Below, piece after piece: positions 1 to 64,000 of a stretch of DNA of 64,000 nt. Source of the stretch: Christensenella timonensis. Lineage in GTDB: Bacteria > Bacillota > Clostridia > Christensenellales > Christensenellaceae. The DNA is taken from NCBI RefSeq assembly GCF_900087015.1, contig NZ_FLKP01000002.1, positions 1,364,001 through 1,428,000 on the forward strand, written 5' to 3'. Below the pieces are notes generated by a model that was not told where the DNA came from, ran no database searches, and saw only the letters and a list, made by a program, of their open reading frames with translations. Position 1 is the stretch's first letter. The number at the start of each line of letters is the position of its first letter. Both the position numbers and the translations under genes were made by a program.

Positions 1-1945
1 TATCCCGGCCAGCTGGGGTACGGCGGTAAACGTGCAGGCAATGGTATTCGGCAACATGGGCGACGATTGCGGTACGGGCGTTGCGTTTACGAGAAACCCC
101 TCCACAGGCGAAAAGAAACTGTATGGCGAATACCTGATGAATGCACAGGGCGAAGACGTTGTTGCAGGGATCAGGACGCCGCAGCCGATTTCCCATCTGG
201 CTGACCAGATGCCGGAAGTTTATGAGCAGTTCGCGAAAATCGCGCAGTCTTTGGAAGACCATTACAAAGATATGCAGGATATGGAATTCACGATCGAGGG
301 CGGCAAGCTCTACATGCTGCAGACAAGAAACGGTAAGAGAACGGCTCCGGCGGCCCTTAAGATCGCCGTTGACCTGGTGGATGAAGGCAAGCTGACGAAA
401 GAAGAAGCGATCCTCAAGGTTGAGCCGAAGCAGCTCGATTCGCTGCTGCACCCAATGTTCAACGCAGACGCCCTTAAGAAAGCAAAACCGATCGCAAAGG
501 GCCTTCCGGCATCCCCGGGCGCCGCTTGCGGTAAACTTTACTTCACGGCTGACGATGCTACGGCTGCTGCTGCGAAGGGCGAAAAGGTCGTCCTTGCAAG
601 ACAGGAAACTTCCCCGGAAGATATCGAAGGCATGTATGCTTCCGAAGGCATCCTGACAGCCCGCGGCGGTATGACATCCCACGCAGCTGTTGTTGCCCGC
701 GGTATGGGTACATGCTGTGTAGCAGGCTGCGGCGAATTGAAGATCGCAGAATGTGCTAAAACGATGACGACAGCGGATGGTACCGTCTACAAAGAAGGGG
801 ACTATATCTCCCTGGACGGCTCTACAGGTAACGTATATGGCGAAGCGATCGAAACACAGGAAGCTCAGGTAACGGGCGATTTTGCTACCGTTATGGGTTG
901 GGCAGATTCGATCAGGAGACTGAAAGTCAGAACGAATGCAGATACGCCGCACGATGCGGAGCAGGCGATCGAGTTCGGTGCGGAAGGTATCGGCCTGTGC
1001 CGTACGGAGCACATGTTCTTCGCGGAAGACAGGATCGCTGCCATGCGTGAAATGATCGTTTCCAAGACGGTCGAACAGAGGGAAAAAGCTCTCAGCAAGC
1101 TTCTGCCGATGCAGAAGGAAGACTTCAAGGGCATCTATAAGGCAATGAAGGGCAATCCGGTTACGATCCGCTTCCTGGATCCGCCGCTGCATGAATTCCT
1201 GCCCACGGCTGCTGACGACATCGCGGCCCTTGCAAAAGAGATGAATATGAGCGTTGACGACCTGCAGGGCATCATCGACAGCCTGCACGAGTTCAACCCG
1301 ATGCTGGGACACCGTGGCTGCCGTCTGGCGGTTACATTCCCGGAAATCGCTGTGATGCAGACAAGGGCGGTCATGGAAGCTGCGATCGAAACGATCAATG
1401 AAACCGGCTATGACATCGTTCCGGAAATCATGATCCCGCTCGTCGGCGACGTGAAGGAACTGAAGTATGTCAAAGACTTTGTCGTTGAAACAGCTGAAAA
1501 GGTTATGGAAGAAAAAGGCAAGAAGATCGACTATAAGGTCGGTACGATGATCGAAGTGCCGAGAGCTGCTGTAACGGCTGATGAGATCGCGAAGGAAGCG
1601 GAGTTCTTCTCGTTTGGCACGAATGACCTGACGCAGATGACGTTTGGCTTCAGCCGTGACGACGCCGGCAAGTTCCTTGACGATTATTATACGAAGAAAA
1701 TCTACGAATCCGATCCGTTTGCCAAACTGGATCAGGACGGCGTAGGTAAGCTCGTGAAGATGGCTGTTGAACTGGGCCGGAAGACAAGACCCGATATCAA
1801 ACTTGGGATCTGCGGTGAGCACGGCGGAGACCCGTCCACTGTTGAATTCTGCGACAGCTTAGGCCTCAACTATGTGTCCTGCTCGCCGTTCCGCGTACCG
1901 ATCGCGAGACTGGCTGCGGCACACGCGGTTGTAAAGTCCAAATAA
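1..1945 (+). CDS. ppdK: Pyruvate, phosphate dikinase (5' end outside window)
   Basis: Interconverts pyruvate + ATP + Pi and PEP + AMP + PPi in the cytosol. The frame is open from base 2 and 647 codons remain, so about 228 N-terminal residues (most of the ATP-grasp domain) are missing compared with a family length near 875. Visible are the end of the nucleotide-binding domain (GNMGDDCGTGVAFTRNP), the swivelling phosphohistidine domain with GGMTSHAAVVARG (the His is codon 227 of the visible part, base 680), and the PEP/pyruvate TIM barrel with GLCRTEHMFF and a C-terminal SCSPFRVPIARL segment carrying the catalytic Cys region. No internal stop is seen. It is followed by a strong terminator, so it ends its transcription unit. 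The first in-window GTG (base 32) is internal, not a start. Confidence 0.97.
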   Translation, partial: IPASWGTAVNVQAMVFGNMGDDCGTGVAFTRNPSTGEKKLYGEYLMNAQGEDVVAGIRTPQPISHLADQMPEVYEQFAKIAQSLEDHYKDMQDMEFTIEGGKLYMLQTRNGKRTAPAALKIAVDLVDEGKLTKEEAILKVEPKQLDSLLHPMFNADALKKAKPIAKGLPASPGAACGKLYFTADDATAAAAKGEKVVLARQETSPEDIEGMYASEGILTARGGMTSHAAVVARGMGTCCVAGCGELKIAECAKTMTTADGTVYKEGDYISLDGSTGNVYGEAIETQEAQVTGDFATVMGWADSIRRLKVRTNADTPHDAEQAIEFGAEGIGLCRTEHMFFAEDRIAAMREMIVSKTVEQREKALSKLLPMQKEDFKGIYKAMKGNPVTIRFLDPPLHEFLPTAADDIAALAKEMNMSVDDLQGIIDSLHEFNPMLGHRGCRLAVTFPEIAVMQTRAVMEAAIETINETGYDIVPEIMIPLVGDVKELKYVKDFVVETAEKVMEEKGKKIDYKVGTMIEVPRAAVTADEIAKEAEFFSFGTNDLTQMTFGFSRDDAGKFLDDYYTKKIYESDPFAKLDQDGVGKLVKMAVELGRKTRPDIKLGICGEHGGDPSTVEFCDSLGLNYVSCSPFRVPIARLAAAHAVVKSK

Positions 1946-1962
1946 ATTAAAGTAACATCATC

Positions 1963-1996
1963 AAAAGACGCGTTATGCAAATAACGCGTCTTTTTG
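1963..1996 (+). terminator. Rho-independent terminator after ppdK
   Basis: A perfect 14-bp stem (AAAAGACGCGTTAT, 1963-1976, with its complement at 1981-1994) closes a 4-nt loop and ends in a T-run. Confidence 0.92.
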
Positions 1997-2037
1997 CGTG
2001 CGTTTTACTGCAGGCACAGAAGTCAGGCGGAATGCGT

Positions 2038-2066
2038 TTGAAATGAAGAACAATATAAGGTATAAT
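2038..2066 (+). promoter_or_regulatory. Sigma-A-type promoter of lon
   Basis: TTGAAA (2038-2043) and a perfect TATAAT (2061-2066) are separated by 17 bp. The predicted start point is near 2073, only a few bases before the ATG at 2077. This argues that lon starts at the TTG at 2104, which has its own AAAGGAG site. No CIRCE element or obvious CtsR-type repeat was noticed beside it. Confidence 0.8.
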
Positions 2067-2103
2067 TTAGAACATAATGCAGAATAAAGGAGCAGAAGGT
2101 AAG

Positions 2104-4431
2104 TTGGAAAAAGTAGTTATGCCCATGGTGGCGTTAAGGGGATTGGTCATTTTCCCGTATATGGTACTGCACTTTGACGTAGGCAGGGAGGCTTCTGTCG
2201 CGGCGGTGGAAGAGTGTGTCGTACAGGGGCGGGATATTTTCCTGGTGACACAGAAGGATATGAAAATTGAATCGCCTGAAATAACGGACGTACATGAGAT
2301 CGGTACGATCGCCAAGGTGAAACAGGTATTGAAGCTTCCTGGGGATACGCTGCGCGTGCTGGTGGAAGGCGAGCGACGGGCGCGTATCCTTTCATATGCG
2401 GAGCGCGAGCCGTACATCCAGGCGGAGGTAGAGCCGATCCCGGATGAGGTGACCACGGATAAGGCACAGGAAGTTTTGAAGGAAGCTTATATGCGCCGCA
2501 TCACGGATCTGTTTGAGCGGTTTGCGTCTTTGGGGGCACGCGTCCCGGGCGAAACCTTGTTTACGATCAGCGAGATCGAGGAGCCGGGCAAGTTTGCGGA
2601 CATGATCGCCTCCAATGTGGCAATCAAGCTCGACGATAAGCAGCGCGTGCTTGACTGTATCGACGAGCTCGACCGGCTGCAGCTTGTTGTGAATATCCTG
2701 AAAAAGGAAATCGATATTTTGGAGATCGACAAGGAAATCGCCTCCTCCGTCAAGCAGCAGATCGATAAATCCCAGAGGGAGTATTTCCTGCGCGAGCAGA
2801 TGAAGGTGATCCAGAAGGAACTGGGCGAAACGGAAAACGATGAAGACGAAGTCGAAGAGCTTCGGAAGAAGATTCAGGAGCTGCCTTTAAGCGACGAAGC
2901 ACGCGCCAAGGCGGAAAAGGAACTGGCGCGTATGGTCAAGATGGCGCCGGGTTCGCCGGAAATCAGCGTTCTTAGAAGCTATATCGACTGGATCGTAAGC
3001 CTGCCGTGGGGAAAATATACGGTGGACAACCTGGATCTGCAGAACGCACGCAAGATTTTGGACGAGGATCATTACGGGCTTGACAAGGTCAAGGACAGGA
3101 TCATCGAGTTCCTTGCGGTGCGCAAATTGAAAAACGACATGCGCGGGCCGATCCTCTGCCTTGCGGGGCCTCCGGGCGTTGGTAAAACATCGATCGCCCA
3201 TTCGATCGCGCGTGCGCTCGATAAGAAGTTTGTGCGTATGTCCCTGGGAGGCGTGCGCGACGAAGCGGAGATCCGCGGGCACAGGAGGACGTATATTGGC
3301 GCGATCCCCGGACGCATCATCTCATCGATTAAGCAGGCGGACAGTATGAATCCGCTTTTCCTGCTGGACGAGATCGACAAGATGTCCAGCGACTTCAGGG
3401 GCGATCCGGCATCGGCGATGCTCGAAGTGCTCGACCCGGAGATCAACAATACGTTCCGGGATCATTACCTGGACATCGACTTTGATTTGTCAAAGGTCAT
3501 GTTCATTACAACAGCCAACGATATCAGCACGATCCCACGGCCGCTGTACGACCGGATGGAGATCATCCAAATCGACAGTTATACGGATGTGGAAAAGCTC
3601 AATATTGCCAAAAGGCACCTGATGCCAAAGCAGGCGAAGGCGCATGGTTTAAAGCCGTCGGCAATAAAAGTCTCCGACGCGGCGATCATGGATATCATCC
3701 ACCTGTACACTGCGGAAAGCGGCGTGCGCAGTTTGGAGCGCGAGCTGGCGGCGATCATGCGCAAGGCAGCCGTCAAGACCGTGGAAACGGGGGCAGCGAA
3801 GATATCCGTATCGCAGAAAAACCTGAAGGAGTTTTTGGGGCACCCGAAGCGCAGCGAAAACGATATGATAAAGCAGGACACGGTCGGCGTGGTGACCGGC
3901 CTTGCATGGACGGCTGTCGGCGGACAGACGATGCCGGTCGAAGCGTCGGTGATCCCGGGGACGGGGAAGGTGGAGCTCACCGGACAGCTGGGCGATGTAA
4001 TGAAAGAATCCGCGAAAACGGGGATATCCGTTGTGCGCGCGATGATGAAAAAGCTAAAGCTGCCGCTCGATATCAACGAGAAAACGGATTTGCACATCCA
4101 TGTGCCTGAGGGAGCGATCCCCAAAGACGGGCCGTCGGCAGGGGTCACAATGGTGACGGCGCTTGTATCCGCGCTCACGAAGCGTCCTGTGCGTCATGAT
4201 ATCGCGATGACGGGCGAGATCACCCTGACGGGGCGGGTACTCAAGATCGGCGGCATCAAGGAAAAGGCGCTTGCCGCTTTGCGGGCGGGAATCCATACGA
4301 TCATCCTGCCGAAGGATAACCAGGGAGACCTGGAAGAATTGCCGCAATCCGTACGGGACCAGCTATCGTTTGTTTTTGCCACCAAAATAGACGACGTACT
4401 CAAGCATGCGATCGTGGCGGAGAAAAAATAG
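2104..4431 (+). CDS. lon: ATP-dependent Lon protease
   Basis: Cytosolic AAA+ serine protease that degrades misfolded and regulatory proteins. Domains in order: LonN substrate-binding domain (about 1-200), coiled region, AAA+ module with Walker A GPPGVGKT (K361) and Walker B LFLLDEIDK (D422/E423), and the C-terminal protease domain with catalytic Ser in PKDGPSAG (S678) and Lys in GGIKEK (K721). At 775 residues the length is normal. I chose TTG 2104 because AAAGGAG lies about 11 nt upstream, the promoter start point is near 2073, and the protein then begins right at the conserved VVMPMVALRGLVIFP segment. An ATG at 2077 would add 9 residues. The stop overlaps the engB start by one base, so engB is probably translationally coupled. 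Confidence 0.97.
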   Translation: MEKVVMPMVALRGLVIFPYMVLHFDVGREASVAAVEECVVQGRDIFLVTQKDMKIESPEITDVHEIGTIAKVKQVLKLPGDTLRVLVEGERRARILSYAEREPYIQAEVEPIPDEVTTDKAQEVLKEAYMRRITDLFERFASLGARVPGETLFTISEIEEPGKFADMIASNVAIKLDDKQRVLDCIDELDRLQLVVNILKKEIDILEIDKEIASSVKQQIDKSQREYFLREQMKVIQKELGETENDEDEVEELRKKIQELPLSDEARAKAEKELARMVKMAPGSPEISVLRSYIDWIVSLPWGKYTVDNLDLQNARKILDEDHYGLDKVKDRIIEFLAVRKLKNDMRGPILCLAGPPGVGKTSIAHSIARALDKKFVRMSLGGVRDEAEIRGHRRTYIGAIPGRIISSIKQADSMNPLFLLDEIDKMSSDFRGDPASAMLEVLDPEINNTFRDHYLDIDFDLSKVMFITTANDISTIPRPLYDRMEIIQIDSYTDVEKLNIAKRHLMPKQAKAHGLKPSAIKVSDAAIMDIIHLYTAESGVRSLERELAAIMRKAAVKTVETGAAKISVSQKNLKEFLGHPKRSENDMIKQDTVGVVTGLAWTAVGGQTMPVEASVIPGTGKVELTGQLGDVMKESAKTGISVVRAMMKKLKLPLDINEKTDLHIHVPEGAIPKDGPSAGVTMVTALVSALTKRPVRHDIAMTGEITLTGRVLKIGGIKEKALAALRAGIHTIILPKDNQGDLEELPQSVRDQLSFVFATKIDDVLKHAIVAEKK

Positions 4432-5042
4432 TGGAAATTAAAAAGGCAGCCTTTTATAAAAGTATGAAAAAGAGCGTGGATTATCCGGGAGGGGATCTCC
4501 CGGAAATCGCGTTTGCAGGAAAGTCCAATGTGGGGAAGTCCTCCCTGATCAACTATCTTGCCAACAATTCCAAGCTTGCTTACGTCAGCAAACAGCCGGG
4601 CAAGACGCGTCTGATCAATTATTTTTTGATCAACGATTCGTTCTATCTGGTAGACTTGCCGGGGTACGGCTTTGCGCGTGTATCGAAAGCGGAGAAGGAT
4701 TCGTGGGCAGAGATGATGCAGGATTACTTCCGCGTGGCACGGGGGCTGCGTGCCATGGTCATCCTGATCGATATCCGGCATAATCCGACAGGCGACGACG
4801 TGCAGATGATCGAATGGGCGGCACACTACGGTATACCGTTTATGGTCGCAGCGACAAAGGCCGATAAGATCGCGAAATCAAAGCGTTTCCATTATGTGGT
4901 ACAAATGGCGAAATATATCAGCGCTGCGCTCGATATCGATATGGATATCGATATCGTACCGGTAAGCTCGACAGACAAGCGGGGGAAAGAGGAGATCGTT
5001 GCGTATATGGAAAAAATGACCGCGGAGGAAACGCGTGCATGA
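4431..5042 (+). CDS. engB: Ribosome biogenesis GTP-binding protein YsxC/EngB
   Basis: TRAFAC-class GTPase needed for late 50S subunit assembly. At 203 aa it is the usual size. G1 is GKSNVGKS (30-37), a G2 threonine lies in PGKTR, G3 is DLPGYG (75-80), G4 is TKAD (142-145), and an SS near 179 fits G5. It starts with GTG at 4431, overlapping the lon stop by one base. The pairing lon-engB is conserved in Bacillus and relatives. Its stop overlaps the next gene by 4 nt (ATGA), so lon, engB and the phosphoesterase form one operon. Confidence 0.95.
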   Translation: MEIKKAAFYKSMKKSVDYPGGDLPEIAFAGKSNVGKSSLINYLANNSKLAYVSKQPGKTRLINYFLINDSFYLVDLPGYGFARVSKAEKDSWAEMMQDYFRVARGLRAMVILIDIRHNPTGDDVQMIEWAAHYGIPFMVAATKADKIAKSKRFHYVVQMAKYISAALDIDMDIDIVPVSSTDKRGKEEIVAYMEKMTAEETRA

Positions 5043-5734
5043 ATATTTATGCGATTGGGGATCTGCATTTGTCCAATGCACAGCCGAAGGCGATGGATAT
5101 CTTTGGGGAGCATTGGATCAATCATTTCGAGAAGATCAGCAGCGATTGGAATGCACGTGTCAAAAAAGGGGACGTAGTGCTGATTCCGGGGGATATCAGC
5201 TGGGCGATGAAACTGGAGGACGCGCGGCCGGATTTGGACGCGATCTGCGCATTGCCGGGAACCAAGCTTTTGCTCAAAGGGAACCATGACTATTGGTGGA
5301 GCTCTATGACGCAAATAAACGCCCTGTTGACAAACGATACTTACATAGTGCAAAATAACAGCATTGCGATCGGGGATTTCGTGTTCTGCGGCACGCGGGG
5401 ATGGATGTTCCCGCAGGATAACAGTTTCAGTGAAAACGACCGCAAGATCTATGAACGGGAAAAGATGCGCCTTAGGATGTCCCTTGACAGCGCCAAAAAG
5501 GATGAAGGAAAAAGAAAAATCGTCATGATGCACTTTCCGCCTGTTTATGAAACGATACAGGATACGGAATTCAACGCGATCCTGCAGGAATACGGGGTGG
5601 AGGAAGTTGTTTTTGGCCACCTGCATGGGGAAATCTTGAAAAATATTTGCCTGACGGATCTTAAAATCGGTTCGGTAAACTATAATTTGACCTCGGCCGA
5701 TTACCTGCATTTCAAACTAAAACAAATCATTTAG
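5039..5734 (+). CDS. Calcineurin-like metallophosphoesterase
   Basis: Predicted two-metal phosphohydrolase of unknown substrate; it resembles the COG1768 type. The five metallophosphoesterase blocks are complete in 231 aa: GDLHL (D8, H10), GD (G51-D52), GNHDYWW (N82, H83), a lone His in MMHFPP (H165) and GHLHGE (H194, H196). There is no signal peptide or membrane segment, so it should be cytosolic. It overlaps engB by 4 nt and is followed by a strong terminator, making it the last gene of the lon operon. Nothing in the context shows whether the substrate is a nucleotide, phospholipid or protein. Confidence 0.88.
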   Translation: MNIYAIGDLHLSNAQPKAMDIFGEHWINHFEKISSDWNARVKKGDVVLIPGDISWAMKLEDARPDLDAICALPGTKLLLKGNHDYWWSSMTQINALLTNDTYIVQNNSIAIGDFVFCGTRGWMFPQDNSFSENDRKIYEREKMRLRMSLDSAKKDEGKRKIVMMHFPPVYETIQDTEFNAILQEYGVEEVVFGHLHGEILKNICLTDLKIGSVNYNLTSADYLHFKLKQII

Positions 5735-5763
5735 GAGAGCACAAAAAAATACGATAAGAATGC

Positions 5764-5797
5764 AAAAAAACGCAAAATGAAGATTTTGCGTTTTTTT
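5764..5797 (+). terminator. Bidirectional-looking terminator closing the lon operon
   Basis: A perfect 15-bp stem (5764-5778 with 5783-5797) encloses a GAAG loop. A-rich and T-rich flanks form part of the stem, so it could terminate either strand. Confidence 0.88.
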
Positions 5798-5818
5798 GTT
5801 CGTTTCATTGAAAAATGC

Positions 5819-5847
5819 TTGCATAATGGGTGGGATAGTGATAAAAT
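5819..5847 (+). promoter_or_regulatory. Promoter of the dcw (mraZ) operon
   Basis: TTGCAT (5819-5824) and TAAAAT (5842-5847) are spaced by 17 bp. The predicted start point is near 5854, exactly where the MraZ box array begins. Confidence 0.68.
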
Positions 5848-5853
5848 TTGATT

Positions 5854-5883
5854 AAAAGTGGTGAAATGTGGTTAAAAGTGGTG
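5854..5883 (+). promoter_or_regulatory. MraZ operator: three tandem 10-bp boxes
   Basis: AAAAGTGGTG (5854-5863), AAATGTGGTT (5864-5873) and AAAAGTGGTG (5874-5883) follow each other without gaps, one per helical turn. MraZ is known to bind short direct repeats with a GTGG/TGGG core, repeated about every 10 bp in front of its own gene. Here the boxes lie at about +1 to +30 and end against the AAAGGAG ribosome site (5884-5890), so bound MraZ should block initiation. The first and third boxes are identical. Confidence 0.8.
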
Positions 5884-5903
5884 AAAGGAGTTTGCGGCAG
5901 GCC

Positions 5904-6335
5904 ATGCTGATTGGAGAATATTCGCACAATTTAGACGCCAAAGGCAGAGTGTTCATGCCCGCGAAATTTCGTGACGACCTGGGCGAAAGCTTTATCGTTA
6001 CGAAAGGCGTGGGTAAATGCCTGTTTGTATTCTCCAAAAGCGAATGGGAAAATTTTGCCGGAAAGCTGAAAGACCTGCCGGTATCGGATGTTGCCGCACA
6101 GAGCTTTACACGTATGCTGTTTGCAAGCGCGTGCGAATGCGAGGGCGACAAACAAGGCAGGATATTGTTGCCGCAGCGCCTGCGCGACCATATTGGGGCC
6201 ATCAAGGAAACGGTGATCATCGGCGTAATGACAAGGGCGGAAATCTGGTCTAAGGAAGGCTGGGAGGAATACAACGACAGCGCATACAAGGATTATGAAG
6301 AGACGCTCGCGAAGCTTGCGGAGCTTGGCATATGA
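5904..6335 (+). CDS. mraZ: Transcriptional regulator MraZ
   Basis: DNA-binding ring protein that controls the division and cell-wall operon it heads. With ATG 5904 the protein is 143 aa, the standard length, and starts with the family-typical [15 protein letters not shown]. It contains two AbrB-like MraZ repeats, with [13 protein letters not shown] (11-23) and [13 protein letters not shown] (82-94). A longer reading from GTG 5868 would begin inside the operator boxes and before the ribosome site, so it is rejected. AAAGGAG (5884-5890) lies 13 nt upstream, a rather long spacing. The stop overlaps rsmH by 4 nt. Confidence 0.96.
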
Positions 6336-7273
6336 TGGCGCAAAGCGGCCACGTGCCCGTCCTGTATGAAGAAACGATCCATGCACTTCGTCTGGAAAGC
6401 GGGAAAACGATCGTTGACGGGACGATGGGCGGCGGCGGACATTCGCGGGGGATCCTGGAAAGGATATCGCCGGGAGGAAAGCTGATCGGAATCGACAAGG
6501 ATACGGCGGCGATCCGGCGTTGCAGGCAGGGGCTGAAAGAGTTTGAAAGCCAAATATTATTCGTCCATGATGATTTTAAAAATATCAGGGAGATCCTTGC
6601 GGCAAACGGGATCGGTAAGATAGACGGCGCGGTGCTAGACCTGGGGGTTTCCTCTTACCAGCTCAACGAGGGAGAACGGGGCTTTTCCTACCAACAGGAT
6701 GCGGCGCTCGATATGAGGATGAACCAAGAAAGCGCCCTGAGCGCAAAGACGGTAGTCAACGAATATCCGCAAAATGAATTAACGCGGATATTGCGCGAAT
6801 ATGGAGAAGAAAGATGGGCGGCGCGTATTGCGAAATTTATTGCAGAAGCGCGGGCCCAAAAAGAGATAGAAACGACGGAGGAACTGACACAGATCATCAA
6901 AAATGCGATCCCGGCCGCGGCACGGCGGGAAGGGCCGCATCCGGCAAAACGAACGTTCCAGGCGATACGCATTGAAGTGAACGGCGAGCTTGCGGGCCTT
7001 GGGCAGGCGCTGGAAGACTATGTACAGGCGCTTACAAGCGGCGGAAGGCTGGCGGTGATCACCTTCCATTCGTTAGAAGACAGGATCGTCAAGCAGACTT
7101 TCAAAAAGCTGTTCGATCCGTGCGAATGTCCGAAAGATTTCCCGGTCTGTGTATGCGGAAAGGCCAGCCAGGTCAAGCTGGTGACCAGGAAACCGATCAT
7201 TCCGGGCGAAGAAGAACTGGGAAACAACCCAAGAGCGCGCAGTGCAAAGCTGCGCATAGTGGAAAAACGATAG
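6332..7273 (+). CDS. rsmH: 16S rRNA m4C1402 methyltransferase RsmH (MraW)
   Basis: SAM-dependent enzyme methylating N4 of C1402 in 16S rRNA. The 313-aa product has the family N-terminus HVPVLYEE (7-14), the SAM-binding loop [10 protein letters not shown] (29-38), [10 protein letters not shown] near 105, and the C-terminal [11 protein letters not shown] signature. A second ATG follows directly at 6335. It overlaps mraZ by four bases (ATGA), the standard dcw arrangement. Confidence 0.97.
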
Positions 7274-7289
7274 CGGAGAGGATGAATCA

Positions 7290-8285
7290 ATGAACGCGAT
7301 ACCGCAAAAGGCGCATAATTACGAAAGAATACAGATACCGCGCAACAATACGGCAAATATAAACGCACAGCAGCGCATGGGCAGGATCACTGACATGCAG
7401 GCTTATAATATGCGCAAAATCGCTATGCAGCGCAAAAAAGCATATGAAGAACGCATGGAATATGAACGTGCACGGCAACAGGAACAGCGCGCAAAAGCGG
7501 CACGCAGCGCACAGCAAAGGCGCGAGGTTTACGAAACGCGGGAAACGATCCGCCAGACGGGGGTCAAGAATGTCGTAGGCGGCAGGAAGCTGACGCCGGC
7601 ATACGAAGTAAGCGCACCCGCGGGAAACTATGGCTATAACGCACCCGTACGTGAACGCAGTATGCGCCAGCAGCCGAGAAACTCTTATGCGCAGCAAAGA
7701 GCGGCATATGCTCCGGCGTATGAAAGGTCGTATGAACGGCCCGTATCCCGCCCAATGCAGAGAAGGAAACCGATCCATGGCTTTGACATGGTGGAAGCAA
7801 CGGATGCGACCGCGTATAATGGAGTAAAGCCAATCGCAGTGGAATATGAAGCGCCCAAGAAAAAAGGAGTCGTTTCCACGATCATCCTGATCGCTGTGGT
7901 TTTTGCGGTTTTGGCAGGAATCCTGATCCGCTATTCGCAGATCAGTAATCTGAATTACCAGAACGCACAGCTGGAATCCCGCATTGAATCGCTTTCACAG
8001 GATCTAGACAAGGCAAAGATGGAAGTTTCGTTAAAGGAAGACCTGAGCAGTATCCGGCAGCAGGCGGCGGCGATGGGGATGTCTGAACCCAAAGACAACC
8101 AGATCGTATTCGTAGAACCGGAAGCACAGGCTGCCGCAGCCGATACGGCGGATACGCAGGATACGGTAACAGCGGAGGGAAGCACGGATCTGTCCCAGCC
8201 GGCAGGCGGCAATGATGCTGCAAGTGGATTTTCCGGCTTCATCAATACAATTTTGGATACGATCAAAGGATGGTTCCAGAATTAA
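7290..8285 (+). CDS. ftsL: FtsL-like divisome protein with a long cytoplasmic N-terminus
   Basis: The position between rsmH and the PBP gene is that of ftsL, and the membrane-proximal part fits. There is one transmembrane helix (about 194-213), a predicted coiled coil (about 216-260) and a following segment like the end of FtsL/DivIC (LSSIRQQAAAMGM). FtsL normally has about 100-130 residues; this protein has 331. The extra parts are a low-complexity Arg/Gln/Tyr/Met-rich N-terminus of about 190 residues, predicted cytoplasmic, and an acidic Ala/Thr/Asp tail ending in an amphipathic helix (FSGFINTILDTIKGWF). The ribosome site GGAGAGG precedes ATG 7290. FtsL links the FtsQ/DivIB-DivIC complex to FtsW and its PBP. 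Assignment to FtsL rather than another septum-initiator protein rests on context plus topology. Confidence 0.75.
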   Translation: MNAIPQKAHNYERIQIPRNNTANINAQQRMGRITDMQAYNMRKIAMQRKKAYEERMEYERARQQEQRAKAARSAQQRREVYETRETIRQTGVKNVVGGRKLTPAYEVSAPAGNYGYNAPVRERSMRQQPRNSYAQQRAAYAPAYERSYERPVSRPMQRRKPIHGFDMVEATDATAYNGVKPIAVEYEAPKKKGVVSTIILIAVVFAVLAGILIRYSQISNLNYQNAQLESRIESLSQDLDKAKMEVSLKEDLSSIRQQAAAMGMSEPKDNQIVFVEPEAQAAAADTADTQDTVTAEGSTDLSQPAGGNDAASGFSGFINTILDTIKGWFQN

Positions 8286-8298
8286 ACAGGAGTAAACA

Positions 8299-10407
8299 TT
8301 GTCGACTTCACGGGTTTTAGTAACCAGGAAAAGGTTGCTGGTCATACTGATCATATTGTCTGTACTCATTATCCTGCTCATGTCACGAGTGGGATATTGG
8401 TCTTTATTTAAGGGAGAATGGCTACAGGAAAAAGCGCAGAAACAATGGACGCGCGATGTGGCGGTGGACGCAAAACGAGGATCTATTTTCGACCGCAATA
8501 TGTATGTGCTTGCACAAAGCGCCGCGGCGGATACAGTCGCGCTGCAGCCGGAGACGATCGACAAAGCCGGCAATGCAGACCAGGTGGCGGACGAGCTTTC
8601 CCGTATTTTGGAGATGCCGAGGGAAGACGTGTATGCAAAAGCGACCAATACTGAGAAAAAGGAAATCTGGCTCAAACGGCAAATCACAACGGAGCAATCC
8701 GAGGAAATCGCCAACTTGAAATTAAAGGGCGTCAGCCTGATTGGCGATGTGAAGAGGTTTTACCTGAATAAGGATTTTGCATCGCAGGTCATTGGATATA
8801 CGACGCAGGACGGCGTTGGGCAGACGGGTATCGAGAAGCGTTATAACAGCACGCTGGAAGGCCGCCAGGGCAGGCAGGTCACAGAGACGGCAAAGGACGG
8901 AAGCGGCGTGCCCAATGGGCAGGAAATGGTGATCGAGCCGCAGGATGGGCAAAGCGTTGTCCTGACGATCGACGAAATGGCGCAGAGCATTTTGGAGGAC
9001 GCGTGCAACTCACTGTATGCAGACCATTCGCCGGACAGCGTACAGGGGCTGGTATTGGACGTTACCACAGGTGAAGTGCTGGCGATGGCGAACATTCCGC
9101 AATTTGACCTGAATAATCCGCCGCGCGAGGATGCGACGGCACTCGCGTCAATGTCCGTCAATACCATCACTGCGACGCCGTACGAACCCGGAAGCATTTT
9201 TGGGGTCTTTACATTGGCGGCCGCAATGAACGAGAATATGGCGGGCGAATACAGTTGCAGCGGTTCCGTAGTCGTGGACGGCGAAAAGATTTCGTGTAGG
9301 GCGGTGCATGGGACGCAGAATATGATGCAGGCAGTGGAGGATCACTGCAGCATCGCGGCAGCGCTCCAATCGGATGCACTGGGCAAGGATACGTTATACC
9401 AATACCTGAAAGCGTTTGGTTTTGGTGAAAAGACGGGGATCGATTTTTCGACCGATACGCAGGGCGACGTGATGGAGAAAAAATATGCGCGGCAAGCGGA
9501 CGTTGCGCTGATGGGCGCGGGCGAAAACATGAAGGTCTCGCAGATACAGATGGCGAACGCGCTGGCGTCGATCCTGAACGGGGGGACGCTGTATACGCCG
9601 CGGCTGGTATTGGGCCTTGCGGACAGCAATGGAAATATCGTTGAAAAATATGAAGCGGAAGTAAAAGGGCAGACGGTTTCTTCCGAGGTGGCGTCGCAAA
9701 TCAAGGAGATGATGCTCGACTACATCCAAAGCGGCGATGGCACACAGGCGCAGATCGCAGGATACTCCGTAGGAGGCTTAAGCGGGTCATCGGCATTTTA
9801 TGATGGCGATACGCCTATGCAGGGGAAGATGGTATCGTCCTTCTTTGCCTTCGCGCCGTCTGAAACTCCCAGGTATCTTGTGATGGTCACTGCAAACGGA
9901 ATCGCATCAGGGGAAAGCAATGACACGGTTTGCGCGCCGTATGCAAAGAAGGTGCTGGAGGATATCCTGAAAAACAACAATATTGCACCTGACGACGAGG
10001 CGGCGCGTAGTGCACAAAAAACCGTTGTGCCAAATGTGGTAGGGATGGAGATGCAGACGGCAAAGGATACGCTTGAAAATGCGGGGCTCACAGTTAAGCT
10101 GGACGGAAGCGGTAATGTGCTGAGCCAGATACCTGCGGCGGAAGAGGAAGTCTATGCCGGTTCTACGGTAACGCTCAATATGGAAACAAAATCGGAATCG
10201 GCGCCGGTGGCAGAAATGACTACGGTTCCTGATTTTGCGGGCATGAGCATAGCGGATGCACGCGATGCGGCGGTTGCCGCAGGATTAAAATTTGTGGCGC
10301 TCGGCGACGGTGTGGCGCAAGGCCAGAAGCCGGCGGCAAACCTGCAAGTGGAAAAAGGTACGACGGTGACAGTACAGTTCAATCTACAAATAGACACGGC
10401 ACAGTAG
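8299..10407 (+). CDS. Class B PBP-like protein with PASTA domains; transpeptidase motifs degenerate
   Basis: Located where FtsI/PBP2B or SpoVD is normally encoded. It has 702 aa: N-terminal membrane anchor (about 13-30), PBP dimerisation domain opening with KRGSIFDRN (59-67), a transpeptidase-fold domain (about 235-570) and two PASTA domains (about 576-632 and 642-700). The fold is clear (GLVLDVTTGEVLAMA, YLKAFGFGEKTGID, TYTPRLVLGL-like stretches), but the active site is not. The SxxK tetrad reads S299-I-F-G302, the SxN motif aligns to H349-C-S351, and KTG reads L494-S-G496. The nucleophile Ser is left but the essential Lys is gone, so transpeptidation and beta-lactam acylation are not expected. 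The role is probably structural: FtsW partner or PASTA-mediated sensing. TTG 8299 has an AGGAG site 6-7 nt upstream. No frameshift or stop is seen. Confidence 0.9.
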   Translation: MSTSRVLVTRKRLLVILIILSVLIILLMSRVGYWSLFKGEWLQEKAQKQWTRDVAVDAKRGSIFDRNMYVLAQSAAADTVALQPETIDKAGNADQVADELSRILEMPREDVYAKATNTEKKEIWLKRQITTEQSEEIANLKLKGVSLIGDVKRFYLNKDFASQVIGYTTQDGVGQTGIEKRYNSTLEGRQGRQVTETAKDGSGVPNGQEMVIEPQDGQSVVLTIDEMAQSILEDACNSLYADHSPDSVQGLVLDVTTGEVLAMANIPQFDLNNPPREDATALASMSVNTITATPYEPGSIFGVFTLAAAMNENMAGEYSCSGSVVVDGEKISCRAVHGTQNMMQAVEDHCSIAAALQSDALGKDTLYQYLKAFGFGEKTGIDFSTDTQGDVMEKKYARQADVALMGAGENMKVSQIQMANALASILNGGTLYTPRLVLGLADSNGNIVEKYEAEVKGQTVSSEVASQIKEMMLDYIQSGDGTQAQIAGYSVGGLSGSSAFYDGDTPMQGKMVSSFFAFAPSETPRYLVMVTANGIASGESNDTVCAPYAKKVLEDILKNNNIAPDDEAARSAQKTVVPNVVGMEMQTAKDTLENAGLTVKLDGSGNVLSQIPAAEEEVYAGSTVTLNMETKSESAPVAEMTTVPDFAGMSIADARDAAVAAGLKFVALGDGVAQGQKPAANLQVEKGTTVTVQFNLQIDTAQ

Positions 10408-10424
10408 CGGGACACAATATTTTG

Positions 10425-10433
10425 TGGTATAAT
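10425..10433 (+). promoter_or_regulatory. Extended -10 promoter in front of murE
   Basis: TGGTATAAT (10425-10433) combines a perfect -10 with the TGn extension. No convincing -35 lies 17 bp upstream. The start point would be near 10440, giving a short leader with GGAGGAGGT (10446-10454) before ATG 10464. It would allow mur gene expression separate from MraZ control. Confidence 0.55.
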
Positions 10434-10463
10434 ACTTTTGTTTATGGAGGAGGTCACGAAAAA

Positions 10464-11942
10464 ATGAGACTGTCTGAAATATTTCGCGGTATCAGATGTG
10501 ACATAAGAAGCGACAAAGATATAGAGATTAAGGACTTAAAGTATGATTCCCGTGATGTGAAGCGTGGCGATCTGTTTTTTTGTATCGCCGGGTTTGCCGA
10601 AGACGGACACAAGTATGCGCCGGACGCGGTAAGGAAAGGCGCTGCGGCAATTGCCGTGACGGAATACCAGCCGGAGCTTGCCGTTCCGCAGGTCATCGTG
10701 AAGGACGACAGGGCTGCGATGGCCCTTGCCGCCTGTAATTTTTTTGGTAATCCTGCCAAGCGTATGACGATGGTAGGCGTGACGGGAACCAATGGAAAAA
10801 CGACGACGACATATATGCTGAAATCGATTGCCGAACAGGCCGGGTATAAAGTAGGACTGATCGGCACGATTGTGAACATGATCGGGGACAGGGAAATCCA
10901 TACCGAACGCACGACACCCGAGTCTGTTGACCTGCAGAGGCTGTTGAAAAAGATGGCGGACCACAAGTGCGAGATGGTAGTGATGGAGGTGTCTTCACAT
11001 TCCCTGGACTTAAAACGCGTTTATGGCATTGAATTTGATATTGGTATTTTTACCAACCTGACACAGGATCATTTGGATTTTCATAAGACGTGGGACAATT
11101 ACATCCACGCGAAGAGCCTTTTGTTTGAGCAATCGCAAAAGTCCATTATCAATATCGATGACGACAGTGCGGCCAACATGATGGCTGCGGCAAAGAGCGA
11201 GGTCGTCAAATACAGCGTGATGCAGCCGGTACAATATATGGCGAAGGAGATCGAGATCACGCATGAGGGGACGAAATTCACCGTCGATATGGGCGCTAAT
11301 ACCCTGAACATCGAGGTGGCTATCCCCGGCCAATTTACCGTATACAATGCATTGGGGGCAATCGTGGCAGCGCATGCCCTCGGAATCAGTGCGCACTATA
11401 TCGAGCAGGGCTTAAAGAAGCTACGCCCGGTGGCCGGCCGGTTCCAGCCTTTGGATACACATGGACAGGATTTTGGGATCATACTCGATTATGCACACAC
11501 GCCCGACAGCCTGAAAAACGCGCTTTCTACCTTGCGAGGGTTTGCGCCAGGCCGCGTTGTGACGATTGTCGGCTGCGGCGGGAACCGCGATACGACAAAA
11601 CGCCCGATCATGGGAAAAATAGCAGGGGATTACTCTGATTTTACTGTGTTGACATCCGATAACCCGCGCTTTGAAGAACCGTCGGCGATCCTAGACCAGA
11701 TCGAAGAAGGGATGAAGGAATCGGGCGGGGAATATACGCGCATCGAGGATCGCAGGGAAGCGATCAGGTGGGCGATCAAAAACGCCCGGCCCCAGGATAT
11801 GATCCTGCTGGCAGGAAAAGGACACGAGGACTACCAGGAGATCAAGGGCGTAAAGCACGACTTTGATGAAAAGGTCGTTGTGGAAGAAATATTGAATGAA
11901 CTTGGATTTACAAATAAAAAAGACGGAAACGAAGAGGAATAA
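10464..11942 (+). CDS. murE: UDP-MurNAc-L-Ala-D-Glu:meso-diaminopimelate ligase
   Basis: Adds the third stem-peptide residue to the cytosolic peptidoglycan precursor. From ATG 10464 (GGAGGAGGT 9 nt upstream) the product is 492 aa, matching MurE of Bacillus. A TTG at 10422 would add 14 unrelated residues and lies upstream of the ribosome site. Domains: N-terminal UDP-binding domain, central ATPase with GVTGTNGKTTTT (K112), and C-terminal domain with DNPR (D399-R402). DNPR is the established signature of diaminopimelate-adding MurE, so the wall should be meso-DAP type (inference). murF, which normally follows, is missing here; mraY starts 6 nt after the stop. Confidence 0.97.
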   Translation: MRLSEIFRGIRCDIRSDKDIEIKDLKYDSRDVKRGDLFFCIAGFAEDGHKYAPDAVRKGAAAIAVTEYQPELAVPQVIVKDDRAAMALAACNFFGNPAKRMTMVGVTGTNGKTTTTYMLKSIAEQAGYKVGLIGTIVNMIGDREIHTERTTPESVDLQRLLKKMADHKCEMVVMEVSSHSLDLKRVYGIEFDIGIFTNLTQDHLDFHKTWDNYIHAKSLLFEQSQKSIINIDDDSAANMMAAAKSEVVKYSVMQPVQYMAKEIEITHEGTKFTVDMGANTLNIEVAIPGQFTVYNALGAIVAAHALGISAHYIEQGLKKLRPVAGRFQPLDTHGQDFGIILDYAHTPDSLKNALSTLRGFAPGRVVTIVGCGGNRDTTKRPIMGKIAGDYSDFTVLTSDNPRFEEPSAILDQIEEGMKESGGEYTRIEDRREAIRWAIKNARPQDMILLAGKGHEDYQEIKGVKHDFDEKVVVEEILNELGFTNKKDGNEEE

Positions 11943-11948
11943 GGCTTT

Positions 11949-12953
11949 ATGGACTTTATGGTAAACATGTTATTCTCGATCCTGATTGCATTTGGAATAA
12001 CATTTGTTGCGGCAAAGATCATCATACCGCTCTTAAGGAAAGCGAAAGCGGGACAGCATGTAAGGGATGACGGGCCGCAAACACATCTGGTAAAGGAAGG
12101 CACGCCTACGATGGGCGGCATTATTATGTTGATCGGCATCGTGGCGACGAGCTTTATTTTTTCTTCGGGTGATATACGCTATACGGTTTTTGCCGTGGTC
12201 ACAGTGTTGGCGTTTTCCGTGATCGGATTTTTGGATGACGGTTTAAAGTTATTCAAAAAGCGGTCTTTGGGGTTGCGCGCGTGGCAGAAGATCGTCCTGC
12301 AGCTGGTTGCTGCGGCAGTGGTCGCGTGCCTCGCGTATTTCTGGCTGGATATTAAAACGGTGCTGATCCCAATCGCCGGGACGGAATGGCAGCTGGGAGC
12401 GGGCTTTATTCCATTTACGATGTTTGTGCTGATCGCGATGGTCAACAGTGTAAACCTGACGGATGGGCTGGACGGCCTCGCAACAGGGATTACGCTGATC
12501 AATTCCGCCACGTTTATCCTGATTTTTATTTTCAGTGTGTTGGGTGCGGCGTTGATCAGCCCGGAGATACAAGCGGATATGTCGAACATGACCATGTTTG
12601 CGGCAGCTGTGTTGGGGACGTGTATCGCCTTTTTGTGCTTCAATGCCTATCCGGCCAAGGTTTTTATGGGGGATACGGGATCGTTCCTTTTGGGGGCGGC
12701 GCTCACGGCGATGGGGATCGCTACGGAGATGCAGCTGTTCCTGCCGATCATGGGCTTCATGTTTGTATTGTCGGCGATCTCGGTGATCATCCAGGTGGGC
12801 TCCTTTAAACTGCGCGGAAAGCGGGTGTTCCGGATGGCCCCGCTCCACCATCATTTTGAACTGGCGGGCGTCCCGGAGACAAAAGTAGTCTCGGGGTACA
12901 TGGCCGCTACGATGCTTTTGAGCGTTGGGGGTTTGTTGTTCTTCTTTGCATGA
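11949..12953 (+). CDS. mraY: Phospho-MurNAc-pentapeptide transferase MraY
   Basis: Polytopic membrane enzyme that transfers phospho-MurNAc-pentapeptide to undecaprenyl phosphate, making lipid I. The 334 aa contain about ten hydrophobic segments and the catalytic signatures: FLDDGLKL, NLTDGLDGLATG (Asp-rich motif), AYPAKVFMGDTGSF and the HHHFE segment near the C-terminus. ATG 11949 follows murE by 6 nt; a second in-frame ATG is 9 nt later. Size and motifs are standard. Confidence 0.97.
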   Translation: MDFMVNMLFSILIAFGITFVAAKIIIPLLRKAKAGQHVRDDGPQTHLVKEGTPTMGGIIMLIGIVATSFIFSSGDIRYTVFAVVTVLAFSVIGFLDDGLKLFKKRSLGLRAWQKIVLQLVAAAVVACLAYFWLDIKTVLIPIAGTEWQLGAGFIPFTMFVLIAMVNSVNLTDGLDGLATGITLINSATFILIFIFSVLGAALISPEIQADMSNMTMFAAAVLGTCIAFLCFNAYPAKVFMGDTGSFLLGAALTAMGIATEMQLFLPIMGFMFVLSAISVIIQVGSFKLRGKRVFRMAPLHHHFELAGVPETKVVSGYMAATMLLSVGGLLFFFA

Positions 12954-12969
12954 CTTTCGGAGGCAGGAA

Positions 12970-14325
12970 ATGGAATACAAAAATAAGAAAGTTCTCGTTA
13001 TAGGAATGGCAAAAAGCGGTATTTCGTCCGCTGTATTGCTTTGTAAATTGGGCGCTGATGTGACGATCTACGATGTGAAAAGAAGGTCGGATTTCCCGGC
13101 GGAATTATTCGCGGAATTGGATCAGTACCAATATCACGATATGTTGGGCTCTGACCCGACAGAGCAGGTTGCTGATATGGACGTCCTTGTATTGAGCCCC
13201 GGCGTACCGCTGGGCTTGCCTTTCATCAGGCGCGCTTATGAGCTGAATAAAAAGGTGATTGCGGAGATCGAGCTGGGATTTGACGTTTCCAAGGCGGACT
13301 TTATTGCGATCACGGGGACGAATGGAAAAACGACGACAACGGCATTGACGGGGGAAATTTTTAAGAATGCCGGGATACATACGCATGTGTTGGGCAACAT
13401 TGGCGTACCGATCACGCAGGAGGCGCTCATCACGCAGCCGGGGGACGTCGTCGTGGCGGAGACGGCTGCCTTGCAGCTCGATACGATCGAGACATACTGT
13501 CCTAAGGAAAGCGCGATCTTAAATATCACGGAAGATCATCTTGACCGCTACGGCACGATGGAGAACTACATTGCCGCCAAAGCGAAAATATTCAAGAACC
13601 AAAATGCGGAAGATTTTTGCGTACTCAATTATGACAATGAAATCGTAAGGGAGCTGGAAGGAGCGATCAACGCGCAGGTTTTCTGGTTCAGCACGGATCG
13701 GATACTGGAAAACGGGGCCTATGTACGCGACGGAAGCATTTGTTTTTCGGTAGATGGGATGGAAAAGATGATCATGCCGGCGAAGGATTTACACATCCCG
13801 GGGAAGCATAACCTGGAAAATGCACTTGCGGCGACTGCTCTTGCCTGCCTTTACGGGATACCTACAGAGGTGGTGGCCGATACGCTGCGTACCTTCCCGG
13901 GGGTGGAGCACCGCATCGAATTTGTGCGTAAAGTGAACGGCGTATCGTTTATCAACGATTCCAAAGGCACCAACCCGGATGCGACGATCCATGCGATCCA
14001 TGCGATGACGGAACCGACCGTGCTCATTTTAGGCGGTTATGACAAGAAAAATGATTTTGTTCCCTTATTCATGGAATTTACACCGATGATCAAGGCGGTT
14101 TTGGTGCTGGGGGACACGGCGCAGAAGATCATTGACGCCGCGCGCGCCTGCGGGTATGAAAACTATATCAAGGCCAACGGCTTCGAGGACGCGGTGCTCA
14201 AAGCATACAGCATCGCAGAGCCCGGCGATAATGTTTTGCTTTCCCCGGCGTGTGCAAGCTGGGATATGTTTGAAAATTTTGAAGAGCGCGGACGTGTGTT
14301 CAAGGAAATCGTGAAAGGCTTATAG
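12970..14325 (+). CDS. murD: UDP-MurNAc-L-alanine:D-glutamate ligase
   Basis: Cytosolic Mur ligase adding D-Glu to UDP-MurNAc-Ala. Start ATG 12970 has GGAGG 6 nt upstream and yields 451 aa, the same length as B. subtilis MurD. The open frame extends back into mraY (GTG/TTG codons) but that extension is unrelated to MurD. The N-terminal Rossmann-like UDP-binding domain begins KKVLVIGMAKSG; the central ATP site is ITGTNGKTTTT; the C-terminal domain holds NDSKGTNPDAT and LSPACASWDMFENFEERG. It is followed one base later by ftsW. Confidence 0.97.
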   Translation: MEYKNKKVLVIGMAKSGISSAVLLCKLGADVTIYDVKRRSDFPAELFAELDQYQYHDMLGSDPTEQVADMDVLVLSPGVPLGLPFIRRAYELNKKVIAEIELGFDVSKADFIAITGTNGKTTTTALTGEIFKNAGIHTHVLGNIGVPITQEALITQPGDVVVAETAALQLDTIETYCPKESAILNITEDHLDRYGTMENYIAAKAKIFKNQNAEDFCVLNYDNEIVRELEGAINAQVFWFSTDRILENGAYVRDGSICFSVDGMEKMIMPAKDLHIPGKHNLENALAATALACLYGIPTEVVADTLRTFPGVEHRIEFVRKVNGVSFINDSKGTNPDATIHAIHAMTEPTVLILGGYDKKNDFVPLFMEFTPMIKAVLVLGDTAQKIIDAARACGYENYIKANGFEDAVLKAYSIAEPGDNVLLSPACASWDMFENFEERGRVFKEIVKGL

Positions 14326-14326
14326 G

Positions 14327-15478
14327 ATGCGGAAAACGAACCTGCTGCAAAAGGGATCGATAGACTATTCGTTGCTGATCGTGACGCTGATACTGATCGC
14401 ATATGGTTTGCTGATGGTATTCAGCGCCAGTTATTATATGGCGCAGTCCTCAAAGCTCTACAATTATGATGGCCTGGCACTGTTCAAAAAGCAACTGGTG
14501 GGTGCGGCCATCGGCCTTGTGTTCATGGTTTTCTTTATATTTTTTGACTATAAGAAACTGATCAAGCTGAAATATGTGCTGCTGGTTTTGGCGGGACTAT
14601 GCCTGGTCGCTGTTTTCATCCCGGGGATCGGCGTGAATGTCAACGGCTCATCGCGCTGGATCCAGTTGGGGCCGCTGCCGCAGTTGCAGCCGGCAGAGAT
14701 CGCTAAGGTAGCCATCATCGTTTTTATCGCTTCGGTGATTTATGTGAACCGCAACCGGATGAACACTTTCCGTTACGGCGTGATACCATCGCTTGTGGCG
14801 CTGATACCAATTTGTATCCTGTTGTATTTCCAACCGAATTTTTCGGCGATTATCGTCCTGTGCGCGCTCACTTTTATCATGATCTTTGTGGGAGGCGCAA
14901 AGGCATGGCACCTTTTGGCGCTCGGCGGCGTGGGTGTCGTGGGCGGTTTTGCGCTGATGATGATGAAGGATTACCGCGTGGATCGTATCACCACCTTTTT
15001 GGATCCGTGGCAGAATGCCACAGAAGGCGGCTATCAGGTCGTGCAGTCGCTTTATGGTATTGGTTCTGGCGGACTGTTTGGGCAGGGGATCGGAAACGGG
15101 ACGCAAAAGCTCTCGTGGCTTCCATACGGGGAATCGGATTTTATTTTTTCGATCATCGCGGAGGAACTGGGCCTGATCGGCGTGATCGTCCTGCTGGCCC
15201 TGTTTATTTTCCTGATTTACCGCGGGATCAAAACGGCGGCGCAGGCGCCGGATCTTTTTGGGACGATGCTTGCCACCGGCGTTACCACGGTGATTGCCTT
15301 GCAGGTTATCATCAATGTAGGCGTTGTAACGGCATCGCTTCCGCCTACAGGCGTATCGCTGCCGTTCATCAGTTATGGAAGTTCATCACTCGTTATCTTT
15401 ATGAGTATGATAGGGATCATGCTCAATGTTTCAAAACAATCGCGACGAATTATGATGGCGAAGAGAACGAAGGAATAG
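14327..15478 (+). CDS. ftsW: SEDS-family peptidoglycan glycosyltransferase FtsW/SpoVE
   Basis: Polymerises lipid II at the septum; SEDS proteins work with a cognate class B PBP. The 383-aa product has about ten transmembrane helices and SEDS signatures: NGSSRWIQLGPLPQLQPAEIAK, FSAIIVLCALTFIMIFVGGA, the periplasmic loop WQNATEGGYQVVQSLYGIGSGG, and the terminal PPTGVSLPFISYGSSSL. Context (between murD and divIB) favours FtsW or SpoVE over RodA. The PBP encoded in the same cluster lacks catalytic residues, so its working transpeptidase partner may be encoded elsewhere. murG and murC, common downstream neighbours, are absent. Confidence 0.94.
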   Translation: MRKTNLLQKGSIDYSLLIVTLILIAYGLLMVFSASYYMAQSSKLYNYDGLALFKKQLVGAAIGLVFMVFFIFFDYKKLIKLKYVLLVLAGLCLVAVFIPGIGVNVNGSSRWIQLGPLPQLQPAEIAKVAIIVFIASVIYVNRNRMNTFRYGVIPSLVALIPICILLYFQPNFSAIIVLCALTFIMIFVGGAKAWHLLALGGVGVVGGFALMMMKDYRVDRITTFLDPWQNATEGGYQVVQSLYGIGSGGLFGQGIGNGTQKLSWLPYGESDFIFSIIAEELGLIGVIVLLALFIFLIYRGIKTAAQAPDLFGTMLATGVTTVIALQVIINVGVVTASLPPTGVSLPFISYGSSSLVIFMSMIGIMLNVSKQSRRIMMAKRTKE

Positions 15479-15491
15479 GCAAGGGGGAACA

Positions 15492-16349
15492 ATGAAAAAG
15501 CAACACAAACGCAGCGTTGGAAAAACAATTTTAGCGGTTGTTTTAATTATATTACTGCTCGCGGGAGCGGGATATTTTGTTTATGTTTATTTTCAGGTGG
15601 AAAATGTTGATGTCAAGGGAAATGCCAGCTATGACGCGAGCTATATCGTGAAGCTGGCCGATGTCCCGCCAAAGACACATATGTTTATGGCCGATACGGA
15701 AAAGATCAAGGAAAATATCGAAACGGAACCATATTTGCAGGTGGACGGGATCGCAAAAAGCTATCCCAAAACTTTGGTGATCACTGTGACGGAGCGGGTG
15801 CCCAAAGCGCTTATCCTGTATGCGGACAAATACCTGCTCGTGGATGGCTCGGCCAACGTGCTGGAGATATTAGACGCGCCGCCCGAGCAGCAGCAGTATC
15901 CTGTCGTAAGCGGGATCACGATCAATTCGGTAAACCTGGGGAAAGCCATCGATACGGAAGATACGTTCAAGATTTCGGTGCTGGCGGATATCCTGGCGGA
16001 AATGGAAACCAAAGACCTATATGCGACGATCTCGACCATCGACCTTTCGGATGTTAACAATATCCGCATGCAGTCTTATGATGGGATGATGATTAAATTT
16101 GGGCAATCGGACAAGATAGCCGATAAAATGAAATGGATCAAGAAGATGTTGCCCAAGCTGGCGGCAGACGGGAATACGAGCGGCGTTTATGACGTAACGA
16201 GCGGGACGAGCGGCACATACCGGATGACGGATGACGCGGCCGCCCAGCAGGCGCCGACCGAGCCGGGGCAGCAAGATGACCCGGGCACGGCAGAGCCGGG
16301 AGAAGGCGGGGAGCCGGCCGAACCGGATGAACCTCTGGCGCAGGAATAA
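15492..16349 (+). CDS. divIB: Cell division protein DivIB/FtsQ
   Basis: Bitopic division protein that bridges FtsL/DivIC. The 285 aa have a short basic cytoplasmic N-terminus, one transmembrane helix (about 13-34), a POTRA domain starting VENVDVKGNASYDASYIVKLA, then the FtsQ beta domain with AKSYPKTLVITVTERVPKALI. The last about 45 residues are a Pro/Glu/Gly/Ala-rich acidic tail, predicted disordered and outside the membrane. AAGGGGG precedes ATG 15492. It is the last gene of the MraZ-headed transcript before a non-coding stretch. Confidence 0.92.
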   Translation: MKKQHKRSVGKTILAVVLIILLLAGAGYFVYVYFQVENVDVKGNASYDASYIVKLADVPPKTHMFMADTEKIKENIETEPYLQVDGIAKSYPKTLVITVTERVPKALILYADKYLLVDGSANVLEILDAPPEQQQYPVVSGITINSVNLGKAIDTEDTFKISVLADILAEMETKDLYATISTIDLSDVNNIRMQSYDGMMIKFGQSDKIADKMKWIKKMLPKLAADGNTSGVYDVTSGTSGTYRMTDDAAAQQAPTEPGQQDDPGTAEPGEGGEPAEPDEPLAQE

Positions 16350-16370
16350 CCAGTCGCCCTGAAAATTTTT

Positions 16371-16460
16371 CAAAACACTTTTGGTAATATTTGTGCATAG
16401 ATTGCGAAAATGCAACGGAAATATGACATATATTGTATAAAAGTGTTTTGTTTTTTTTTC
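16371..16460 (+). terminator. Long-loop hairpin with T-run after divIB
   Basis: CAAAACACTTTT (16371-16382) is perfectly complementary to 16439-16450, and nine Ts follow. The 56-nt loop can hold smaller nested stems (ATATTT/AAATAT and TTGC/GCAA). It may be a terminator of the dcw operon or a structured leader; the large loop makes efficient termination uncertain. Confidence 0.5.
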
Positions 16461-16477
16461 AATTGTGATATGATAAT
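16448..16477 (+). promoter_or_regulatory. Promoter of the ftsA-like gene
   Basis: An extended -10 TGATATGAT (16466-16474) lies in front of the gene; the alternative reading is TTGTTT (16448-16453), 18 bp, GATAAT (16472-16477). The same TGATATGAT string occurs upstream of the sigma factor gene. It separates ftsA-ftsZ expression from the MraZ operon. Confidence 0.5.
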
Positions 16478-16528
16478 ACAAATAGTGCTCTGTGAATAAC
16501 GAAAAGAACACCGAAGGTTGGTTTTTGA

Positions 16529-17710
16529 ATGAAAGACTTCAAAACAATTATTGAGTTTGGAACTTCTAAAATAGCATGTGCGGTTGCTGAAAAGAAACAG
16601 CGTATGGGGCTGGAAGTTTTGGGCTATTCCCAAATTCCCTATGCAGGTATCAAAAAAACGAATTGGGTAGACTCCAAGGAAGTAATAGGTGCTGTGGAGC
16701 AGGCGCTGGAATCCTGCGAACGACAGGCTGGTTTCCGTATCAGGAATGCAGACGTCGGGATTCCGGGGTCTTTTATTAAGGTTATGAACCGCAAAGCGCA
16801 GGTTCCCGTGAAGGGACGCGTGACAGAGAAGGATATCGATCTTTTGATCGAGCGGGCAAGGAATTTTGATATCATGTCAGACCTGACATTGGTGCACGAA
16901 TGGCCTGCGTGGTTTTTACTGGATGATAACAACGTCTATTTGGAGCCGTACGATATTCCCACCAAGCGCTTAAGGGGCTGTGCGTCTTTTACGCTTGCCA
17001 ACAAGTTTTTCTTGAACGACGCAATGGATCTGCTCAACCATCTGGGTGTACGGGTGGACTATTTTATCCCGGAACCGCTCGCGGAAGCGCTGTACCTCCT
17101 GCCGGAGGACAAGCGTGATTCCCTTGCAGTTTTGGTCGATATCGGTTATTATAGTACAGATGTATCGCTTGTTTATGGTGACTCCATTTTGTTCTTTGCA
17201 ACCATCCCGATGGGCGGCGGCCATATCACAAATGATATTGCTTATGTCATGAAGGTGGACAAGGATACGGCGGAGCAGCTAAAAAGGCGCTATACGTTTG
17301 GGCTTTCGGACAATAACAGTATTTCGCAGCTGTTTGCCAAGGACGCGGACGGAAAATTGAAAAAGTATCCGTACGATTTGTTAAAGGAGATCATTGATTC
17401 GAGGGTGGAGCATCTTTTGCTCACCATCAATAAGATCACCTCACGACTGGAAGGCAGCATCGGCAGGAAAATCGAGGTTTTTATGACAGGCGGCGGGCTG
17501 GCCTTTATGAAAGGCTTTGACAGCTTTTACCGCGCGATATCAGGAAGAACGCCAAACCTGATCAAGGTGCCGAATACAAAACTTATGCCGCCGGATATGC
17601 ATGCGGCATATGCACTATTGCAATATGCGTACGATGGGTATATCCAAAGCAAACCCCCGACCAGAAAGAAAGGCTTTTTCAGTAAGGGGCAGGATGTGCT
17701 GTTTGAATAA
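16529..17710 (+). CDS. FtsA-like actin-family division protein with altered nucleotide motifs
   Basis: Position directly before ftsZ and overall sequence point to FtsA, the membrane tether of FtsZ. The 393 aa follow the FtsA order: phosphate-1 strand, an SHS2 (1C) domain region (about 80-165, KAQVPVKGRVTEKDIDLLIERA), EPLAEA, phosphate-2 strand, IPMGGGHITNDIA, and a C-terminal adenosine motif MTGGGLAFMKGF. It departs from the family at key sites: the first-strand Asp is Glu (IIE9FGTSK), and the phosphate-2 loop, normally DIGGGTTD, reads D204IGYYSTD211. The C-terminus (KKGFFSKGQDVLFE) is short, so a membrane-targeting helix is not obvious. PilM-like or MreB-like relatives are less likely because of the ftsZ linkage and ITNDIA motif. 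Confidence 0.8.
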   Translation: MKDFKTIIEFGTSKIACAVAEKKQRMGLEVLGYSQIPYAGIKKTNWVDSKEVIGAVEQALESCERQAGFRIRNADVGIPGSFIKVMNRKAQVPVKGRVTEKDIDLLIERARNFDIMSDLTLVHEWPAWFLLDDNNVYLEPYDIPTKRLRGCASFTLANKFFLNDAMDLLNHLGVRVDYFIPEPLAEALYLLPEDKRDSLAVLVDIGYYSTDVSLVYGDSILFFATIPMGGGHITNDIAYVMKVDKDTAEQLKRRYTFGLSDNNSISQLFAKDADGKLKKYPYDLLKEIIDSRVEHLLLTINKITSRLEGSIGRKIEVFMTGGGLAFMKGFDSFYRAISGRTPNLIKVPNTKLMPPDMHAAYALLQYAYDGYIQSKPPTRKKGFFSKGQDVLFE

Positions 17711-17737
17711 ACTTATCCACACTCAAGGAGGAAAAAA

Positions 17738-18964
17738 ATGTCGCTTGAATTTGATAATAACAGTGAAAACTTTGCAAAGATAAGGGTTTTCGGAGTAGGT
17801 GGCGCAGGAAACAATGCTGTGAACCGTATGATAGAGTTTGGGGTGAAGGGAGCGGAGCTCATCGCTATCAATACAGATAAGCAAGCGCTGTTCCTTTCAA
17901 AGGCAGACCAGAAAATACAGATCGGCGAGAAGCTGACCAAAGGACTTGGTTCCGGCGCAGACCCGGAGACGGGAAGGAAAGCAGCGGAAGAAAGCCGCGA
18001 AGAATTGGAACAGGCCGTCAAAGGTTCGGATCTCGTATTTGTATCCTGCGGCTTGGGCGGCGGTACCGGAACGGGTGCGGCGCCGGTGGTTGCGGAAATC
18101 GCCAAAGAAAGCAATGCGCTGACGATCGGCTTTGTGACAAAACCGTTCTGGTTTGAAGGGCATCCGAGGGCAAAGGCGGCAGATGTGGGCTTTGAAACGC
18201 TGAAATCTGTTGTGGATACGATCGTAACGATCCCCAATGATAAGCTGCTCAATACCGTGGGCAAGGATACGCCGCTTGTGGATGCGTTCCGCGTGGCGGA
18301 CGACGTGCTCCGCCAGGGGATACAGGGCATTATTGACCTGATCGGTAAACCGGCCCTGATCAACTTAGACTTTGCAGACGTTAAAAAAGTGATGACGCTG
18401 CGCGGCGTTGCACATATGGGTATTGGGATCGGCTATGGCGAAAATAAGACGGTCGAAGCAGCAAAGCAGGCGATCAACAGCCCGCTTCTCGATACGACGA
18501 TTGAGGGCGCACGCGGGATTATATTCAATGTGACCGGCGATCCGTCGCTCGGTATGTACGAGATACAGGAAGCCGCGAAGATTATTCAGGAAAGCGCTGA
18601 TCCGGAGGCGGATGTGTTCTTCGGCGTATGTATTGATCCTTCGCTGGATGACGAAGTCCGGATCACGGTGATTGCGACCGGGTTTGATGCGCAGCCTGTT
18701 GCAGGAAGTTCCGCGGATAACCGGATCGATACCTCCGGTAAGCCGAAATTAAAGGAAACGATCAGCTTTACAGATGAAGAACCTCTCGATGTGGAGCCGT
18801 TTGCTTCGCCTGTGAGCAGGCAGAAACCGTCGTTGGACGTCCCGGAGGCTCCGAGTATGGGCAGTGGCAGCGCAGACAGCGGATTGGATGTATTTGGCGA
18901 TGAGGATCTGGAAATCCCTTCGTTCCTGAAAAAGAAACCGAGAAGGAACAGAAGCGATTATTGA
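17738..18964 (+). CDS. ftsZ: Cell division protein FtsZ
   Basis: Tubulin-like GTPase forming the Z-ring. The 408 aa start with an ideal AAGGAGG site 6 nt before ATG 17738. The GTPase domain has [13 protein letters not shown], the tubulin signature [14 protein letters not shown] and the T7 synergy loop [11 protein letters not shown]. The C-terminal domain is followed by a variable linker (about 320-395). The conserved tail peptide [10 protein letters not shown] is present and followed by basic residues, so binding to an FtsA/SepF-type partner is expected. A terminator follows. Confidence 0.98.
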
Positions 18965-18979
18965 TTGGGAATGAAGCGA

Positions 18980-19009
18980 AACTCCCTGCTTTGGGCAGGG
19001 AGTTTTTTG
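18980..19009 (+). terminator. Terminator after ftsZ
   Basis: The 10-bp stem AACTCCCTGC (18980-18989) pairs with 18995-19004, has a 5-nt loop and runs into Ts. Confidence 0.92.
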
Positions 19010-19133
19010 TTGGCTTTTAAGAAAAAACATCTGTAAAATTGTGGAAAACCGAAAAAATATTGATTTCATTAATAATAAATAAATATTCATTAAAACATGC
19101 GACATGAAACGACAAAATAATAGAAATATCGCG

Positions 19134-19142
19134 TGATATGAT
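19134..19142 (+). promoter_or_regulatory. Extended -10 promoter of the sigma factor gene
   Basis: TGATATGAT (19134-19142) is the same nonamer as in front of the ftsA-like gene. There is no recognisable -35. It lies 37 nt before the start codon, which has AAAGGAG at 19162-19168. The remainder of the ftsZ-sigma gap is AT-rich with no other feature seen. Confidence 0.45.
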
Positions 19143-19178
19143 GTTATAAGATAAGTTGACTAAAGGAGCAGGCTTGAA

Positions 19179-19787
19179 ATGAAAGGTATGCCCGCTGTTT
19201 CTGATAGAGCCGATAGCCCGGATCGTACGGAAGCTGGTTTAGGAAAGGGAAAATTGGAACTGATCGAAGGACATTTGGACGTGGTGTCGATACTCGCCTG
19301 TAAATATGCCAACCGCCAGGTTCGTAAAGAGGAGTTGGTATCGGTGGGCAGCATTGGACTGATCAAGGCGGCGGAAAGCTATGATACCGCTAAAAAGGTG
19401 AAGTTCAGCACCTATGCTTCAGCGTGTATTAAAAATGAAATACTTATGTTTTTGCGCAGGAATGCGCATGCATCCAAAGAGATATCGCTAGACGAAACGA
19501 TGGCCCGGGCGGATGACGACCTGAAACTGGAGGGACTGCTCGGAACGGGGGAAGATGCGGTCTGGGATGTTGTTGAGAAGCAGGAAAACCGAAAGCTGCT
19601 GGAGGAGATGCTGCAACATCTGCCACCGCGGCAGCAGGAGATTGTGAATTACCGCTTCGGCCTGAAGGGATATCCGGAAAAGACACAGAAGGAGCTGGCA
19701 CATTTGCTGGGGCTTTCCCAGTCATATATTTCCAAAGTTGAAAAGAAAATATTGTCCTCTATGAGAAAGAAAATAAACGCACGCTAA
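19179..19787 (+). CDS. RNA polymerase sigma-70 family factor, SigE/SigK-like
   Basis: Directs RNA polymerase to alternative promoters. The 202 aa contain region 2 (about 27-95), including VSVGSIGLIKAAESYD, KFSTYASACIKNEILMFLRR and the following -10 recognition area, and region 4 (about 145-200) with the HTH TQKELAHLLGLSQSYISKVEKK. NEILMFLRR and SQSYISKVEKK are typical of the sporulation factors SigE and SigK, and ftsZ-spoIIGA-sigE is the usual clostridial order, so this sits at the sigE locus. But spoIIGA is absent, and the N-terminus of about 26 residues before region 2 is not clearly a SigE-like pro-sequence. The target regulon cannot be read here. A terminator overlaps the stop. Confidence 0.85.
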   Translation: MKGMPAVSDRADSPDRTEAGLGKGKLELIEGHLDVVSILACKYANRQVRKEELVSVGSIGLIKAAESYDTAKKVKFSTYASACIKNEILMFLRRNAHASKEISLDETMARADDDLKLEGLLGTGEDAVWDVVEKQENRKLLEEMLQHLPPRQQEIVNYRFGLKGYPEKTQKELAHLLGLSQSYISKVEKKILSSMRKKINAR

Positions 19788-19811
19788 AGCACCGTAAAAG
19801 GTGCTTTTTTT
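19786..19811 (+). terminator. Terminator overlapping the sigma factor stop codon
   Basis: AAAGCACC (19786-19793) pairs with GGTGCTTT (19800-19807) around a GTAAAA loop, followed by Ts. The first stem bases belong to the TAA stop. Confidence 0.85.
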
Positions 19812-19820
19812 TACTAAATA

Positions 19821-19829
19821 TGGTATAAT
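19821..19829 (+). promoter_or_regulatory. Extended -10 promoter of nrdR
   Basis: TGGTATAAT (19821-19829) lies only about 10 bp after the sigma gene terminator. The start point is predicted near 19836, giving a leader of about 43 nt. Confidence 0.6.
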
Positions 19830-19878
19830 ATACATATTTCTGGTTGGATTCTTCTCAATATGTATGGAGGAAAAAAGA

Positions 19879-20334
19879 TTGAAGTGTATTTATTGTGATT
19901 TTGCGGAAAGCAAAGTGGTGGATTCCAGGCCCGTGGACGATGGGACATCCATTCGCCGCCGGCGCGAATGTTTAAGCTGTGGGAAACGCTTTACCACATA
20001 TGAAAAGGTGGAGAGCCTTCCGGTTTTCGTCGTGAAAAAGGACGGAAAGAGGGAAGCTTTCGATATTGAAAAAATCAAAAAAGGTGTTGTCAAGGCGTGT
20101 GAAAAGCGTGAAGTTTCGTATGACGAGATCGAAACGCTGATCAATGAAATCGAACGCACGGTTTACAATTCACCCAAACAGGAGATCACGTCCCATGAGG
20201 TAGGAGAGATCGTAATGGAGGGGCTGCGCAAGTTGGACGAGGTGGCGTATGTACGCTTTGCATCGGTCTACCGGCAGTTTAAGGACATCAATACATTCAA
20301 AGAAGAACTCAATAAGCTTTTGACGGAGGAATAG
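19879..20334 (+). CDS. nrdR: Transcriptional repressor NrdR
   Basis: Zinc-ribbon/ATP-cone repressor of ribonucleotide reductase genes. From TTG 19879 the protein is 151 aa and begins with the family N-terminus (M)KCIYCDFAESKVVDSRPVDDG. The two Cys pairs are in CIYC and CLSCGKRF, with the RRRREC basic stretch between them; the ATP-cone covers about 46-136. GGAGG (19866-19870) is 8 nt from the TTG and overlaps an in-frame ATG at 19864, which therefore cannot be the start. The longer frame back to 19801 runs through the terminator and promoter. No nrd genes are nearby. Confidence 0.95.
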   Translation: MKCIYCDFAESKVVDSRPVDDGTSIRRRRECLSCGKRFTTYEKVESLPVFVVKKDGKREAFDIEKIKKGVVKACEKREVSYDEIETLINEIERTVYNSPKQEITSHEVGEIVMEGLRKLDEVAYVRFASVYRQFKDINTFKEELNKLLTEE

Positions 20335-21165
20335 ATGGCGGCTTTTTCAGGGAAGGTGCGGCATGGATTTGAACAGCGGGAGACAGAAGGCGTCCGCTAT
20401 TTTGTGATTCCGTCTTTTCTGGAAGCAGGTGTGACGAAGCATTGTTTTACGACGCGGATCGGCGGGGTGAGCGATGGAGTCTATTCCACGCTCAATTTGA
20501 GCCGGACGAGAGAAAACAATCCGGAACATAAAAAAGAAAACCTGATGCGCGTATGCGGGGCTATTGGTGTGCCGTATGAAAGCATCACGCTGGTCAATTA
20601 CGCGCATGGCGACGGTGTTTACCTTGTAGGGGCCAATGATGCGGGCAAAGGGATCACGAAGGAAACAGACCTGCCGCCCTGCGATGCTTTGGTCATAAGG
20701 GAAAGCGGGATCACCGCCCATACCCTGCACGCGGACTGTGTGCCGCTGTTTTTTTTAGACCCTATAAAGCGCGTAGCGTGTGTGAGCCATGCGGGTTGGC
20801 GTGGAGTCTATTACGGGATCACAGGGAATATCATTGAATTGTTTCAGGAAAAGTGCGGGTGCAGCCCAAAAGATATCCTCGTCGGTATTGGCCCGCACAT
20901 CATGGGCTGTTGCTTTGAGGTGAAGGAAGACGTTGCGAAGCCTTTTATGGAAAAATTCGGCGAGGCTGTAGTAATGACGAGGCAGGGAAAAACATATGTG
21001 GATCTGCAGTTGGCGCTGCTCAGGCAAATGGAGCAATGCGGCCTGCTGCCTGAACATATTACCTGTGCCGACCTTTGCACCTGTTGCAGGGAAGATTTGT
21101 TTTATTCACATAGGAGGGATTGCGGAAAAACGGGCGCCATGGGGTCGTTTATCGCTTTTGATTGA
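20335..21165 (+). CDS. pgeF: Multicopper polyphenol oxidase-fold protein, PgeF/YfiH family
   Basis: YfiH/PgeF proteins are linked to peptidoglycan editing (removal of wrongly built UDP-MurNAc-L-Ser in E. coli) and also have laccase or purine-nucleoside activity in vitro. The 276 aa carry the family metal and active-site segments: FTTRIGGVSDGVYSTLNL, HADCVPLFF, SHAGWRG, GIGPHIMGCCFEV, CTCCREDLFYSHRRDCG and the terminal GAMGSFI. ATG 20335 follows the nrdR stop directly, with GAGG just upstream, so the two are co-transcribed. Cytosolic; no signal peptide. Confidence 0.9.
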   Translation: MAAFSGKVRHGFEQRETEGVRYFVIPSFLEAGVTKHCFTTRIGGVSDGVYSTLNLSRTRENNPEHKKENLMRVCGAIGVPYESITLVNYAHGDGVYLVGANDAGKGITKETDLPPCDALVIRESGITAHTLHADCVPLFFLDPIKRVACVSHAGWRGVYYGITGNIIELFQEKCGCSPKDILVGIGPHIMGCCFEVKEDVAKPFMEKFGEAVVMTRQGKTYVDLQLALLRQMEQCGLLPEHITCADLCTCCREDLFYSHRRDCGKTGAMGSFIAFD

Positions 21166-21172
21166 TACGCTG

Positions 21173-22327
21173 ATGGAAAAGATATATTTGGACTATGCCG
21201 CTACAACTTATGTAAGGGACGAAGTCCTGGAAGAGATGCTGCCTTATTTCAAGGAGGGGTTCGGGAATCCGTCTAGCCTGTATGAAAGCGGGCGGCGTGC
21301 GGCGGGCGTGCTCGATGCGGCGAGAAAAAGTATGGCGAAGAGCCTGGGGGCGGCGTCGAAAAACGAGATACATTTTACGGCCTGCGGGACGGAAAGTGAT
21401 AATTGGGCGCTGCGTGGCATCATGGAGGCCAATGCAAAAAAGGGAAAGCACCTTGTCACGACCGCAGCGGAGCACCATGCGGTGCTGCATGCTGCGGGGC
21501 ATTTGGAAACGCTGGGGTATGAAGTGACGGTGCTGCCGGTGGATGAATATGGCGCGGTGAGCGCGGAACAGGTCAAAAATGCGTTGCGGGCAGACACGGT
21601 GCTGGTATCCGTAATCTATGCGAACAATGAGGTGGGAACGGTCAATCCGATCAGGGAGATCGGCCGGGTCGTGAGGGAAGCAGGTGTGCTTTTCCATACG
21701 GATGCGGTGCAGGCGGCGGGCAGTATTCCGCTCGATGTACAAAAGGACTGGATTGACCTGCTGTCCTTATCGGCACACAAGTTTTATGGCCCGAAGGGCG
21801 TCGGCGCATTGTATGTACGTGAGGGCGTGAAGATAGCCCCTTTGCTGTACGGCGGCGCGCAGGAACGCAAGAGGCGTGCGGGAACAGAGAACGTACCGGA
21901 AATCGCGGGGATGGCAAAAGCGCTCCTGCTTGCCGTGCAGGAGATGGACGAAGAAATGCGGCGGATATCGCTGTTGCGGGATTATATGATGGAAAAGGTG
22001 AGGGAATGCTTGCCGCGTGCAGTGGTCAACGGACATGGAACACACAGGCTGCCCAACAATGTAAACATTTCCCTCAAAGGGATCGAATCGGAGGCGGCGC
22101 TTTTGAGCCTCGATATGGCTGGCATCGAATGTTCGAGCGGGTCTGCATGTACCAGCGGATCGCTGGAGCCATCGCATGTGCTGCTGGCGATGGGAAAGCC
22201 GCCGGAAGAAGTCAGGAGCGCACTGCGCTTTACATTGGGAAAAACGACGACCAAAGAGCAGATCGACCGGGTGCTTGGACAGCTTAAAGAGCTGCACTGC
22301 CGCGCAGACCGGCTGGAAGAATGCTGA
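21173..22327 (+). CDS. Cysteine desulfurase (NifS/IscS family)
   Basis: PLP enzyme that takes sulfur from cysteine for Fe-S clusters, thiolated tRNA or cofactors. The 384 aa from ATG 21173 begin MEKIYLDYAATT. Visible are the PLP-contacting TAAEHHAVLHAA, the Schiff-base lysine in SAHKFYGPKG, RAGTENVPEIAGM, and the persulfide Cys in SSGSACTSGS. The longer open frame upstream lies inside pgeF. No IscU, ThiI or MnmA gene follows, so the recipient is unknown. No clear ribosome site precedes the ATG 7 nt after the pgeF stop; coupling to pgeF is likely. Confidence 0.93.
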   Translation: MEKIYLDYAATTYVRDEVLEEMLPYFKEGFGNPSSLYESGRRAAGVLDAARKSMAKSLGAASKNEIHFTACGTESDNWALRGIMEANAKKGKHLVTTAAEHHAVLHAAGHLETLGYEVTVLPVDEYGAVSAEQVKNALRADTVLVSVIYANNEVGTVNPIREIGRVVREAGVLFHTDAVQAAGSIPLDVQKDWIDLLSLSAHKFYGPKGVGALYVREGVKIAPLLYGGAQERKRRAGTENVPEIAGMAKALLLAVQEMDEEMRRISLLRDYMMEKVRECLPRAVVNGHGTHRLPNNVNISLKGIESEAALLSLDMAGIECSSGSACTSGSLEPSHVLLAMGKPPEEVRSALRFTLGKTTTKEQIDRVLGQLKELHCRADRLEEC

Positions 22328-22355
22328 AAAAGGGCGAAACAAGGGAATATATTGA

Positions 22356-22384
22356 TTTACAGATCAAAAGAAGTAGGTTATAAT
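22356..22384 (+). promoter_or_regulatory. Promoter of ireB
   Basis: TTTACA (22356-22361), 17 bp, TATAAT (22379-22384). The start point would be near 22391, about 42 nt before the ireB ATG. Confidence 0.7.
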
Positions 22385-22432
22385 GAAACAGGAACGGCCT
22401 GGGGTAGGGCGGAACATGTTGGAGGCGAAAAA

Positions 22433-22687
22433 ATGTCTGATTTAGATAAAACCATGCAATTTAATTTTGACAAGGAACTGGAAAACCCGGTTCGCGGCAT
22501 CATTCGTATCGTGAGCGAAGCAATGCGTGAAAAGGGCTATGACCCGGTGAACCAATTGATCGGATATATCGTTTCCGGTGACCCAACGTATATCACGGGA
22601 TATAAAAATGCCCGTTCCCTGATCGCGAGCGTGGACAGGGATGAGCTTTTGGAAGAACTGGTCAGCTTTTATATCAAGCAAATATAA
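22433..22687 (+). CDS. ireB: IreB family regulatory phosphoprotein (UPF0297)
   Basis: Small protein that in Enterococcus is a substrate of the PASTA kinase IreK and modulates cephalosporin tolerance. The 84 aa are diagnostic: MSDLDKTMQFNFDKE, then VSEAMREKGYDPVNQLIGYIVSGDPTYIT and a C-terminal RDELLEELVSFYI. GGAGG (22421-22425) precedes ATG 22433; an in-frame extension further upstream has no ribosome site. It heads the conserved ireB-ruvX-DUF1292 string. A terminator-like hairpin separates it from ruvX. Confidence 0.95.
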   Translation: MSDLDKTMQFNFDKELENPVRGIIRIVSEAMREKGYDPVNQLIGYIVSGDPTYITGYKNARSLIASVDRDELLEELVSFYIKQI

Positions 22688-22694
22688 TAAAATG

Positions 22695-22730
22695 AAGATC
22701 ACGCCCTCGAGTGTTTGGGCGTGATTTTTT
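22695..22730 (+). terminator. Terminator or attenuator between ireB and ruvX
   Basis: ATCACGCCC (22698-22706) pairs with 22717-22725; the stem extends by A-T and G-T pairs and ends in six Ts. ruvX starts 16 nt later with no visible promoter, so partial read-through is likely. Confidence 0.8.
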
Positions 22731-22745
22731 GAACAGGAGAACAGT

Positions 22746-23165
22746 TTGGCAAGAATCATAGGACTGGACGTAGGGGACAAAAGGATCGGGATCGCCCTTT
22801 CCGACTTACTGATGATCACGGCACAGCCGGTCGAAACATATACCAGGACGCAGGAGGAGCAATCGGATATTGAGTATCTGGTTGGTTTGATGGAAAAGAA
22901 CGATGTGGATAAAATCGTTTGCGGCCTTCCGAAAAATATGAACGGGACGATCGGCGAGCAGGCGGAGAAGGTACAGGCTTTTGCGGAGAAGCTCAAAGAA
23001 GCGAGCGGGAAGCAGCTCGTATACTGGGATGAGCGCCTGACGACCAAAAGTGCGCACCGGACGCTCCTGGAAGCGGATGTAAGCCGAAAAAAACGAAAAA
23101 AGGTAGTGGACAAGATTGCTGCTGTTTATATCCTTCAGGGGTATATGGACAGTATATCGATATGA
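22746..23165 (+). CDS. ruvX: Putative Holliday junction resolvase / pre-16S rRNA nuclease YqgF (RuvX)
   Basis: RNase H-fold nuclease; the family processes the 5' end of 16S rRNA and was earlier proposed as a Holliday junction resolvase. The 139 aa show IIGLDVGDKRIGIALSD (catalytic Asp), VCGLPKNMNGTIG, and WDERLTTKSAHRTL with the second acidic site, then KKVVDKIAAVYILQGYM. TTG 22746 has AGGAGA 5-6 nt upstream. Its stop overlaps an ATG (23162) in the next gene's frame. Confidence 0.93.
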   Translation: MARIIGLDVGDKRIGIALSDLLMITAQPVETYTRTQEEQSDIEYLVGLMEKNDVDKIVCGLPKNMNGTIGEQAEKVQAFAEKLKEASGKQLVYWDERLTTKSAHRTLLEADVSRKKRKKVVDKIAAVYILQGYMDSISI

Positions 23166-23194
23166 AAGAATGCATCCGGAAAGGAAATGAAACG

Positions 23195-23485
23195 ATGAGT
23201 GAAGAATTGAATTTGATCGAAATGCAGGACGAAGACGGTAACGTATTACAATTTGAGCATTTGCTGACATTTGAAGTAGACGACAGTTTTTATGTCGCTT
23301 TTACGCCGGTCGAAAAGATGGAAGAATTCGATGTGGGCGAAGTGCTGATCATGCGGATCGAGGAGGGCGACGACGGAGACGTTTATGTGCCGATCGAAAC
23401 GGAACAGGAACTGGACGAGCTATGGGGCATCTTCCAGCAGCTTTATTACGAAGACGATGAAGAAGAAGAGGACGGCGAGGAATAA
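23195..23485 (+). CDS. DUF1292 family protein (YrzB-like)
   Basis: Small acidic protein of unknown function, found after ruvX in many Bacillota. From ATG 23195 it has 96 aa: the DUF1292 core IEMQDEDGNVLQFEHLLTF and FYVAFTPVE, then a very acidic tail of Asp/Glu. I prefer 23195 because AAGGA lies just upstream and the protein then starts close to the domain. ATG 23162, overlapping the ruvX stop by 4 nt, would add 11 residues and is possible through coupling. Confidence 0.85.
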   Translation: MSEELNLIEMQDEDGNVLQFEHLLTFEVDDSFYVAFTPVEKMEEFDVGEVLIMRIEEGDDGDVYVPIETEQELDELWGIFQQLYYEDDEEEEDGEE

Positions 23486-23490
23486 TATCC

Positions 23491-23520
23491 TTGCATTCCC
23501 TGTTTTCTTTGTGGTATAAT
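23491..23520 (+). promoter_or_regulatory. Promoter of the rpsB-tsf operon
   Basis: TTGCAT (23491-23496), 18 bp, TATAAT (23515-23520), with a TGG extension of the -10. The start point is near 23527, leaving a leader of about 97 nt before rpsB. Confidence 0.75.
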
Positions 23521-23526
23521 ATCAGA

Positions 23527-23605
23527 CGATAACGCACCTGGAGCGGATTCCAGCACTCGTGCCGGAAACGGTGACGCTGGAGGTAAAGCACAGGGAGGCA
23601 TAAAA
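23527..23605 (+). promoter_or_regulatory. Structured 5' leader of rpsB (candidate S2 autoregulatory site)
   Basis: Two small hairpins can be drawn: CTGGA/TCCAG, and CCG-GAAA-CGG with a GNRA tetraloop extended by CGT/ACG. Ribosomal protein operons often carry leaders bound by the encoded protein, but I do not recognise a named Rfam-type motif here. The AGGAGG of rpsB follows at about 23609. Confidence 0.3.
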
Positions 23606-23623
23606 CGAGGAGGTTTATTTAAT

Positions 23624-24493
23624 ATGTCAGTTATTTCAATGAAACAACTTTTAGAAGCAGGTGTGCATTTCGGACACCAGACCCGCCGTTGGAACCCGAA
23701 GATGAAACGGTTCATCTTCACGGAAAGAAACGGTATCTACATCATCGACCTTCAGAAAACAGTCAAGGAAGTAGAAAAAGCATATTATTTTGTACGCGAC
23801 ATCGCTATGGACAATAAATCGGTGCTTTTTGTCGGTACAAAAAAACAGGCGCAGGATTCCATCGAATCCGAAGCGAAACGCTGTGGCCAGTTCTATGTGG
23901 CTAACAGGTGGCTGGGCGGCATGCTCACAAACTTTAAGACAATGAGAAGCCGTGTCGCAAGGCTCAATAAGATCGAGGATATGGAAACAAACGGAGATAT
24001 GGAGCTTCTGCCAAAAAAGGAAGTAATCCAGCTCATGCACGAGAAAGAAAAGCTGCTGAAAAACCTGGGCGGTATCCGCGAAATGAAAGACCTGCCGGGC
24101 GCGCTTTTCATCGTTGACCCGAGAAAAGAAAGAATTGCAATCGCAGAAGCCAGGAACTTGGGTATCCCGGTCGTTGCAATCGTTGATACGAACTGTGATC
24201 CCGATGAAGTGGATTATCCGATCCCGGGCAATGACGATGCGATCCGTGCGGTCAAGCTGATCGCCTCCAAGATGGCGGACGCGGTACTGGAGGGCAAGCA
24301 GGGCGAGCAGATGGAAGAAGCGGAGCAGGAGGCTGCTGCGGTCGTGACAGAGGCAGAGATCGAAGTCGCTGCGGCGGAAGAGATCGCCGAAGAAATCGCA
24401 AAAGAAATTCTTCCCGAAGAAGTTGTTGTTGTGGAAGAAGCCGTTGAAGAAGCGCCTGCAGCAGTGGAAGCGGAAGCAGCGGAAGAAAAATAA
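23624..24493 (+). CDS. rpsB: 30S ribosomal protein S2
   Basis: Small-subunit protein S2. The first about 228 residues are typical ([85 protein letters not shown]). The remaining about 60 residues form an extremely Glu/Ala/Val-rich acidic extension, unlike the short tail of Bacillus S2; such tails occur in some Clostridia. AGGAGG precedes ATG 23624. It is followed by tsf, the classical pair. Confidence 0.98.
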
Positions 24494-24523
24494 TAGTGAT
24501 ATCAATATTTGGAGGGTTTATCC

Positions 24524-25171
24524 ATGGTTTCAGCAAGTGATGTAAAGACACTGCGCGAAAGATCGGGCGCAGGGATGATGGACTGCAAAAATGCGCTTAG
24601 TGAAGCGAATGGCGACATTGAAAAAGCAAGTGAGATCCTTAGGGAAAAAGGACTTGCAGCCGCTGTAAAAAAAGCGGGCAGGATCGCTGCGGAGGGTATC
24701 GTCGGTTCTTATATCCATATGGGCGGTAAGATCGGCGTGCTGGTTGAAGTAAACTGCGAGACGGACTTTGTTGCAAAAACGGATCAGTTCCACGACCTTG
24801 TAAAGGATATCGCGATGCATATTGCAGCAGCGAACCCGCTGTATGTCTCCGAAGAAGAGGTGGATCCGGCAGTACTGGAAAAGGAAAAGGAAATCCTGAC
24901 GGCACAGGCTCTCAATGAAGGGAAGCCTGCCAATGTCGTTGAAAAAATGGTAGAAGGCAGGATCAAGAAATACAAGAAAGAGATTTGCCTTTTGGACCAG
25001 CCTTTTGTAAAGGATCCGGACAAGACGATCCAAGACCTTTTGAACGAGCAGGTTGCAACGATTGGGGAAAAGATTTCCATCCGTCGTTTTGCAAGATACG
25101 AGATGGGCGAAGGCTTGGAAAAGCGGCAGGATGATTTCCAGAAGGAAGTTATGGAGCAAGCGGGTCTTTAA
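24524..25171 (+). CDS. tsf: Translation elongation factor Ts
   Basis: Nucleotide exchange factor of EF-Tu. ATG 24524 sits 8 nt after GGAGGG (24511-24516); a TTG at 24509 overlaps that site and is rejected. The 215 aa contain the UBA-like N-terminus [19 protein letters not shown] and the core [13 protein letters not shown]. It is the short EF-Ts form; Bacillus EF-Ts has about 290 residues with a second core subdomain. A strong terminator follows directly after the stop. Confidence 0.97.
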
Positions 25172-25177
25172 GACTTT

Positions 25178-25212
25178 AAAAAAGAGAACACATTCGTGTT
25201 CTCTTTTTTTTA
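25178..25212 (+). terminator. Terminator between tsf and pyrH
   Basis: A perfect 14-bp stem (25178-25191 with 25196-25209), ATTC loop and T-run. pyrH starts 24 nt downstream and shows no own promoter, so read-through must feed it or the hairpin is regulated. Confidence 0.92.
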
Positions 25213-25236
25213 GCAAAATATAGCGAGGAGAAAAGC

Positions 25237-25944
25237 ATGGAACCGAAATATAAAAGAGTAATCATGAAAATCAGCGGCGAGGCGCTGTGTTCTGAGAAAA
25301 ACCATCCCCTTGATTTTGATATCGTGGCGAATGTGGCGGATCAGATCATTGCAATCGCGGAACAGGGAGTAGAGGTCGGCATTATTGTAGGCGGCGGGAA
25401 TATCTGGCGCGGCGCACGGGTGGGCGCGCATATGGATCGGACGACCGCGGATTATATGGGCATGCTGGCAACGGTTATCAATGCGCTCGCTATGCAGGAC
25501 GCCCTGGAGGAAAAAGGACTGCAGACGCGCGTACAGACGGCGATCGAGATGCGCCAGATCGCGGAACCTTATATCCGCAGAAAGGCAATGAAGCATCTGG
25601 AAAAAGGGCGTGTCGTCATCTTTGCCTGCGGCACGGGCAACCCTTATTTTTCAACAGATACTGCTGCGGCGCTGCGCGCGGCTGAAATGGAAGTGGATCT
25701 TATCATGCTGGCGAAGAACGTGGATGCGGTGTATGACAGCGATCCGAAGACGAACCCGGATGCCAAACGTTTTGAGTATATCTCCTATATGGATGTGATC
25801 AACAAAGGCCTCGCGGTTATGGACAACACGGCGATCACGCTTTGCATGGATAACCATATCCCGATCATCGTCTTTGGGGTCAATGAGAAAGACAGTATAC
25901 AGCGCGTGGTCAGCGGGGAACAAATCGGTACGACGATCAAGTAG
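25237..25944 (+). CDS. pyrH: UMP kinase
   Basis: Amino-acid-kinase-fold enzyme making UDP from UMP for RNA and UDP-sugar synthesis. The 235 aa show [45 protein letters not shown], the [20 protein letters not shown] loop, and [25 protein letters not shown] precedes ATG 25237. Neighbour order rpsB-tsf-pyrH-frr is highly conserved. Confidence 0.98.
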
Positions 25945-25979
25945 ACCCGCCGGTAAGAATCAAGGGAATGGGCATTGTG

Positions 25980-26008
25980 TTTTATGGCTTTTTGCGATAC
26001 AATATAAT
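25980..26008 (+). promoter_or_regulatory. Possible promoter of frr
   Basis: A perfect TATAAT (26003-26008) lies in the 123-nt pyrH-frr gap; 17 bp upstream is only TTTTAT (25980-25985). The start point would be about 50 nt before frr. Confidence 0.4.
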
Positions 26009-26067
26009 GTAGAAAATGAAGACCATTTTTATGCAATCTGAGAATGATGAAAGGAATGGATTTTGAT

Positions 26068-26631
26068 ATGCAAGTGGAACATGAGGCACTGAAAACAGCG
26101 GAAGAAAAGATGGAGAAGACGCTTAACGTCTTGAAAAAAGAATTGGTGAGTATCCGTGCGGGGAGGGCGAATGCACAGCTCCTTGACGGCATTATGGTAG
26201 ATTATTATGGTACGCCCACGCCCATCAGCCAGGTGGGGAACATTTCGGCGCCGGAACCGAGATTACTCGTGATCTCGCTTTGGGACACCAATATTTTGCA
26301 TGAAGTGGAAAAGGCGATACAAGCTTCCGACCTTGGCATCAACCCAGCCAACGACGGCAAGGTGATCCGGCTTGCTTTCCCGGAAGTCACTGGGGAAAAG
26401 CGTCAAGAGCTGGTAAAGCTGGCAAAGAAAAAAGCGGAAGAATCAAAGATCGCGATCCGTGCGATCCGCCGGGACGCCAACGAAGTATTTAAAAAGGAAA
26501 AAAAGACGAGTACGCTGACCGAAGACGATTATGATATCCTTGAAAAGGAGATACAGGAGCTGACGGATAAAAAGGTCAAGAAAGTCGAAGAAATACTGCA
26601 GTCGAAGGAAAAGGAAATCCTCGAAATATGA
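26068..26631 (+). CDS. frr: Ribosome recycling factor
   Basis: Splits post-termination ribosomes together with EF-G. From ATG 26068 it has 187 aa, close to the usual 185, with SIRAGRANAQLLDGIMVDYYGTPTP, LLVISLWDT and a charged three-helix C-terminus (RAIRRDANEVFKKEKK). AAGGA (26051-26055) is 12 nt upstream. In-frame ATGs at 26044, 26047 and 26056 would add 4-8 residues but have poorer ribosome sites. It overlaps the next small gene by 4 nt. Confidence 0.96.
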   Translation: MQVEHEALKTAEEKMEKTLNVLKKELVSIRAGRANAQLLDGIMVDYYGTPTPISQVGNISAPEPRLLVISLWDTNILHEVEKAIQASDLGINPANDGKVIRLAFPEVTGEKRQELVKLAKKKAEESKIAIRAIRRDANEVFKKEKKTSTLTEDDYDILEKEIQELTDKKVKKVEEILQSKEKEILEI

Positions 26632-26837
26632 TGCAGCTTCTGGGACTGCCTCTTGATCAAGTTTCTAAGATGCTGGAAAGGGAAGCGATTCCCTACAGGG
26701 TCGTCTATTATCGGTCGTATAAGCCATATGAAGACGCCGACTCTGTTCGCGTGATACGCGCGCGGGAAACGGATGGCGTATATGAGCTTGTCGTCGGTGA
26801 ATTTAAAACAGGAATTGATGAGGAATCCCAGAGCTGA
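26628..26837 (+). CDS. Small uncharacterised protein encoded between frr and uppS
   Basis: A 69-aa ORF starting MMQLLGLPLDQVSKMLEREAIPY, coupled to frr by ATGA overlap. The sequence suggests a helix followed by short strands (VVYYRSYKP, VRVIRARE, YELVVGEFK). This order is loosely reminiscent of a single PASTA-like unit, but I cannot assign it. Its last codons form the 5' arm of a terminator. No signal peptide or membrane segment is seen. The coupling and clean reading frame argue that it is real; function unknown. Confidence 0.65.
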   Translation: MMQLLGLPLDQVSKMLEREAIPYRVVYYRSYKPYEDADSVRVIRARETDGVYELVVGEFKTGIDEESQS

Positions 26838-26860
26838 CCGGCTTTGGGATTTCATTTTTT
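26824..26860 (+). terminator. Terminator overlapping the small gene's 3' end
   Basis: AATCCCAGAGC (26824-26834) pairs with 26841-26851 with one mismatch, and a T-run follows. uppS begins 24 nt later without a visible promoter. Confidence 0.75.
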
Positions 26861-26883
26861 AAGCGGTATGGAGGGAATGGGAT

Positions 26884-27639
26884 TTGGGCCTTTTTTCAAA
26901 AAAGAGAAAAGCAGAATTAAAAGCTTTGGACATGAGCAGCTTGCCCGTGCACGTTGCGATCATCATGGACGGCAACGGGCGGTGGGCAAAAAAGCGTATG
27001 ATGCCGCGTGTCGCAGGTCACAGGGCGGGGATGGGCAAGGTAAAGACTATCATTCGCATGAGCAGCGACATTGGCATCCGTTATTTGACGCTTTACGCGT
27101 TTTCGACGGAAAACTGGAAACGCCCCAAAGAAGAGGTCGGGGCGCTGATGGGATTGTTAATAGAATATTTACAGAAAGAACTTGACGAGATGCATGAGAA
27201 AAATGTAATATTCAATACCATAGGGGATATTACAAAACTTCCCAAAGAAGTGATCGCCGTGTTGGAAAACGCGAAGGAAAAGACAAAAAACAACACGGGG
27301 ATGACGCTGAATATCGCGCTGAATTACGGTTCGCGTGCAGAGATCGCGGAGGCAGTGAGGAAGATTGCCGGGGAAGTGAAGGATGGTGGGCTCGCAGTAG
27401 AAGATATCGATATGCAGACGATTTCGGATCACCTGGAAACTGCCGGGCAGCCGGATCCGGATTTTATGATCCGTACCAGCGGCGAAGAGCGCCTTTCCAA
27501 CTATCTCCTGTATCAGCTGGCGTATGCCGAGTTTTATTTTACGCCCGTTTATTGGCCGGACTTCGATGAGCGGGAATATGAAAATGCCTTGGTCGAATAT
27601 CAGGGCCGGCAAAGAAGATACGGCGGACTGAAGGGGTAG
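26884..27639 (+). CDS. uppS: Undecaprenyl diphosphate synthase (cis-prenyltransferase)
   Basis: Makes C55-PP, the lipid carrier for peptidoglycan and wall glycans. The 251 aa include the catalytic Asp in VAIIMDGNGRWAKKR (D29), TLYAFSTENWKRP, and the terminal PDFMIRTSGEERLSNYLLYQLAYAEFYF with the Mg-binding Glu region. TTG 26884 has GGAGGG 8 nt upstream. It leads the lipid and isoprenoid section uppS-cdsA-dxr-rseP-ispG. Confidence 0.96.
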   Translation: MGLFSKKRKAELKALDMSSLPVHVAIIMDGNGRWAKKRMMPRVAGHRAGMGKVKTIIRMSSDIGIRYLTLYAFSTENWKRPKEEVGALMGLLIEYLQKELDEMHEKNVIFNTIGDITKLPKEVIAVLENAKEKTKNNTGMTLNIALNYGSRAEIAEAVRKIAGEVKDGGLAVEDIDMQTISDHLETAGQPDPDFMIRTSGEERLSNYLLYQLAYAEFYFTPVYWPDFDEREYENALVEYQGRQRRYGGLKG

Positions 27640-27642
27640 GGT

Positions 27643-28566
27643 ATGTTAAAAAGGATACTGGTCGCGATACCGATCGTTATTATCGTTGCGCTGGCACTGT
27701 TTGTACAGAGCTGGGTATTGGCCGTCTTTGCGGTCGTCCTCGGATGCATGAGCCAGTTTGAAATCGTGCGTGCAATGGATGGAAACGGTAAGCCGGTCGT
27801 AAAAACGGTAAGCTTCCTGTTTGCAGGGATATTGGCAGCTTTATTTTTGGTCGATTTCGGGAACAGACAGGCATGGGGCCCATTTACAGCGTCGTACTTT
27901 ACGCCGACAACTGTGCTGGTTTTGTTTGTGGCATTGACGATGACCACTTTTATTGCGGCCATGTTTTCAAAACGCCATACGGCGGAAAGTGTTGGAAACA
28001 CAGTGCTGACACTCGTTTACCCGCAGATGCTCCTGGCCTTATTCTATGCTTTGATCCTGACCTTTGCATACCCGCATTATGTGCACGATTGGTTTGATGT
28101 TTTCCATCATTACGACGAGCCGTATACTGGACAGCTGGTTATGCTGCTTATGGTATTCCTTCCCGCGATGTTCTCCGATACGTTTGCCTATTTCTTTGGG
28201 ATGGCGTTCGGAAAGCGTAAGCTATGCCCGCAGATCAGTCCTAAAAAAACGGTAGCGGGATGCGTGGCGGGAATTATCGGCGGCGTTGTGGCGGCTCTGC
28301 TGATCTGGCTGGTATTTGACAATATGATCTATCTGAGCGGGCATTATATTGTTATGGGGCCGCTTGTGAATTACCTGGCTGCGGGAGGGATCCTGGCAGC
28401 GATCTCGCAATTTGGGGATTTATCCGCATCGTTTTTGAAACGGGCGCTGGGCATCAAGGATTTTGGAAAGCTGCTGCCGGGACATGGCGGTGTGATGGAC
28501 AGGATAGACAGTGTTATATTCTGCATTCCCGTGGTTTTTATTTTGTCGATGACGGCTATAATCTGA
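27643..28566 (+). CDS. cdsA: Phosphatidate cytidylyltransferase
   Basis: Integral membrane enzyme making CDP-diacylglycerol from phosphatidate and CTP. The 307 aa have about eight hydrophobic segments and the C-terminal CTP-transferase signature: KRALGIKDFGKLLPGHGGVMDRIDS (about 272-292), plus DTFAYFFGMAFGKRKL. It starts 3 nt after the uppS stop. Confidence 0.95.
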   Translation: MLKRILVAIPIVIIVALALFVQSWVLAVFAVVLGCMSQFEIVRAMDGNGKPVVKTVSFLFAGILAALFLVDFGNRQAWGPFTASYFTPTTVLVLFVALTMTTFIAAMFSKRHTAESVGNTVLTLVYPQMLLALFYALILTFAYPHYVHDWFDVFHHYDEPYTGQLVMLLMVFLPAMFSDTFAYFFGMAFGKRKLCPQISPKKTVAGCVAGIIGGVVAALLIWLVFDNMIYLSGHYIVMGPLVNYLAAGGILAAISQFGDLSASFLKRALGIKDFGKLLPGHGGVMDRIDSVIFCIPVVFILSMTAII

Positions 28567-28579
28567 CAGGAGAAAATAT

Positions 28580-29722
28580 TTGAAAAAAGTTACGATACTG
28601 GGAGTAACGGGATCGGTCGGACGGCAGACGCTGGATGTGGCGCTCGCGTATCCTGAAGAAATAGAAATCGTATGTATGTCAGCCCATACGCATGCGGAGG
28701 AGTTGGCAGAGCTTGCAAACCGGGCCCGCCCGGAATATGTGGCGCTGACGGGGCTGCAAGACGTTGCTAAGCTGAAGTCTTTGCTTACATATGAAGCAAA
28801 AATCATCAGTGGGAAAGATGCGCTCAAGCTGGCATGCGGCGCAGGCGATCCTGATTTGGTGGCTCTTTCCGTTTTGGGGATCGCAGGATTGCCGGCGTTT
28901 GAGGAGTGCCTCAAAACCCATACGGCAGTGGCGCTTGCAAACAAGGAATCGCTTGTTTGCGGCGGTGAAGTCACGAAGAAGATGATAGAGGAGACCGGAA
29001 CGCTCATCCTTCCCGTAGACAGCGAGCATTCGGCGTTGTTCCAGTGCCTGGGACAGAAATATAAGGTACGCAAGGTACGCAGGCTGTGGGTGACGGCTTC
29101 GGGCGGCCCGTTTTTGAAATGGGAAAAAGAAAAAATATATCATGCGCCCAAAGAAAGCGCATTGAAACATCCAAGATGGGACATGGGCAGGAAGATCACC
29201 ATTGATTCGGCTTCGCTTGCAAACAAGGGGCTGGAAGTGATCGAAGCGCATTATATGTACCACATGAAACCACAGGATATCAAGGTTCTGGTGCACCCGC
29301 AGAGTATGGTGCATTCGATGGTGGAGTTTGAAGATTGTTCATTGCTGGCACAATTGGGGCCGGTGGATATGCGTATGCCGATACAGAAGGCGTTGCTCTA
29401 TCCGCAGATGAAGGAGAGCCGTCTTACGAAAGCGCTTAATTTTTATGAAATCAGCAGGCTTGATTTTATTGAACCGGACATGGAGCGGTTCCCCTGCCTG
29501 CGGCTTGCGTATGACGCAATGGAAACGAAAACGACGGCGGTATTCAATACAGCCAATGAGGCTGCGGTAGATCTGTATCTGAATGATCGGATCTGCTTCG
29601 GCAGGATACCGGAAATAATAGAAGACAGTATGCATAAATTTTGTGGAAGGAACCCGCAGAGTATAGATGAGATACTGTCTATGGACGCCGAAATCCGGGA
29701 GTATGTGAAAGGCCTGCTCTAG
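28580..29722 (+). CDS. dxr: 1-deoxy-D-xylulose 5-phosphate reductoisomerase
   Basis: Second step of the MEP isoprenoid pathway, NADPH-dependent. The 380 aa have the Rossmann start ILGVTGSVGRQTL, ALANKESLV, the metal/substrate loop LPVDSEHSALFQCL, ASGGPF, and SLANKGLEVIEAHY. TTG 28580 follows CAGGAGA. Together with ispG about 1.1 kb downstream it shows that the MEP pathway is used. Confidence 0.97.
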   Translation: MKKVTILGVTGSVGRQTLDVALAYPEEIEIVCMSAHTHAEELAELANRARPEYVALTGLQDVAKLKSLLTYEAKIISGKDALKLACGAGDPDLVALSVLGIAGLPAFEECLKTHTAVALANKESLVCGGEVTKKMIEETGTLILPVDSEHSALFQCLGQKYKVRKVRRLWVTASGGPFLKWEKEKIYHAPKESALKHPRWDMGRKITIDSASLANKGLEVIEAHYMYHMKPQDIKVLVHPQSMVHSMVEFEDCSLLAQLGPVDMRMPIQKALLYPQMKESRLTKALNFYEISRLDFIEPDMERFPCLRLAYDAMETKTTAVFNTANEAAVDLYLNDRICFGRIPEIIEDSMHKFCGRNPQSIDEILSMDAEIREYVKGLL

Positions 29723-29747
29723 GATGTACGGTTTTGGAGGAACATAA

Positions 29748-30794
29748 TTGCAGATATTTCTTAGTATTATCATTACGCTGCTGGTACTGACGGGACTTGT
29801 GGTCGCGCACGAGTTTGGGCACTATATTGTGGCGAAGAAAAACGGGATCAAAGTGACCGAGTTTGCGATCGGGTTTGGGCCTAAGCTGGTCAAGTGGTAT
29901 AGAAACGGGACGGAATTTTCGATCCGGCCGTTTTTTATCGGCGGGTTCAACAAATTCGCCGATGATGAGGAAAAAGACCCGGAACCGGGGGATTTTCGTG
30001 CGGCTTCGCTGAAAAGCCGTTTCCTGACGATCATTGCCGGCCCGGCAATGAATATCATCGTAGCGGTCATCTTATCTACTGTGATTTTGATGACGGCCGG
30101 GGATTTCCAAATCAATCCGAATCCGCAGTTCAGCGTGCAGGTGCAGGAAACAGTGCAGGGGTCGCCCGCGGAAACGAGCGGGATCCTGCCGGGCGACGTC
30201 GTCAAAAGTATGAATGGTGTGGAAATACACGATAATGCCAGTTGGAACGAAGCGATCAATGCGGACAGCGGAGAAAAAAGAAGCATCGTCCTCCTCCGTG
30301 ACGGGCAGGAGATCGAACTGGAAGTACCGTTTTCGGGGACGAGTGAAGATGGCAGCAAGCTGATTGGGATGAATGTGCAGGCGGAGCCTGTGAAGTATCA
30401 TTTTTTTGAGGCGGTCGGCATGAGCTTCCAATGGCTGTTTTTAATGGTGGGTCAAATGTTTACCGCGCTCGGCCAGTTGTTCTTTATGGGACAGGGAATC
30501 GAAAATATGGCGGGTATCGTCGGCGTGGTACAAATCGTCGGGCAGGTGATCCCGTATGGATTGGTGAGTATATTGACGCTTTCAGCGCTGTTGAGCGTGA
30601 ACCTGGCAATCATTAACCTGCTGCCGATCCCGGCGCTGGACGGCGGCAAGATCGTATTATATGCGGTGGAAGGGATACGCAAGAAGCCTGCGCCCCTGAA
30701 AGTGGAAGGGATATTGAACCTGATCGGTATGGTGCTGGTCTTTGGACTGGCGATTTTCCTGGTATTCCAGGACGTTTCCAGGATGGTTATGTGA
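29748..30794 (+). CDS. rseP: Site-2 metalloprotease RseP/RasP
   Basis: Intramembrane zinc protease that cleaves anti-sigma factors, signal-peptide remnants and division proteins; in B. subtilis RasP clips FtsL. The 348 aa have the HEFGH zinc motif in the first transmembrane helix (H21, E22, H25), one PDZ domain (about 125-200) and the third ligand region NLLPIPALDGGK (from about 289). Four transmembrane helices are expected. TTG 29748 has GGAGG about 8 nt upstream. The stop overlaps the start region of the ispG frame. Confidence 0.95.
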   Translation: MQIFLSIIITLLVLTGLVVAHEFGHYIVAKKNGIKVTEFAIGFGPKLVKWYRNGTEFSIRPFFIGGFNKFADDEEKDPEPGDFRAASLKSRFLTIIAGPAMNIIVAVILSTVILMTAGDFQINPNPQFSVQVQETVQGSPAETSGILPGDVVKSMNGVEIHDNASWNEAINADSGEKRSIVLLRDGQEIELEVPFSGTSEDGSKLIGMNVQAEPVKYHFFEAVGMSFQWLFLMVGQMFTALGQLFFMGQGIENMAGIVGVVQIVGQVIPYGLVSILTLSALLSVNLAIINLLPIPALDGGKIVLYAVEGIRKKPAPLKVEGILNLIGMVLVFGLAIFLVFQDVSRMVM

Positions 30795-30805
30795 GGATGT
30801 ATGGG

Positions 30806-31870
30806 ATGAAAACCAAAACGGTCAAAATCGGTGGTGTAAATATTGGCGAAGGCAACAAAATCGCGATCCAGTCTATGACGAATACCGATACCAAAAAGGT
30901 ACGGGAAACGGTGGCGCAGATTTTGGCGCTGGAGCAGGCGGGGTGCGAGATCGTGCGCAGCGCGGTCTATGACGAGGAGTGCGCGCGGTATATTCCCAAG
31001 ATCAAAGACCAGATACACATCCCGTTTGTGGCGGACGTTCATTTTGACGCCAATATCGCTGTAGCCGCCATTGAAAACGGTGTGGACAAGATACGCATCA
31101 ACCCGGGAAATATCGGAAATGAAAAAAAGGTAATGCGGGTTGTGGATGCGGCCAAAGCGGCGGGCATACCGATCCGTGTGGGAGCGAACGCAGGATCGCT
31201 TTCCAAAGACATGCTGGATAAATTCGGCGGGCCAACGCCCGAAGCGCTGGTCGAGAGCGCGCTTGCCAATATCCGCATTTTAGAAAAGGCAGGATTCGAT
31301 AATATCGTCGTATCGATCAAATCGTCAAGCGCGCCCGTTTGCGTGAAGGCATACCGCGGTATTTCCAAGCTTGTGCCGTATCCGCTCCACCTGGGTGTGA
31401 CGGAAGCGGGGACATACAACAGCGCGGTCGTCAAATCAGCGGTCGGACTGGGGTCGTTGCTGCTCGACGGGATCGGCGATACGATCCGTGTATCGATCAC
31501 CGGCGATCCGGTGCAAGAGGTACATGCGGCGCGTGACATCTTAAAGAGCTGCGGGCTCCTGCAAAACAGCGTGGAAATCATTTCCTGCCCCACGTGCGGC
31601 AGGTGTACGATCGATATCGAAAAAATCGCGACGAGCATAGAGCGTTTTACAAAAGATATCAAGGTTCCCATGAAGATCGCGGTCATGGGCTGTGCGGTCA
31701 ATGGCCCGGGGGAAGCGCGGGAAGCCGATCTGGGAATCGCGGGCGGACGCGGCGAAGGACTGTTGTTCGCGCATGGCGAAGTTTTGCGGAAAGTGGATGA
31801 GTTCGATATTTTGCCTGAATTGCGGCGTATGATACTTGAGTTGGCAGAAGAGAGGGAGCAAAGCAATTGA
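30806..31870 (+). CDS. ispG: 4-hydroxy-3-methylbut-2-enyl diphosphate synthase (flavodoxin-type)
   Basis: Fe-S enzyme of the MEP pathway converting MEcPP to HMBPP. From ATG 30806 (GAGG 9 nt upstream) it has 354 aa; ATG 30797 and GTG 30791 are in-frame alternatives too close to the ribosome site. It begins TKTVKIGGVNIGEGNKIAIQSMT (TIM barrel); the 4Fe-4S ligands match the family spacing: C261-x2-C264, C296 in MGCAVNGPGEA, with Glu303. It occupies the place where Bacillus has proS. Confidence 0.95.
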   Translation: MKTKTVKIGGVNIGEGNKIAIQSMTNTDTKKVRETVAQILALEQAGCEIVRSAVYDEECARYIPKIKDQIHIPFVADVHFDANIAVAAIENGVDKIRINPGNIGNEKKVMRVVDAAKAAGIPIRVGANAGSLSKDMLDKFGGPTPEALVESALANIRILEKAGFDNIVVSIKSSSAPVCVKAYRGISKLVPYPLHLGVTEAGTYNSAVVKSAVGLGSLLLDGIGDTIRVSITGDPVQEVHAARDILKSCGLLQNSVEIISCPTCGRCTIDIEKIATSIERFTKDIKVPMKIAVMGCAVNGPGEAREADLGIAGGRGEGLLFAHGEVLRKVDEFDILPELRRMILELAEEREQSN

Positions 31871-34800
31871 ACGCGCAAATCAAAAACCTTGCACAAATCC
31901 TGGAAAAAATAAACAGTGATGCGCGTTTTGGCGACGCGATCCGTTTTGACCGCGTGGAATATTCGGAAGAACAGGAACTGCTGGATGTCTTTTTCAAGAC
32001 TTCAAAGCATCTGGCGCCCGCGCATTTTTTAAAGCTCAAAAAAGCGCTTGCGGAATCGTGCAGCACAGGGCTGTGCATCCTGCTGGATCAATCGGATTTC
32101 AAACAGGAATTTTGCGATAACAAGGAGACCTTGGAAAAATATATCAAGGATTTTATAGCGCTGACGCAGCCTACGGTGATCCCCTTTATCCGCAGTGCGG
32201 CAATCAGGCTGAAAGATAACCTTCTGCATATCGATTTTGACAGCGATATGGGCGAAGGTGTTTTTTTGTCCATGGGCGTACAGGAGAAGGTAGAAGCCTA
32301 CCTGCGCGGAACTTACGGGATACAGGGAGTCGTGCGTACCGGGGTTTCGCAGGAGGCCGCAGGAGAATATGAGCCGGATGAAGAGATCGGCAGGATCCTT
32401 GCGCAGCAAAGCAAGCCGGAAACAGCGAACGTAAACAAGCCTTTGAAACCACATCCGGCAGTGCGCCCAACGGGTGGGAACGATGATGCACCGCCGTGGG
32501 AGGACAGGCCCGCTGCGGCCCCTAAAAAGGCGCGTGCGGAGGGTGCGGCGGCACCGGCCTTTACCACACAGATATGCAACCTTCGCGCGGATGAAAAATG
32601 TACGATCGAAGGCGAAGTCGTTTTTACAGAGGATAAGGAGCTGAAAGACGGCGAGCTGGTAAAGCATAAATTCGTGGTGTGCGACTACAGCGCAAGCGTC
32701 ACCTGCTTTTTCCTGGAAAGCAGTAAATACAAAACAAAGCTGGCCGCACCCAAGGTGGGTCAGTGGATCGTGCTATCCGGAATGTGCACGGACGATCCTT
32801 ATGAGCATGAAAAGACGATCAAGGCTCAGAGGATCGAGCGTTCCAGCCACAAGGACAGGGAAGATACGGCCGAAGAAAAGCGCGTAGAGCTGCATACACA
32901 TACCCAGATGTCGGCACAGGACGGCGTTTCCGACGTGCGCAAGATCATCAAGCGCGCGGCGCAGTGGGGGCACAAGGCGATCGCGATTACAGACCATGGC
33001 GTGGTGCAGGCTTTCCCGGATGCGGCGAATGCTGCCAAGCAAAACGGGATCCGCGTAATCTATGGCGTGGAAGCCTACATGATAGATGATTCCAAAAAGA
33101 TATATGATTCCAACGAGAAAAAGAGTTTTGACGAGGAATATGTCGTTTTTGACATCGAAACGACAGGGCTTTCGCACATCAACTGCGACATTACCGAAAT
33201 CGGTGCGGTGCGTGTGAAAAACGGAGAGGCGCTGGATCGGTTCCAGACTTTTGTGAAGCCGTCAAAGCCCATCCCGCCCAAGATCGTTTCCCTTACGGGG
33301 ATCACGGACGATATGGTGAAGGATGCGCCGTTGCCGCAAGAAGCTCTTTTGGCGTTCAAACAGTTCTGCGGCGAAGACTGCGTGCTGGTGGCGCATAATT
33401 CGGCTTTCGATACGAAGTTTATTTTTCACAAATCCAAAGAATTTGGCATCACATACTCCAACAAAGTCGTGGATTCGCTTGCGCTGTGCCGGCTGGCGTT
33501 CCCAAAGCTCAAAAACCATAAACTGAACACGGTGGCCGCGCATTTGCGCATCCCGCTCGACCATCACCGGGCGGTAAACGATGCAGTTTGCACGGCGGGG
33601 ATCATGCTGCGCTGTTTTGAAGAATTCCGCAAAAACGACGCACAGGATATGCAGGACGTAAACCAACTGTTTGCCGGACAGGCCGGCGGGAAAAACGCGA
33701 GGGCTTACCACACGATCATTTTGTGCAAAAACAAACGCGGCTTAAGGAATTTATACAAGCTGATCTCACATGCGCATTTGGATCATTTCTACAGGAAGCC
33801 GCGTATGCCCAAAAGCCTGATCGAAGAGCACAGGGAAGGGATCATCATCGGTTCCGCGTGCGAAGCGGGCGAACTTTACCAGGCGCTGCTTGCCGGGGCT
33901 TCGGAAAAAAAACTGGAGGAAATCGCAGGATTTTACGATTATCTGGAAATACAGCCGGTCGGTAACAATGCATTTATGGTCAAGCAGGGCATCCTTGCCA
34001 GCGAGGACGATATCAGGACGTGCAACCGCAGGATCGTCGAATTGGGTAAGAAGCTGGGTAAGCCGGTGGTGGCGACATGCGACGTCCATTTTTTAGACCC
34101 GCAGGACGAATATTTCAGGCGTATTATTTTCCAGGTGCAAGGATATGACGATACGGAGCAGGCGCCGCTTTATTTGCGTACGACGGACGAAATGCTGGAA
34201 GAATTCGCCTATCTTGGTGAAAAGACCGCATATGAGGTCGTTGTGACCAATTCCAACAAAATCGCGGATATGACGGAGGAGATCGAGCTGTTCCAGGCGG
34301 AAACGGCGATGCCGACCATCGAGGGCGCGGCGGAAAAGATCACGGAGCTTGCTTTTCGGACGGCAAAGGAAAAGTATGGGGATCCGCTGCCCGAGCTCAT
34401 CGAGGCGAGATTGAAGCGCGAGCTGGATTCGATCGTCGGGCATGGGTTCTCCGTACTCTATTACAGTGCGCACAGGCTGGTCAAAAAGTCAAACGAAGAT
34501 GGTTATCTGGTCGGCTCCAGGGGCTCTGTCGGCTCCAGCCTCGCGGCGACGATGACGGGGATCACGGAAGTAAACCCGCTGCCGCCGCACTACGTCTGCC
34601 CAAACTGCAAGCACTCGGATTTTGACGTTGACAAGGAAAGCTATGCCGTGGGCGTCGATCTTCCGGACAAGGATTGCCCGGTGTGCGGTACGAAGTATTT
34701 AAAAGACGGTTATGATATCCCGTTCGAGGTATTCCTGGGGATCGATGCGGACAAGGTGCCTGATATCGACCTCAATTTCTCCGGCGAATACCAGCCGGTC

Positions 34801-36201
34801 GCGCATAAGTACACGGAGGTATTGTTTGGGGAAGGGCATGTGTTCCGTGCGGGGACGATCAGCGCGGTTAAGGACAAGATCGCCTATGGCTATGTCAAAA
34901 AATTCCTTGAACAAACGGGAACGTATGCAAACGAAGCGGAGATCAACCGCCTGGTGCAGGGAGTTTCAGGCGTTAAAAAGACCACGGGGCAGCATCCGGG
35001 CGGGATCGTAATCGTCCCGTCGGACAGGGAAATCTATGAGTTTACGCCTGTGCAGCGTCCGGCAGACGCCGCGGATGCGGAATGGGTGACGACGCACTTT
35101 GACTTCAACTCCATGCATGATATCCTGATCAAGCTGGATATCCTGGGGCACGATGTTCCGACCATTATCAGGCTCCTGCAGGATATGACGGGCATCGACC
35201 CGCTGACGATCCCGCTGGACGACAAGCCGACGATGGATTTGTTTTCGGGACTCAAGCCGCTTAAGTTAAAGCCGGCAGACCTGCTCGGCATACAGACGGG
35301 GACGCTGGGCATCCCGGAGTTCGGCACGAAATTCGTGCGCCAGATGCTGATGGACACCAAACCCACAAGCATGGCGGAGATCATCCGTATCAGCGGACTT
35401 TCCCACGGCACGGACGTATGGCTGGGAAATGCGCAGGATTTGATCAAAGCGGGAACCTGTACCCTGCGCGAGGCGATATGTACCCGCGACGACATCATGA
35501 ACTATCTGGTGGACAAGGGGGTGGAGAAGCGCATGGCTTTCTTCATCATGGAGGCGACCAGAAAAGGGAAGATCGCAAAAAACGGTTTTTCTGAGGACAT
35601 GCAAAAAGCGCTGGATGATGCGCACATTGCGGAATGGTTTATCGAGTCCTGTAAGAAGATCAAGTATATGTTCCCCAAAGCGCACGCGGCGGCGTACGTG
35701 ATCATGGCCTACCGTATTGCTTACTGCAAGGTACATCATCCGGAAGCGTTTTACGCTTCCTACTTTACGGTGCGCGCGGGCGAATTCGACGCTTCCTATG
35801 TAACGGGCGGGCTGGACGATATCAAGAAGAACTGGCAGATGCTTGAAAACAAAGGCAAAAGCGCAACGGCAAATGAAAAAAATATGGCGACGATGCTGGA
35901 AGTGGCCTGCGAAATGTATTTGCGCGGCATCCACTTTTTGCCTGTCGACCTGAAAAAATCCGCCGTGGATAAATTCCTGATCGAAAAGGGCGGGATCCGG
36001 CTGCCGTTCTTATCTGTGCCCAAGCTGGGCGGCAACGCGGCGGCAAAGATTGTGGAGGAGCGCGAGCAGGCGGATTTTCTTTCCATAGAAGACTTGCGGA
36101 AGCGTGCAAAAGTTTCTGCATCCGTGATAGAGGAAATGCAAAAAATGGGGACTTTGACGGGCCTCACGGAGACAAACCAGCTGAGCTTGTTCGATTTATG
36201 A
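31867..36201 (+). CDS. polC: DNA polymerase III PolC-type
   Basis: Gram-positive replicative polymerase with built-in proofreading. The 1444 aa follow PolC order: N-terminal domains (1-240), OB domain (about 240-330), PHP domain opening with ELHTHTQMSAQDGV (about 340) and interrupted by the DnaQ-like exonuclease (YVVFDIETTG about 427, HNSAFD about 510, HRAVNDA about 566), then PHP continuation, polymerase core with GSRGSVGSSLAATMTG (about 882), a zinc-binding CPNC...CPVC (about 911-935) and the catalytic DIDLNFSGEYQ (about 965). TTG 31867 has GAGGGAG about 8 nt upstream and overlaps the ispG stop by 4 nt. Length matches B. subtilis PolC. Confidence 0.98.
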   Translation: MNAQIKNLAQILEKINSDARFGDAIRFDRVEYSEEQELLDVFFKTSKHLAPAHFLKLKKALAESCSTGLCILLDQSDFKQEFCDNKETLEKYIKDFIALTQPTVIPFIRSAAIRLKDNLLHIDFDSDMGEGVFLSMGVQEKVEAYLRGTYGIQGVVRTGVSQEAAGEYEPDEEIGRILAQQSKPETANVNKPLKPHPAVRPTGGNDDAPPWEDRPAAAPKKARAEGAAAPAFTTQICNLRADEKCTIEGEVVFTEDKELKDGELVKHKFVVCDYSASVTCFFLESSKYKTKLAAPKVGQWIVLSGMCTDDPYEHEKTIKAQRIERSSHKDREDTAEEKRVELHTHTQMSAQDGVSDVRKIIKRAAQWGHKAIAITDHGVVQAFPDAANAAKQNGIRVIYGVEAYMIDDSKKIYDSNEKKSFDEEYVVFDIETTGLSHINCDITEIGAVRVKNGEALDRFQTFVKPSKPIPPKIVSLTGITDDMVKDAPLPQEALLAFKQFCGEDCVLVAHNSAFDTKFIFHKSKEFGITYSNKVVDSLALCRLAFPKLKNHKLNTVAAHLRIPLDHHRAVNDAVCTAGIMLRCFEEFRKNDAQDMQDVNQLFAGQAGGKNARAYHTIILCKNKRGLRNLYKLISHAHLDHFYRKPRMPKSLIEEHREGIIIGSACEAGELYQALLAGASEKKLEEIAGFYDYLEIQPVGNNAFMVKQGILASEDDIRTCNRRIVELGKKLGKPVVATCDVHFLDPQDEYFRRIIFQVQGYDDTEQAPLYLRTTDEMLEEFAYLGEKTAYEVVVTNSNKIADMTEEIELFQAETAMPTIEGAAEKITELAFRTAKEKYGDPLPELIEARLKRELDSIVGHGFSVLYYSAHRLVKKSNEDGYLVGSRGSVGSSLAATMTGITEVNPLPPHYVCPNCKHSDFDVDKESYAVGVDLPDKDCPVCGTKYLKDGYDIPFEVFLGIDADKVPDIDLNFSGEYQPVAHKYTEVLFGEGHVFRAGTISAVKDKIAYGYVKKFLEQTGTYANEAEINRLVQGVSGVKKTTGQHPGGIVIVPSDREIYEFTPVQRPADAADAEWVTTHFDFNSMHDILIKLDILGHDVPTIIRLLQDMTGIDPLTIPLDDKPTMDLFSGLKPLKLKPADLLGIQTGTLGIPEFGTKFVRQMLMDTKPTSMAEIIRISGLSHGTDVWLGNAQDLIKAGTCTLREAICTRDDIMNYLVDKGVEKRMAFFIMEATRKGKIAKNGFSEDMQKALDDAHIAEWFIESCKKIKYMFPKAHAAAYVIMAYRIAYCKVHHPEAFYASYFTVRAGEFDASYVTGGLDDIKKNWQMLENKGKSATANEKNMATMLEVACEMYLRGIHFLPVDLKKSAVDKFLIEKGGIRLPFLSVPKLGGNAAAKIVEEREQADFLSIEDLRKRAKVSASVIEEMQKMGTLTGLTETNQLSLFDL

Positions 36202-36217
36202 CCCGCCTGATTTTCAA

Positions 36218-36246
36218 TTGACTATTACTGGCTGCGGCTATATAAT
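36218..36246 (+). promoter_or_regulatory. Strong promoter of secD-secF
   Basis: TTGACT (36218-36223), exactly 17 bp, TATAAT (36241-36246). The predicted start near 36253 leaves a leader of about 120 nt. Confidence 0.85.
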
Positions 36247-36266
36247 ATATGAGTGAGTTTTCTTGT

Positions 36267-36311
36267 GGAATTGCTTTGTGCAAACGTTCCGGCACGGGCA
36301 GTTCCGTTTTT
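36267..36311 (+). promoter_or_regulatory. Attenuator-like hairpin in the secD leader
   Basis: GGAATTGC (36267-36274) pairs with GCAGTTCC (36298-36305) with one G-T pair. Inside, GTGC (36278-36281) pairs with GCAC (36292-36295). The outer stem is followed by GTTTTTC. A transcript from the upstream promoter would be cut to about 58 nt if this terminates. The rest of the leader up to GGGAGGA shows no further clear structure. Confidence 0.5.
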
Positions 36312-36374
36312 CATCATTTGCGCTTTGGTATGTCCGGGGGCGGGTGGTAATAATAGAATTGGGAGGAACAGTAA

Positions 36375-37685
36375 ATGAGGAAGCGAAGCGTAATTGGCAT
36401 TATTGTCACTTTTGTTTTAATTGCTTTGCTGTGTGTTTTTGTTGTAAACGGCTTTTCTGCCGGGGTTTATGATGTTAAGCCTTTAAGCGGAATCCAGCAG
36501 GGGCTCGACCTGACGGGCGGCGTATATGTCGTTTACCAGGCGGATGACACATCGATAGACAATTTTGACCAGAAAATGGACGGAGCCATGCTAGTCCTGC
36601 GGCAACGCCTCGACGCCAAGGGATATACGGAGGCAACCATCACCAAACAGGGGTCTGATAAAATCAGGGTAGAGATACCGATCAACGAGAGCAGCGAGGT
36701 CAAGGATCCCGATGAGGTGTCGAAGTTTATCGGGACGCCGGCCAAGCTTGCGTTTGTCGACCCGGATGGAAATACGATCCTGGAAGGCGAACAGATCGAA
36801 CAGGCGCATGTGACGCAGGACAGCAATAAACAATATGCGGTATCGTTCAAATTGAACGATGAAGGTGCGCAGGCTTTTTCGGAAGCCACCAAAGAGTTTG
36901 TGGGCCAGGTTATTTCCATCACCATCGACGGAGAAACCATTTCTTCCCCAAAAGTCAACGAACAGATCCCCAATGGAGAGGGTATCATCACCGGCGGGAC
37001 AGGGAAAGGTTTCAGCTATGAAGAAGCGGAAAACCTTGCATTGCAGATCGAGAGCGGTGCGCTCCCTCTGGATTTAAAGGAGATAGAAGTGCGCTCGATG
37101 AGCGCGACGCTCGGCGTCGGCGCGCTGCAGAACAGTATTATGGCAGGCTTGATCGGCCTTGCGATATTGTTCATATTCATGCTCATCGTTTACCGGCTGC
37201 CGGGGCTCGTTGCCTGCATGGCGCTTACGGTATATGTATGCTTCGTCCTGTTATTGCTGGGAAGCGTCCCGGGGGTACAGCTCACCTTGCCGGGTATAGC
37301 CGGTATCGTTTTAGGTATCGGTATGGCCGTGGATGCGAACGTTATCATATTCGAGAGGTTTAAAGAGGAGTTCCGTACGGGAAAAACATTGCGGACTTCT
37401 GTGGACGCAGGGTTCAAAAAGGCGTTTGTCACGATCCTGGATTCCAACGTTACGACGCTGATCTGTGCGATCGTACTGGCGATCTTCGGCGCGGGGACGC
37501 TGAAAAGCTTTGCGTATACGCTGATCATCAGTATCATCGTATCCATGATCTCTGCGCTGCTGATCACGAGGGGCATCCTGAAAATGTTTGTGAACCTGAA
37601 CATCAAGAACCCGAATGTATTTATGGCTAAGGCGAAGGAATTGCGCGCCGCGGCCAAGGCCAAAAAGGAAGGGGGCGTGGCATAA
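36375..37685 (+). CDS. secD: Protein translocase subunit SecD
   Basis: Membrane partner of SecYEG that uses the proton gradient to help export. The 436 aa have an N-terminal transmembrane helix (about 7-27), GLDLTGGVYVVYQ (the D1 motif), a large extracytoplasmic P1 domain, then five helices with GVGALQNSIMAGLIGLAILFIFM and the GIVLGIGMAVDANVIIFERFKEE signature. GGGAGGA precedes ATG 36375. Separate secD and secF genes differ from the fused secDF of B. subtilis. The C-terminus is basic. Confidence 0.96.
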   Translation: MRKRSVIGIIVTFVLIALLCVFVVNGFSAGVYDVKPLSGIQQGLDLTGGVYVVYQADDTSIDNFDQKMDGAMLVLRQRLDAKGYTEATITKQGSDKIRVEIPINESSEVKDPDEVSKFIGTPAKLAFVDPDGNTILEGEQIEQAHVTQDSNKQYAVSFKLNDEGAQAFSEATKEFVGQVISITIDGETISSPKVNEQIPNGEGIITGGTGKGFSYEEAENLALQIESGALPLDLKEIEVRSMSATLGVGALQNSIMAGLIGLAILFIFMLIVYRLPGLVACMALTVYVCFVLLLLGSVPGVQLTLPGIAGIVLGIGMAVDANVIIFERFKEEFRTGKTLRTSVDAGFKKAFVTILDSNVTTLICAIVLAIFGAGTLKSFAYTLIISIIVSMISALLITRGILKMFVNLNIKNPNVFMAKAKELRAAAKAKKEGGVA

Positions 37686-38635
37686 TGTTTACGAAAAACT
37701 TTAAATGGTTTGTGATCTTGCCAATTGTAATCATTATTCTGGGCGTGATCTTTGGCGCTGTCAACGGCGGCCTCAACCTGGGTATCGATTTTACGGGCGG
37801 TAATATCACAACGATTGAGTTTGGCGGCGATTTTGATACGGGCGTTGTGAAAAAAGCGCTGGATGACAATGGTATGGGGGATTCTCCCATCGTCCAGACG
37901 GGGGAAAACTATACGCAGGCACAGATCCGTATGCGCTTATTGCCGGATGAGGAGCAGCAGGCGGATGTGAACTCGGCGATCATTGCGGAGATCCAAGAGA
38001 CCTATCCGGATGCTACGATCGCCTCTGTTGACCGCGTGGGCGGAGTGACCAGCAGCGAGCTTGTCAGGAACGCGTTCCTGGCGGTTGCGGTGGCGTGTGT
38101 GTTGATGCTTATATACATCTGGATCCGCTTTGAGCTGTTTAACGGGATCAGCGCGGTCATTACGCTGGTGCACGATGTTGCGATCATGATCGCGATCGTC
38201 AGTATCATGCGGATACAAATCAACAGTGCGTTTATCGCGGCCTGCCTTACGATCATCGGTTACGCGATCAATAATACGATCGTTGTCTTTGACCGGGTAC
38301 GCGATAACCTGAAGATCATGGGCTTAAGGCAGCATACGCGCAGCGAAATTGCGAACAAGAGTATCAAGGAAACACTGACAAGGACGGTCAACACGTCGGT
38401 GACGACGCTGATCATGATCTTAGCCCTTTATATCTTCGGCGTCGAGGCAATCAAGGAATTCGCTTTCCCGATCATTGTCGGCCTGCTGGCGGGCGTATAT
38501 TCGTCCGTGCTGATTTCGGCACCGCTTTGGGCGCTGATGGCGGATAAATTCGACAAGAAGAAGAAAACGCAAAGCAAGGCGGGAAGCAATAAGAAAGCAC
38601 AGCAAAAGGCGAAGAAGAAAGCGGTAAAAGCATAA
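37685..38635 (+). CDS. secF: Protein translocase subunit SecF
   Basis: Forms the SecDF complex with the product of the preceding gene. The 316 aa have an N-terminal helix, GLNLGIDFTGGNITTIEF, a small periplasmic domain and five further helices with IGYAINNTIVVFDRVRDNL. The last about 35 residues are strongly Lys/Gln/Ala-rich. The start overlaps the secD stop by one base. A terminator lies 5 nt after the stop. Confidence 0.96.
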   Translation: MFTKNFKWFVILPIVIIILGVIFGAVNGGLNLGIDFTGGNITTIEFGGDFDTGVVKKALDDNGMGDSPIVQTGENYTQAQIRMRLLPDEEQQADVNSAIIAEIQETYPDATIASVDRVGGVTSSELVRNAFLAVAVACVLMLIYIWIRFELFNGISAVITLVHDVAIMIAIVSIMRIQINSAFIAACLTIIGYAINNTIVVFDRVRDNLKIMGLRQHTRSEIANKSIKETLTRTVNTSVTTLIMILALYIFGVEAIKEFAFPIIVGLLAGVYSSVLISAPLWALMADKFDKKKKTQSKAGSNKKAQQKAKKKAVKA

Positions 38636-38640
38636 TAGGG

Positions 38641-38674
38641 AAAAGACCTTCTTAAAACAAGGAGGTCTTTTTTG
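38641..38674 (+). terminator. Terminator after secF that contains the recJ ribosome site
   Basis: A 13-bp stem (38641-38653 with 38659-38671, one G-T) has a 5-nt loop and a T-run. The 3' arm includes AAGGAGGT (38659-38666), the best Shine-Dalgarno for the recJ TTG at 38672. Confidence 0.85.
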
Positions 38675-40702
38675 AAAGCAAGGGTTTATGAAATGAGATA
38701 TGTCTTAAAACAAAAACCGCAGATCAGCAATGATGAGGCCGCGATTGGCAAAATGAGCAGCGCGCTGAAGATTTCTCCGTTGACGGCCCGTCTTTTGTGT
38801 GCCCGCGGCATTACCAGCGTAGAGGCGGCACGCTTGTTTTTGAATCCCGGCGTTTCCCAGCTTAACGACCCTTATTTGTTCCGTGATATGCACGACGTTG
38901 TGAGTATGGTAAGGCATACGATCGCCGTGAAAGGGAAGATATGCGTTTATGGGGACTATGACGCGGATGGGACTTCCGCCTGCGCTATTTTGTACCAGGT
39001 ACTGAAAAAGTTGCAGGCAAAGGTGGAATGTTTTTTGCCCGACAGGATGGAGCATGGCTATGGGCTCTCTTCGGACAGCATAGAAAAGCTTCAGGGGACG
39101 GACTTGCTCATCACCGTGGATTGCGGGATCACCAATGTGGCGGAGATCGCGCGTGCAAAAGAGCTGGGCATGAAAACGATCGTGACAGACCACCACGAAT
39201 GTCCGCCGGTTTTGCCGAAGGCGGATTTTATCATTAACCCCAAATGCCCGGGGGAGACATATCCTTACCATGACCTGTGCGGCGCAGGCGTAGCGTTCAA
39301 GATCGCGCAGGCGCTGCTGGGAAAAGATGCGCTTGCTTATATCGACCTGGCAGCCCTCGCGACCATTGCGGATATTGTCCCGCTGCAGGGGGAAAACCGC
39401 GCGATCGCGGCATTGGGCCTCCAGAAGATCAATAGCGACCCCAACCCGGGGATTGCTGCGCTGATCGCGCAGGCCTGCCCAAAAAGGAATGAGATCGACG
39501 CACAGACAGTCTCGTTCGTTTTAGCGCCGCGCATCAATGCCGCAGGCAGGATATCCACGGCGAGGATCGCCTTCGAGCTTTTGAGCGACACCAACGAAAG
39601 CAAATTGGAGCAGCTTGCAAAAAAGCTGTGCGAGCTCAATACGGATCGCCAAAAGCGACAGGAAAAGGTCGTAAACGAGGCCATGGAGATGGTGGGTGAT
39701 CCTGATGACAGGAAGATCATTTTACTCTACAAGGAGGACTGGGATATTGGGATCGTAGGGCTTGCGGCTTCCAAGGTTACGGAAGCTTTCATGCGGCCCA
39801 CCGTGCTATTGGGCGGCACGGAAACGGATGGTATATTTACAGGCTCGGCGCGCAGTATTGACGGCGTCAATATTTATGAAGCGCTGCAGTCGCAGGCCCA
39901 GTTTTATGAGAAGTTCGGCGGCCATGCCGGCGCCGCAGGACTAACGATCAGGCAGGAGCATCTGGAGCAGCTCACAAGCCGCCTGGACTCTTATATGAAC
40001 GAACATTATACGGAAGAAATTTTCCGTCCGGTCAAATATTACGATATGGAGATCGGGACGGGTGATATCAACAACCGGTTGATCGGCGAATTTGACCGTT
40101 TGAGGCCGTTCGGGCATAAAAATGAACAGATAGAAGTGTTGGTCAGAAAGGTGCAGGTCAGGGATATACGGCCGATCGGCGAAGACAGGCACGCGAAATT
40201 CCGCATCGGGGAAGGCGGACACGCCGTGAATGGCGTAGTGTTTGGCATGCAGGCGGCAGACGTGCCTTCACAAGCGGACATTGTGGGCGTACTCAATGTC
40301 AATACGTTTGACAATAAGCCGCAGATGATCGTGAACACTTTTTCGTTTGACGAGACATTAAAGCGGCAATACCAGAAAGCCGAAAGTTACATTGAGAGAT
40401 GTGGGCAGCCGTCCGCATTGGAAAAGGAAACCTATTTTTGTGGGCGGGAAACGCTGCTCAAGATATATGTGATCCTGAAAGGCGTCAGCGACCAGAAGAT
40501 ATCGTTTTTAGACGAGGGGGCAATGGCGGCTTTCCTTGAAAAGTATGTGGATGGCATAGATGTGGAAAAAATTGCTTTTGCGACGCTGGTACTGCGCCAA
40601 ATTGGATTGCTAGAAATAAAAAAAAGTGATAGAATACACATTATGATAAAAAATGGAAAACGCGACCTTATGGAAAGCGCTGTTTACCAGAAATTTTCTT
40701 GA
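38672..40702 (+). CDS. recJ: Single-stranded-DNA-specific exonuclease RecJ
   Basis: 5'-3' exonuclease in repair and recombination. The 676 aa show the DHH-family motifs: CVYGDYDADGTSA (about 91-103), DCGITN, VTDHHECPP, NPKCPG, RINAAGRI, and the DHHA1 motif GGHAGAAGLT. A RecJ OB domain follows, and about 130 C-terminal residues form an extra region. Start choice: TTG 38672 with AAGGAGGT 5 nt upstream, which lies inside the terminator stem. ATG 38693 (AAGGG upstream) is a reasonable alternative and would free the start from that hairpin. Confidence 0.93.
   Translation: MKARVYEMRYVLKQKPQISNDEAAIGKMSSALKISPLTARLLCARGITSVEAARLFLNPGVSQLNDPYLFRDMHDVVSMVRHTIAVKGKICVYGDYDADGTSACAILYQVLKKLQAKVECFLPDRMEHGYGLSSDSIEKLQGTDLLITVDCGITNVAEIARAKELGMKTIVTDHHECPPVLPKADFIINPKCPGETYPYHDLCGAGVAFKIAQALLGKDALAYIDLAALATIADIVPLQGENRAIAALGLQKINSDPNPGIAALIAQACPKRNEIDAQTVSFVLAPRINAAGRISTARIAFELLSDTNESKLEQLAKKLCELNTDRQKRQEKVVNEAMEMVGDPDDRKIILLYKEDWDIGIVGLAASKVTEAFMRPTVLLGGTETDGIFTGSARSIDGVNIYEALQSQAQFYEKFGGHAGAAGLTIRQEHLEQLTSRLDSYMNEHYTEEIFRPVKYYDMEIGTGDINNRLIGEFDRLRPFGHKNEQIEVLVRKVQVRDIRPIGEDRHAKFRIGEGGHAVNGVVFGMQAADVPSQADIVGVLNVNTFDNKPQMIVNTFSFDETLKRQYQKAESYIERCGQPSALEKETYFCGRETLLKIYVILKGVSDQKISFLDEGAMAAFLEKYVDGIDVEKIAFATLVLRQIGLLEIKKSDRIHIMIKNGKRDLMESAVYQKFS
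40607..40635 (+). promoter_or_regulatory. Possible promoter of apt inside the recJ 3' end
   Basis: TTGCTA (40607-40612), 17 bp, TAGAAT (40630-40635) with a TGA extension. The start point near 40642 is about 77 nt before apt. AT-rich local composition could also produce this by chance. Confidence 0.4.
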
Positions 40703-40718
40703 GAGGGAGAAAAGGCCA

Positions 40719-41231
40719 ATGGATCTGAAGGCGAAAATAAGAAATATCATGGATTTTCCGGAACCGGGGGTTGTTTTCAGGGATATCACGACCCTGGTCA
40801 AGGATCCGGATGCGTTTGCATATGTGACGGACACGTTTGCCGACCGCGTAAAGGATGAAAATGTTGATATCATCGTCGTACTGGATGCGCGTGGTTTTTT
40901 GTTCGGTTCTCCCGTTGCGTATAAACTTAGGAAAGGGATCGTACCGGTCAGAAAGGCGGGGAAACTGCCATCGGACGCATTCCATGTGGAATACCATCTG
41001 GAATATGGTATGGATAAGTTTGAAATGCATACGGACGCGATCCAGCCAGGTATGCGTGTGGCGGTCTTTGACGACCTGCTCGCGACGGGCGGTACGGCGA
41101 AAGCCGCGTGCGACCTGGTGAAAATGGCAGGTGCGGAAGTAACATCGCTTAACTTTGTGATTGAGCTTACAGACCTTGGCGGGCGTGACGTCCTCAAGGG
41201 ATATAACGTATTCTCTCTGGTACAGTATTAG
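40719..41231 (+). CDS. apt: Adenine phosphoribosyltransferase
   Basis: Salvages adenine to AMP with PRPP. ATG 40719 with GAGGGAG about 9 nt upstream gives 170 aa, the normal length; the open frame back to 40653 is inside recJ. Features: FPEPGVVFRDIT, ARGFLFGSPVAYKL, VPVRKAGKLP, and the PRPP-binding VFDDLLATGGTA. recJ-apt-rel is a common Bacillota order. Confidence 0.96.
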   Translation: MDLKAKIRNIMDFPEPGVVFRDITTLVKDPDAFAYVTDTFADRVKDENVDIIVVLDARGFLFGSPVAYKLRKGIVPVRKAGKLPSDAFHVEYHLEYGMDKFEMHTDAIQPGMRVAVFDDLLATGGTAKAACDLVKMAGAEVTSLNFVIELTDLGGRDVLKGYNVFSLVQY

Positions 41232-41255
41232 GACAGAAAAAAAGGGGAAGTTTGG

Positions 41256-43400
41256 GTGTCGGGTTATTACCAGGATTTTGTGAGACGGCATAAACTTGAA
41301 TATGACGCAGACGTAGAAAAAGCGTTTGCCATGGCGGAGAAAGCGCACGAAGGACAGTTCCGCCATTCCGGCGAACCCTTTTTTACGCACCCGCTGGCAG
41401 TCGCCGACATCATCGCGGACCTTGGGCTTGACAATACGACGGTCATCGCCGGGATATTGCATGACGCGGTGGAAGATACGCTGCTGACGATCGACGAGAT
41501 CGAGCAGGAGTTCACCCCTGAAATCGCCAAACTGGTCGACGGCGTGACCAAATTGAAAAATTATGATTTTAAGACCCGCGAAGAGCAACAGTGGGAGAGC
41601 CTGCGCAAAATGTTCCTTGCCATGGCATCGGATATCCGCGTGGTCATCATCAAGCTTGCCGACCGCCTGCACAATATGCGGACATTAAAATACCAGTCGG
41701 AAAACAAGCAGATTGAAAAAGCGACGGAGACGTTGGAAATCTATGCCCCGCTAGCGCACCGGCTGGGTATCAGCGCGATCAAGTGGGAGCTTGAGGACTT
41801 GTCCCTTAAATTTTTGCATCCGGACGATTATTTCGAGATTGCCAACAAGATTGCTTCCACGCGCGTGGAACGTGAGAAACAGATCAATTCCGTGATTGCG
41901 AAGCTGGAAGACAAGCTGATTGAAATGAAAATCAAGGCGGAGATCGAAGGCCGTCCCAAGCACATTTACAGCATCTATAAAAAGATGAAAAACAAAAACA
42001 AGGTCTTTGAAGAGGTGTACGACCTGATCGCGATCCGCATTATCGTTTCCAGCGTGAAGGATTGCTACGGTGTTTTGGGGCTCGTGCATACCATGTGGAA
42101 GCCGATACCGCTTCGTTTCAAGGATTATATTGCCGTTCCCAAGCAGAATATGTACCAGTCGCTGCACACGACGCTTCTGGGCGACGACGGCAAGCCGTTT
42201 GAGGTACAGATACGGACGTACGATATGCACCGTACGGCGGAATATGGTATCGCTGCGCACTGGAAATACAAAGAAGGCACCAAAGCCGGCAACGATATGG
42301 ACGCGAAGCTTTCATGGCTGCGCGAGCTGATGGAGTGGCAGAACGACATGAAGGACTCCAAGGAATTTATGGAGACTTTAAAAGTCGATATTTTTGCGGA
42401 TAATGTGTTCGTCTTTACACCCAAGGGCGATGTAAAAGACTTTGTGAATGGTTCTACGCCGCTGGACTTTGCTTACAGTATCCACAGCGCGATCGGTAAC
42501 AAGTGCGTGGGAGCGAAGGCAAACGGCAAGCTTGTCCCGCTGGATTACAAGATGCGTACAGGCGACATCATTGAGATCGTGACCTCGAATACGGCGACCC
42601 CCAGCCGGGATTGGCTGAAATTCGTCAAGACCACGCAGGCGCGCAGCAAAATCAAGCAGTGGTTCAAAAAACAGCTGAAAGAAGAAAATATCGTCAAGGG
42701 CAAAGAGATGCTGGAAAAGGAAGCCAAGCGGCAGGGCTACCAGCTGCATGAGCTTCTCAACACCGATTGGCTGAGCGTGCTTTATAAGCGTTTTACGCTC
42801 AATTCGCAGGACGATATGTTTGCGGCGATCGGGTATGGATCGATTACGGTCAACCAGATCCTCCTGAAGCTGATCGAGCAGTATAAGATCGCCAATAATA
42901 TCGATACGGGCAGCGATGAGCTAAAAATTGTAAAGCGCACGGGCAAGGGCTCGGAAGGCGATATCACCGTCAAAGGCAGTACGGGATTGGCGGTGAGGTT
43001 TGCAAAGTGCTGCAACCCGGTGCCGGGCGACGACATCATCGGTTATATCACGCGCGGCCGCGGCGTATGCGTCCATACGAAGGATTGCAAAAACCTTAAG
43101 GAAATGGGAGTAGACAAAGACCGGCTGATCGACGTTGCCTGGGTAGCGGATCAAACTGCGAGCTACAATGTGGAAGTACAGATCGTAGCAAGCGACAGGC
43201 CGGGGCTGATGGTGGAGATATCGCAGGCGATGTACAACGCCAACAAGGATATCACGGCAATCAACGCACATTCGGCGAAGAACGGTATGGCCAATATCTC
43301 GCTTCGCTCAAACATCACCTCGGTGGATGATCTGAATGACCTGATCAATAAGCTGCGAAATTTGAAAGGTGTAAAAGACGTGTTCCGCGTCAATTACTAG
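41256..43400 (+). CDS. rel: Bifunctional (p)ppGpp synthetase/hydrolase Rel
   Basis: Makes and degrades the stringent-response alarmone. The 714 aa have an HD hydrolase domain with intact GILHDAVEDT (H69-D70), a synthetase domain (about 230-350) with RFKDYIAVPK and YQSLHTT, a TGS domain (about 385-450) and a C-terminal ACT domain (about 640-714). The RFKD motif and intact HD mark the bifunctional class rather than RelA. GTG 41256 is preceded by AAGGGGAAG. Sometimes named relA in Gram-positives. Confidence 0.97.
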   Translation: MSGYYQDFVRRHKLEYDADVEKAFAMAEKAHEGQFRHSGEPFFTHPLAVADIIADLGLDNTTVIAGILHDAVEDTLLTIDEIEQEFTPEIAKLVDGVTKLKNYDFKTREEQQWESLRKMFLAMASDIRVVIIKLADRLHNMRTLKYQSENKQIEKATETLEIYAPLAHRLGISAIKWELEDLSLKFLHPDDYFEIANKIASTRVEREKQINSVIAKLEDKLIEMKIKAEIEGRPKHIYSIYKKMKNKNKVFEEVYDLIAIRIIVSSVKDCYGVLGLVHTMWKPIPLRFKDYIAVPKQNMYQSLHTTLLGDDGKPFEVQIRTYDMHRTAEYGIAAHWKYKEGTKAGNDMDAKLSWLRELMEWQNDMKDSKEFMETLKVDIFADNVFVFTPKGDVKDFVNGSTPLDFAYSIHSAIGNKCVGAKANGKLVPLDYKMRTGDIIEIVTSNTATPSRDWLKFVKTTQARSKIKQWFKKQLKEENIVKGKEMLEKEAKRQGYQLHELLNTDWLSVLYKRFTLNSQDDMFAAIGYGSITVNQILLKLIEQYKIANNIDTGSDELKIVKRTGKGSEGDITVKGSTGLAVRFAKCCNPVPGDDIIGYITRGRGVCVHTKDCKNLKEMGVDKDRLIDVAWVADQTASYNVEVQIVASDRPGLMVEISQAMYNANKDITAINAHSAKNGMANISLRSNITSVDDLNDLINKLRNLKGVKDVFRVNY

Positions 43401-43407
43401 AAGCAAT

Positions 43408-43857
43408 ATGAGGGCAGTCGTACAACGGGTAAAAAATGCTTCCGTCACGGTGGAAGGCAATACCATAAGCAGCATCGGCACGGGCCTTTTGGTGCTGGTG
43501 GGGATAAGCCGCGACGATACGCGCAGGGATATGGAATACATTGCGGACAAATGCCTGAATCTGCGGGTGTTTGAAGACGCGGACGATATCATGAACCTGT
43601 CGCTTATGGATATCGAAGGAGAGTTGCTGCTCGTTTCGCAGTTCACGCTTTACGGCGACGCGCGTAAGGGAAGAAGGCCAAGCTATATCCACGCCGCGCC
43701 TCCTGATGTTGCGCGCGATATGTTTGCGGAGTGTGTGGAAATATTCAGGCAAAAATGGCCTAAAATACAGACGGGACAGTTCCGGGCAATGATGGATGTG
43801 TCGCTCATAAACGACGGGCCGGTGACGATCCTGCTTGACAGTAAAAAGGAATTTTAG
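43408..43857 (+). CDS. dtd: D-aminoacyl-tRNA deacylase
   Basis: Removes D-amino acids from mischarged tRNAs. The 149 aa include MRAVVQRVKNASVTVEG, the active-site SQFTLYGDARKGRRPSY, and the cross-subunit Gly-cisPro loop in NDGPVTILLDS. It starts 7 nt after the rel stop; the ribosome site is weak, so coupling is likely. rel-dtd linkage is conserved. Confidence 0.96.
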   Translation: MRAVVQRVKNASVTVEGNTISSIGTGLLVLVGISRDDTRRDMEYIADKCLNLRVFEDADDIMNLSLMDIEGELLLVSQFTLYGDARKGRRPSYIHAAPPDVARDMFAECVEIFRQKWPKIQTGQFRAMMDVSLINDGPVTILLDSKKEF

Positions 43858-43859
43858 AT

Positions 43860-44489
43860 ATGTTGATTGATCCGGTGATCACGGGCCGAGAGAGCGGGCT
43901 TTTTGAAAATTGTTATATCGTGCGTGCGGAAGGTGAAAATGAGGCGGTCGTCATAGACCCGGGCGAGGGCGCGCAGGAGATCATCAGGCAGCTTGACAAG
44001 CTGAACCTCGGCGTTTCGCATATTCTGCTGACGCACGGGCATGCCGACCATATCGCGGCTGCGGACGACCTGCGTGAAAAGTATGGCGCAAAGGTCGCGA
44101 TCCATGAAAAGGACGCGGAAATGCTGGGGCATCCTTCACGGAACCTGTCCGCTTTTTTAGGCCGTGAATGTAAGCTTGCCCCAGCGGATATTTTGCTGAA
44201 AGATGGCGATACCATCGACGCGGCAGGGCTTTCGTTTAAGGTGATGCATACGCCGGGGCATACGTGCGGCGGTGTGTGTTATTTAACGGGCGACGTTATG
44301 TTTTCAGGCGATACGCTTTTTGCAGGATCGATCGGGCGGACGGATTTCCCGGGCAGCGACTGGGAAGAGATGTCGCAGTCACTTGCGCTGTTAAAAGGGA
44401 CGGAACGGGACTATGCCGTTTATCCGGGGCACGGCGAAGCGACGACGCTTGGGCGTGAAAAGCGGAGCAACCCGTTTATGCAGGGATAA
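43860..44489 (+). CDS. MBL-fold metallo-hydrolase (glyoxalase II-like, YqgX type)
   Basis: Predicted zinc hydrolase. The 209 aa have the metallo-beta-lactamase motif THGHADH (H59, H61, D63, H64), HTPGHTCGG, SGDTLFAGSIGRTD and YPGHGEAT. This compact form without the glutathione-binding C-terminal domain is common next to dtd and hemZ in Clostridia; the substrate is not established. It starts 2 nt after dtd and ends 3 nt before hemZ. Confidence 0.9.
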   Translation: MLIDPVITGRESGLFENCYIVRAEGENEAVVIDPGEGAQEIIRQLDKLNLGVSHILLTHGHADHIAAADDLREKYGAKVAIHEKDAEMLGHPSRNLSAFLGRECKLAPADILLKDGDTIDAAGLSFKVMHTPGHTCGGVCYLTGDVMFSGDTLFAGSIGRTDFPGSDWEEMSQSLALLKGTERDYAVYPGHGEATTLGREKRSNPFMQG

Positions 44490-44492
44490 CGT

Positions 44493-45965
44493 ATGTTTTC
44501 TTTATATACCGATACGCCGGAATTTTATAATGACATTTGTGACGAAATCCGTCTTTTTGTAAACGAAAAGAAGATAGCCCAAGTCGAAAAAGACGTAATG
44601 AGTGCCGGTCATTTGCTGCGGCATTTTTTTTGGCGCGATGAAAACGGCTGGCACGGCAGGGCGGAATATTATATCGACAGTGACCTCAAGCGGAAAGTGG
44701 AAACGGCGCCGGAGTTTACGGAGGACGGGAAAGCGGTCGATGTGGCGCAGGATACGCTGCTGGCAAAGAAGCTGCGCAAGCATCATGTCAAAGGGATCGT
44801 CTATGAAGCGCTCCATGGGTATTATGGCGAGGATAAGCCGTGGGGATCGCTGACCGGTATCCGTCCGACCAAGCTGATGCACGAGCTTGCTGCAAAACGG
44901 GGCATCAGCGAAGCAAAACGGATATTCCGCGAAACGTATTTTGTGACGGAGCCTAAAATATCGCTGGCGGAAACGATCGTGACCCGGCAGGAGCCCTATC
45001 GCAGCGATATCGAGGAAACGGACGTGGATATTTACGTGGGGATTCCCTTTTGTATATCGCGCTGTAAATATTGTTCGTTCATATCGCGGGATATCAAGTT
45101 CAATACGAAGCTCAAGGATCAATATATGGCGTGCCTGCTCCATGAATTTGAGCTGATGCGGGATACGCTGGAAAAATATCGCGTACGTGCGGTGTATGTG
45201 GGCGGCGGTACGCCGACTGCGCTGGGCGATGAGGAATTTGCACAGCTGCTTCGCGCGGTAAGCGAATACTTTAAGGAGCCGCGCGAATTCACCGTGGAGG
45301 CCGGCCGCCCGGATACGATCACGCGCGAAAAGCTGGATATGATAAAAGCCGCAGGCGCGGGGCGTATCAGCATCAATGCGCAGACAACAAATGACGATAC
45401 GCTTTTGCGGATTGGCCGCAGGCATGACGCGGGGGATTTCTTCCGCGCGTTTGAGCTGGCGAAAACATATGGGTTCGACAGCATCAATACGGATATCATA
45501 TTGGGGCTGCCTCTGGAAACGACGGAGGACACCAAGCGTACGCTTATGGATGTGACGCGGTTTGAGCCGGAAAATGTTACGGTGCATACGCTGGCGTTGA
45601 AAAATTCTTCTGATTTTGCGCTGGAAAACCAGGATTTGCTCGATAGCCGGATGGTTACGGAGATGGTGGAGCTCTCGCAGCAATTTTTGAGCGAAAAAGG
45701 CTATCTGCCCTATTACCTGTACCGTCAGAAATATATGAGCGGCAATATGGAAAACGTAGGTTTTTCGCAGCCGGGGAAAGAGTCTGTTTACAACATCGAC
45801 ATCATGGAGGAAACCGTGAGCGTGCTGGCGTTTGGCGCAGGCGGCATCTCCAAAAAACTGTACCCGGAGCAAAACCTTTTGAAGCGCGCGGCAAACGTCA
45901 AAGACATTCCAAATTATATCGAGCGTACATGCGAGATGGCGGATAGGAAAAAAGAGCTGTTTTAA
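44493..45965 (+). CDS. hemZ: Radical SAM coproporphyrinogen III oxidase-like protein HemZ
   Basis: HemN-related radical SAM protein; in Bacillus HemZ is linked to oxygen-independent coproporphyrinogen oxidation, though many homologues have other or unknown roles. The 490 aa have an N-terminal domain (1-165) specific to HemZ and the radical SAM cluster site GIPFCISRCKYCSF (C187, C191, C194), then VYVGGGTPTAL, EAGRPDTI and SINAQTTNDDTL. No other heme genes are present in the window, so actual heme synthesis is not shown. Confidence 0.9.
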   Translation: MFSLYTDTPEFYNDICDEIRLFVNEKKIAQVEKDVMSAGHLLRHFFWRDENGWHGRAEYYIDSDLKRKVETAPEFTEDGKAVDVAQDTLLAKKLRKHHVKGIVYEALHGYYGEDKPWGSLTGIRPTKLMHELAAKRGISEAKRIFRETYFVTEPKISLAETIVTRQEPYRSDIEETDVDIYVGIPFCISRCKYCSFISRDIKFNTKLKDQYMACLLHEFELMRDTLEKYRVRAVYVGGGTPTALGDEEFAQLLRAVSEYFKEPREFTVEAGRPDTITREKLDMIKAAGAGRISINAQTTNDDTLLRIGRRHDAGDFFRAFELAKTYGFDSINTDIILGLPLETTEDTKRTLMDVTRFEPENVTVHTLALKNSSDFALENQDLLDSRMVTEMVELSQQFLSEKGYLPYYLYRQKYMSGNMENVGFSQPGKESVYNIDIMEETVSVLAFGAGGISKKLYPEQNLLKRAANVKDIPNYIERTCEMADRKKELF

Positions 45966-45989
45966 AGGATATAACCGGGATGTGGTTTG

Positions 45990-46018
45990 TTGACACGTTT
46001 TTGTTTTGCGGATATAAT
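45990..46018 (+). promoter_or_regulatory. Consensus promoter of the hisS-aspS operon
   Basis: A perfect TTGACA (45990-45995), 17 bp, perfect TATAAT (46013-46018). The start point is near 46025. Confidence 0.92.
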
Positions 46019-46024
46019 ATAGCT

Positions 46025-46280
46025 AATGGAAAAGGCGATGACACGGAGAGTACCCATGTGCCTTGCGGATAAGAGAGCGGCTGCCGTGGCTGAAAGCGGC
46101 CGTGCGTTCAAGATATGGGGAAGAACACCGGAGAGCCCTTATGGCGAAAACGGCTGTGATTAGCTATGGGCGCAGGCCTGCGTTATGGGCGAGAGTGGAA
46201 AGCGGTTTCGCTTTCAATGTGGGTGGTACCGCGGGTTTTTTATAACTTCGTCCCTTTTTGTGGGCGGGGTTTTTGTTTTT
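46025..46280 (+). promoter_or_regulatory. T-box riboswitch, probably histidyl-tRNA-sensing
   Basis: This 339-nt gap between hemZ and hisS is a T-box leader. Stem I: CCCAT (46053-46057) pairs with ATGGG (46115-46119); AGTA (46049-46052) is the S-turn opposite the specifier loop; CGG/CCG and GGC/GCC pairs close below. The specifier loop reads GAAGAACACCGG; CAC (46126-46128) is a His codon and fits the downstream gene. The T-box sequence GGGTGGTACCGCGG is at 46221-46234. The terminator pairs AACTTCGTCCC (46244-46254) with GGGCGGGGTT (46262-46271), then Ts. Uncharged tRNA should stabilise the antiterminator. An overlapping AAC (46124-46126) is also present. Short ORFs in this stretch are not coding. 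Confidence 0.93.
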
Positions 46281-46304
46281 TAGATCAGTTTGGAGGAAAT
46301 AAAG

Positions 46305-47558
46305 TTGGCAGTAAAAGCACCGAAGGGTACAAAGGATGTTTTGCCGCAGGACAGCTATAAGTGGCATTATGTTGAGGACATTGCACGCGAATTGACGGAG
46401 GAAGCGGGGTACCGCGAGATCCGTACGCCTGTCTTTGAGCATACGGAGCTCTTTTTGCGCGGCGTTGGCGATACGACGGATATCGTACAGAAAGAAATGT
46501 ACACGTTTACGGACAAAGGCGACCGCTCGGTCACGCTGAAGCCGGAAGGAACGGCAGGCGTTGTACGTGCGTTCATCGAAGGGGGCTTGCCTTCCAACGC
46601 GCAACCCACGAAGATGTATTATCTGAGTGCGCCTGTATTCCGCTATGAAAAGCCGCAGTCCGGCCGGTTACGCGAGCATCACCAGTTTGGCGTAGAGGTG
46701 TTTGGCGCGGCGGACGCGAGTATCGACGCAGAGGTGATCGGCCTTGCGCTCGCGATGGTCAAAAAAGCGGGGCTCAAAAAGCTCAAGCTCAATATCAACA
46801 GCATTGGCTGCGACAAATGCAGGCCGCAATATAACGAAACGCTACGGGCTTACTTAAAGGAACACGAGGGCGAATTGTGCGAAACGTGCAAGCAGCGTAT
46901 GGAGCGCAACCCTTTGCGTGTGCTTGACTGCAAGGTGGAGAGCTGCCAAAAGATCGTTGCCGGCGCGCCCAAGATGATCGATCATCTATGCGAGGAATGT
47001 TCCTCACATTTTGACGACCTGAAAAAGTATTTGGAAGCGCTGGAAATCGGATATACGGTCAATCCGCTCATCGTACGCGGGCTCGATTACTATACAAAAA
47101 CAGTGTTTGAAATCATTTCGGACAGCATCGGCGCGCAGGGCACGGTATGCGGCGGGGGACGCTATGACAAGCTGTTAAAGCAGATCGGCGGCCCGGATAT
47201 GCCGGGCATCGGCTTTGGCATGGGCATCGAGCGCCTGCTTCTTGTAATGGAGAGCGAAGGGATCGAGATCCCGGAGCCGTCTGTCACGGATGTGTTCGTG
47301 TGTACGCATGGCGATGCGGCGCGTTTAAAAGCGATCCGGCTCGTACGCGACCTGCGTGAAGGCGGGATCAAGGCGGACATGGACCACTGTGCGCGCAGTA
47401 TCAAAGCACAATTTAAATATGCGGGCAAGATAGGCGTAAAAACGGTGATCGTGCTCGGCGAAGAAGAGATGGAAAAGGGAACGGCGGTCTTAAAGACGAT
47501 GGAGACAGGCGAAGAGCGGGCCGTGCGACAGGACGAAATAAAAATATTTTTAATTTGA
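46305..47558 (+). CDS. hisS: Histidyl-tRNA synthetase
   Basis: Class II synthetase. TTG 46305 has GGAGG (46292-46296) 8 nt upstream and gives 417 aa starting (M)AVKAPKGTKDVLP. TTG 46290 overlaps the ribosome site and is rejected. Motif 2 is in KPEGTAGVVRAFIE and FRYEKPQSGRLREHHQFGVE; the HisA segments RGLDYYTKTVFE and GGGRYDKL are present; the anticodon-binding domain is at the C-terminus. Expression is expected to follow His-tRNA charging through the T-box. Confidence 0.97.
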   Translation: MAVKAPKGTKDVLPQDSYKWHYVEDIARELTEEAGYREIRTPVFEHTELFLRGVGDTTDIVQKEMYTFTDKGDRSVTLKPEGTAGVVRAFIEGGLPSNAQPTKMYYLSAPVFRYEKPQSGRLREHHQFGVEVFGAADASIDAEVIGLALAMVKKAGLKKLKLNINSIGCDKCRPQYNETLRAYLKEHEGELCETCKQRMERNPLRVLDCKVESCQKIVAGAPKMIDHLCEECSSHFDDLKKYLEALEIGYTVNPLIVRGLDYYTKTVFEIISDSIGAQGTVCGGGRYDKLLKQIGGPDMPGIGFGMGIERLLLVMESEGIEIPEPSVTDVFVCTHGDAARLKAIRLVRDLREGGIKADMDHCARSIKAQFKYAGKIGVKTVIVLGEEEMEKGTAVLKTMETGEERAVRQDEIKIFLI

Positions 47559-47585
47559 TTTTTTAGATTGATGGGAGAGTAAGCA

Positions 47586-49370
47586 ATGGGAGAGTTTTTA
47601 CAGGACTGGAAAAGGACAGCGCTTTGTGCGGAGTTTACCACGAACGACATTGGCAGGGAAGTGACGCTGATGGGATGGGCGGACACACGCCGCGACTTAG
47701 GCGGGCTGGTATTCGTCGACCTGCGCGACCGTTCGGGCATCATGCAGGTGGTATTCAACGAATCGGCCTTTGAGGGGGATTTTGACAAGGTCGGAAGTAT
47801 CCGCAGCGAATTCGTACTTGCTGTGAAAGGCGAGATCGTCAAGCGTTCGGAGGATACGGTCAATCCGAAACTGCCGACCGGGTTGATCGAAGTAAAGGTG
47901 CGCGAGCTTAAAATTTTGAGCAAGGCGGAAACGCCGCCGTTTGAGTTAGAGGATGGGAGCAAGGTACGCGAGGAGCTGCGCCTTAAGTACCGTTACCTTG
48001 ACCTGCGCCGCCCCCAGATGCAGAAAAACCTGATGCTTAGGAATAAGATCGCAAACGTAGCGCGTAATTATCTTGCGGAAAACGGATTTTTGGATATTGA
48101 AACGCCTATGCTGCAAAAGAGCACGCCGGAGGGCGCGCGTGATTACCTTGTGCCGTCGCGTATCCATGCGGGCTGCTTTTATGCACTGCCGCAGTCTCCC
48201 CAGCTTTTCAAACAAATATTAATGATTTCCGGTTATGACCGGTATTTCCAGATCACGAAATGTTTTCGTGACGAGGACCTGCGCGCGGATCGCCAGCCGG
48301 AATTTACACAGATCGATACGGAGATGTCGTTTGTGGAAGCAGACGACGTCATGAGCATGCACGAGGGCTTGATGCAGCGCGTGTTCAAGGATGTGATGGA
48401 TGTCGATATTAAGCTGCCCCTAAAGCGCCTTACCTATCAGGAGGCGATGGATCGCTTTGGCAGCGACAAGCCGGATACGCGATTCGGGCTGGAGCTTAAG
48501 GATGTCAGCGATATCGTTGCCGGCAGCGAATTCAAAGTGTTCAGTTCAGTGGTCAAGAACGGTGGCAGCGTACGTGCGATCAATGCCAGGGGCTGTGCGA
48601 ACATCTTAGCCCGCCGCGAGATTGACGCGCTGGTCGATTTTGTCAAGATTTACGGTGCGAAGGGCATGGCGTGGATATCCATCCGCGAGGATGGGCTCAA
48701 TTCGCCCATCACCAAGTTCATGACAAGCGAAGAGATCGACGCGATCATGCAGCGTTTGGATGGCCAGGTTGGAGACATCCTGTTCTTTGTAGGCGACAAG
48801 AACTCGGTCGTATACGATTCGCTGGGCGCATTGCGCTTAAAGCTCGCGGAAAAGCTCGAGCTGATCCAGCCGAACACATGGGATCTTTTGTGGGTGACGG
48901 AGTTCCCGCTGTTTGAATACAGCGAGGAAGAAAAACGTTACGTGGCGAAGCACCATCCGTTCACCTCGCCGATGGACGAGGATGTGGACAAGGTGGTTTC
49001 CGATCCGGCGAACGCGCGCGCGAAGGCATATGATATCGTGCTGAACGGTAACGAGATCGGCGGCGGCAGTATCAGGATACACAGCACGGAGTTGCAGGAA
49101 AAGATGCTCGAAGCGCTCGGGTTCTCCAAAGAAGAAGCGTGGAACCGTTTTGGCTTCCTGCTGGAAGCGCTCAAATATGGGACGCCGCCGCACGGCGGGC
49201 TCGCATATGGGCTTGACCGCCTTGCGATGCTGATGGCGGGCGTGGATTCTATCCGCGACGTGATCGCGTTCCCCAAGGTACAGAATGCATCGGATTTGAT
49301 GTCCAAAGCACCGGATGTGGTTGACAAGAAACAATTGCGCGAGCTGCATATCCGGGTGGAAGAAAACTAA
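47586..49370 (+). CDS. aspS: Aspartyl-tRNA synthetase
   Basis: Class IIb synthetase of the bacterial type, 594 aa. Order: N-terminal OB anticodon domain (about 15-110, GWADTRRDLGGLVFVDLRD), catalytic core with SPQLFKQILM and FRDEDLRADRQPEFTQIDTE (motif 2), the inserted GAD domain (about 290-420), and motif 3 GLAYGLDRLAMLM. The DLGG of the OB domain has Leu where non-discriminating enzymes of the Pseudomonas type have His, which favours an Asp-specific enzyme (inference). It is co-transcribed with hisS behind the T-box. Confidence 0.97.
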   Translation: MGEFLQDWKRTALCAEFTTNDIGREVTLMGWADTRRDLGGLVFVDLRDRSGIMQVVFNESAFEGDFDKVGSIRSEFVLAVKGEIVKRSEDTVNPKLPTGLIEVKVRELKILSKAETPPFELEDGSKVREELRLKYRYLDLRRPQMQKNLMLRNKIANVARNYLAENGFLDIETPMLQKSTPEGARDYLVPSRIHAGCFYALPQSPQLFKQILMISGYDRYFQITKCFRDEDLRADRQPEFTQIDTEMSFVEADDVMSMHEGLMQRVFKDVMDVDIKLPLKRLTYQEAMDRFGSDKPDTRFGLELKDVSDIVAGSEFKVFSSVVKNGGSVRAINARGCANILARREIDALVDFVKIYGAKGMAWISIREDGLNSPITKFMTSEEIDAIMQRLDGQVGDILFFVGDKNSVVYDSLGALRLKLAEKLELIQPNTWDLLWVTEFPLFEYSEEEKRYVAKHHPFTSPMDEDVDKVVSDPANARAKAYDIVLNGNEIGGGSIRIHSTELQEKMLEALGFSKEEAWNRFGFLLEALKYGTPPHGGLAYGLDRLAMLMAGVDSIRDVIAFPKVQNASDLMSKAPDVVDKKQLRELHIRVEEN

Positions 49371-49371
49371 A

Positions 49372-50073
49372 ATGGATGAATCAAGGACGGTCGCGCTGCT
49401 CGGGACACAGGCGGTAGATAAGCTGAAAAGCAGCACGGTAGCCATTTTTGGCGTGGGCGGCGTCGGTTCGTTTGCGGCGGAAGCAATCGCCCGCGCCGGG
49501 GTTGGCAGGCTTGTCCTGGTGGATAACGATGTTGTCAAACCATCCAACTGCAACCGTCAGCTGGTCGCCCTTACATCTACGGTCGGGCAGCGTAAGACGC
49601 ACGTCATGCGTGAGCGCATTTTGGATATCAATAAAGACGCAAGGGTGGTCGTCCATGACGTGTTTTACGACGAACAAACTTCGGACGATATTTTTGAAGG
49701 ACAGCGTATTGATTATGTTGTGGACGCGATAGACAGTATTCCTTCCAAGGTAAAGCTGGCCTGTGAATGTAAAAAGCGGAACATAGCGATCGTTTCTTCT
49801 ATGGGTGCGGGCAACAAGCTGTACCCGGAACGGTTTGGCGTGATGGATCTTTTTCAAACGACATACGACCCGATCGCTAAGATATTGCGCAAGCAATTGA
49901 GGCATTGTGGGATAGACAGCCTCACGGTCGTATGTTCGGACGAGCCGCCGCTCCCATCGGCGGCGGAAGAGGACGGAAAGCGCGTTCCGGCAAGCATATC
50001 GTTCGTGCCGTCCGTATGCGGGCTTTTGATGGCGGGCGTGGTCGTGCGCTACCTTGCAGGAGTGAAGGAATGA
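49372..50073 (+). CDS. tcdA: tRNA threonylcarbamoyladenosine dehydratase (TcdA/CsdL-like)
   Basis: E1-like enzyme that cyclises t6A37 of tRNA to ct6A. ATG 49372, one base after the aspS stop, gives 233 aa. The nucleotide-binding site is FGVGGVGSFAAEAIARAG, with DNDVVKPSNCNRQ and DAIDSIPSKVKL following, and DLFQTTYDPIAKILRKQLR typical of TcdA. The longer frame back to 49315 lies in aspS. Distinction from ThiF/MoeB rests on these segments and the synthetase neighbourhood. Confidence 0.9.
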   Translation: MDESRTVALLGTQAVDKLKSSTVAIFGVGGVGSFAAEAIARAGVGRLVLVDNDVVKPSNCNRQLVALTSTVGQRKTHVMRERILDINKDARVVVHDVFYDEQTSDDIFEGQRIDYVVDAIDSIPSKVKLACECKKRNIAIVSSMGAGNKLYPERFGVMDLFQTTYDPIAKILRKQLRHCGIDSLTVVCSDEPPLPSAAEEDGKRVPASISFVPSVCGLLMAGVVVRYLAGVKE

Positions 50074-50516
50074 AAGAAGCGGGTCTGGTCACGAAAATCG
50101 AAGGGGATACGGCATACCTGAAATTCAATCGGACGTCGGCCTGCGCCAAATGCGGCGCATGTGGGATGGTCGCGGGGCAAAGCGATATCACCGTGAGTGT
50201 GGACAACTCGCTGCACGCTTCGTTAGGCGACCGGGTGGAAGTACATTTCACCACGAAAAATGCACTGTTGTCGTCCGCGATCGCATACATCTTCCCGTTG
50301 GTTATGCTGTTCGCCGGCGTGTGGCTTGGGTATGTGATCCCGCAGGATGTATTTCCGGTAAAAGACGCGTTCGCCGCGATTTTGGGAATCGCTTTTGCGG
50401 CAGCGGCGTTTTTGATTTTGAAGTTATTGAATCCTTATTTCAAGAAGAAATTTGCCAAGGTATATACGATGGTGAGAATATTGGATGAAAGTGAGCCAGG
50501 GGATAAGTGTTCTTAA
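50070..50516 (+). CDS. RseC/MucC-like membrane protein
   Basis: Homologues act in RseC-type reducing systems or sit beside Rnf complexes; the role here is unknown. From ATG 50070 (4-nt overlap with tcdA; AAGGA just upstream) the protein has 148 aa: an N-terminal beta domain with the Cys cluster ACAKCGACGM, then two transmembrane helices (about 70-92 and 100-118) and a short basic tail. No rsx/rnf gene is nearby. The last 10 nt overlap smc. Confidence 0.85.
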   Translation: MKEAGLVTKIEGDTAYLKFNRTSACAKCGACGMVAGQSDITVSVDNSLHASLGDRVEVHFTTKNALLSSAIAYIFPLVMLFAGVWLGYVIPQDVFPVKDAFAAILGIAFAAAAFLILKLLNPYFKKKFAKVYTMVRILDESEPGDKCS

Positions 50517-53500
50517 AAAGAATCGAAGTAAACGGCTTCAAATCCTTTTGTAACAAGAAGGACATCATTATCAATAAAGGGATCACGGGCGTAGTTGGCC
50601 CCAATGGCAGCGGCAAGAGCAATATCGCCGATGCTTTGCGTTGGGTTTTGGGGGAGCAGAGTTCCAAAAACCTGCGTGGAAGCACGATGCAGGACGTCAT
50701 TTTCAACGGTACGCAAAGCCGCAGTAAAAAAAATTATTGCGAGGTATGCCTGATCTTTGATAACTCTGATATGCGCATTAAAACCGATTATACGGAGATA
50801 TCCGTCCGGCGGAAAATGTACCGTTCTGGGGAGAGTGAATATTATATCAACAACAGCGGCTGCCGGCTAAAGGATATCCTGGAGCTGTTCCGCGATACGG
50901 GCATCGGCAAGGAAGGATATTCGATCATCGGGCAGGGAAAAATCGATGAGCTATTGACGAGTAAAGCGACCCAGCGCCGTAAAGTGTTCGAGGAAGCGGC
51001 CGGGATCATGAAGTACCGCGTACGCAAGGAAGAGGCGGAGCGCAACCTGCAAAAGACAAAAGAGAATGTGACGCGCATCGACGATATCCTCTCGGAGCTT
51101 TCCGCGCAGATCGAGCCGCTGGAAAAGCAAATGAACGAGGCAAAGGATTATCTTTCCCTGCGCGACCGTTTGAAAGAGCTGGAGATCAACCTGTACCTGT
51201 ACCAGTGCGACAGGACGGATGAACGCATGGCTAGGCTCGAGGGACAGCTTTTGGAAAACGAGCAGGAATTTAAGGATATGACCGAACAGATGGCGGACAA
51301 AGCCGCGCTGGTTTCGGATATCAAAAAACAGTTGCAATCCATCCAGGAAGCGATCGAACGGCAGAACGTGGAGCTTGGACAGCAGATGAGCGAGCAGGAA
51401 CGCCTGCGCGGGCAACTGAACCTGCTGGAGGAAAAGGAACAGACGCATGTGAACACGCTCAACGAAAATGCGGAAAAACGCGATGCGCTGCGTGAGTCTA
51501 TTGAACAAAGTACGCAAAAGGCAGAGGCGATCAACGCCGAGATCAGCGAGCTGAATACAGTGATCGATGAAAAATATGCACAGATATGCCGGCTGCGCCA
51601 ATCCGTTGAAGAGATCGCAGGCCGCAGCGGCGACGTCCAAAGCGGGATCGAGGGCTTGAAGCGGGAGGTCGAGACGGCACGGACTGATTTCCAGACCATG
51701 ACCATCGCTTTGAGCGAGAAACAGGTCAAGGAAGAGGTGCTGGTGCAGAAGCTTGAGGAAGCGGAGCGGCAGCGCGAAAAGCATAACCAATATATCAATG
51801 AGATCAAGGATACGACGCAGGCCCTGGAAAAGGAAGTCGGGGAATACGGAGAAAAGGGCGCAAAGCTGCGCAGCCTGATGAACGAAAGCGCGCAGACCGT
51901 TTCCAGCCTGCAGGCGGAAAAGCAGCGGCAATCCGGGAAACTGGCGGAAATCGCCAGGAAATTGAGCGAAGACGAATCGCGTATGAAATTGTTAAACGAC
52001 ATGCGCGAGGAGTATGAGGGATACTTTGACAGCGTGCGGTCACTTTTGAAAAGCGCCAAAAATGCGCCGGAAGTCAGCGGCAAGATCAAGGGGGTGCTGG
52101 CCGAAGTCATCGAGGTGCCCAAAAAGTATGAAACGCCTATCGAGGTGATTTTGGGCAATGCGCTGCAGAACGTCGTTGTTGGCAGCGATACGGACGCGAA
52201 GGAACTGATTGCACATTTGCGGAAAAATAATCTCGGACGCGTTACCTTTTTGCCCACGGAAGCGCTCAAAGTGCGCCGCTTGCAGCAGGACGAAAAGAAA
52301 TACCTCTCCATGGACGGGGTGGAATGTATCGCGAGCGAGGCGATCGTGTGCAGCGATGAGATACGGCCGGCGGTCGATTTCCTGTTGGGGCGCACAGTGA
52401 TCGTACGCGATATGGACAGTGCGATCTCCCTGATGCGGGCGAGCGATTATGCGTTTCGTACAGTCACGATGGACGGGGATTTCATCAAGCCGGGCGGTGT
52501 GATTACGGGCGGCAGCCTAAAAAATACCAAAACAGGGCTTTTGTCGCGTAAGCGTATGGCGCAGGAGCTGGAAGAAAACATTGCATCCAACAAAAAAGCA
52601 TTTGAACAATTGAATCAGGAGCTGGCGGGGTTGGATCCCAAAATCGAAGAGGCGCTTGCGACGCAAAAACAGGCGCTTGACGATTTGCGCGCGCTGGAAG
52701 TGCGCGCGGCGGCAGCGAAGCAAGCGCTGCAGTCGGCACAGCAACAGCTTGGCGACCGCGACCGTGTGGCTTCGGAATTGAGCGACAACGCACAAAGCCT
52801 TTCATCGGAGATCGAAGCGTCCCGCAGGGATATCGATGCATTGCAGAAGGATATCATCAAGGCGCGCGCAGAGTTTGACGCACGGACGCAAAAGCTTAAG
52901 GAGATGGAAGGGACGGCCGCCAAAAGCGCGCTCGAAACCTCTGAAATCAAGGATAGCCTTTCGGCGCAGGAGCTTGAGCAAACGGAATATAACAATCGGA
53001 AAAACATGCTGCTCAATGAAGCGGAGCATGTGAGGAATGCTGCGGCGCAAGCCAAACAGGATTTGGATCATATGCTGCGTCAAAATGAGATTTTGACTGC
53101 GGAATTAAAAGGGATCACGCATGATAAGGCGGAGCTGCGTGCACAGCTCGACGGGATTTTGGGTCGTGTGAAGCAAGCGGGGGAGGCGTCGCAGGAAAAA
53201 CTTTCTCTGCGTGACGATTTAAACAAACAGCTTGAAGAAACGGAGCAGGGCGCAAAGCTGATCTCGGCGCGGAGGGACGAGCTGATCGAGAATAAATACA
53301 AGCTGATCGCAAGCAAGGAAAAGCTGGAGGTTTCCAAGGAAACGTATCAAAATAAGCTGTGGGACGATTATGGCCTGACCTATGCAAACGCACTTGCTTT
53401 CAAGAGTGAGTTTTCGTTCCAGTCCGCGTCCCGTGAAATCGACGGGATCAGGGGACGTATCCGCGACATGGGGGCGGTCAACCCCAATGCGATCGAGGAC

Positions 53501-54058
53501 TATACCCGGGTGCGTGAGCGTTATGACGGACTGGTCGTGCAGCGCGAAGACCTTGTCAAGGCTGGGGACGACCTGCAGGTGGTGATCGACGATCTGCTTT
53601 CCGGCATGAAGGAAAGCTTCCGTGCGAAATTTACGCAAATCAACGAAAATTTCAAGCAGGTGTTCCAGGAGCTTTTCGGCGGGGGGTATGCGCAGCTTGA
53701 ACTTTTGGATGAAGAAGATATCATGGAGTGCGGTGTGGAGATCATTGCGGAGCCGCCGGGCAAGAAGCTCCAGAATATACAGCTGTTGTCCGGTGGTGAA
53801 AAGGCGCTGACGGCGATCGCGCTGCTTTTTGCGATGCTGAACATCAATCCGTCGCCGATCTGCCTGCTGGATGAAATCGACGCGCCATTAGACGATGCAA
53901 ACGTGATCCGTTTCTCGGAATACCTGAAAAAGTTATCGAGCGAGCTGCAATTCATCGTGATCACGCACAGGAAGCCGTCTATGGCGATCTGCGATACGCT
54001 TTACGGTGTGGCAATGCAGGAAAAGGGAGTATCGGATATCGTGTCCGTACAATTTTAG
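50507..54058 (+). CDS. smc: Chromosome segregation ATPase SMC
   Basis: Core of the SMC-ScpAB condensin. The 1183 aa have Walker A GPNGSGKSN (K37), long coiled coils (about 170-505 and 670-1010), a hinge (about 510-660, AEVIEVPKKYETPIEVILGNALQNVVV), the ABC signature LLSGGEKALTAIA (about 1093-1105) and Walker B LLDEIDAPLDDAN. GTG 50507 has AGGGGA 4 nt upstream. In Bacillus rnc precedes smc; here an RseC-like gene does. Confidence 0.98.
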   Translation: MFLKRIEVNGFKSFCNKKDIIINKGITGVVGPNGSGKSNIADALRWVLGEQSSKNLRGSTMQDVIFNGTQSRSKKNYCEVCLIFDNSDMRIKTDYTEISVRRKMYRSGESEYYINNSGCRLKDILELFRDTGIGKEGYSIIGQGKIDELLTSKATQRRKVFEEAAGIMKYRVRKEEAERNLQKTKENVTRIDDILSELSAQIEPLEKQMNEAKDYLSLRDRLKELEINLYLYQCDRTDERMARLEGQLLENEQEFKDMTEQMADKAALVSDIKKQLQSIQEAIERQNVELGQQMSEQERLRGQLNLLEEKEQTHVNTLNENAEKRDALRESIEQSTQKAEAINAEISELNTVIDEKYAQICRLRQSVEEIAGRSGDVQSGIEGLKREVETARTDFQTMTIALSEKQVKEEVLVQKLEEAERQREKHNQYINEIKDTTQALEKEVGEYGEKGAKLRSLMNESAQTVSSLQAEKQRQSGKLAEIARKLSEDESRMKLLNDMREEYEGYFDSVRSLLKSAKNAPEVSGKIKGVLAEVIEVPKKYETPIEVILGNALQNVVVGSDTDAKELIAHLRKNNLGRVTFLPTEALKVRRLQQDEKKYLSMDGVECIASEAIVCSDEIRPAVDFLLGRTVIVRDMDSAISLMRASDYAFRTVTMDGDFIKPGGVITGGSLKNTKTGLLSRKRMAQELEENIASNKKAFEQLNQELAGLDPKIEEALATQKQALDDLRALEVRAAAAKQALQSAQQQLGDRDRVASELSDNAQSLSSEIEASRRDIDALQKDIIKARAEFDARTQKLKEMEGTAAKSALETSEIKDSLSAQELEQTEYNNRKNMLLNEAEHVRNAAAQAKQDLDHMLRQNEILTAELKGITHDKAELRAQLDGILGRVKQAGEASQEKLSLRDDLNKQLEETEQGAKLISARRDELIENKYKLIASKEKLEVSKETYQNKLWDDYGLTYANALAFKSEFSFQSASREIDGIRGRIRDMGAVNPNAIEDYTRVRERYDGLVVQREDLVKAGDDLQVVIDDLLSGMKESFRAKFTQINENFKQVFQELFGGGYAQLELLDEEDIMECGVEIIAEPPGKKLQNIQLLSGGEKALTAIALLFAMLNINPSPICLLDEIDAPLDDANVIRFSEYLKKLSSELQFIVITHRKPSMAICDTLYGVAMQEKGVSDIVSVQF

Positions 54059-54091
54059 CATGAACAGGAAAAAGAGAGAGCGAGGATAAAT

Positions 54092-54991
54092 ATGGGCTTT
54101 TTTGATAAATTAAAAGAACGTGTCAATAAAACGAGGGACAATATCTCGGCAAAGGTAAACAATGTCATCAAAAATTTCAGGAAAGTTGACGAGGAGTTTT
54201 TTGAGGAGCTGGAAGAAGCGTTGATCTTATCGGATATCGGGTATGCGACGACGGATAAGATTATCGAATCGTTGCGCGATACCGTCAAAGAAAACAAGAT
54301 TTCGGATTCTTCCGAGATCAAGGAAGTGCTGGCCGGCATTTTAGCGGAATATATGAGCGCGCCTCCGCTGGAGGTCAAAAAACCGACGGTGATGCTGGTC
54401 GTAGGCGTCAATGGCGTGGGAAAGACAACGGCGATCGGCAAGCTTGCAAACTATTATGGGCAGGCAGGGAAAAAAGTGATGCTGGCAGCGGCGGATACCT
54501 TCCGCGCGGCGGCGGCGGAACAGCTTTCCATCTGGGGGGAACGGACGAATACGCGCGTGATCAAATATGCGGAGGGCGCTGACCCTGCGGCTGTGGTATA
54601 TGATGCAATCGACGCAGGCAAGCACGCGGACATCGACCTTTTGATCATCGATACTGCCGGCAGGCTGCACAATAAGAAGAATTTGATGAGTGAGCTGGAG
54701 AAGATCAACCGCGTGGTGGATAAGTCCTATCCGGAGGCAGCGAGGGAAACGTTTTTGGTGGTGGACGCAACGACGGGACAAAACGCGATCTCCCAGACGG
54801 AAGTATTCAATGAAAGCGTGAGGCTCACGGGGATCATCCTGACCAAACTCGACGGAACGGCAAAAGGCGGCGTTGTGTGCGCGGTCAAGGACATGACGGG
54901 CGTACCTGTCCGCTTTATTGGCGTCGGGGAAGGCGTAGACGACTTGCAGCCATTTGACGCGCGGGAATTCGCGGAGGCGATTTTGGATTGA
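54092..54991 (+). CDS. ftsY: Signal recognition particle receptor FtsY
   Basis: SRP GTPase that docks SRP-ribosome complexes at the membrane. The 299 aa contain the N domain (1-95) and G domain with GVNGVGKTTAIGKLA (about 106-120), ADTFRAAAAEQL, DTAGRLHNK, TKLDGTAKGG and the terminal GVGEGVDDLQPFDAREFAEAI. The acidic A domain found in E. coli is absent; the protein begins with the amphipathic MGFFDKLKERVNKT, a likely membrane-binding helix. Confidence 0.97.
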   Translation: MGFFDKLKERVNKTRDNISAKVNNVIKNFRKVDEEFFEELEEALILSDIGYATTDKIIESLRDTVKENKISDSSEIKEVLAGILAEYMSAPPLEVKKPTVMLVVGVNGVGKTTAIGKLANYYGQAGKKVMLAAADTFRAAAAEQLSIWGERTNTRVIKYAEGADPAAVVYDAIDAGKHADIDLLIIDTAGRLHNKKNLMSELEKINRVVDKSYPEAARETFLVVDATTGQNAISQTEVFNESVRLTGIILTKLDGTAKGGVVCAVKDMTGVPVRFIGVGEGVDDLQPFDAREFAEAILD

Positions 54992-55095
54992 TGACAAAGA
55001 TTATTCCGCTGCGTTTTGGCGGCAATCACGGTCATGAATATGGGCGGACTGGTTTTATCCGGGACATGGGAAGCCGGTTTCGCGGGAGCGGCTGA
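54991..55095 (+). CDS. Possible tiny ORF between ftsY and ylxM
   Basis: A 34-codon ORF starts at an ATG overlapping the ftsY stop (TGATG). The peptide MTKIIPLRFGGNHGHEYGRT and the remainder are basic and Gly/Arg-rich. GGAGG lies 14 nt upstream, too far for a good start. It may simply be non-coding sequence; I report it because the 218-nt gap has otherwise only the promoter and dyad near ylxM. Confidence 0.15.
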   Translation: MTKIIPLRFGGNHGHEYGRTGFIRDMGSRFRGSG

Positions 55096-55123
55096 TCAGG
55101 CTGTAGGTGTAAAGGCTTTTTGC

Positions 55124-55152
55124 TTGACAGATATGGAAAAAACAAGTATAAT
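55124..55152 (+). promoter_or_regulatory. Consensus promoter of ylxM-ffh
   Basis: A perfect TTGACA (55124-55129), 17 bp, perfect TATAAT (55147-55152). The start point would be near 55159, inside the following dyad. AGGTGTAAAGGC occurs both upstream (55105-55116) and at +1 (55158-55169). Confidence 0.9.
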
Positions 55153-55156
55153 CAGA

Positions 55157-55192
55157 CAGGTGTAAAGGCGTGTAGCTTTACACCTGTTTTTT
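55157..55192 (+). terminator. Perfect dyad with T6 at the predicted +1 of ylxM
   Basis: CAGGTGTAAAG (55157-55167) and CTTTACACCTG (55176-55186) are perfect complements around an 8-nt loop, followed by six Ts. In RNA it is an intrinsic terminator or attenuator (also able to stop transcripts coming from ftsY); in DNA it could be an operator. ylxM starts 18 nt after the T-run. Confidence 0.75.
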
Positions 55193-55209
55193 GGGATAGG
55201 CGGTACGCT

Positions 55210-55455
55210 ATGAAACGCGAGAAGGATCTGAAACTGAGTCTGTATTATGATTTTTATGGCGAATTCCTGACGCAAAAGCAGGCAAGCGTATTTGCATTAT
55301 ATTACAACGATGATTATTCATTGGCGGAGATCGCGCAGGAATGCGGGATATCAAGGCAGGGCGTGCTCGATACTTTAAGGCGTGCACAGGTGAAATTGGA
55401 AGACATGGAGCGTAAGCTCGGCCTGGTCGAAAAACAGCTGGGCGAGGAGAAGTAA
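55210..55455 (+). CDS. ylxM: YlxM family HTH protein, SRP-associated
   Basis: Small helix-turn-helix protein always found with ffh in Bacillota; in Streptococcus it is reported to modulate SRP function. From ATG 55210 it has 81 aa: LYYDFYGEFLTQKQASVFALYYNDDYSLAEIAQECGISRQGVLDTLRRA, an HTH like sigma-70 region 4. An in-frame reading from 55120 would cross promoter and dyad, so it is rejected. GGATAGG lies about 9 nt upstream. The stop touches the ffh start. Confidence 0.93.
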   Translation: MKREKDLKLSLYYDFYGEFLTQKQASVFALYYNDDYSLAEIAQECGISRQGVLDTLRRAQVKLEDMERKLGLVEKQLGEEK

Positions 55456-56787
55456 ATGGCATTTGAAGGAATTGCGGAAAAATTACAAAATGTTTTTAGA
55501 AAATTGACCGCGCGGGGCAAGCTTTCGGAAGGCGATATCAAAACGGCGATGCGCGAGGTGAAGCTCGTGCTTTTGGAAGCTGACGTCAACTTTCTGGTGG
55601 TCAAGAAATTCATCAAGGAGCTTTCGGAAAAGGCAGTGGGTTCCGGGATCCTGGAAAGCCTCACGCCGGGACAGCAGGTCATCAAACTCGTCCGTGACGA
55701 ACTGACGGAGCTTTTGGGCGGCAAACAATCGGAGATCAAGCTGGCCGGCAGCCCGCCGACCGTCATTATGATGATGGGCTTGCAGGGGGCGGGTAAGACA
55801 ACCTTTTGCGCAAAGCTGGCTGGATATTATAAAAAGCAAGGGAAAAAACCTTTATTGGTGGCGTGCGACATCTACCGTCCGGCCGCGATCAAGCAGCTGC
55901 ACGTAGTAGGCGAGCAGGTCGGCGTGGATGTTTTCGATATGGGGCAAGACAACGCTTCCAAAATTTATAAGGAAGCGCTGAAGCAGGCAAACAAGCTCGG
56001 CTGCGATATCATCATTGTGGACACGGCAGGACGGCTGCACATCGACGACGAGATGATGGCAGAGCTTAGGGATCTGAAGCAGACGGCGAAGCCCACGGAA
56101 ACGCTGCTCGTTCTGGATGCGATGACCGGACAGGACGCGGTGAACGCCGCGACAACGTTCAATGACAATATTGGGATCGACGGCGTGATCTTAACCAAGA
56201 TCGACGGCGACACCCGCGGCGGCGCGGCGATGTCCGTACGTGCGGTGACGGGCAAGCCAATCAAATTTGTAGGCGTGGGCGAAAAGCTGACGGATATCGA
56301 ACCTTTTTACCCGGATCGCATGGCCTCGAGGATACTCGGTATGGGCGATGTGCTGACGCTGATCGAAAAAGCGGAAACAGCGTTTGAGGAAAAGAGCGCA
56401 TTAGAGCTGCAAAAGAAAATATCCAAAGACCAGCTGACACTGGAGGATTTCCTTGACCAGATGGAACAGCTGCAGGATATGGGATCATTAAGCGATATCA
56501 TGGCCATGATGCCGGGCGGCAACAAATTAAAGGGTATGACGCTCGATGAGAAGCAGCTGGAGCGGACAAAAGCGATCGTGCGCTCCATGACGACAGAGGA
56601 ACGGCGCAATCCGCAGGTGATCAATGCCTCGAGAAGAAGGCGTATCAGCGCGGGCAGCGGTACGAGCGTGCAGGAGGTCAACAGGCTCTTAAACCAGTTT
56701 GACCAGATGAAAAAGATGCTCAAGCAGTTTTCCGGCAAGGGAGGAAAGAAGCGCGGCATGATGGGGCGGATGCCTTTTGGCATGTAA
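55456..56787 (+). CDS. ffh: Signal recognition particle protein Ffh
   Basis: SRP54-type GTPase binding 4.5S/6S-type SRP RNA and signal sequences. The 443 aa have the N domain (1-85), G domain with MGLQGAGKTTFCAKLA (G1, about 108-123), DTAGRLHID, TKIDGDTRGGAA, and the Met-rich M domain (about 325-440) with MMPGGNKLKGM and the RNA-binding SRRRRISAGSG helix. GAGGAGAAG precedes ATG 55456. The SRP RNA gene itself was not found in the window. Confidence 0.98.
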   Translation: MAFEGIAEKLQNVFRKLTARGKLSEGDIKTAMREVKLVLLEADVNFLVVKKFIKELSEKAVGSGILESLTPGQQVIKLVRDELTELLGGKQSEIKLAGSPPTVIMMMGLQGAGKTTFCAKLAGYYKKQGKKPLLVACDIYRPAAIKQLHVVGEQVGVDVFDMGQDNASKIYKEALKQANKLGCDIIIVDTAGRLHIDDEMMAELRDLKQTAKPTETLLVLDAMTGQDAVNAATTFNDNIGIDGVILTKIDGDTRGGAAMSVRAVTGKPIKFVGVGEKLTDIEPFYPDRMASRILGMGDVLTLIEKAETAFEEKSALELQKKISKDQLTLEDFLDQMEQLQDMGSLSDIMAMMPGGNKLKGMTLDEKQLERTKAIVRSMTTEERRNPQVINASRRRRISAGSGTSVQEVNRLLNQFDQMKKMLKQFSGKGGKKRGMMGRMPFGM

Positions 56788-56853
56788 AGACAGATTATAA
56801 CCGCACAGCGGTAGATAATAATTATTTTATGAATGGTATTTTTGGAGGTTAGT

Positions 56854-57093
56854 ATGTCAGTAAAAATCAGATTGAAGAGAATGGGTTCCAAGAAAAATCC
56901 TTTTTACAGGATGGTCGTTGCAGACGAGAGGGCGCCCCGTGACGGACGTTACATCGAAGAACTTGGATACTACAATCCGCTTACAAAAGACTTGAAGCTT
57001 GACAATGAAAAAGCGCAGGGCTGGATCAGCAACGGCGCACAGCCGACGGAGACGGCGCGCGCATTGCTGAAAAAGAGCGGCGCGATCAACTAA
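56854..57093 (+). CDS. rpsP: 30S ribosomal protein S16
   Basis: The product is 79 aa from ATG 56854, with GGAGG at 56844-56848; the frame upstream to 56833 is not part of the gene. [31 protein letters not shown] is diagnostic. It is the first gene of the rpsP-khpA-rimM-trmD-rplS string. A small ACCGC/GCGGT hairpin lies in the 66-nt gap after ffh but has no T-run. Confidence 0.97.
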
Positions 57094-57108
57094 TAAAGGT
57101 GAGGACTT

Positions 57109-57336
57109 ATGCGTGAATTGGTAGAATACATTGCCAAAAACCTTGTGGACGATCCGGATGCCGTGAAAGTCGTGGAACGCGAGGAAGACAATGCTTTTGT
57201 TCTGGAATTGAGCGTTGCGCCGGATGATATGGGCAAGGTCATTGGCAAGCAGGGCAGGATCGCCAAAGCGATCCGCACTGTTGTGAAGGCGGCGACATCC
57301 AAGGCGTCAAAAAAATATATCGTTGAGATCATATGA
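57109..57336 (+). CDS. khpA: KH-domain RNA-binding protein KhpA (YlqC)
   Basis: Single KH domain, 75 aa, with the RNA-binding GxxG loop GKQG (46-49) in MGKVIGKQGRIAKAIRT. In streptococci KhpA works with KhpB/EloR in division and elongation control. It overlaps rimM by 4 nt. Confidence 0.95.
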   Translation: MRELVEYIAKNLVDDPDAVKVVEREEDNAFVLELSVAPDDMGKVIGKQGRIAKAIRTVVKAATSKASKKYIVEII

Positions 57337-57863
57337 CGGATTTTTTTGAACTGGGGCGCATTTTAAAGCCGCAGGGCATCCGGGGCGAAATCAAAATGGA
57401 CGCCTATACGGACGACCTGTCCCGCTTTTCCTATCTTGAGCAGGTTTTTTTTCGGCGAGAAGATGGAAGCTATGAGGGCGTCCGTGTGCACTCCGCGAGG
57501 GTGGACGCACGGTATGCGTATTTGAAGCTCGAAGGATATGACGACCGTAACGCGGCAGACGCTTTGCGCGGCGCGATGCTGTATGTCGACAGGGAACACG
57601 CGGCACAGCTTCCGCAAGGGGCCCATTATATACGCGACCTGATCGGCCTTTGCGTACAGACACAGGACGGCAGCGTGGTCGGCAAGCTTGCGGATATCCT
57701 GCAAAACGGGGCGGCTGACGTTTACGTGGTGAAAACCGAAGGAAGAGGAAATTGCATGTTTCCTTCGATCCCCGGCGTGATACTCGAAAAAGATTTGGCC
57801 CATGGAAAAATTGTGGTAGATGAGCAGCGGCTCGGCGAGGTTTCGATCTATGATGACGTTTAA
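57333..57863 (+). CDS. rimM: 16S rRNA processing protein RimM
   Basis: Assembly factor for the 30S head domain, binds S19. The 176 aa have the N-terminal RimM domain (FFELGRILKPQGIRGEIKM) and a C-terminal PRC-barrel (about 95-172, YIRDLIGLCVQTQDGSVVGKLADIL and FPSIPGVILEKDL). ATG 57333 overlaps the khpA stop by four bases; the 3' end overlaps trmD. Confidence 0.96.
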   Translation: MTDFFELGRILKPQGIRGEIKMDAYTDDLSRFSYLEQVFFRREDGSYEGVRVHSARVDARYAYLKLEGYDDRNAADALRGAMLYVDREHAAQLPQGAHYIRDLIGLCVQTQDGSVVGKLADILQNGAADVYVVKTEGRGNCMFPSIPGVILEKDLAHGKIVVDEQRLGEVSIYDDV

Positions 57864-58590
57864 TTGTCTCACGATTTTTCCGGAGATGTTTTCGGCTTTT
57901 ACGGGGACGAGCCTCTGCGAAAAAGCGATCACAAAGCAGCTGGTTGAGATAGGTATGGTGAATATCCGCGATTATACGGAGGATAAACACAACCGTGTGG
58001 ACGACTATCCCTTCGGCGGCGGGGCAGGTATGCTTTTTATGCCGCAGCCGCTTTTCGACAGCTTTGATATGCTGGAAAAAAAGTATGCGGGAAAAAGGTG
58101 CCTGAATGTGTATATGTCGCCTGCGGGGAAAACATTGACGCAGGAGGCCGCAAGACGGTTTGCCGGATATGACGTACTTAATATCCTGTGCGGCCACTAC
58201 GAAGGCGTTGACCAGCGCGTGCTCGACCATTGCATCGACGAGGAGGTCTCCATTGGGGATTATGTCCTGACCGGTGGGGAGCTGCCGGCAATGGTGTTGA
58301 TGGATTGCGTGATGCGCTATGTGCCGGGGGTGCTCTCCAATGACGAATCGGTCAGCGAGGAAAGCTTCAGCGGGAACCTGCTTGAATATCCGCAGTATAC
58401 GCGACCGTCTTCCTTTCGTGGGTTGGAGGTACCGGAGGTATTGTTATCGGGACACCACAAGAATATTGCCGCGTGGCAGCGGCAGCAGGCCCTCCTGAAG
58501 ACATTGCGGGAACGGCCGGAACTGCTTCAGCAGGCGGAGCTTAGCGACAGTGACAGGGCTTTTCTGGAAAAATCACAAAATCGAACTTGA
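57850..58590 (+). CDS. trmD: tRNA (guanine-N1-)-methyltransferase TrmD
   Basis: SPOUT methylase making m1G37, needed to prevent +1 frameshifting. ATG 57850 (GAGG 9 nt upstream) gives 246 aa; ATG 57853 is equally in frame. MTFNCLTIFPEMF, DDYPFGGGAGMLF, the knot segments LCGHYEGVDQRVLD and SIGDYVLTGGELPAMV are present. It overlaps rimM by 14 nt. Confidence 0.97.
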   Translation: MMTFNCLTIFPEMFSAFTGTSLCEKAITKQLVEIGMVNIRDYTEDKHNRVDDYPFGGGAGMLFMPQPLFDSFDMLEKKYAGKRCLNVYMSPAGKTLTQEAARRFAGYDVLNILCGHYEGVDQRVLDHCIDEEVSIGDYVLTGGELPAMVLMDCVMRYVPGVLSNDESVSEESFSGNLLEYPQYTRPSSFRGLEVPEVLLSGHHKNIAAWQRQQALLKTLRERPELLQQAELSDSDRAFLEKSQNRT

Positions 58591-58615
58591 TTATTTTATC
58601 AGGTTATGGTAAACT
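58587..58615 (+). promoter_or_regulatory. Promoter of rplS
   Basis: TTGATT (58587-58592, overlapping the trmD stop), 17 bp, TAAACT (58610-58615) with a TGG extension. The start point is near 58622. Confidence 0.55.
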
Positions 58616-58621
58616 TTTAAT

Positions 58622-58690
58622 GTTTTTTGAATTAGGATGGTCCGCTGCCCGAATATGCGGGTAAGAACGTCTGTAGGGGAAGGAGGCTTT
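58622..58690 (+). promoter_or_regulatory. Structured leader of rplS (candidate L19 leader)
   Basis: Between the promoter and AGGAGG (58681-58686) a CCCG/CGGG hairpin and a following segment GTAAGAACGTCTGTAGGGG can be seen. L19 autoregulatory leaders are described from Bacillota in this position, but I cannot confirm the full consensus by eye. Confidence 0.4.
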
Positions 58691-58695
58691 TGAAA

Positions 58696-59037
58696 ATGAA
58701 TGATATTATCAAGGCGGTAGAAGCAGAACAGTTAAAGAGCGATGTGCCGGTATTAAGGGTTGGCGATACAGTCAAAGTATATGTAAAGGTTGTCGAAGGA
58801 CAGCGGGAAAGATTGCAGGCTTTTGAGGGATACCTGATCGCCAAAAAAGGCGGCGGCCTTTCGGAGACGATCACAGTCCGCAGGTTATCCTATGGCATTG
58901 GCGTAGAAAGAACATTCCCGATCCATTCGCCCCGTGTGGATAAGATCGAAGTGCTGCGTCATGGACAGGTTCGCAGGGCGAAGCTTTTCTATCTGCGTGA
59001 CAGAGTGGGTAAAGCCGCTAGGATCAGAGAGAAATAA
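58696..59037 (+). CDS. rplS: 50S ribosomal protein L19
   Basis: At 113 aa it is standard, with [41 protein letters not shown] and the C-terminal [21 protein letters not shown] 58696 is 9 nt from AGGAGG; TTG 58690 is only 3 nt away and less likely. A terminator follows. Confidence 0.97.
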
Positions 59038-59043
59038 GCATTG

Positions 59044-59083
59044 CAAAACGGGGGCTTAAAATCATTTAAGCCCTTGTTTTTTT
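59044..59083 (+). terminator. Terminator after rplS
   Basis: GGGCTTAAA (59052-59060) pairs with TTTAAGCCC (59065-59073) around ATCA; G-T and A-T pairs extend the stem, and seven Ts follow. rbgA starts 18 nt later. Confidence 0.9.
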
Positions 59084-59100
59084 ATCCGGAGGAGACAGAA

Positions 59101-59946
59101 ATGGATATTCAATGGTATCCGGGGCACATGACCAAGGCCCGCAGGCAACTAAAGGACAAACTGAAGGCGATCGATCTGGTCATCGAGGTGCTGGACGCGC
59201 GTGCGCCCAAGAGTTCGCTGAACCCGGATTTTGACGATATGTTTGCTTCAAAGACGCGCTTTTATATCCTCAACAAGGCGGATCTGGCGGATGAAAATAT
59301 CACAAAAAACTGGCTCTCCTATTTTTCAAAGCAGGGAATCCGTGCAGTCGCTTTTTCTGCGACAAAGGGTAATACGAAGCAATTAAAGAAGAGCATTCTG
59401 GATTGTGCGCAGGACATCCTGGAAAAATACAAGGCCCGCGGCATGAACAAAACGCTTCGCTGCATGGTGGCGGGGATACCGAACGTTGGCAAATCGGCGA
59501 TCCTCAACCGTCTGGCAGGCGGAAAAAGGCTGCAGGAAGGGAACAAGCCGGGTGTGACGCGTTCGCTGCAATGGGCCAAGGTGGACGAATATCTGGAGAT
59601 CATGGATACGCCGGGGCTTTTGTGGCCAAAATTCAAGGATGAAAAAACCGGGGCGGCCGTTGCCCTGATCGGCAGTGTCAAACTGGATATCCTGGATGAA
59701 GAAGCGCTTGCTTTCCATTTGATTGCACTGCTTAAGGTATCCGCGCCAAAAATGCTTTTGGAGCGTTATAAGCTTGAGGATATCGACAAAGCTCCGTATG
59801 AGATACTCTGTGATATCTGTAAGTCGCGCGGATTCCTCTTGAAAGGCGGCAATTTTGATACGGAGCGCGGCGCAAAAACGCTGCTCGACGAATTTAAGAA
59901 CGGGAAAATGGGCAGGATATCCTTAGAAAAGCCGGAGCGCGTTTAG
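59101..59946 (+). CDS. rbgA: Ribosome biogenesis GTPase RbgA (YlqF)
   Basis: Circularly permuted GTPase for 50S maturation. The 281 aa start MDIQWYPGHMTKARRQL. G4 NKAD (58-61) comes before G1 GIPNVGKSA (125-133), then KPGVTR and DTPGLLWP, the permuted order of the family. The residue after the P-loop Ser is Ala where Thr/Ser is common. GGAGGAG precedes ATG 59101; a reading from 59041 runs through the terminator. The C-terminal ANTAR-like helical domain is present. Confidence 0.96.
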   Translation: MDIQWYPGHMTKARRQLKDKLKAIDLVIEVLDARAPKSSLNPDFDDMFASKTRFYILNKADLADENITKNWLSYFSKQGIRAVAFSATKGNTKQLKKSILDCAQDILEKYKARGMNKTLRCMVAGIPNVGKSAILNRLAGGKRLQEGNKPGVTRSLQWAKVDEYLEIMDTPGLLWPKFKDEKTGAAVALIGSVKLDILDEEALAFHLIALLKVSAPKMLLERYKLEDIDKAPYEILCDICKSRGFLLKGGNFDTERGAKTLLDEFKNGKMGRISLEKPERV

Positions 59947-60582
59947 ATGGGGAAGCGGGAAGAACGACAAAGGGAAAAACTCGCCGTGATGACGGAATAT
60001 GAAAAGCTTCATTGGACGCAGGGGCAATACTTGATCGCCGGTATTGACGAAGCGGGCCGCGGGCCTCTTGCAGGGCCTGTCGTCGCCGCATGTGTGATCA
60101 TGCCAAAGGATGACCTGATTTGGGGAATCGACGATTCCAAAAAGATATCCGAAAAGCGCAGGGAAGCGTTATATGAGGTGATTATCGAAAAAGCGGTTGA
60201 TTATTCGGTGAGTGTGATAGATAATAAAACAATAGACGAGATCAATATCCTGAACGCGGCGCGACTGGCGTTTGAGGATGCCCTTGCCAGCCTGCATGTC
60301 AGGCCGGAGCATGTGTATACGGACGCAATGACGATCAAAACGGATATTCCCTATACGCCGCTTGTAAAAGGAGACGCAAAGGTGTATACCATTGCTGCCG
60401 CATCTATCCTGGCCAAGGTAACGCGTGACAGGATCATGCGTGAATATGATGCGCAGTATCCGCAATACCTGTTCGCAAGGCACAAGGGATACGGTACGCA
60501 GGCGCATTATGAGGCGATCCGCGAATATGGGATACTCGATATCCACAGAAAGACTTTTTTGAAGAAGATCCTGGGGGAATGA
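59947..60582 (+). CDS. rnhB: Ribonuclease HII
   Basis: Cuts RNA-DNA hybrids and excises ribonucleotides. The 211 aa have the catalytic IAGIDEAGRGPLAGP (D34, E35), a further acidic site in HVYTDAMTI, and ILAKVTRDRIM. The N-terminal about 30 residues are a charged helix found in many Bacillota RNase HII. It starts directly after the rbgA stop and overlaps yraN by 4 nt. Confidence 0.97.
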   Translation: MGKREERQREKLAVMTEYEKLHWTQGQYLIAGIDEAGRGPLAGPVVAACVIMPKDDLIWGIDDSKKISEKRREALYEVIIEKAVDYSVSVIDNKTIDEINILNAARLAFEDALASLHVRPEHVYTDAMTIKTDIPYTPLVKGDAKVYTIAAASILAKVTRDRIMREYDAQYPQYLFARHKGYGTQAHYEAIREYGILDIHRKTFLKKILGE

Positions 60583-60938
60583 TGGACCGGCAGGCGATGG
60601 GCAGGGCAGGAGAAGAATTTACCTGTGAATATCTGAAAAAATGTGGTATGCGGGTGCTTGCCCGCAACTATCGGGCAAAAAAGGGCGAAATAGACCTGGT
60701 CGCGCGCGATGGGGATACGATCGTATTTGTGGAAGTCAAGACGCGTTCCTCCAATGCGTACGGAACGGCGGGGGAGGCTGTGACTTACAGGAAACAACAG
60801 ATGATTATCAAAACAGCGCAGTGGTACATTATGCAAAATAACATAAAGGAGTCAAATTTTCGTTTTGACGTGGCAGAGGTATCCGCAGGAGATGTGGGTT
60901 TTTCCATAAATTATTTAAGGAATGCGTTTGGCGTCTGA
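60579..60938 (+). CDS. yraN: YraN family protein (UPF0102), putative endonuclease-fold
   Basis: At 119 aa it has the conserved pattern GRAGEEFTCEYLKKCG, ARNYRAKKGEIDLVA and VFVEVKTRS, i.e. the E-x-D-ExK arrangement of restriction-endonuclease-like folds. Function unknown; rnhB-yraN linkage is widely conserved. It ends the row of translation, SRP and RNA genes. Confidence 0.93.
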   Translation: MMDRQAMGRAGEEFTCEYLKKCGMRVLARNYRAKKGEIDLVARDGDTIVFVEVKTRSSNAYGTAGEAVTYRKQQMIIKTAQWYIMQNNIKESNFRFDVAEVSAGDVGFSINYLRNAFGV

Positions 60939-60954
60939 GCGGAGCGGAACAGGC

Positions 60955-63900
60955 ATGGAAGCACAATTGAAAATACAGAATGAATTCATTGTTTGGTTCA
61001 CCGTTTTAGGTGTGATTTTTTTGATGCTGATGGTATATTTGTACCATGCGAAAAAACAACCGAATCCTTTTAAAAAGCAGCTTTCTTCGGTGGGCGCCTT
61101 TGTCGTATTTGCGGCGGTCGCCTTTTTGATACGGATCGCCATTGCGTATTCGCTCCCGGGCTATATGACGGATATGGACTGCTTTAAGGCCTGGGCGAAC
61201 TACTCTTATGAAGGCGGGTTTGCCCATTTCTACACCAGCGATTTTTTTGCGGACTATCCGCCGCTCTATGTATATGCGCTTTCTTTCCTGGGGTTCCTGC
61301 GGGATGCGTTTTCCGTGGATATCAATTCCCAGTTGTTCGCGATGATGATACGGCTGCCCGCGATGATCTGCGATATCGTGGCCGCTTACGCCGTTTACCG
61401 GATATCGCGCAAAAAATTCGGCAATGGCTCGGCGTTGTTTTTGAGTATGTTCCTGCTCCTGAACCCCGCGGTTATTTTCAATTCCAGCGCATGGGGACAG
61501 GTGGATATCCTCGTGACGATGATGATGGTACTTACGGTCTGGCTGATGGTGAAGGACAAGCTGGTGCTTTCCTCCGCTGCCTTTATGCTGGCGTTCTTAT
61601 TGAAGCCGCAGGCCATTATGATCGCTCCCGTACTTTTATATGTGCTGATACGCAATATTGTACGCAGTGAGAACAGGAAAAAAGGCGTGGCCACGCTTCT
61701 GGCTTCTATCGGTGTGATGGCGGCGCTGTTCTTTTTGGTACCGCTTCCGTTTGGGACAGGCCAGGAACCGATGTGGCTTGTGAGCCGGATGTTGGGGACG
61801 ATCGGGCAATACCCGCAGGTGACACTCAATGCTTTTAACCTGTACGGTATGCTGGGCGTCAATTTTGCGGACGCTTCCAGCCTCGTGTTCCTGGGCTTAA
61901 GCGCAAACGTGTGGGGCTTCATCCTGATCGTGGCGGTTTGCCTCTATGCGCTTTGGATGTATATCAAAAATCCCAAAAAAGAATTTCTCTTTGCCATCGC
62001 AGCTTTTATCATCATGGGCGTGTTCGCACTGGGGCATGGGATGCATGAGCGCTATTTGTTCCCGGTGCCGATCCTGTTGCTTTTTGCTTATATCTTCATC
62101 CGCGACAGGCGGCTGATCCTGTGCACGTCGCTGACGTTTATTGCGCTGCTGCTGAACCAAAGCCTGACGCTTTACTATTATCAGGTCGTCATTCCGCAGG
62201 GATGGGTCGTGGCGGTTTCGGCACTCAATATGGCAATTTTCATTTTTACTGCATTTGTGATCACGCAAATCGCACTCGGACGTGTGAAATATAAGCAGCC
62301 TGTACCCGAAGAAGCGGCTGGGGAAAAGCAAAAATGCCCGGAGCAGATGCGGCTGGACGGCTTTCGCGAAAAGAAGGTCGGTATGACAAGAAAAGATACG
62401 TGGGTCATGCTGCTGATCACTGTTATTTATGCTGTCGTGGCTTTTACCAATCTGGGGACATTCCAAATACCGGAAACGGCCAATGTATTGACCGAGCCTG
62501 TAACGATGGAATTCTCTCAGGTCGAGCAGATATCGCAAATCAAGTATTATGCGGGTTACGGCGAGGAAAAATTTGACATCCAATATTCGACAGACGGGGT
62601 GACTTTTGCGCCTGTCGAGTTAAAAAAAGGGACGGAAACACAGAACTCGGTTGATCACCAGTTCAAGAACATGTATCGCTGGCAGGTATATAATACGGAC
62701 ATCGCCGCAAAATATTTGAGGCTGGAGCCGATCGACGAGGGAGAGCTGCCTGTTTTGGAGCTCGCCGTCAAAGATGCGGCCGGGAAGTGGATCGTACCTG
62801 AAAAGATCGTTTCCGATTCGCCGGACGCGCAGAACCTGTTTGATGAACAGGAGTTGATCCCGGAAGAATCTACCTACATGACGGATTTTTACTTTGATGA
62901 AATCTATCATGTGCGCACGGCGTATGAAAACATCCATCAATTACAGCCCTACGAGATCACGCATCCGCCGCTTGGGAAGCTGATTTTGTCGCTGGGTATC
63001 CAATTGTTCGGCATGAATCCGTTCGGGTGGCGGTTTATGGGGACGCTCACGGGCGTTATCATGCTGCCTGTCATCTACCTGTTTGGGAAGATGCTGTTTA
63101 AAAAGACAAAATATGCGGCGTTTGCCACGATCCTGCTTGCGGCTGATTTTATGCATTTCGCCCAAACCAGGATCGGTACGATCGACAGCTATAGTATCCT
63201 GTGGATCATGTTGATGTATTTCTTCATGTTCCAGTTTACACAGGCGAATTTCAACAAGCAAAAGCTCTCAAAGAGTATTGTGCCGCTGTTTTTGAGCGGG
63301 CTGTTCTTCGGGATCGGCGCCGCTACGAAATGGCTGTGTATGTACGCGGGCGCAGGACTGCTTGTGATTTTCCTCATTACCATGTGGAAGCGAAGCAGGG
63401 AATACCGCTTCGCGAAGCAGAGCCGCGCCCCGGATTATGAAAGGATCGTCAAAACATATAAATACAATGTTGCAATTATCCTTGCGAGCTGCGTATTTTT
63501 CTTCATCCTGATCCCGGTCGGTATCTACCTGCTTTCGTATATCCCGTATACGCAGGTGACGACGGGCAAGGCCTATGAATGGATCAATACCGACGACCTG
63601 AAATACCATTATAGTGTGGTGGGCAACCAGTTCTATATGCTCAATTACCATTCCACGCTGGATCCGGCGACGGTGCATCCGTTCTCGTCGATGTGGTATT
63701 CCTGGCCGGCGGACGTGCGGCCCGTGTTGTTCTTTAATGGGCATAATGATGTAACGGGCACGGTATCGACGCTTTCCACCATGGGGAACCCGCTCATCTG
63801 GTGGACAGGCGTAGTGGCGTGCATCTGGCTGATCGTGGACAGCGCAAAAGGAAAGCACAAGCATTGGGGGATCACGTTCCTTGCGGTCGCGGCACTTTCG

Positions 63901-64000
63901 CAGTTCATGCCATGGTGGTTTATTTCACGCGAAGTATTTATCTACCACTATTTTGCAACCGTACCGTTCCTGATCCTGCTGATCGTGTACTGGCTGCAAA
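60955..64000 (+). CDS. Large two-module GT-C glycosyltransferase (3' end outside window)
   Basis: Open from ATG 60955 to the window end (1015 codons, no stop), starting 17 nt after yraN. Module 1 (about 1-450) is a polytopic GT-C enzyme resembling the Gpi18 family: DMDCFKAWA with an acidic first-loop motif, DYPPLYVYA, NPAVIFNSSAWGQVDIL, GMHERYLFP. A loop and one helix (about 480-500) lead to a soluble stretch (about 505-625) that looks like a beta-sandwich, possibly F5/8C-like. Module 2 (from about 640) resembles protein O-mannosyltransferases: YFDEIYHVRTAY with the DE pair, THPPLGKLILSLG, RIGTIDSYS. Both use lipid-phosphate-linked sugars in known families. The acceptor is unknown: protein, teichoic-type polymer or glycolipid. 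Confidence 0.85.
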   Translation, partial: MEAQLKIQNEFIVWFTVLGVIFLMLMVYLYHAKKQPNPFKKQLSSVGAFVVFAAVAFLIRIAIAYSLPGYMTDMDCFKAWANYSYEGGFAHFYTSDFFADYPPLYVYALSFLGFLRDAFSVDINSQLFAMMIRLPAMICDIVAAYAVYRISRKKFGNGSALFLSMFLLLNPAVIFNSSAWGQVDILVTMMMVLTVWLMVKDKLVLSSAAFMLAFLLKPQAIMIAPVLLYVLIRNIVRSENRKKGVATLLASIGVMAALFFLVPLPFGTGQEPMWLVSRMLGTIGQYPQVTLNAFNLYGMLGVNFADASSLVFLGLSANVWGFILIVAVCLYALWMYIKNPKKEFLFAIAAFIIMGVFALGHGMHERYLFPVPILLLFAYIFIRDRRLILCTSLTFIALLLNQSLTLYYYQVVIPQGWVVAVSALNMAIFIFTAFVITQIALGRVKYKQPVPEEAAGEKQKCPEQMRLDGFREKKVGMTRKDTWVMLLITVIYAVVAFTNLGTFQIPETANVLTEPVTMEFSQVEQISQIKYYAGYGEEKFDIQYSTDGVTFAPVELKKGTETQNSVDHQFKNMYRWQVYNTDIAAKYLRLEPIDEGELPVLELAVKDAAGKWIVPEKIVSDSPDAQNLFDEQELIPEESTYMTDFYFDEIYHVRTAYENIHQLQPYEITHPPLGKLILSLGIQLFGMNPFGWRFMGTLTGVIMLPVIYLFGKMLFKKTKYAAFATILLAADFMHFAQTRIGTIDSYSILWIMLMYFFMFQFTQANFNKQKLSKSIVPLFLSGLFFGIGAATKWLCMYAGAGLLVIFLITMWKRSREYRFAKQSRAPDYERIVKTYKYNVAIILASCVFFFILIPVGIYLLSYIPYTQVTTGKAYEWINTDDLKYHYSVVGNQFYMLNYHSTLDPATVHPFSSMWYSWPADVRPVLFFNGHNDVTGTVSTLSTMGNPLIWWTGVVACIWLIVDSAKGKHKHWGITFLAVAALSQFMPWWFISREVFIYHYFATVPFLILLIVYWLQ

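Follow-up and report, generated by a model that had tools for sequence, protein, structure and literature searches.

The class B PBP encoded in the dcw cluster of Christensenella timonensis is a pseudo-transpeptidase, and across the Christensenellales the catalytic death of this protein tracks the absence of spore genes, as fits SpoVD, the side of the class B PBPs on which its sequence places it. The dead protein is under purifying selection, which is strongest in its N-terminal part, and its transpeptidase domain is relaxed relative to that of intact relatives.

Results

The dcw class B PBP of C. timonensis lacks the catalytic motifs

We analysed a window of 64,000 nucleotides of the C. timonensis genome (2.65 Mb, two contigs), in which the dcw genes follow one another in the order rsmH, FtsL-like gene, PBP, murE, mraY, murD, ftsW, ftsQ, ftsA, ftsZ (Table 1). 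A first-pass annotation of this DNA had described the PBP as keeping its membrane anchor, dimerisation domain, transpeptidase fold and two PASTA domains and as having lost all three catalytic motifs. This description proved accurate. Pfam assigns PBP_dimer to residues 57–202 and Transpeptidase to residues 251–553 and recognises two PASTA stretches; with the N-terminal anchor, read from the sequence, and no GT51 match, these domains identify a class B PBP. The motif geometry was read by alignment to the sequences of solved structures, SpoVD included, and places S299-I-F-G302, H349-C350-S351 and L494-S495-G496 exactly as annotated: SIFG, HCS and LSG stand where an active serine transpeptidase has SxxK, SxN and KTG. 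The FtsL-like protein encoded at 7290–8285 carries about 200 residues ahead of its membrane segment and is matched by FtsL models only under their cut-off; a usual FtsL is far shorter than these 331 aa.

Table 1. Features of the PBP gene and of its dcw neighbours in the window
Feature	Position	Strand	Basis
SpoVD-type class B PBP, active site lost (pseudo-transpeptidase), 702 aa, TTG start	8299..10407	+	ORF, Pfam, NCBIfam, alignment
Membrane anchor, N-terminal (approximate)	8332..8397	+	Hydrophobic stretch in translation
PBP_dimer/pedestal, residues 57-202, inside most constrained part	8467..8904	+	Pfam, divergence analysis
Transpeptidase domain, residues 251-553, E 3.9e-47	9049..9957	+	Pfam
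PASTA, residues 576-628, best of two PASTA stretches	10024..10182	+	Pfam
SxxK position, S299-I-F-G302, Lys lost	9193..9204	+	Alignment
SxN position, H349-C350-S351, Ser and Asn lost, Cys kept	9343..9351	+	Alignment
KTG position, L494-S495-G496, Lys lost	9778..9786	+	Alignment
C320, putative Zn2+ tetrad residue 1	9256..9258	+	Alignment
C333, putative Zn2+ tetrad residue 2	9295..9297	+	Alignment
H337, putative Zn2+ tetrad residue 3	9307..9309	+	Alignment
C350 (x of SxN), putative Zn2+ tetrad residue 4	9346..9348	+	Alignment
FtsL-like gene, 331 aa, directly upstream of PBP	7290..8285	+	DivIC/FtsL models below cut-off
FtsW/SpoVE-type SEDS glycosyltransferase, proposed PBP partner	14327..15478	+	Profile matches
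D271 of SEDS protein, aligned with P. aeruginosa FtsW D275	15137..15139	+	Alignment
FtsQ/DivIB	15492..16349	+	Pfam

The nearest solved relative of the protein is C. difficile SpoVD (7RCZ, E 1.9e-82) and the closest named record comes from Christensenella intestinihominis (61% identical). The spoVD model TIGR02214 gives it its top NCBIfam score, 495.8 bits, yet does not reach its curated cut-off of 688. The gene occupies the position of spoVD: murE comes next, and a SpoVE/FtsW gene follows further downstream. SpoVD-type PBPs are described as carrying a Zn2+ tetrad made of an invariant His, the Cys within SxN and two further Cys or Asp (PMC9334274), and at the residue level this tetrad is present as C320, C333, H337 and C350. 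The protein accordingly shares with SpoVD of C. difficile and B. subtilis (TIGR02214; 7RCZ) its dcw position, its anchor–pedestal–transpeptidase layout and the tetrad residues, but differs in its lost catalytic residues, its score below the cut-off and a genome with no SpoIVA and only a weak SpoIIE match.

Loss of the motifs is fixed in Christensenella and recurs in the order

All six Christensenella genomes, three of them single-contig, lack working versions of the three motifs and carry the gene as a stop-free frame, in agreement with the earlier view that the frame is intact and the loss fixed. The SxxK letters vary among the species (SIFG, NIFS, NIFG, DIFG), and since motif letters differ between relatives they point to decay, not to a new fixed motif. 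A Cys-His pair formed by H349 and C350 was considered as a replacement for the serine and rejected: intact enzymes retain C350 just as well, and in the rows read H349 was seen only in the genus.

We searched 396 Christensenellales genomes, of which 356 match the dcw PBP at 1e-60, and read the motifs in 139 of these, a non-random sample drawn for the most part from the best-ranked matches. The first reading comprised 107 loci (100 genomes, six named loci, of which L037 is a second record like G004, and a second piece of G009); the 39 further genomes read afterwards were all intact. In total, 17 genomes have lost the motifs, one (G038) has lost a lysine only and 121 are intact, so that the same loss does occur in related genomes, where the first-pass annotation had proposed to look for it. 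Twelve of the motif-lost genomes (G000–G007, G009, G011, G012, G014) belong to the family of Christensenella, in which the other 6 of 18 genomes are intact; G027, G374, G061, G157 and G117 complete the set. Intact close relatives, which the annotation had named as a potential refutation, therefore exist, but they do not refute the loss, because all six Christensenella genomes read lack the motifs. At least two motifs are gone in each of the 17 genomes where all are readable: G027 keeps SxxK and has NCD and LSG at the other two positions, and G007, G117 and G157 keep SCN. In G038 (L020) the SxxK lysine alone is lost (STLE), SCN and KTG are intact and spore markers are absent; this genome perhaps represents an early stage of decay.

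A tree of 99 rows was built with 19 active-site columns removed; it is a quick tree with SH-aLRT support only, which is less to be trusted where rows are long. Motif state changes seven times on it and the well-supported (starred) branches force seven changes, compared with a mean of 16.7 in 500 label shuffles. The seven events fall in the Christensenella group (9 rows), G007+G014, G011, G061+G157, G117, G027+G374 and G038. The gene tree separates the Christensenella group from the rest of its family, perhaps through a long-branch effect. The order mraZ-rsmH-(ftsL where found)-PBP-murE-mraY-murD-ftsW is found in G006, G007, G009, G012, G014, G027, G061, G117 and G038, and spread over two contigs in G157; in the five other Christensenella genomes the distance between PBP and FtsW is about 4 kb, matching that in the window. 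The dcw genes of G374 are split between the contigs C14 and C4 (L230, L231), with mraZ to murD and the PBP on one of them and ftsW-ftsQ on the other.

No dcw PBP match was obtained in 40 of the 396 genomes, and we looked at 11 of these, among 20 listed. At least eight genomes of one other family (G020, G073, G093, G110, G126, G140, G186, G196) have no match at 1e-60; they are 96–99% complete and without SpoIVA, which indicates that the dcw PBP can be given up. Both SEDS matches of G020, G073, G126, G140 and G196 share a contig with a PBP that is either MrdA-sized or short. G093, G110 and G186 have a weaker or partial second SEDS match, which may represent a divergent FtsW. This family perhaps illustrates a further step, the loss of the dcw PBP itself. 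G059 has SpoIVA and a strong FtsW-type SEDS match, yet no dcw PBP match at 1e-60, and the no-match genomes G023 and G067 are incomplete.

The pedestal is constrained and the transpeptidase domain relaxed

Pairwise omega of the dcw PBP is 0.050–0.058 in four Christensenella pairs, with synonymous sites near saturation, and 0.13 for L013–L029; six of nine intact pairs give 0.071–0.245, the other three being saturated. Values of about 0.05 bear out the earlier suggestion that selection retains the protein. The ratio of dN in the transpeptidase domain to dN in residues 1–215 is 2.2–3.4 in the four Christensenella pairs (three share a species) and 1.8 for L013–L029, as against 0.4–1.3 in the nine intact pairs.

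Divergence was measured as the mean to intact sequences from other families. For residues 40–215 the 17 dead rows lie at 1.17–1.42 and the intact rows at a mean of 1.16 (0.98–1.38); for the transpeptidase domain without its catalytic columns the dead rows lie at 0.98–1.44 and the intact rows at a mean of 0.87 (0.74–1.09). The K-only row falls inside the intact range. In every one of the 17 fully dead rows the transpeptidase/pedestal divergence ratio is higher than in 75 to 81 of the 81 intact rows. At columns 95% conserved in 86 intact rows, scored in 16 dead rows with L029 omitted, the dead rows keep 270/272 cells of the pedestal, 33/112 of the seven catalytic columns and 497/672 of the other transpeptidase positions. 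The statement of the first-pass annotation that the fold is well conserved thus applies best to the pedestal and less to the transpeptidase domain, which is relaxed when compared with intact relatives.

The putative Zn2+ site behaves otherwise. CCHC is kept in all 17 fully dead rows and in the K-only row (18/18), as in 79 of 86 intact rows, the remaining seven differing at one position; S349 and N351, which flank C350, are each kept in 5 of 16 dead rows. The tetrad, with Cys as the x of SxN and the invariant His, is that of the Zn2+-binding PBPs described in PMC9334274, but there it is an adjunct of an active enzyme and here its residues outlast the active site.

Catalytic death and the missing spore genes

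SpoIVA (PF09547) was sought in 80 + 50 genomes and SpoIIE (TIGR02865) in the first 80 alone. SpoIVA was found in none of the 18 motif-lost genomes (17 and the K-only G038) and in 91 of the 101 intact genomes in which it was sought, namely 71 of the 81 on the tree, G181 and all 19 covered among the 39 later-read genomes. SpoIIE in the 18 is either not found or reduced to a match of E 1.1e-12 or weaker across the phosphatase end. Among the ten intact genomes without SpoIVA, six have a strong SpoIIE, G021 and G071 have none or a weak one, and G285 and G258 lie outside the SpoIIE search; these last four, intact with one or both markers missing, indicate that decay need not follow when spore genes are absent. 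The markers disagree in the intact G055, G275, G390 and G321, where SpoIVA is present and SpoIIE weak, partial or absent.

We compared seven independent pairs on the tree by a sign test. With SpoIVA alone, a mean of 6.1 of 7 pairs go in the same direction and none in the opposite one (median p 0.031, range 0.016–0.25); with SpoIVA or a strong SpoIIE, the mean is 6.9 of 7, again with none opposite (median p 0.016). Draft gaps can mimic absence in such counts; 14 of the 18 motif-lost genomes are 88–100% complete, and G011, G012, G014 and G157 are 68–85% complete.

SEDS partner and other transpeptidases

Gene inventories were built from family searches and selected stretches of the genomes. D275 of P. 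aeruginosa FtsW is reported as a putative active-site residue (PMC7614612), and it aligns with D271 of our FtsW. G038 and 16 of the 17 dead genomes carry this Asp in their dcw-type FtsW. In the remaining genome, G011 (69% complete), the remainder of the dcw contig yielded no mraY, murD or ftsW, and the sole SEDS match adjoins an MrdA-sized PBP, which leaves the dead PBP there without an FtsW partner in the available sequence. On C2 of G011 (L238, L270), mraZ-rsmH-ftsL-PBP-murE is followed by opposite-strand genes.

The first-pass annotation had reasoned that the SEDS enzyme would need another transpeptidase, and intact alternatives are indeed present. A PBP3-type class B PBP with intact S..K, SDN and KTG occurs in 16 of the 17 fully dead genomes and in G038; none was found in G012 (72% complete). 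Of these 17 proteins, 15 match MecA_N (E 1e-3) and all match PBP_dimer and Transpeptidase, the G157 protein being cut at its N-terminus. PBP3-type proteins also occur, with motifs intact in 12 of 12, in intact genomes that were chosen for having a candidate, so that this enzyme looks like an older backup and not a new gain.

The annotation had called for a list of the other class B PBPs. Four further PF00905 proteins were found in the source genome (G000), all keeping S..K, SxN and KTG: a MecA_N-type protein of 728 aa; an MrdA-like PBP_dimer protein of 851 aa, encoded close to mreC and a SEDS gene; a 1047-aa protein taken for a candidate class A PBP; and a 463-aa transpeptidase-only PBP. The last directly adjoins its own SEDS gene at C1:306233-308637 (L240), next to uvrC, and PBPs of that size with a SEDS match nearby are seen in many genomes of Christensenella's family. 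The dcw FtsW is the single SEDS match in G027, where PF00905 matches the dead PBP, a MecA_N protein and a 925-aa protein that is probably a class A PBP; MrdA was rejected as the replacement there, the other class B PBP being of MecA_N type. L,D-transpeptidases were likewise rejected as a universal replacement: YkuD is found in 14 of 17 fully dead genomes (not in G006, G007, G014) and in many intact ones, and is consequently not a clean substitute.

Discussion

We consider it likely that the dcw PBP is a once-active SpoVD-type enzyme whose catalysis decayed after sporulation was lost, its body being kept as an activator or scaffold of FtsW and other enzymes carrying out the cross-linking. The ancestor would have been an active SpoVD-type class B PBP whose transpeptidase activity was needed for spores. 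Loss of sporulation would have ended selection on the active site and let the catalytic residues decay, while the anchor, the pedestal and the folded transpeptidase shell with its Zn2+ site would still hold and activate the dcw-encoded FtsW and link it to FtsL and FtsQ. For these services the dead protein would have been retained. Glycan strands would then be made by FtsW and septal cross-links most likely by the PBP3/MecA_N-type class B PBP, or by a class A PBP. We infer the structural role of the dead PBP from its conservation, and in the same way the activation of FtsW, the work of FtsW in vegetative division and the identity of the cross-linker are deduced.

The loss of catalysis in genomes without spore genes, with the body and the SEDS Asp mostly kept, fits mutants described in C. 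difficile and B. subtilis. With SpoVD(S311A), C. difficile fails to form heat-resistant spores, yet asymmetric division is completed at about 70–80% of wild type and requires SpoVE (PMC12713402), a dead SpoVD thus supporting a division in dependence on its SEDS partner. B. subtilis PBP2B(S309A) is functional when PBP3 is present (PMC5656894): there, too, an inactive class B PBP of division serves a structural purpose, and a PBP3/PBP2A-type enzyme is available. The PBP2B precedent, put forward in the first-pass annotation, still applies, but SpoVD(S311A) is the nearer one, given that our PBP lies on the SpoVD side and that its loss is tied to missing sporulation genes. Both differ from the present case. 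SpoVD(S311A) is an engineered change of a single residue in a spore-former, whereas the present case is natural, involves all motifs and concerns genomes without the spore markers; PBP2B(S309A) is engineered too, and sporulating Bacilli have two class B PBP genes per cluster, FtsI and SpoVD (PMC10693644), where here there is one, dead in nature. No natural dead dcw class B PBP was recognised in the set of open-access papers searched, judged by titles and starts of abstracts, which is not proof of absence; a search for Christensenella with PBP or division gave nothing relevant, and the main text of PMC8340488 and PMC10693644 does not mention the genus. The precedents being engineered mutants, a natural dead dcw class B PBP is what appears new.

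Two reports temper the proposal, and a third speaks on both sides. In C. difficile, SpoVD and SpoVE act in sporulation, polar septum included, and are dispensable for vegetative division, which is driven by a class A PBP (PMC10693644), so that it cannot be taken for granted that vegetative division is what retains the dead PBP. PBP3 catalysis is not needed in that species (PMC12713402), and the cross-linker may therefore be another enzyme. In P. aeruginosa, FtsI touches FtsW through its transmembrane segment and linker and FtsL through its pedestal and transpeptidase domain (PMC7614612), which speaks for a structural role; as a counterpoint, the FtsL contact includes the part that is relaxed in the dead PBPs.

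Other readings of the retained protein fare less well. The best of them, itself improbable, is that the Zn2+/thiol shell and the PASTA domains read redox state or wall fragments and regulate FtsW, selection keeping the sensing over the activation; a redox-sensor role has been put forward for the Zn2+ site of SpoVD-type PBPs (PMC9334274), and CCHC persists in 18 of 18 motif-lost rows with its neighbours S349 and N351 mostly gone, but the site may simply hold the fold. Slightly less credible is service in elongation or shape through a SEDS enzyme outside the septum, and not in division. G027, whose sole SEDS match is the dcw one, speaks for it, and that protein may serve both elongation and division there; the dead PBP is clustered with ftsL-like, ftsW, ftsQ, ftsA and ftsZ, however, and in G000 mreC, an MrdA-like PBP gene and a SEDS gene lie together at another locus. 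We find it harder still to believe in a functionless, slowly decaying remnant of sporulation. Against an open frame in 6/6 Christensenella genomes with omega about 0.05, and against 270/272 pedestal cells and the Zn2+ tetrad kept across species about 40% different in this protein, such a remnant can claim the vanished active site, a transpeptidase domain evolving faster than in intact relatives, the eight genomes of the other family that lack both SpoIVA and a dcw PBP match, and G011, in which the dead gene persists and no FtsW was found. Misalignment, sequencing error or assembly error behind the motif loss is next to impossible: several relatives are fragmentary assemblies and the G009 gene contains a gap, but residues flanking the motifs align well, PBP3-type proteins read intact in 16 of the same 17 genomes, and independent genomes agree, three Christensenella ones being single-contig. 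For the genus an artefact is already refuted, including the sequencing error that the first-pass annotation had listed as a potential refutation.

Taking the dead PBP as a retained partner of FtsW, we lean, by a little, towards a wider reading: a division machine whose class B PBP is an obligate pseudo-transpeptidase may have emerged on at least six occasions, or seven if the K-only case is counted, among Christensenellales without spore genes, with glycan synthesis split from cross-linking and the Zn2+ centre kept independently of catalysis as a structural or redox part. The residues of the putative site suggest that the Zn2+ site of SpoVD-type PBPs serves a purpose apart from catalysis, and the pattern of loss suggests that in Christensenellales spores were the reason for keeping the dcw PBP catalytically active. 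These observations support the view that division synthases in Clostridia are unusual. Judging by its motifs, the dead dcw PBP is also a division protein that beta-lactams should be unable to acylate. Engineered point mutants have been used to ask if the chemistry of a division class B PBP is what the cell requires, or its activation of the SEDS partner; in the Christensenellales evolution has repeated the experiment several times, mostly leaving a dead partner and a SEDS protein with its Asp, which makes the question testable in natural proteins.
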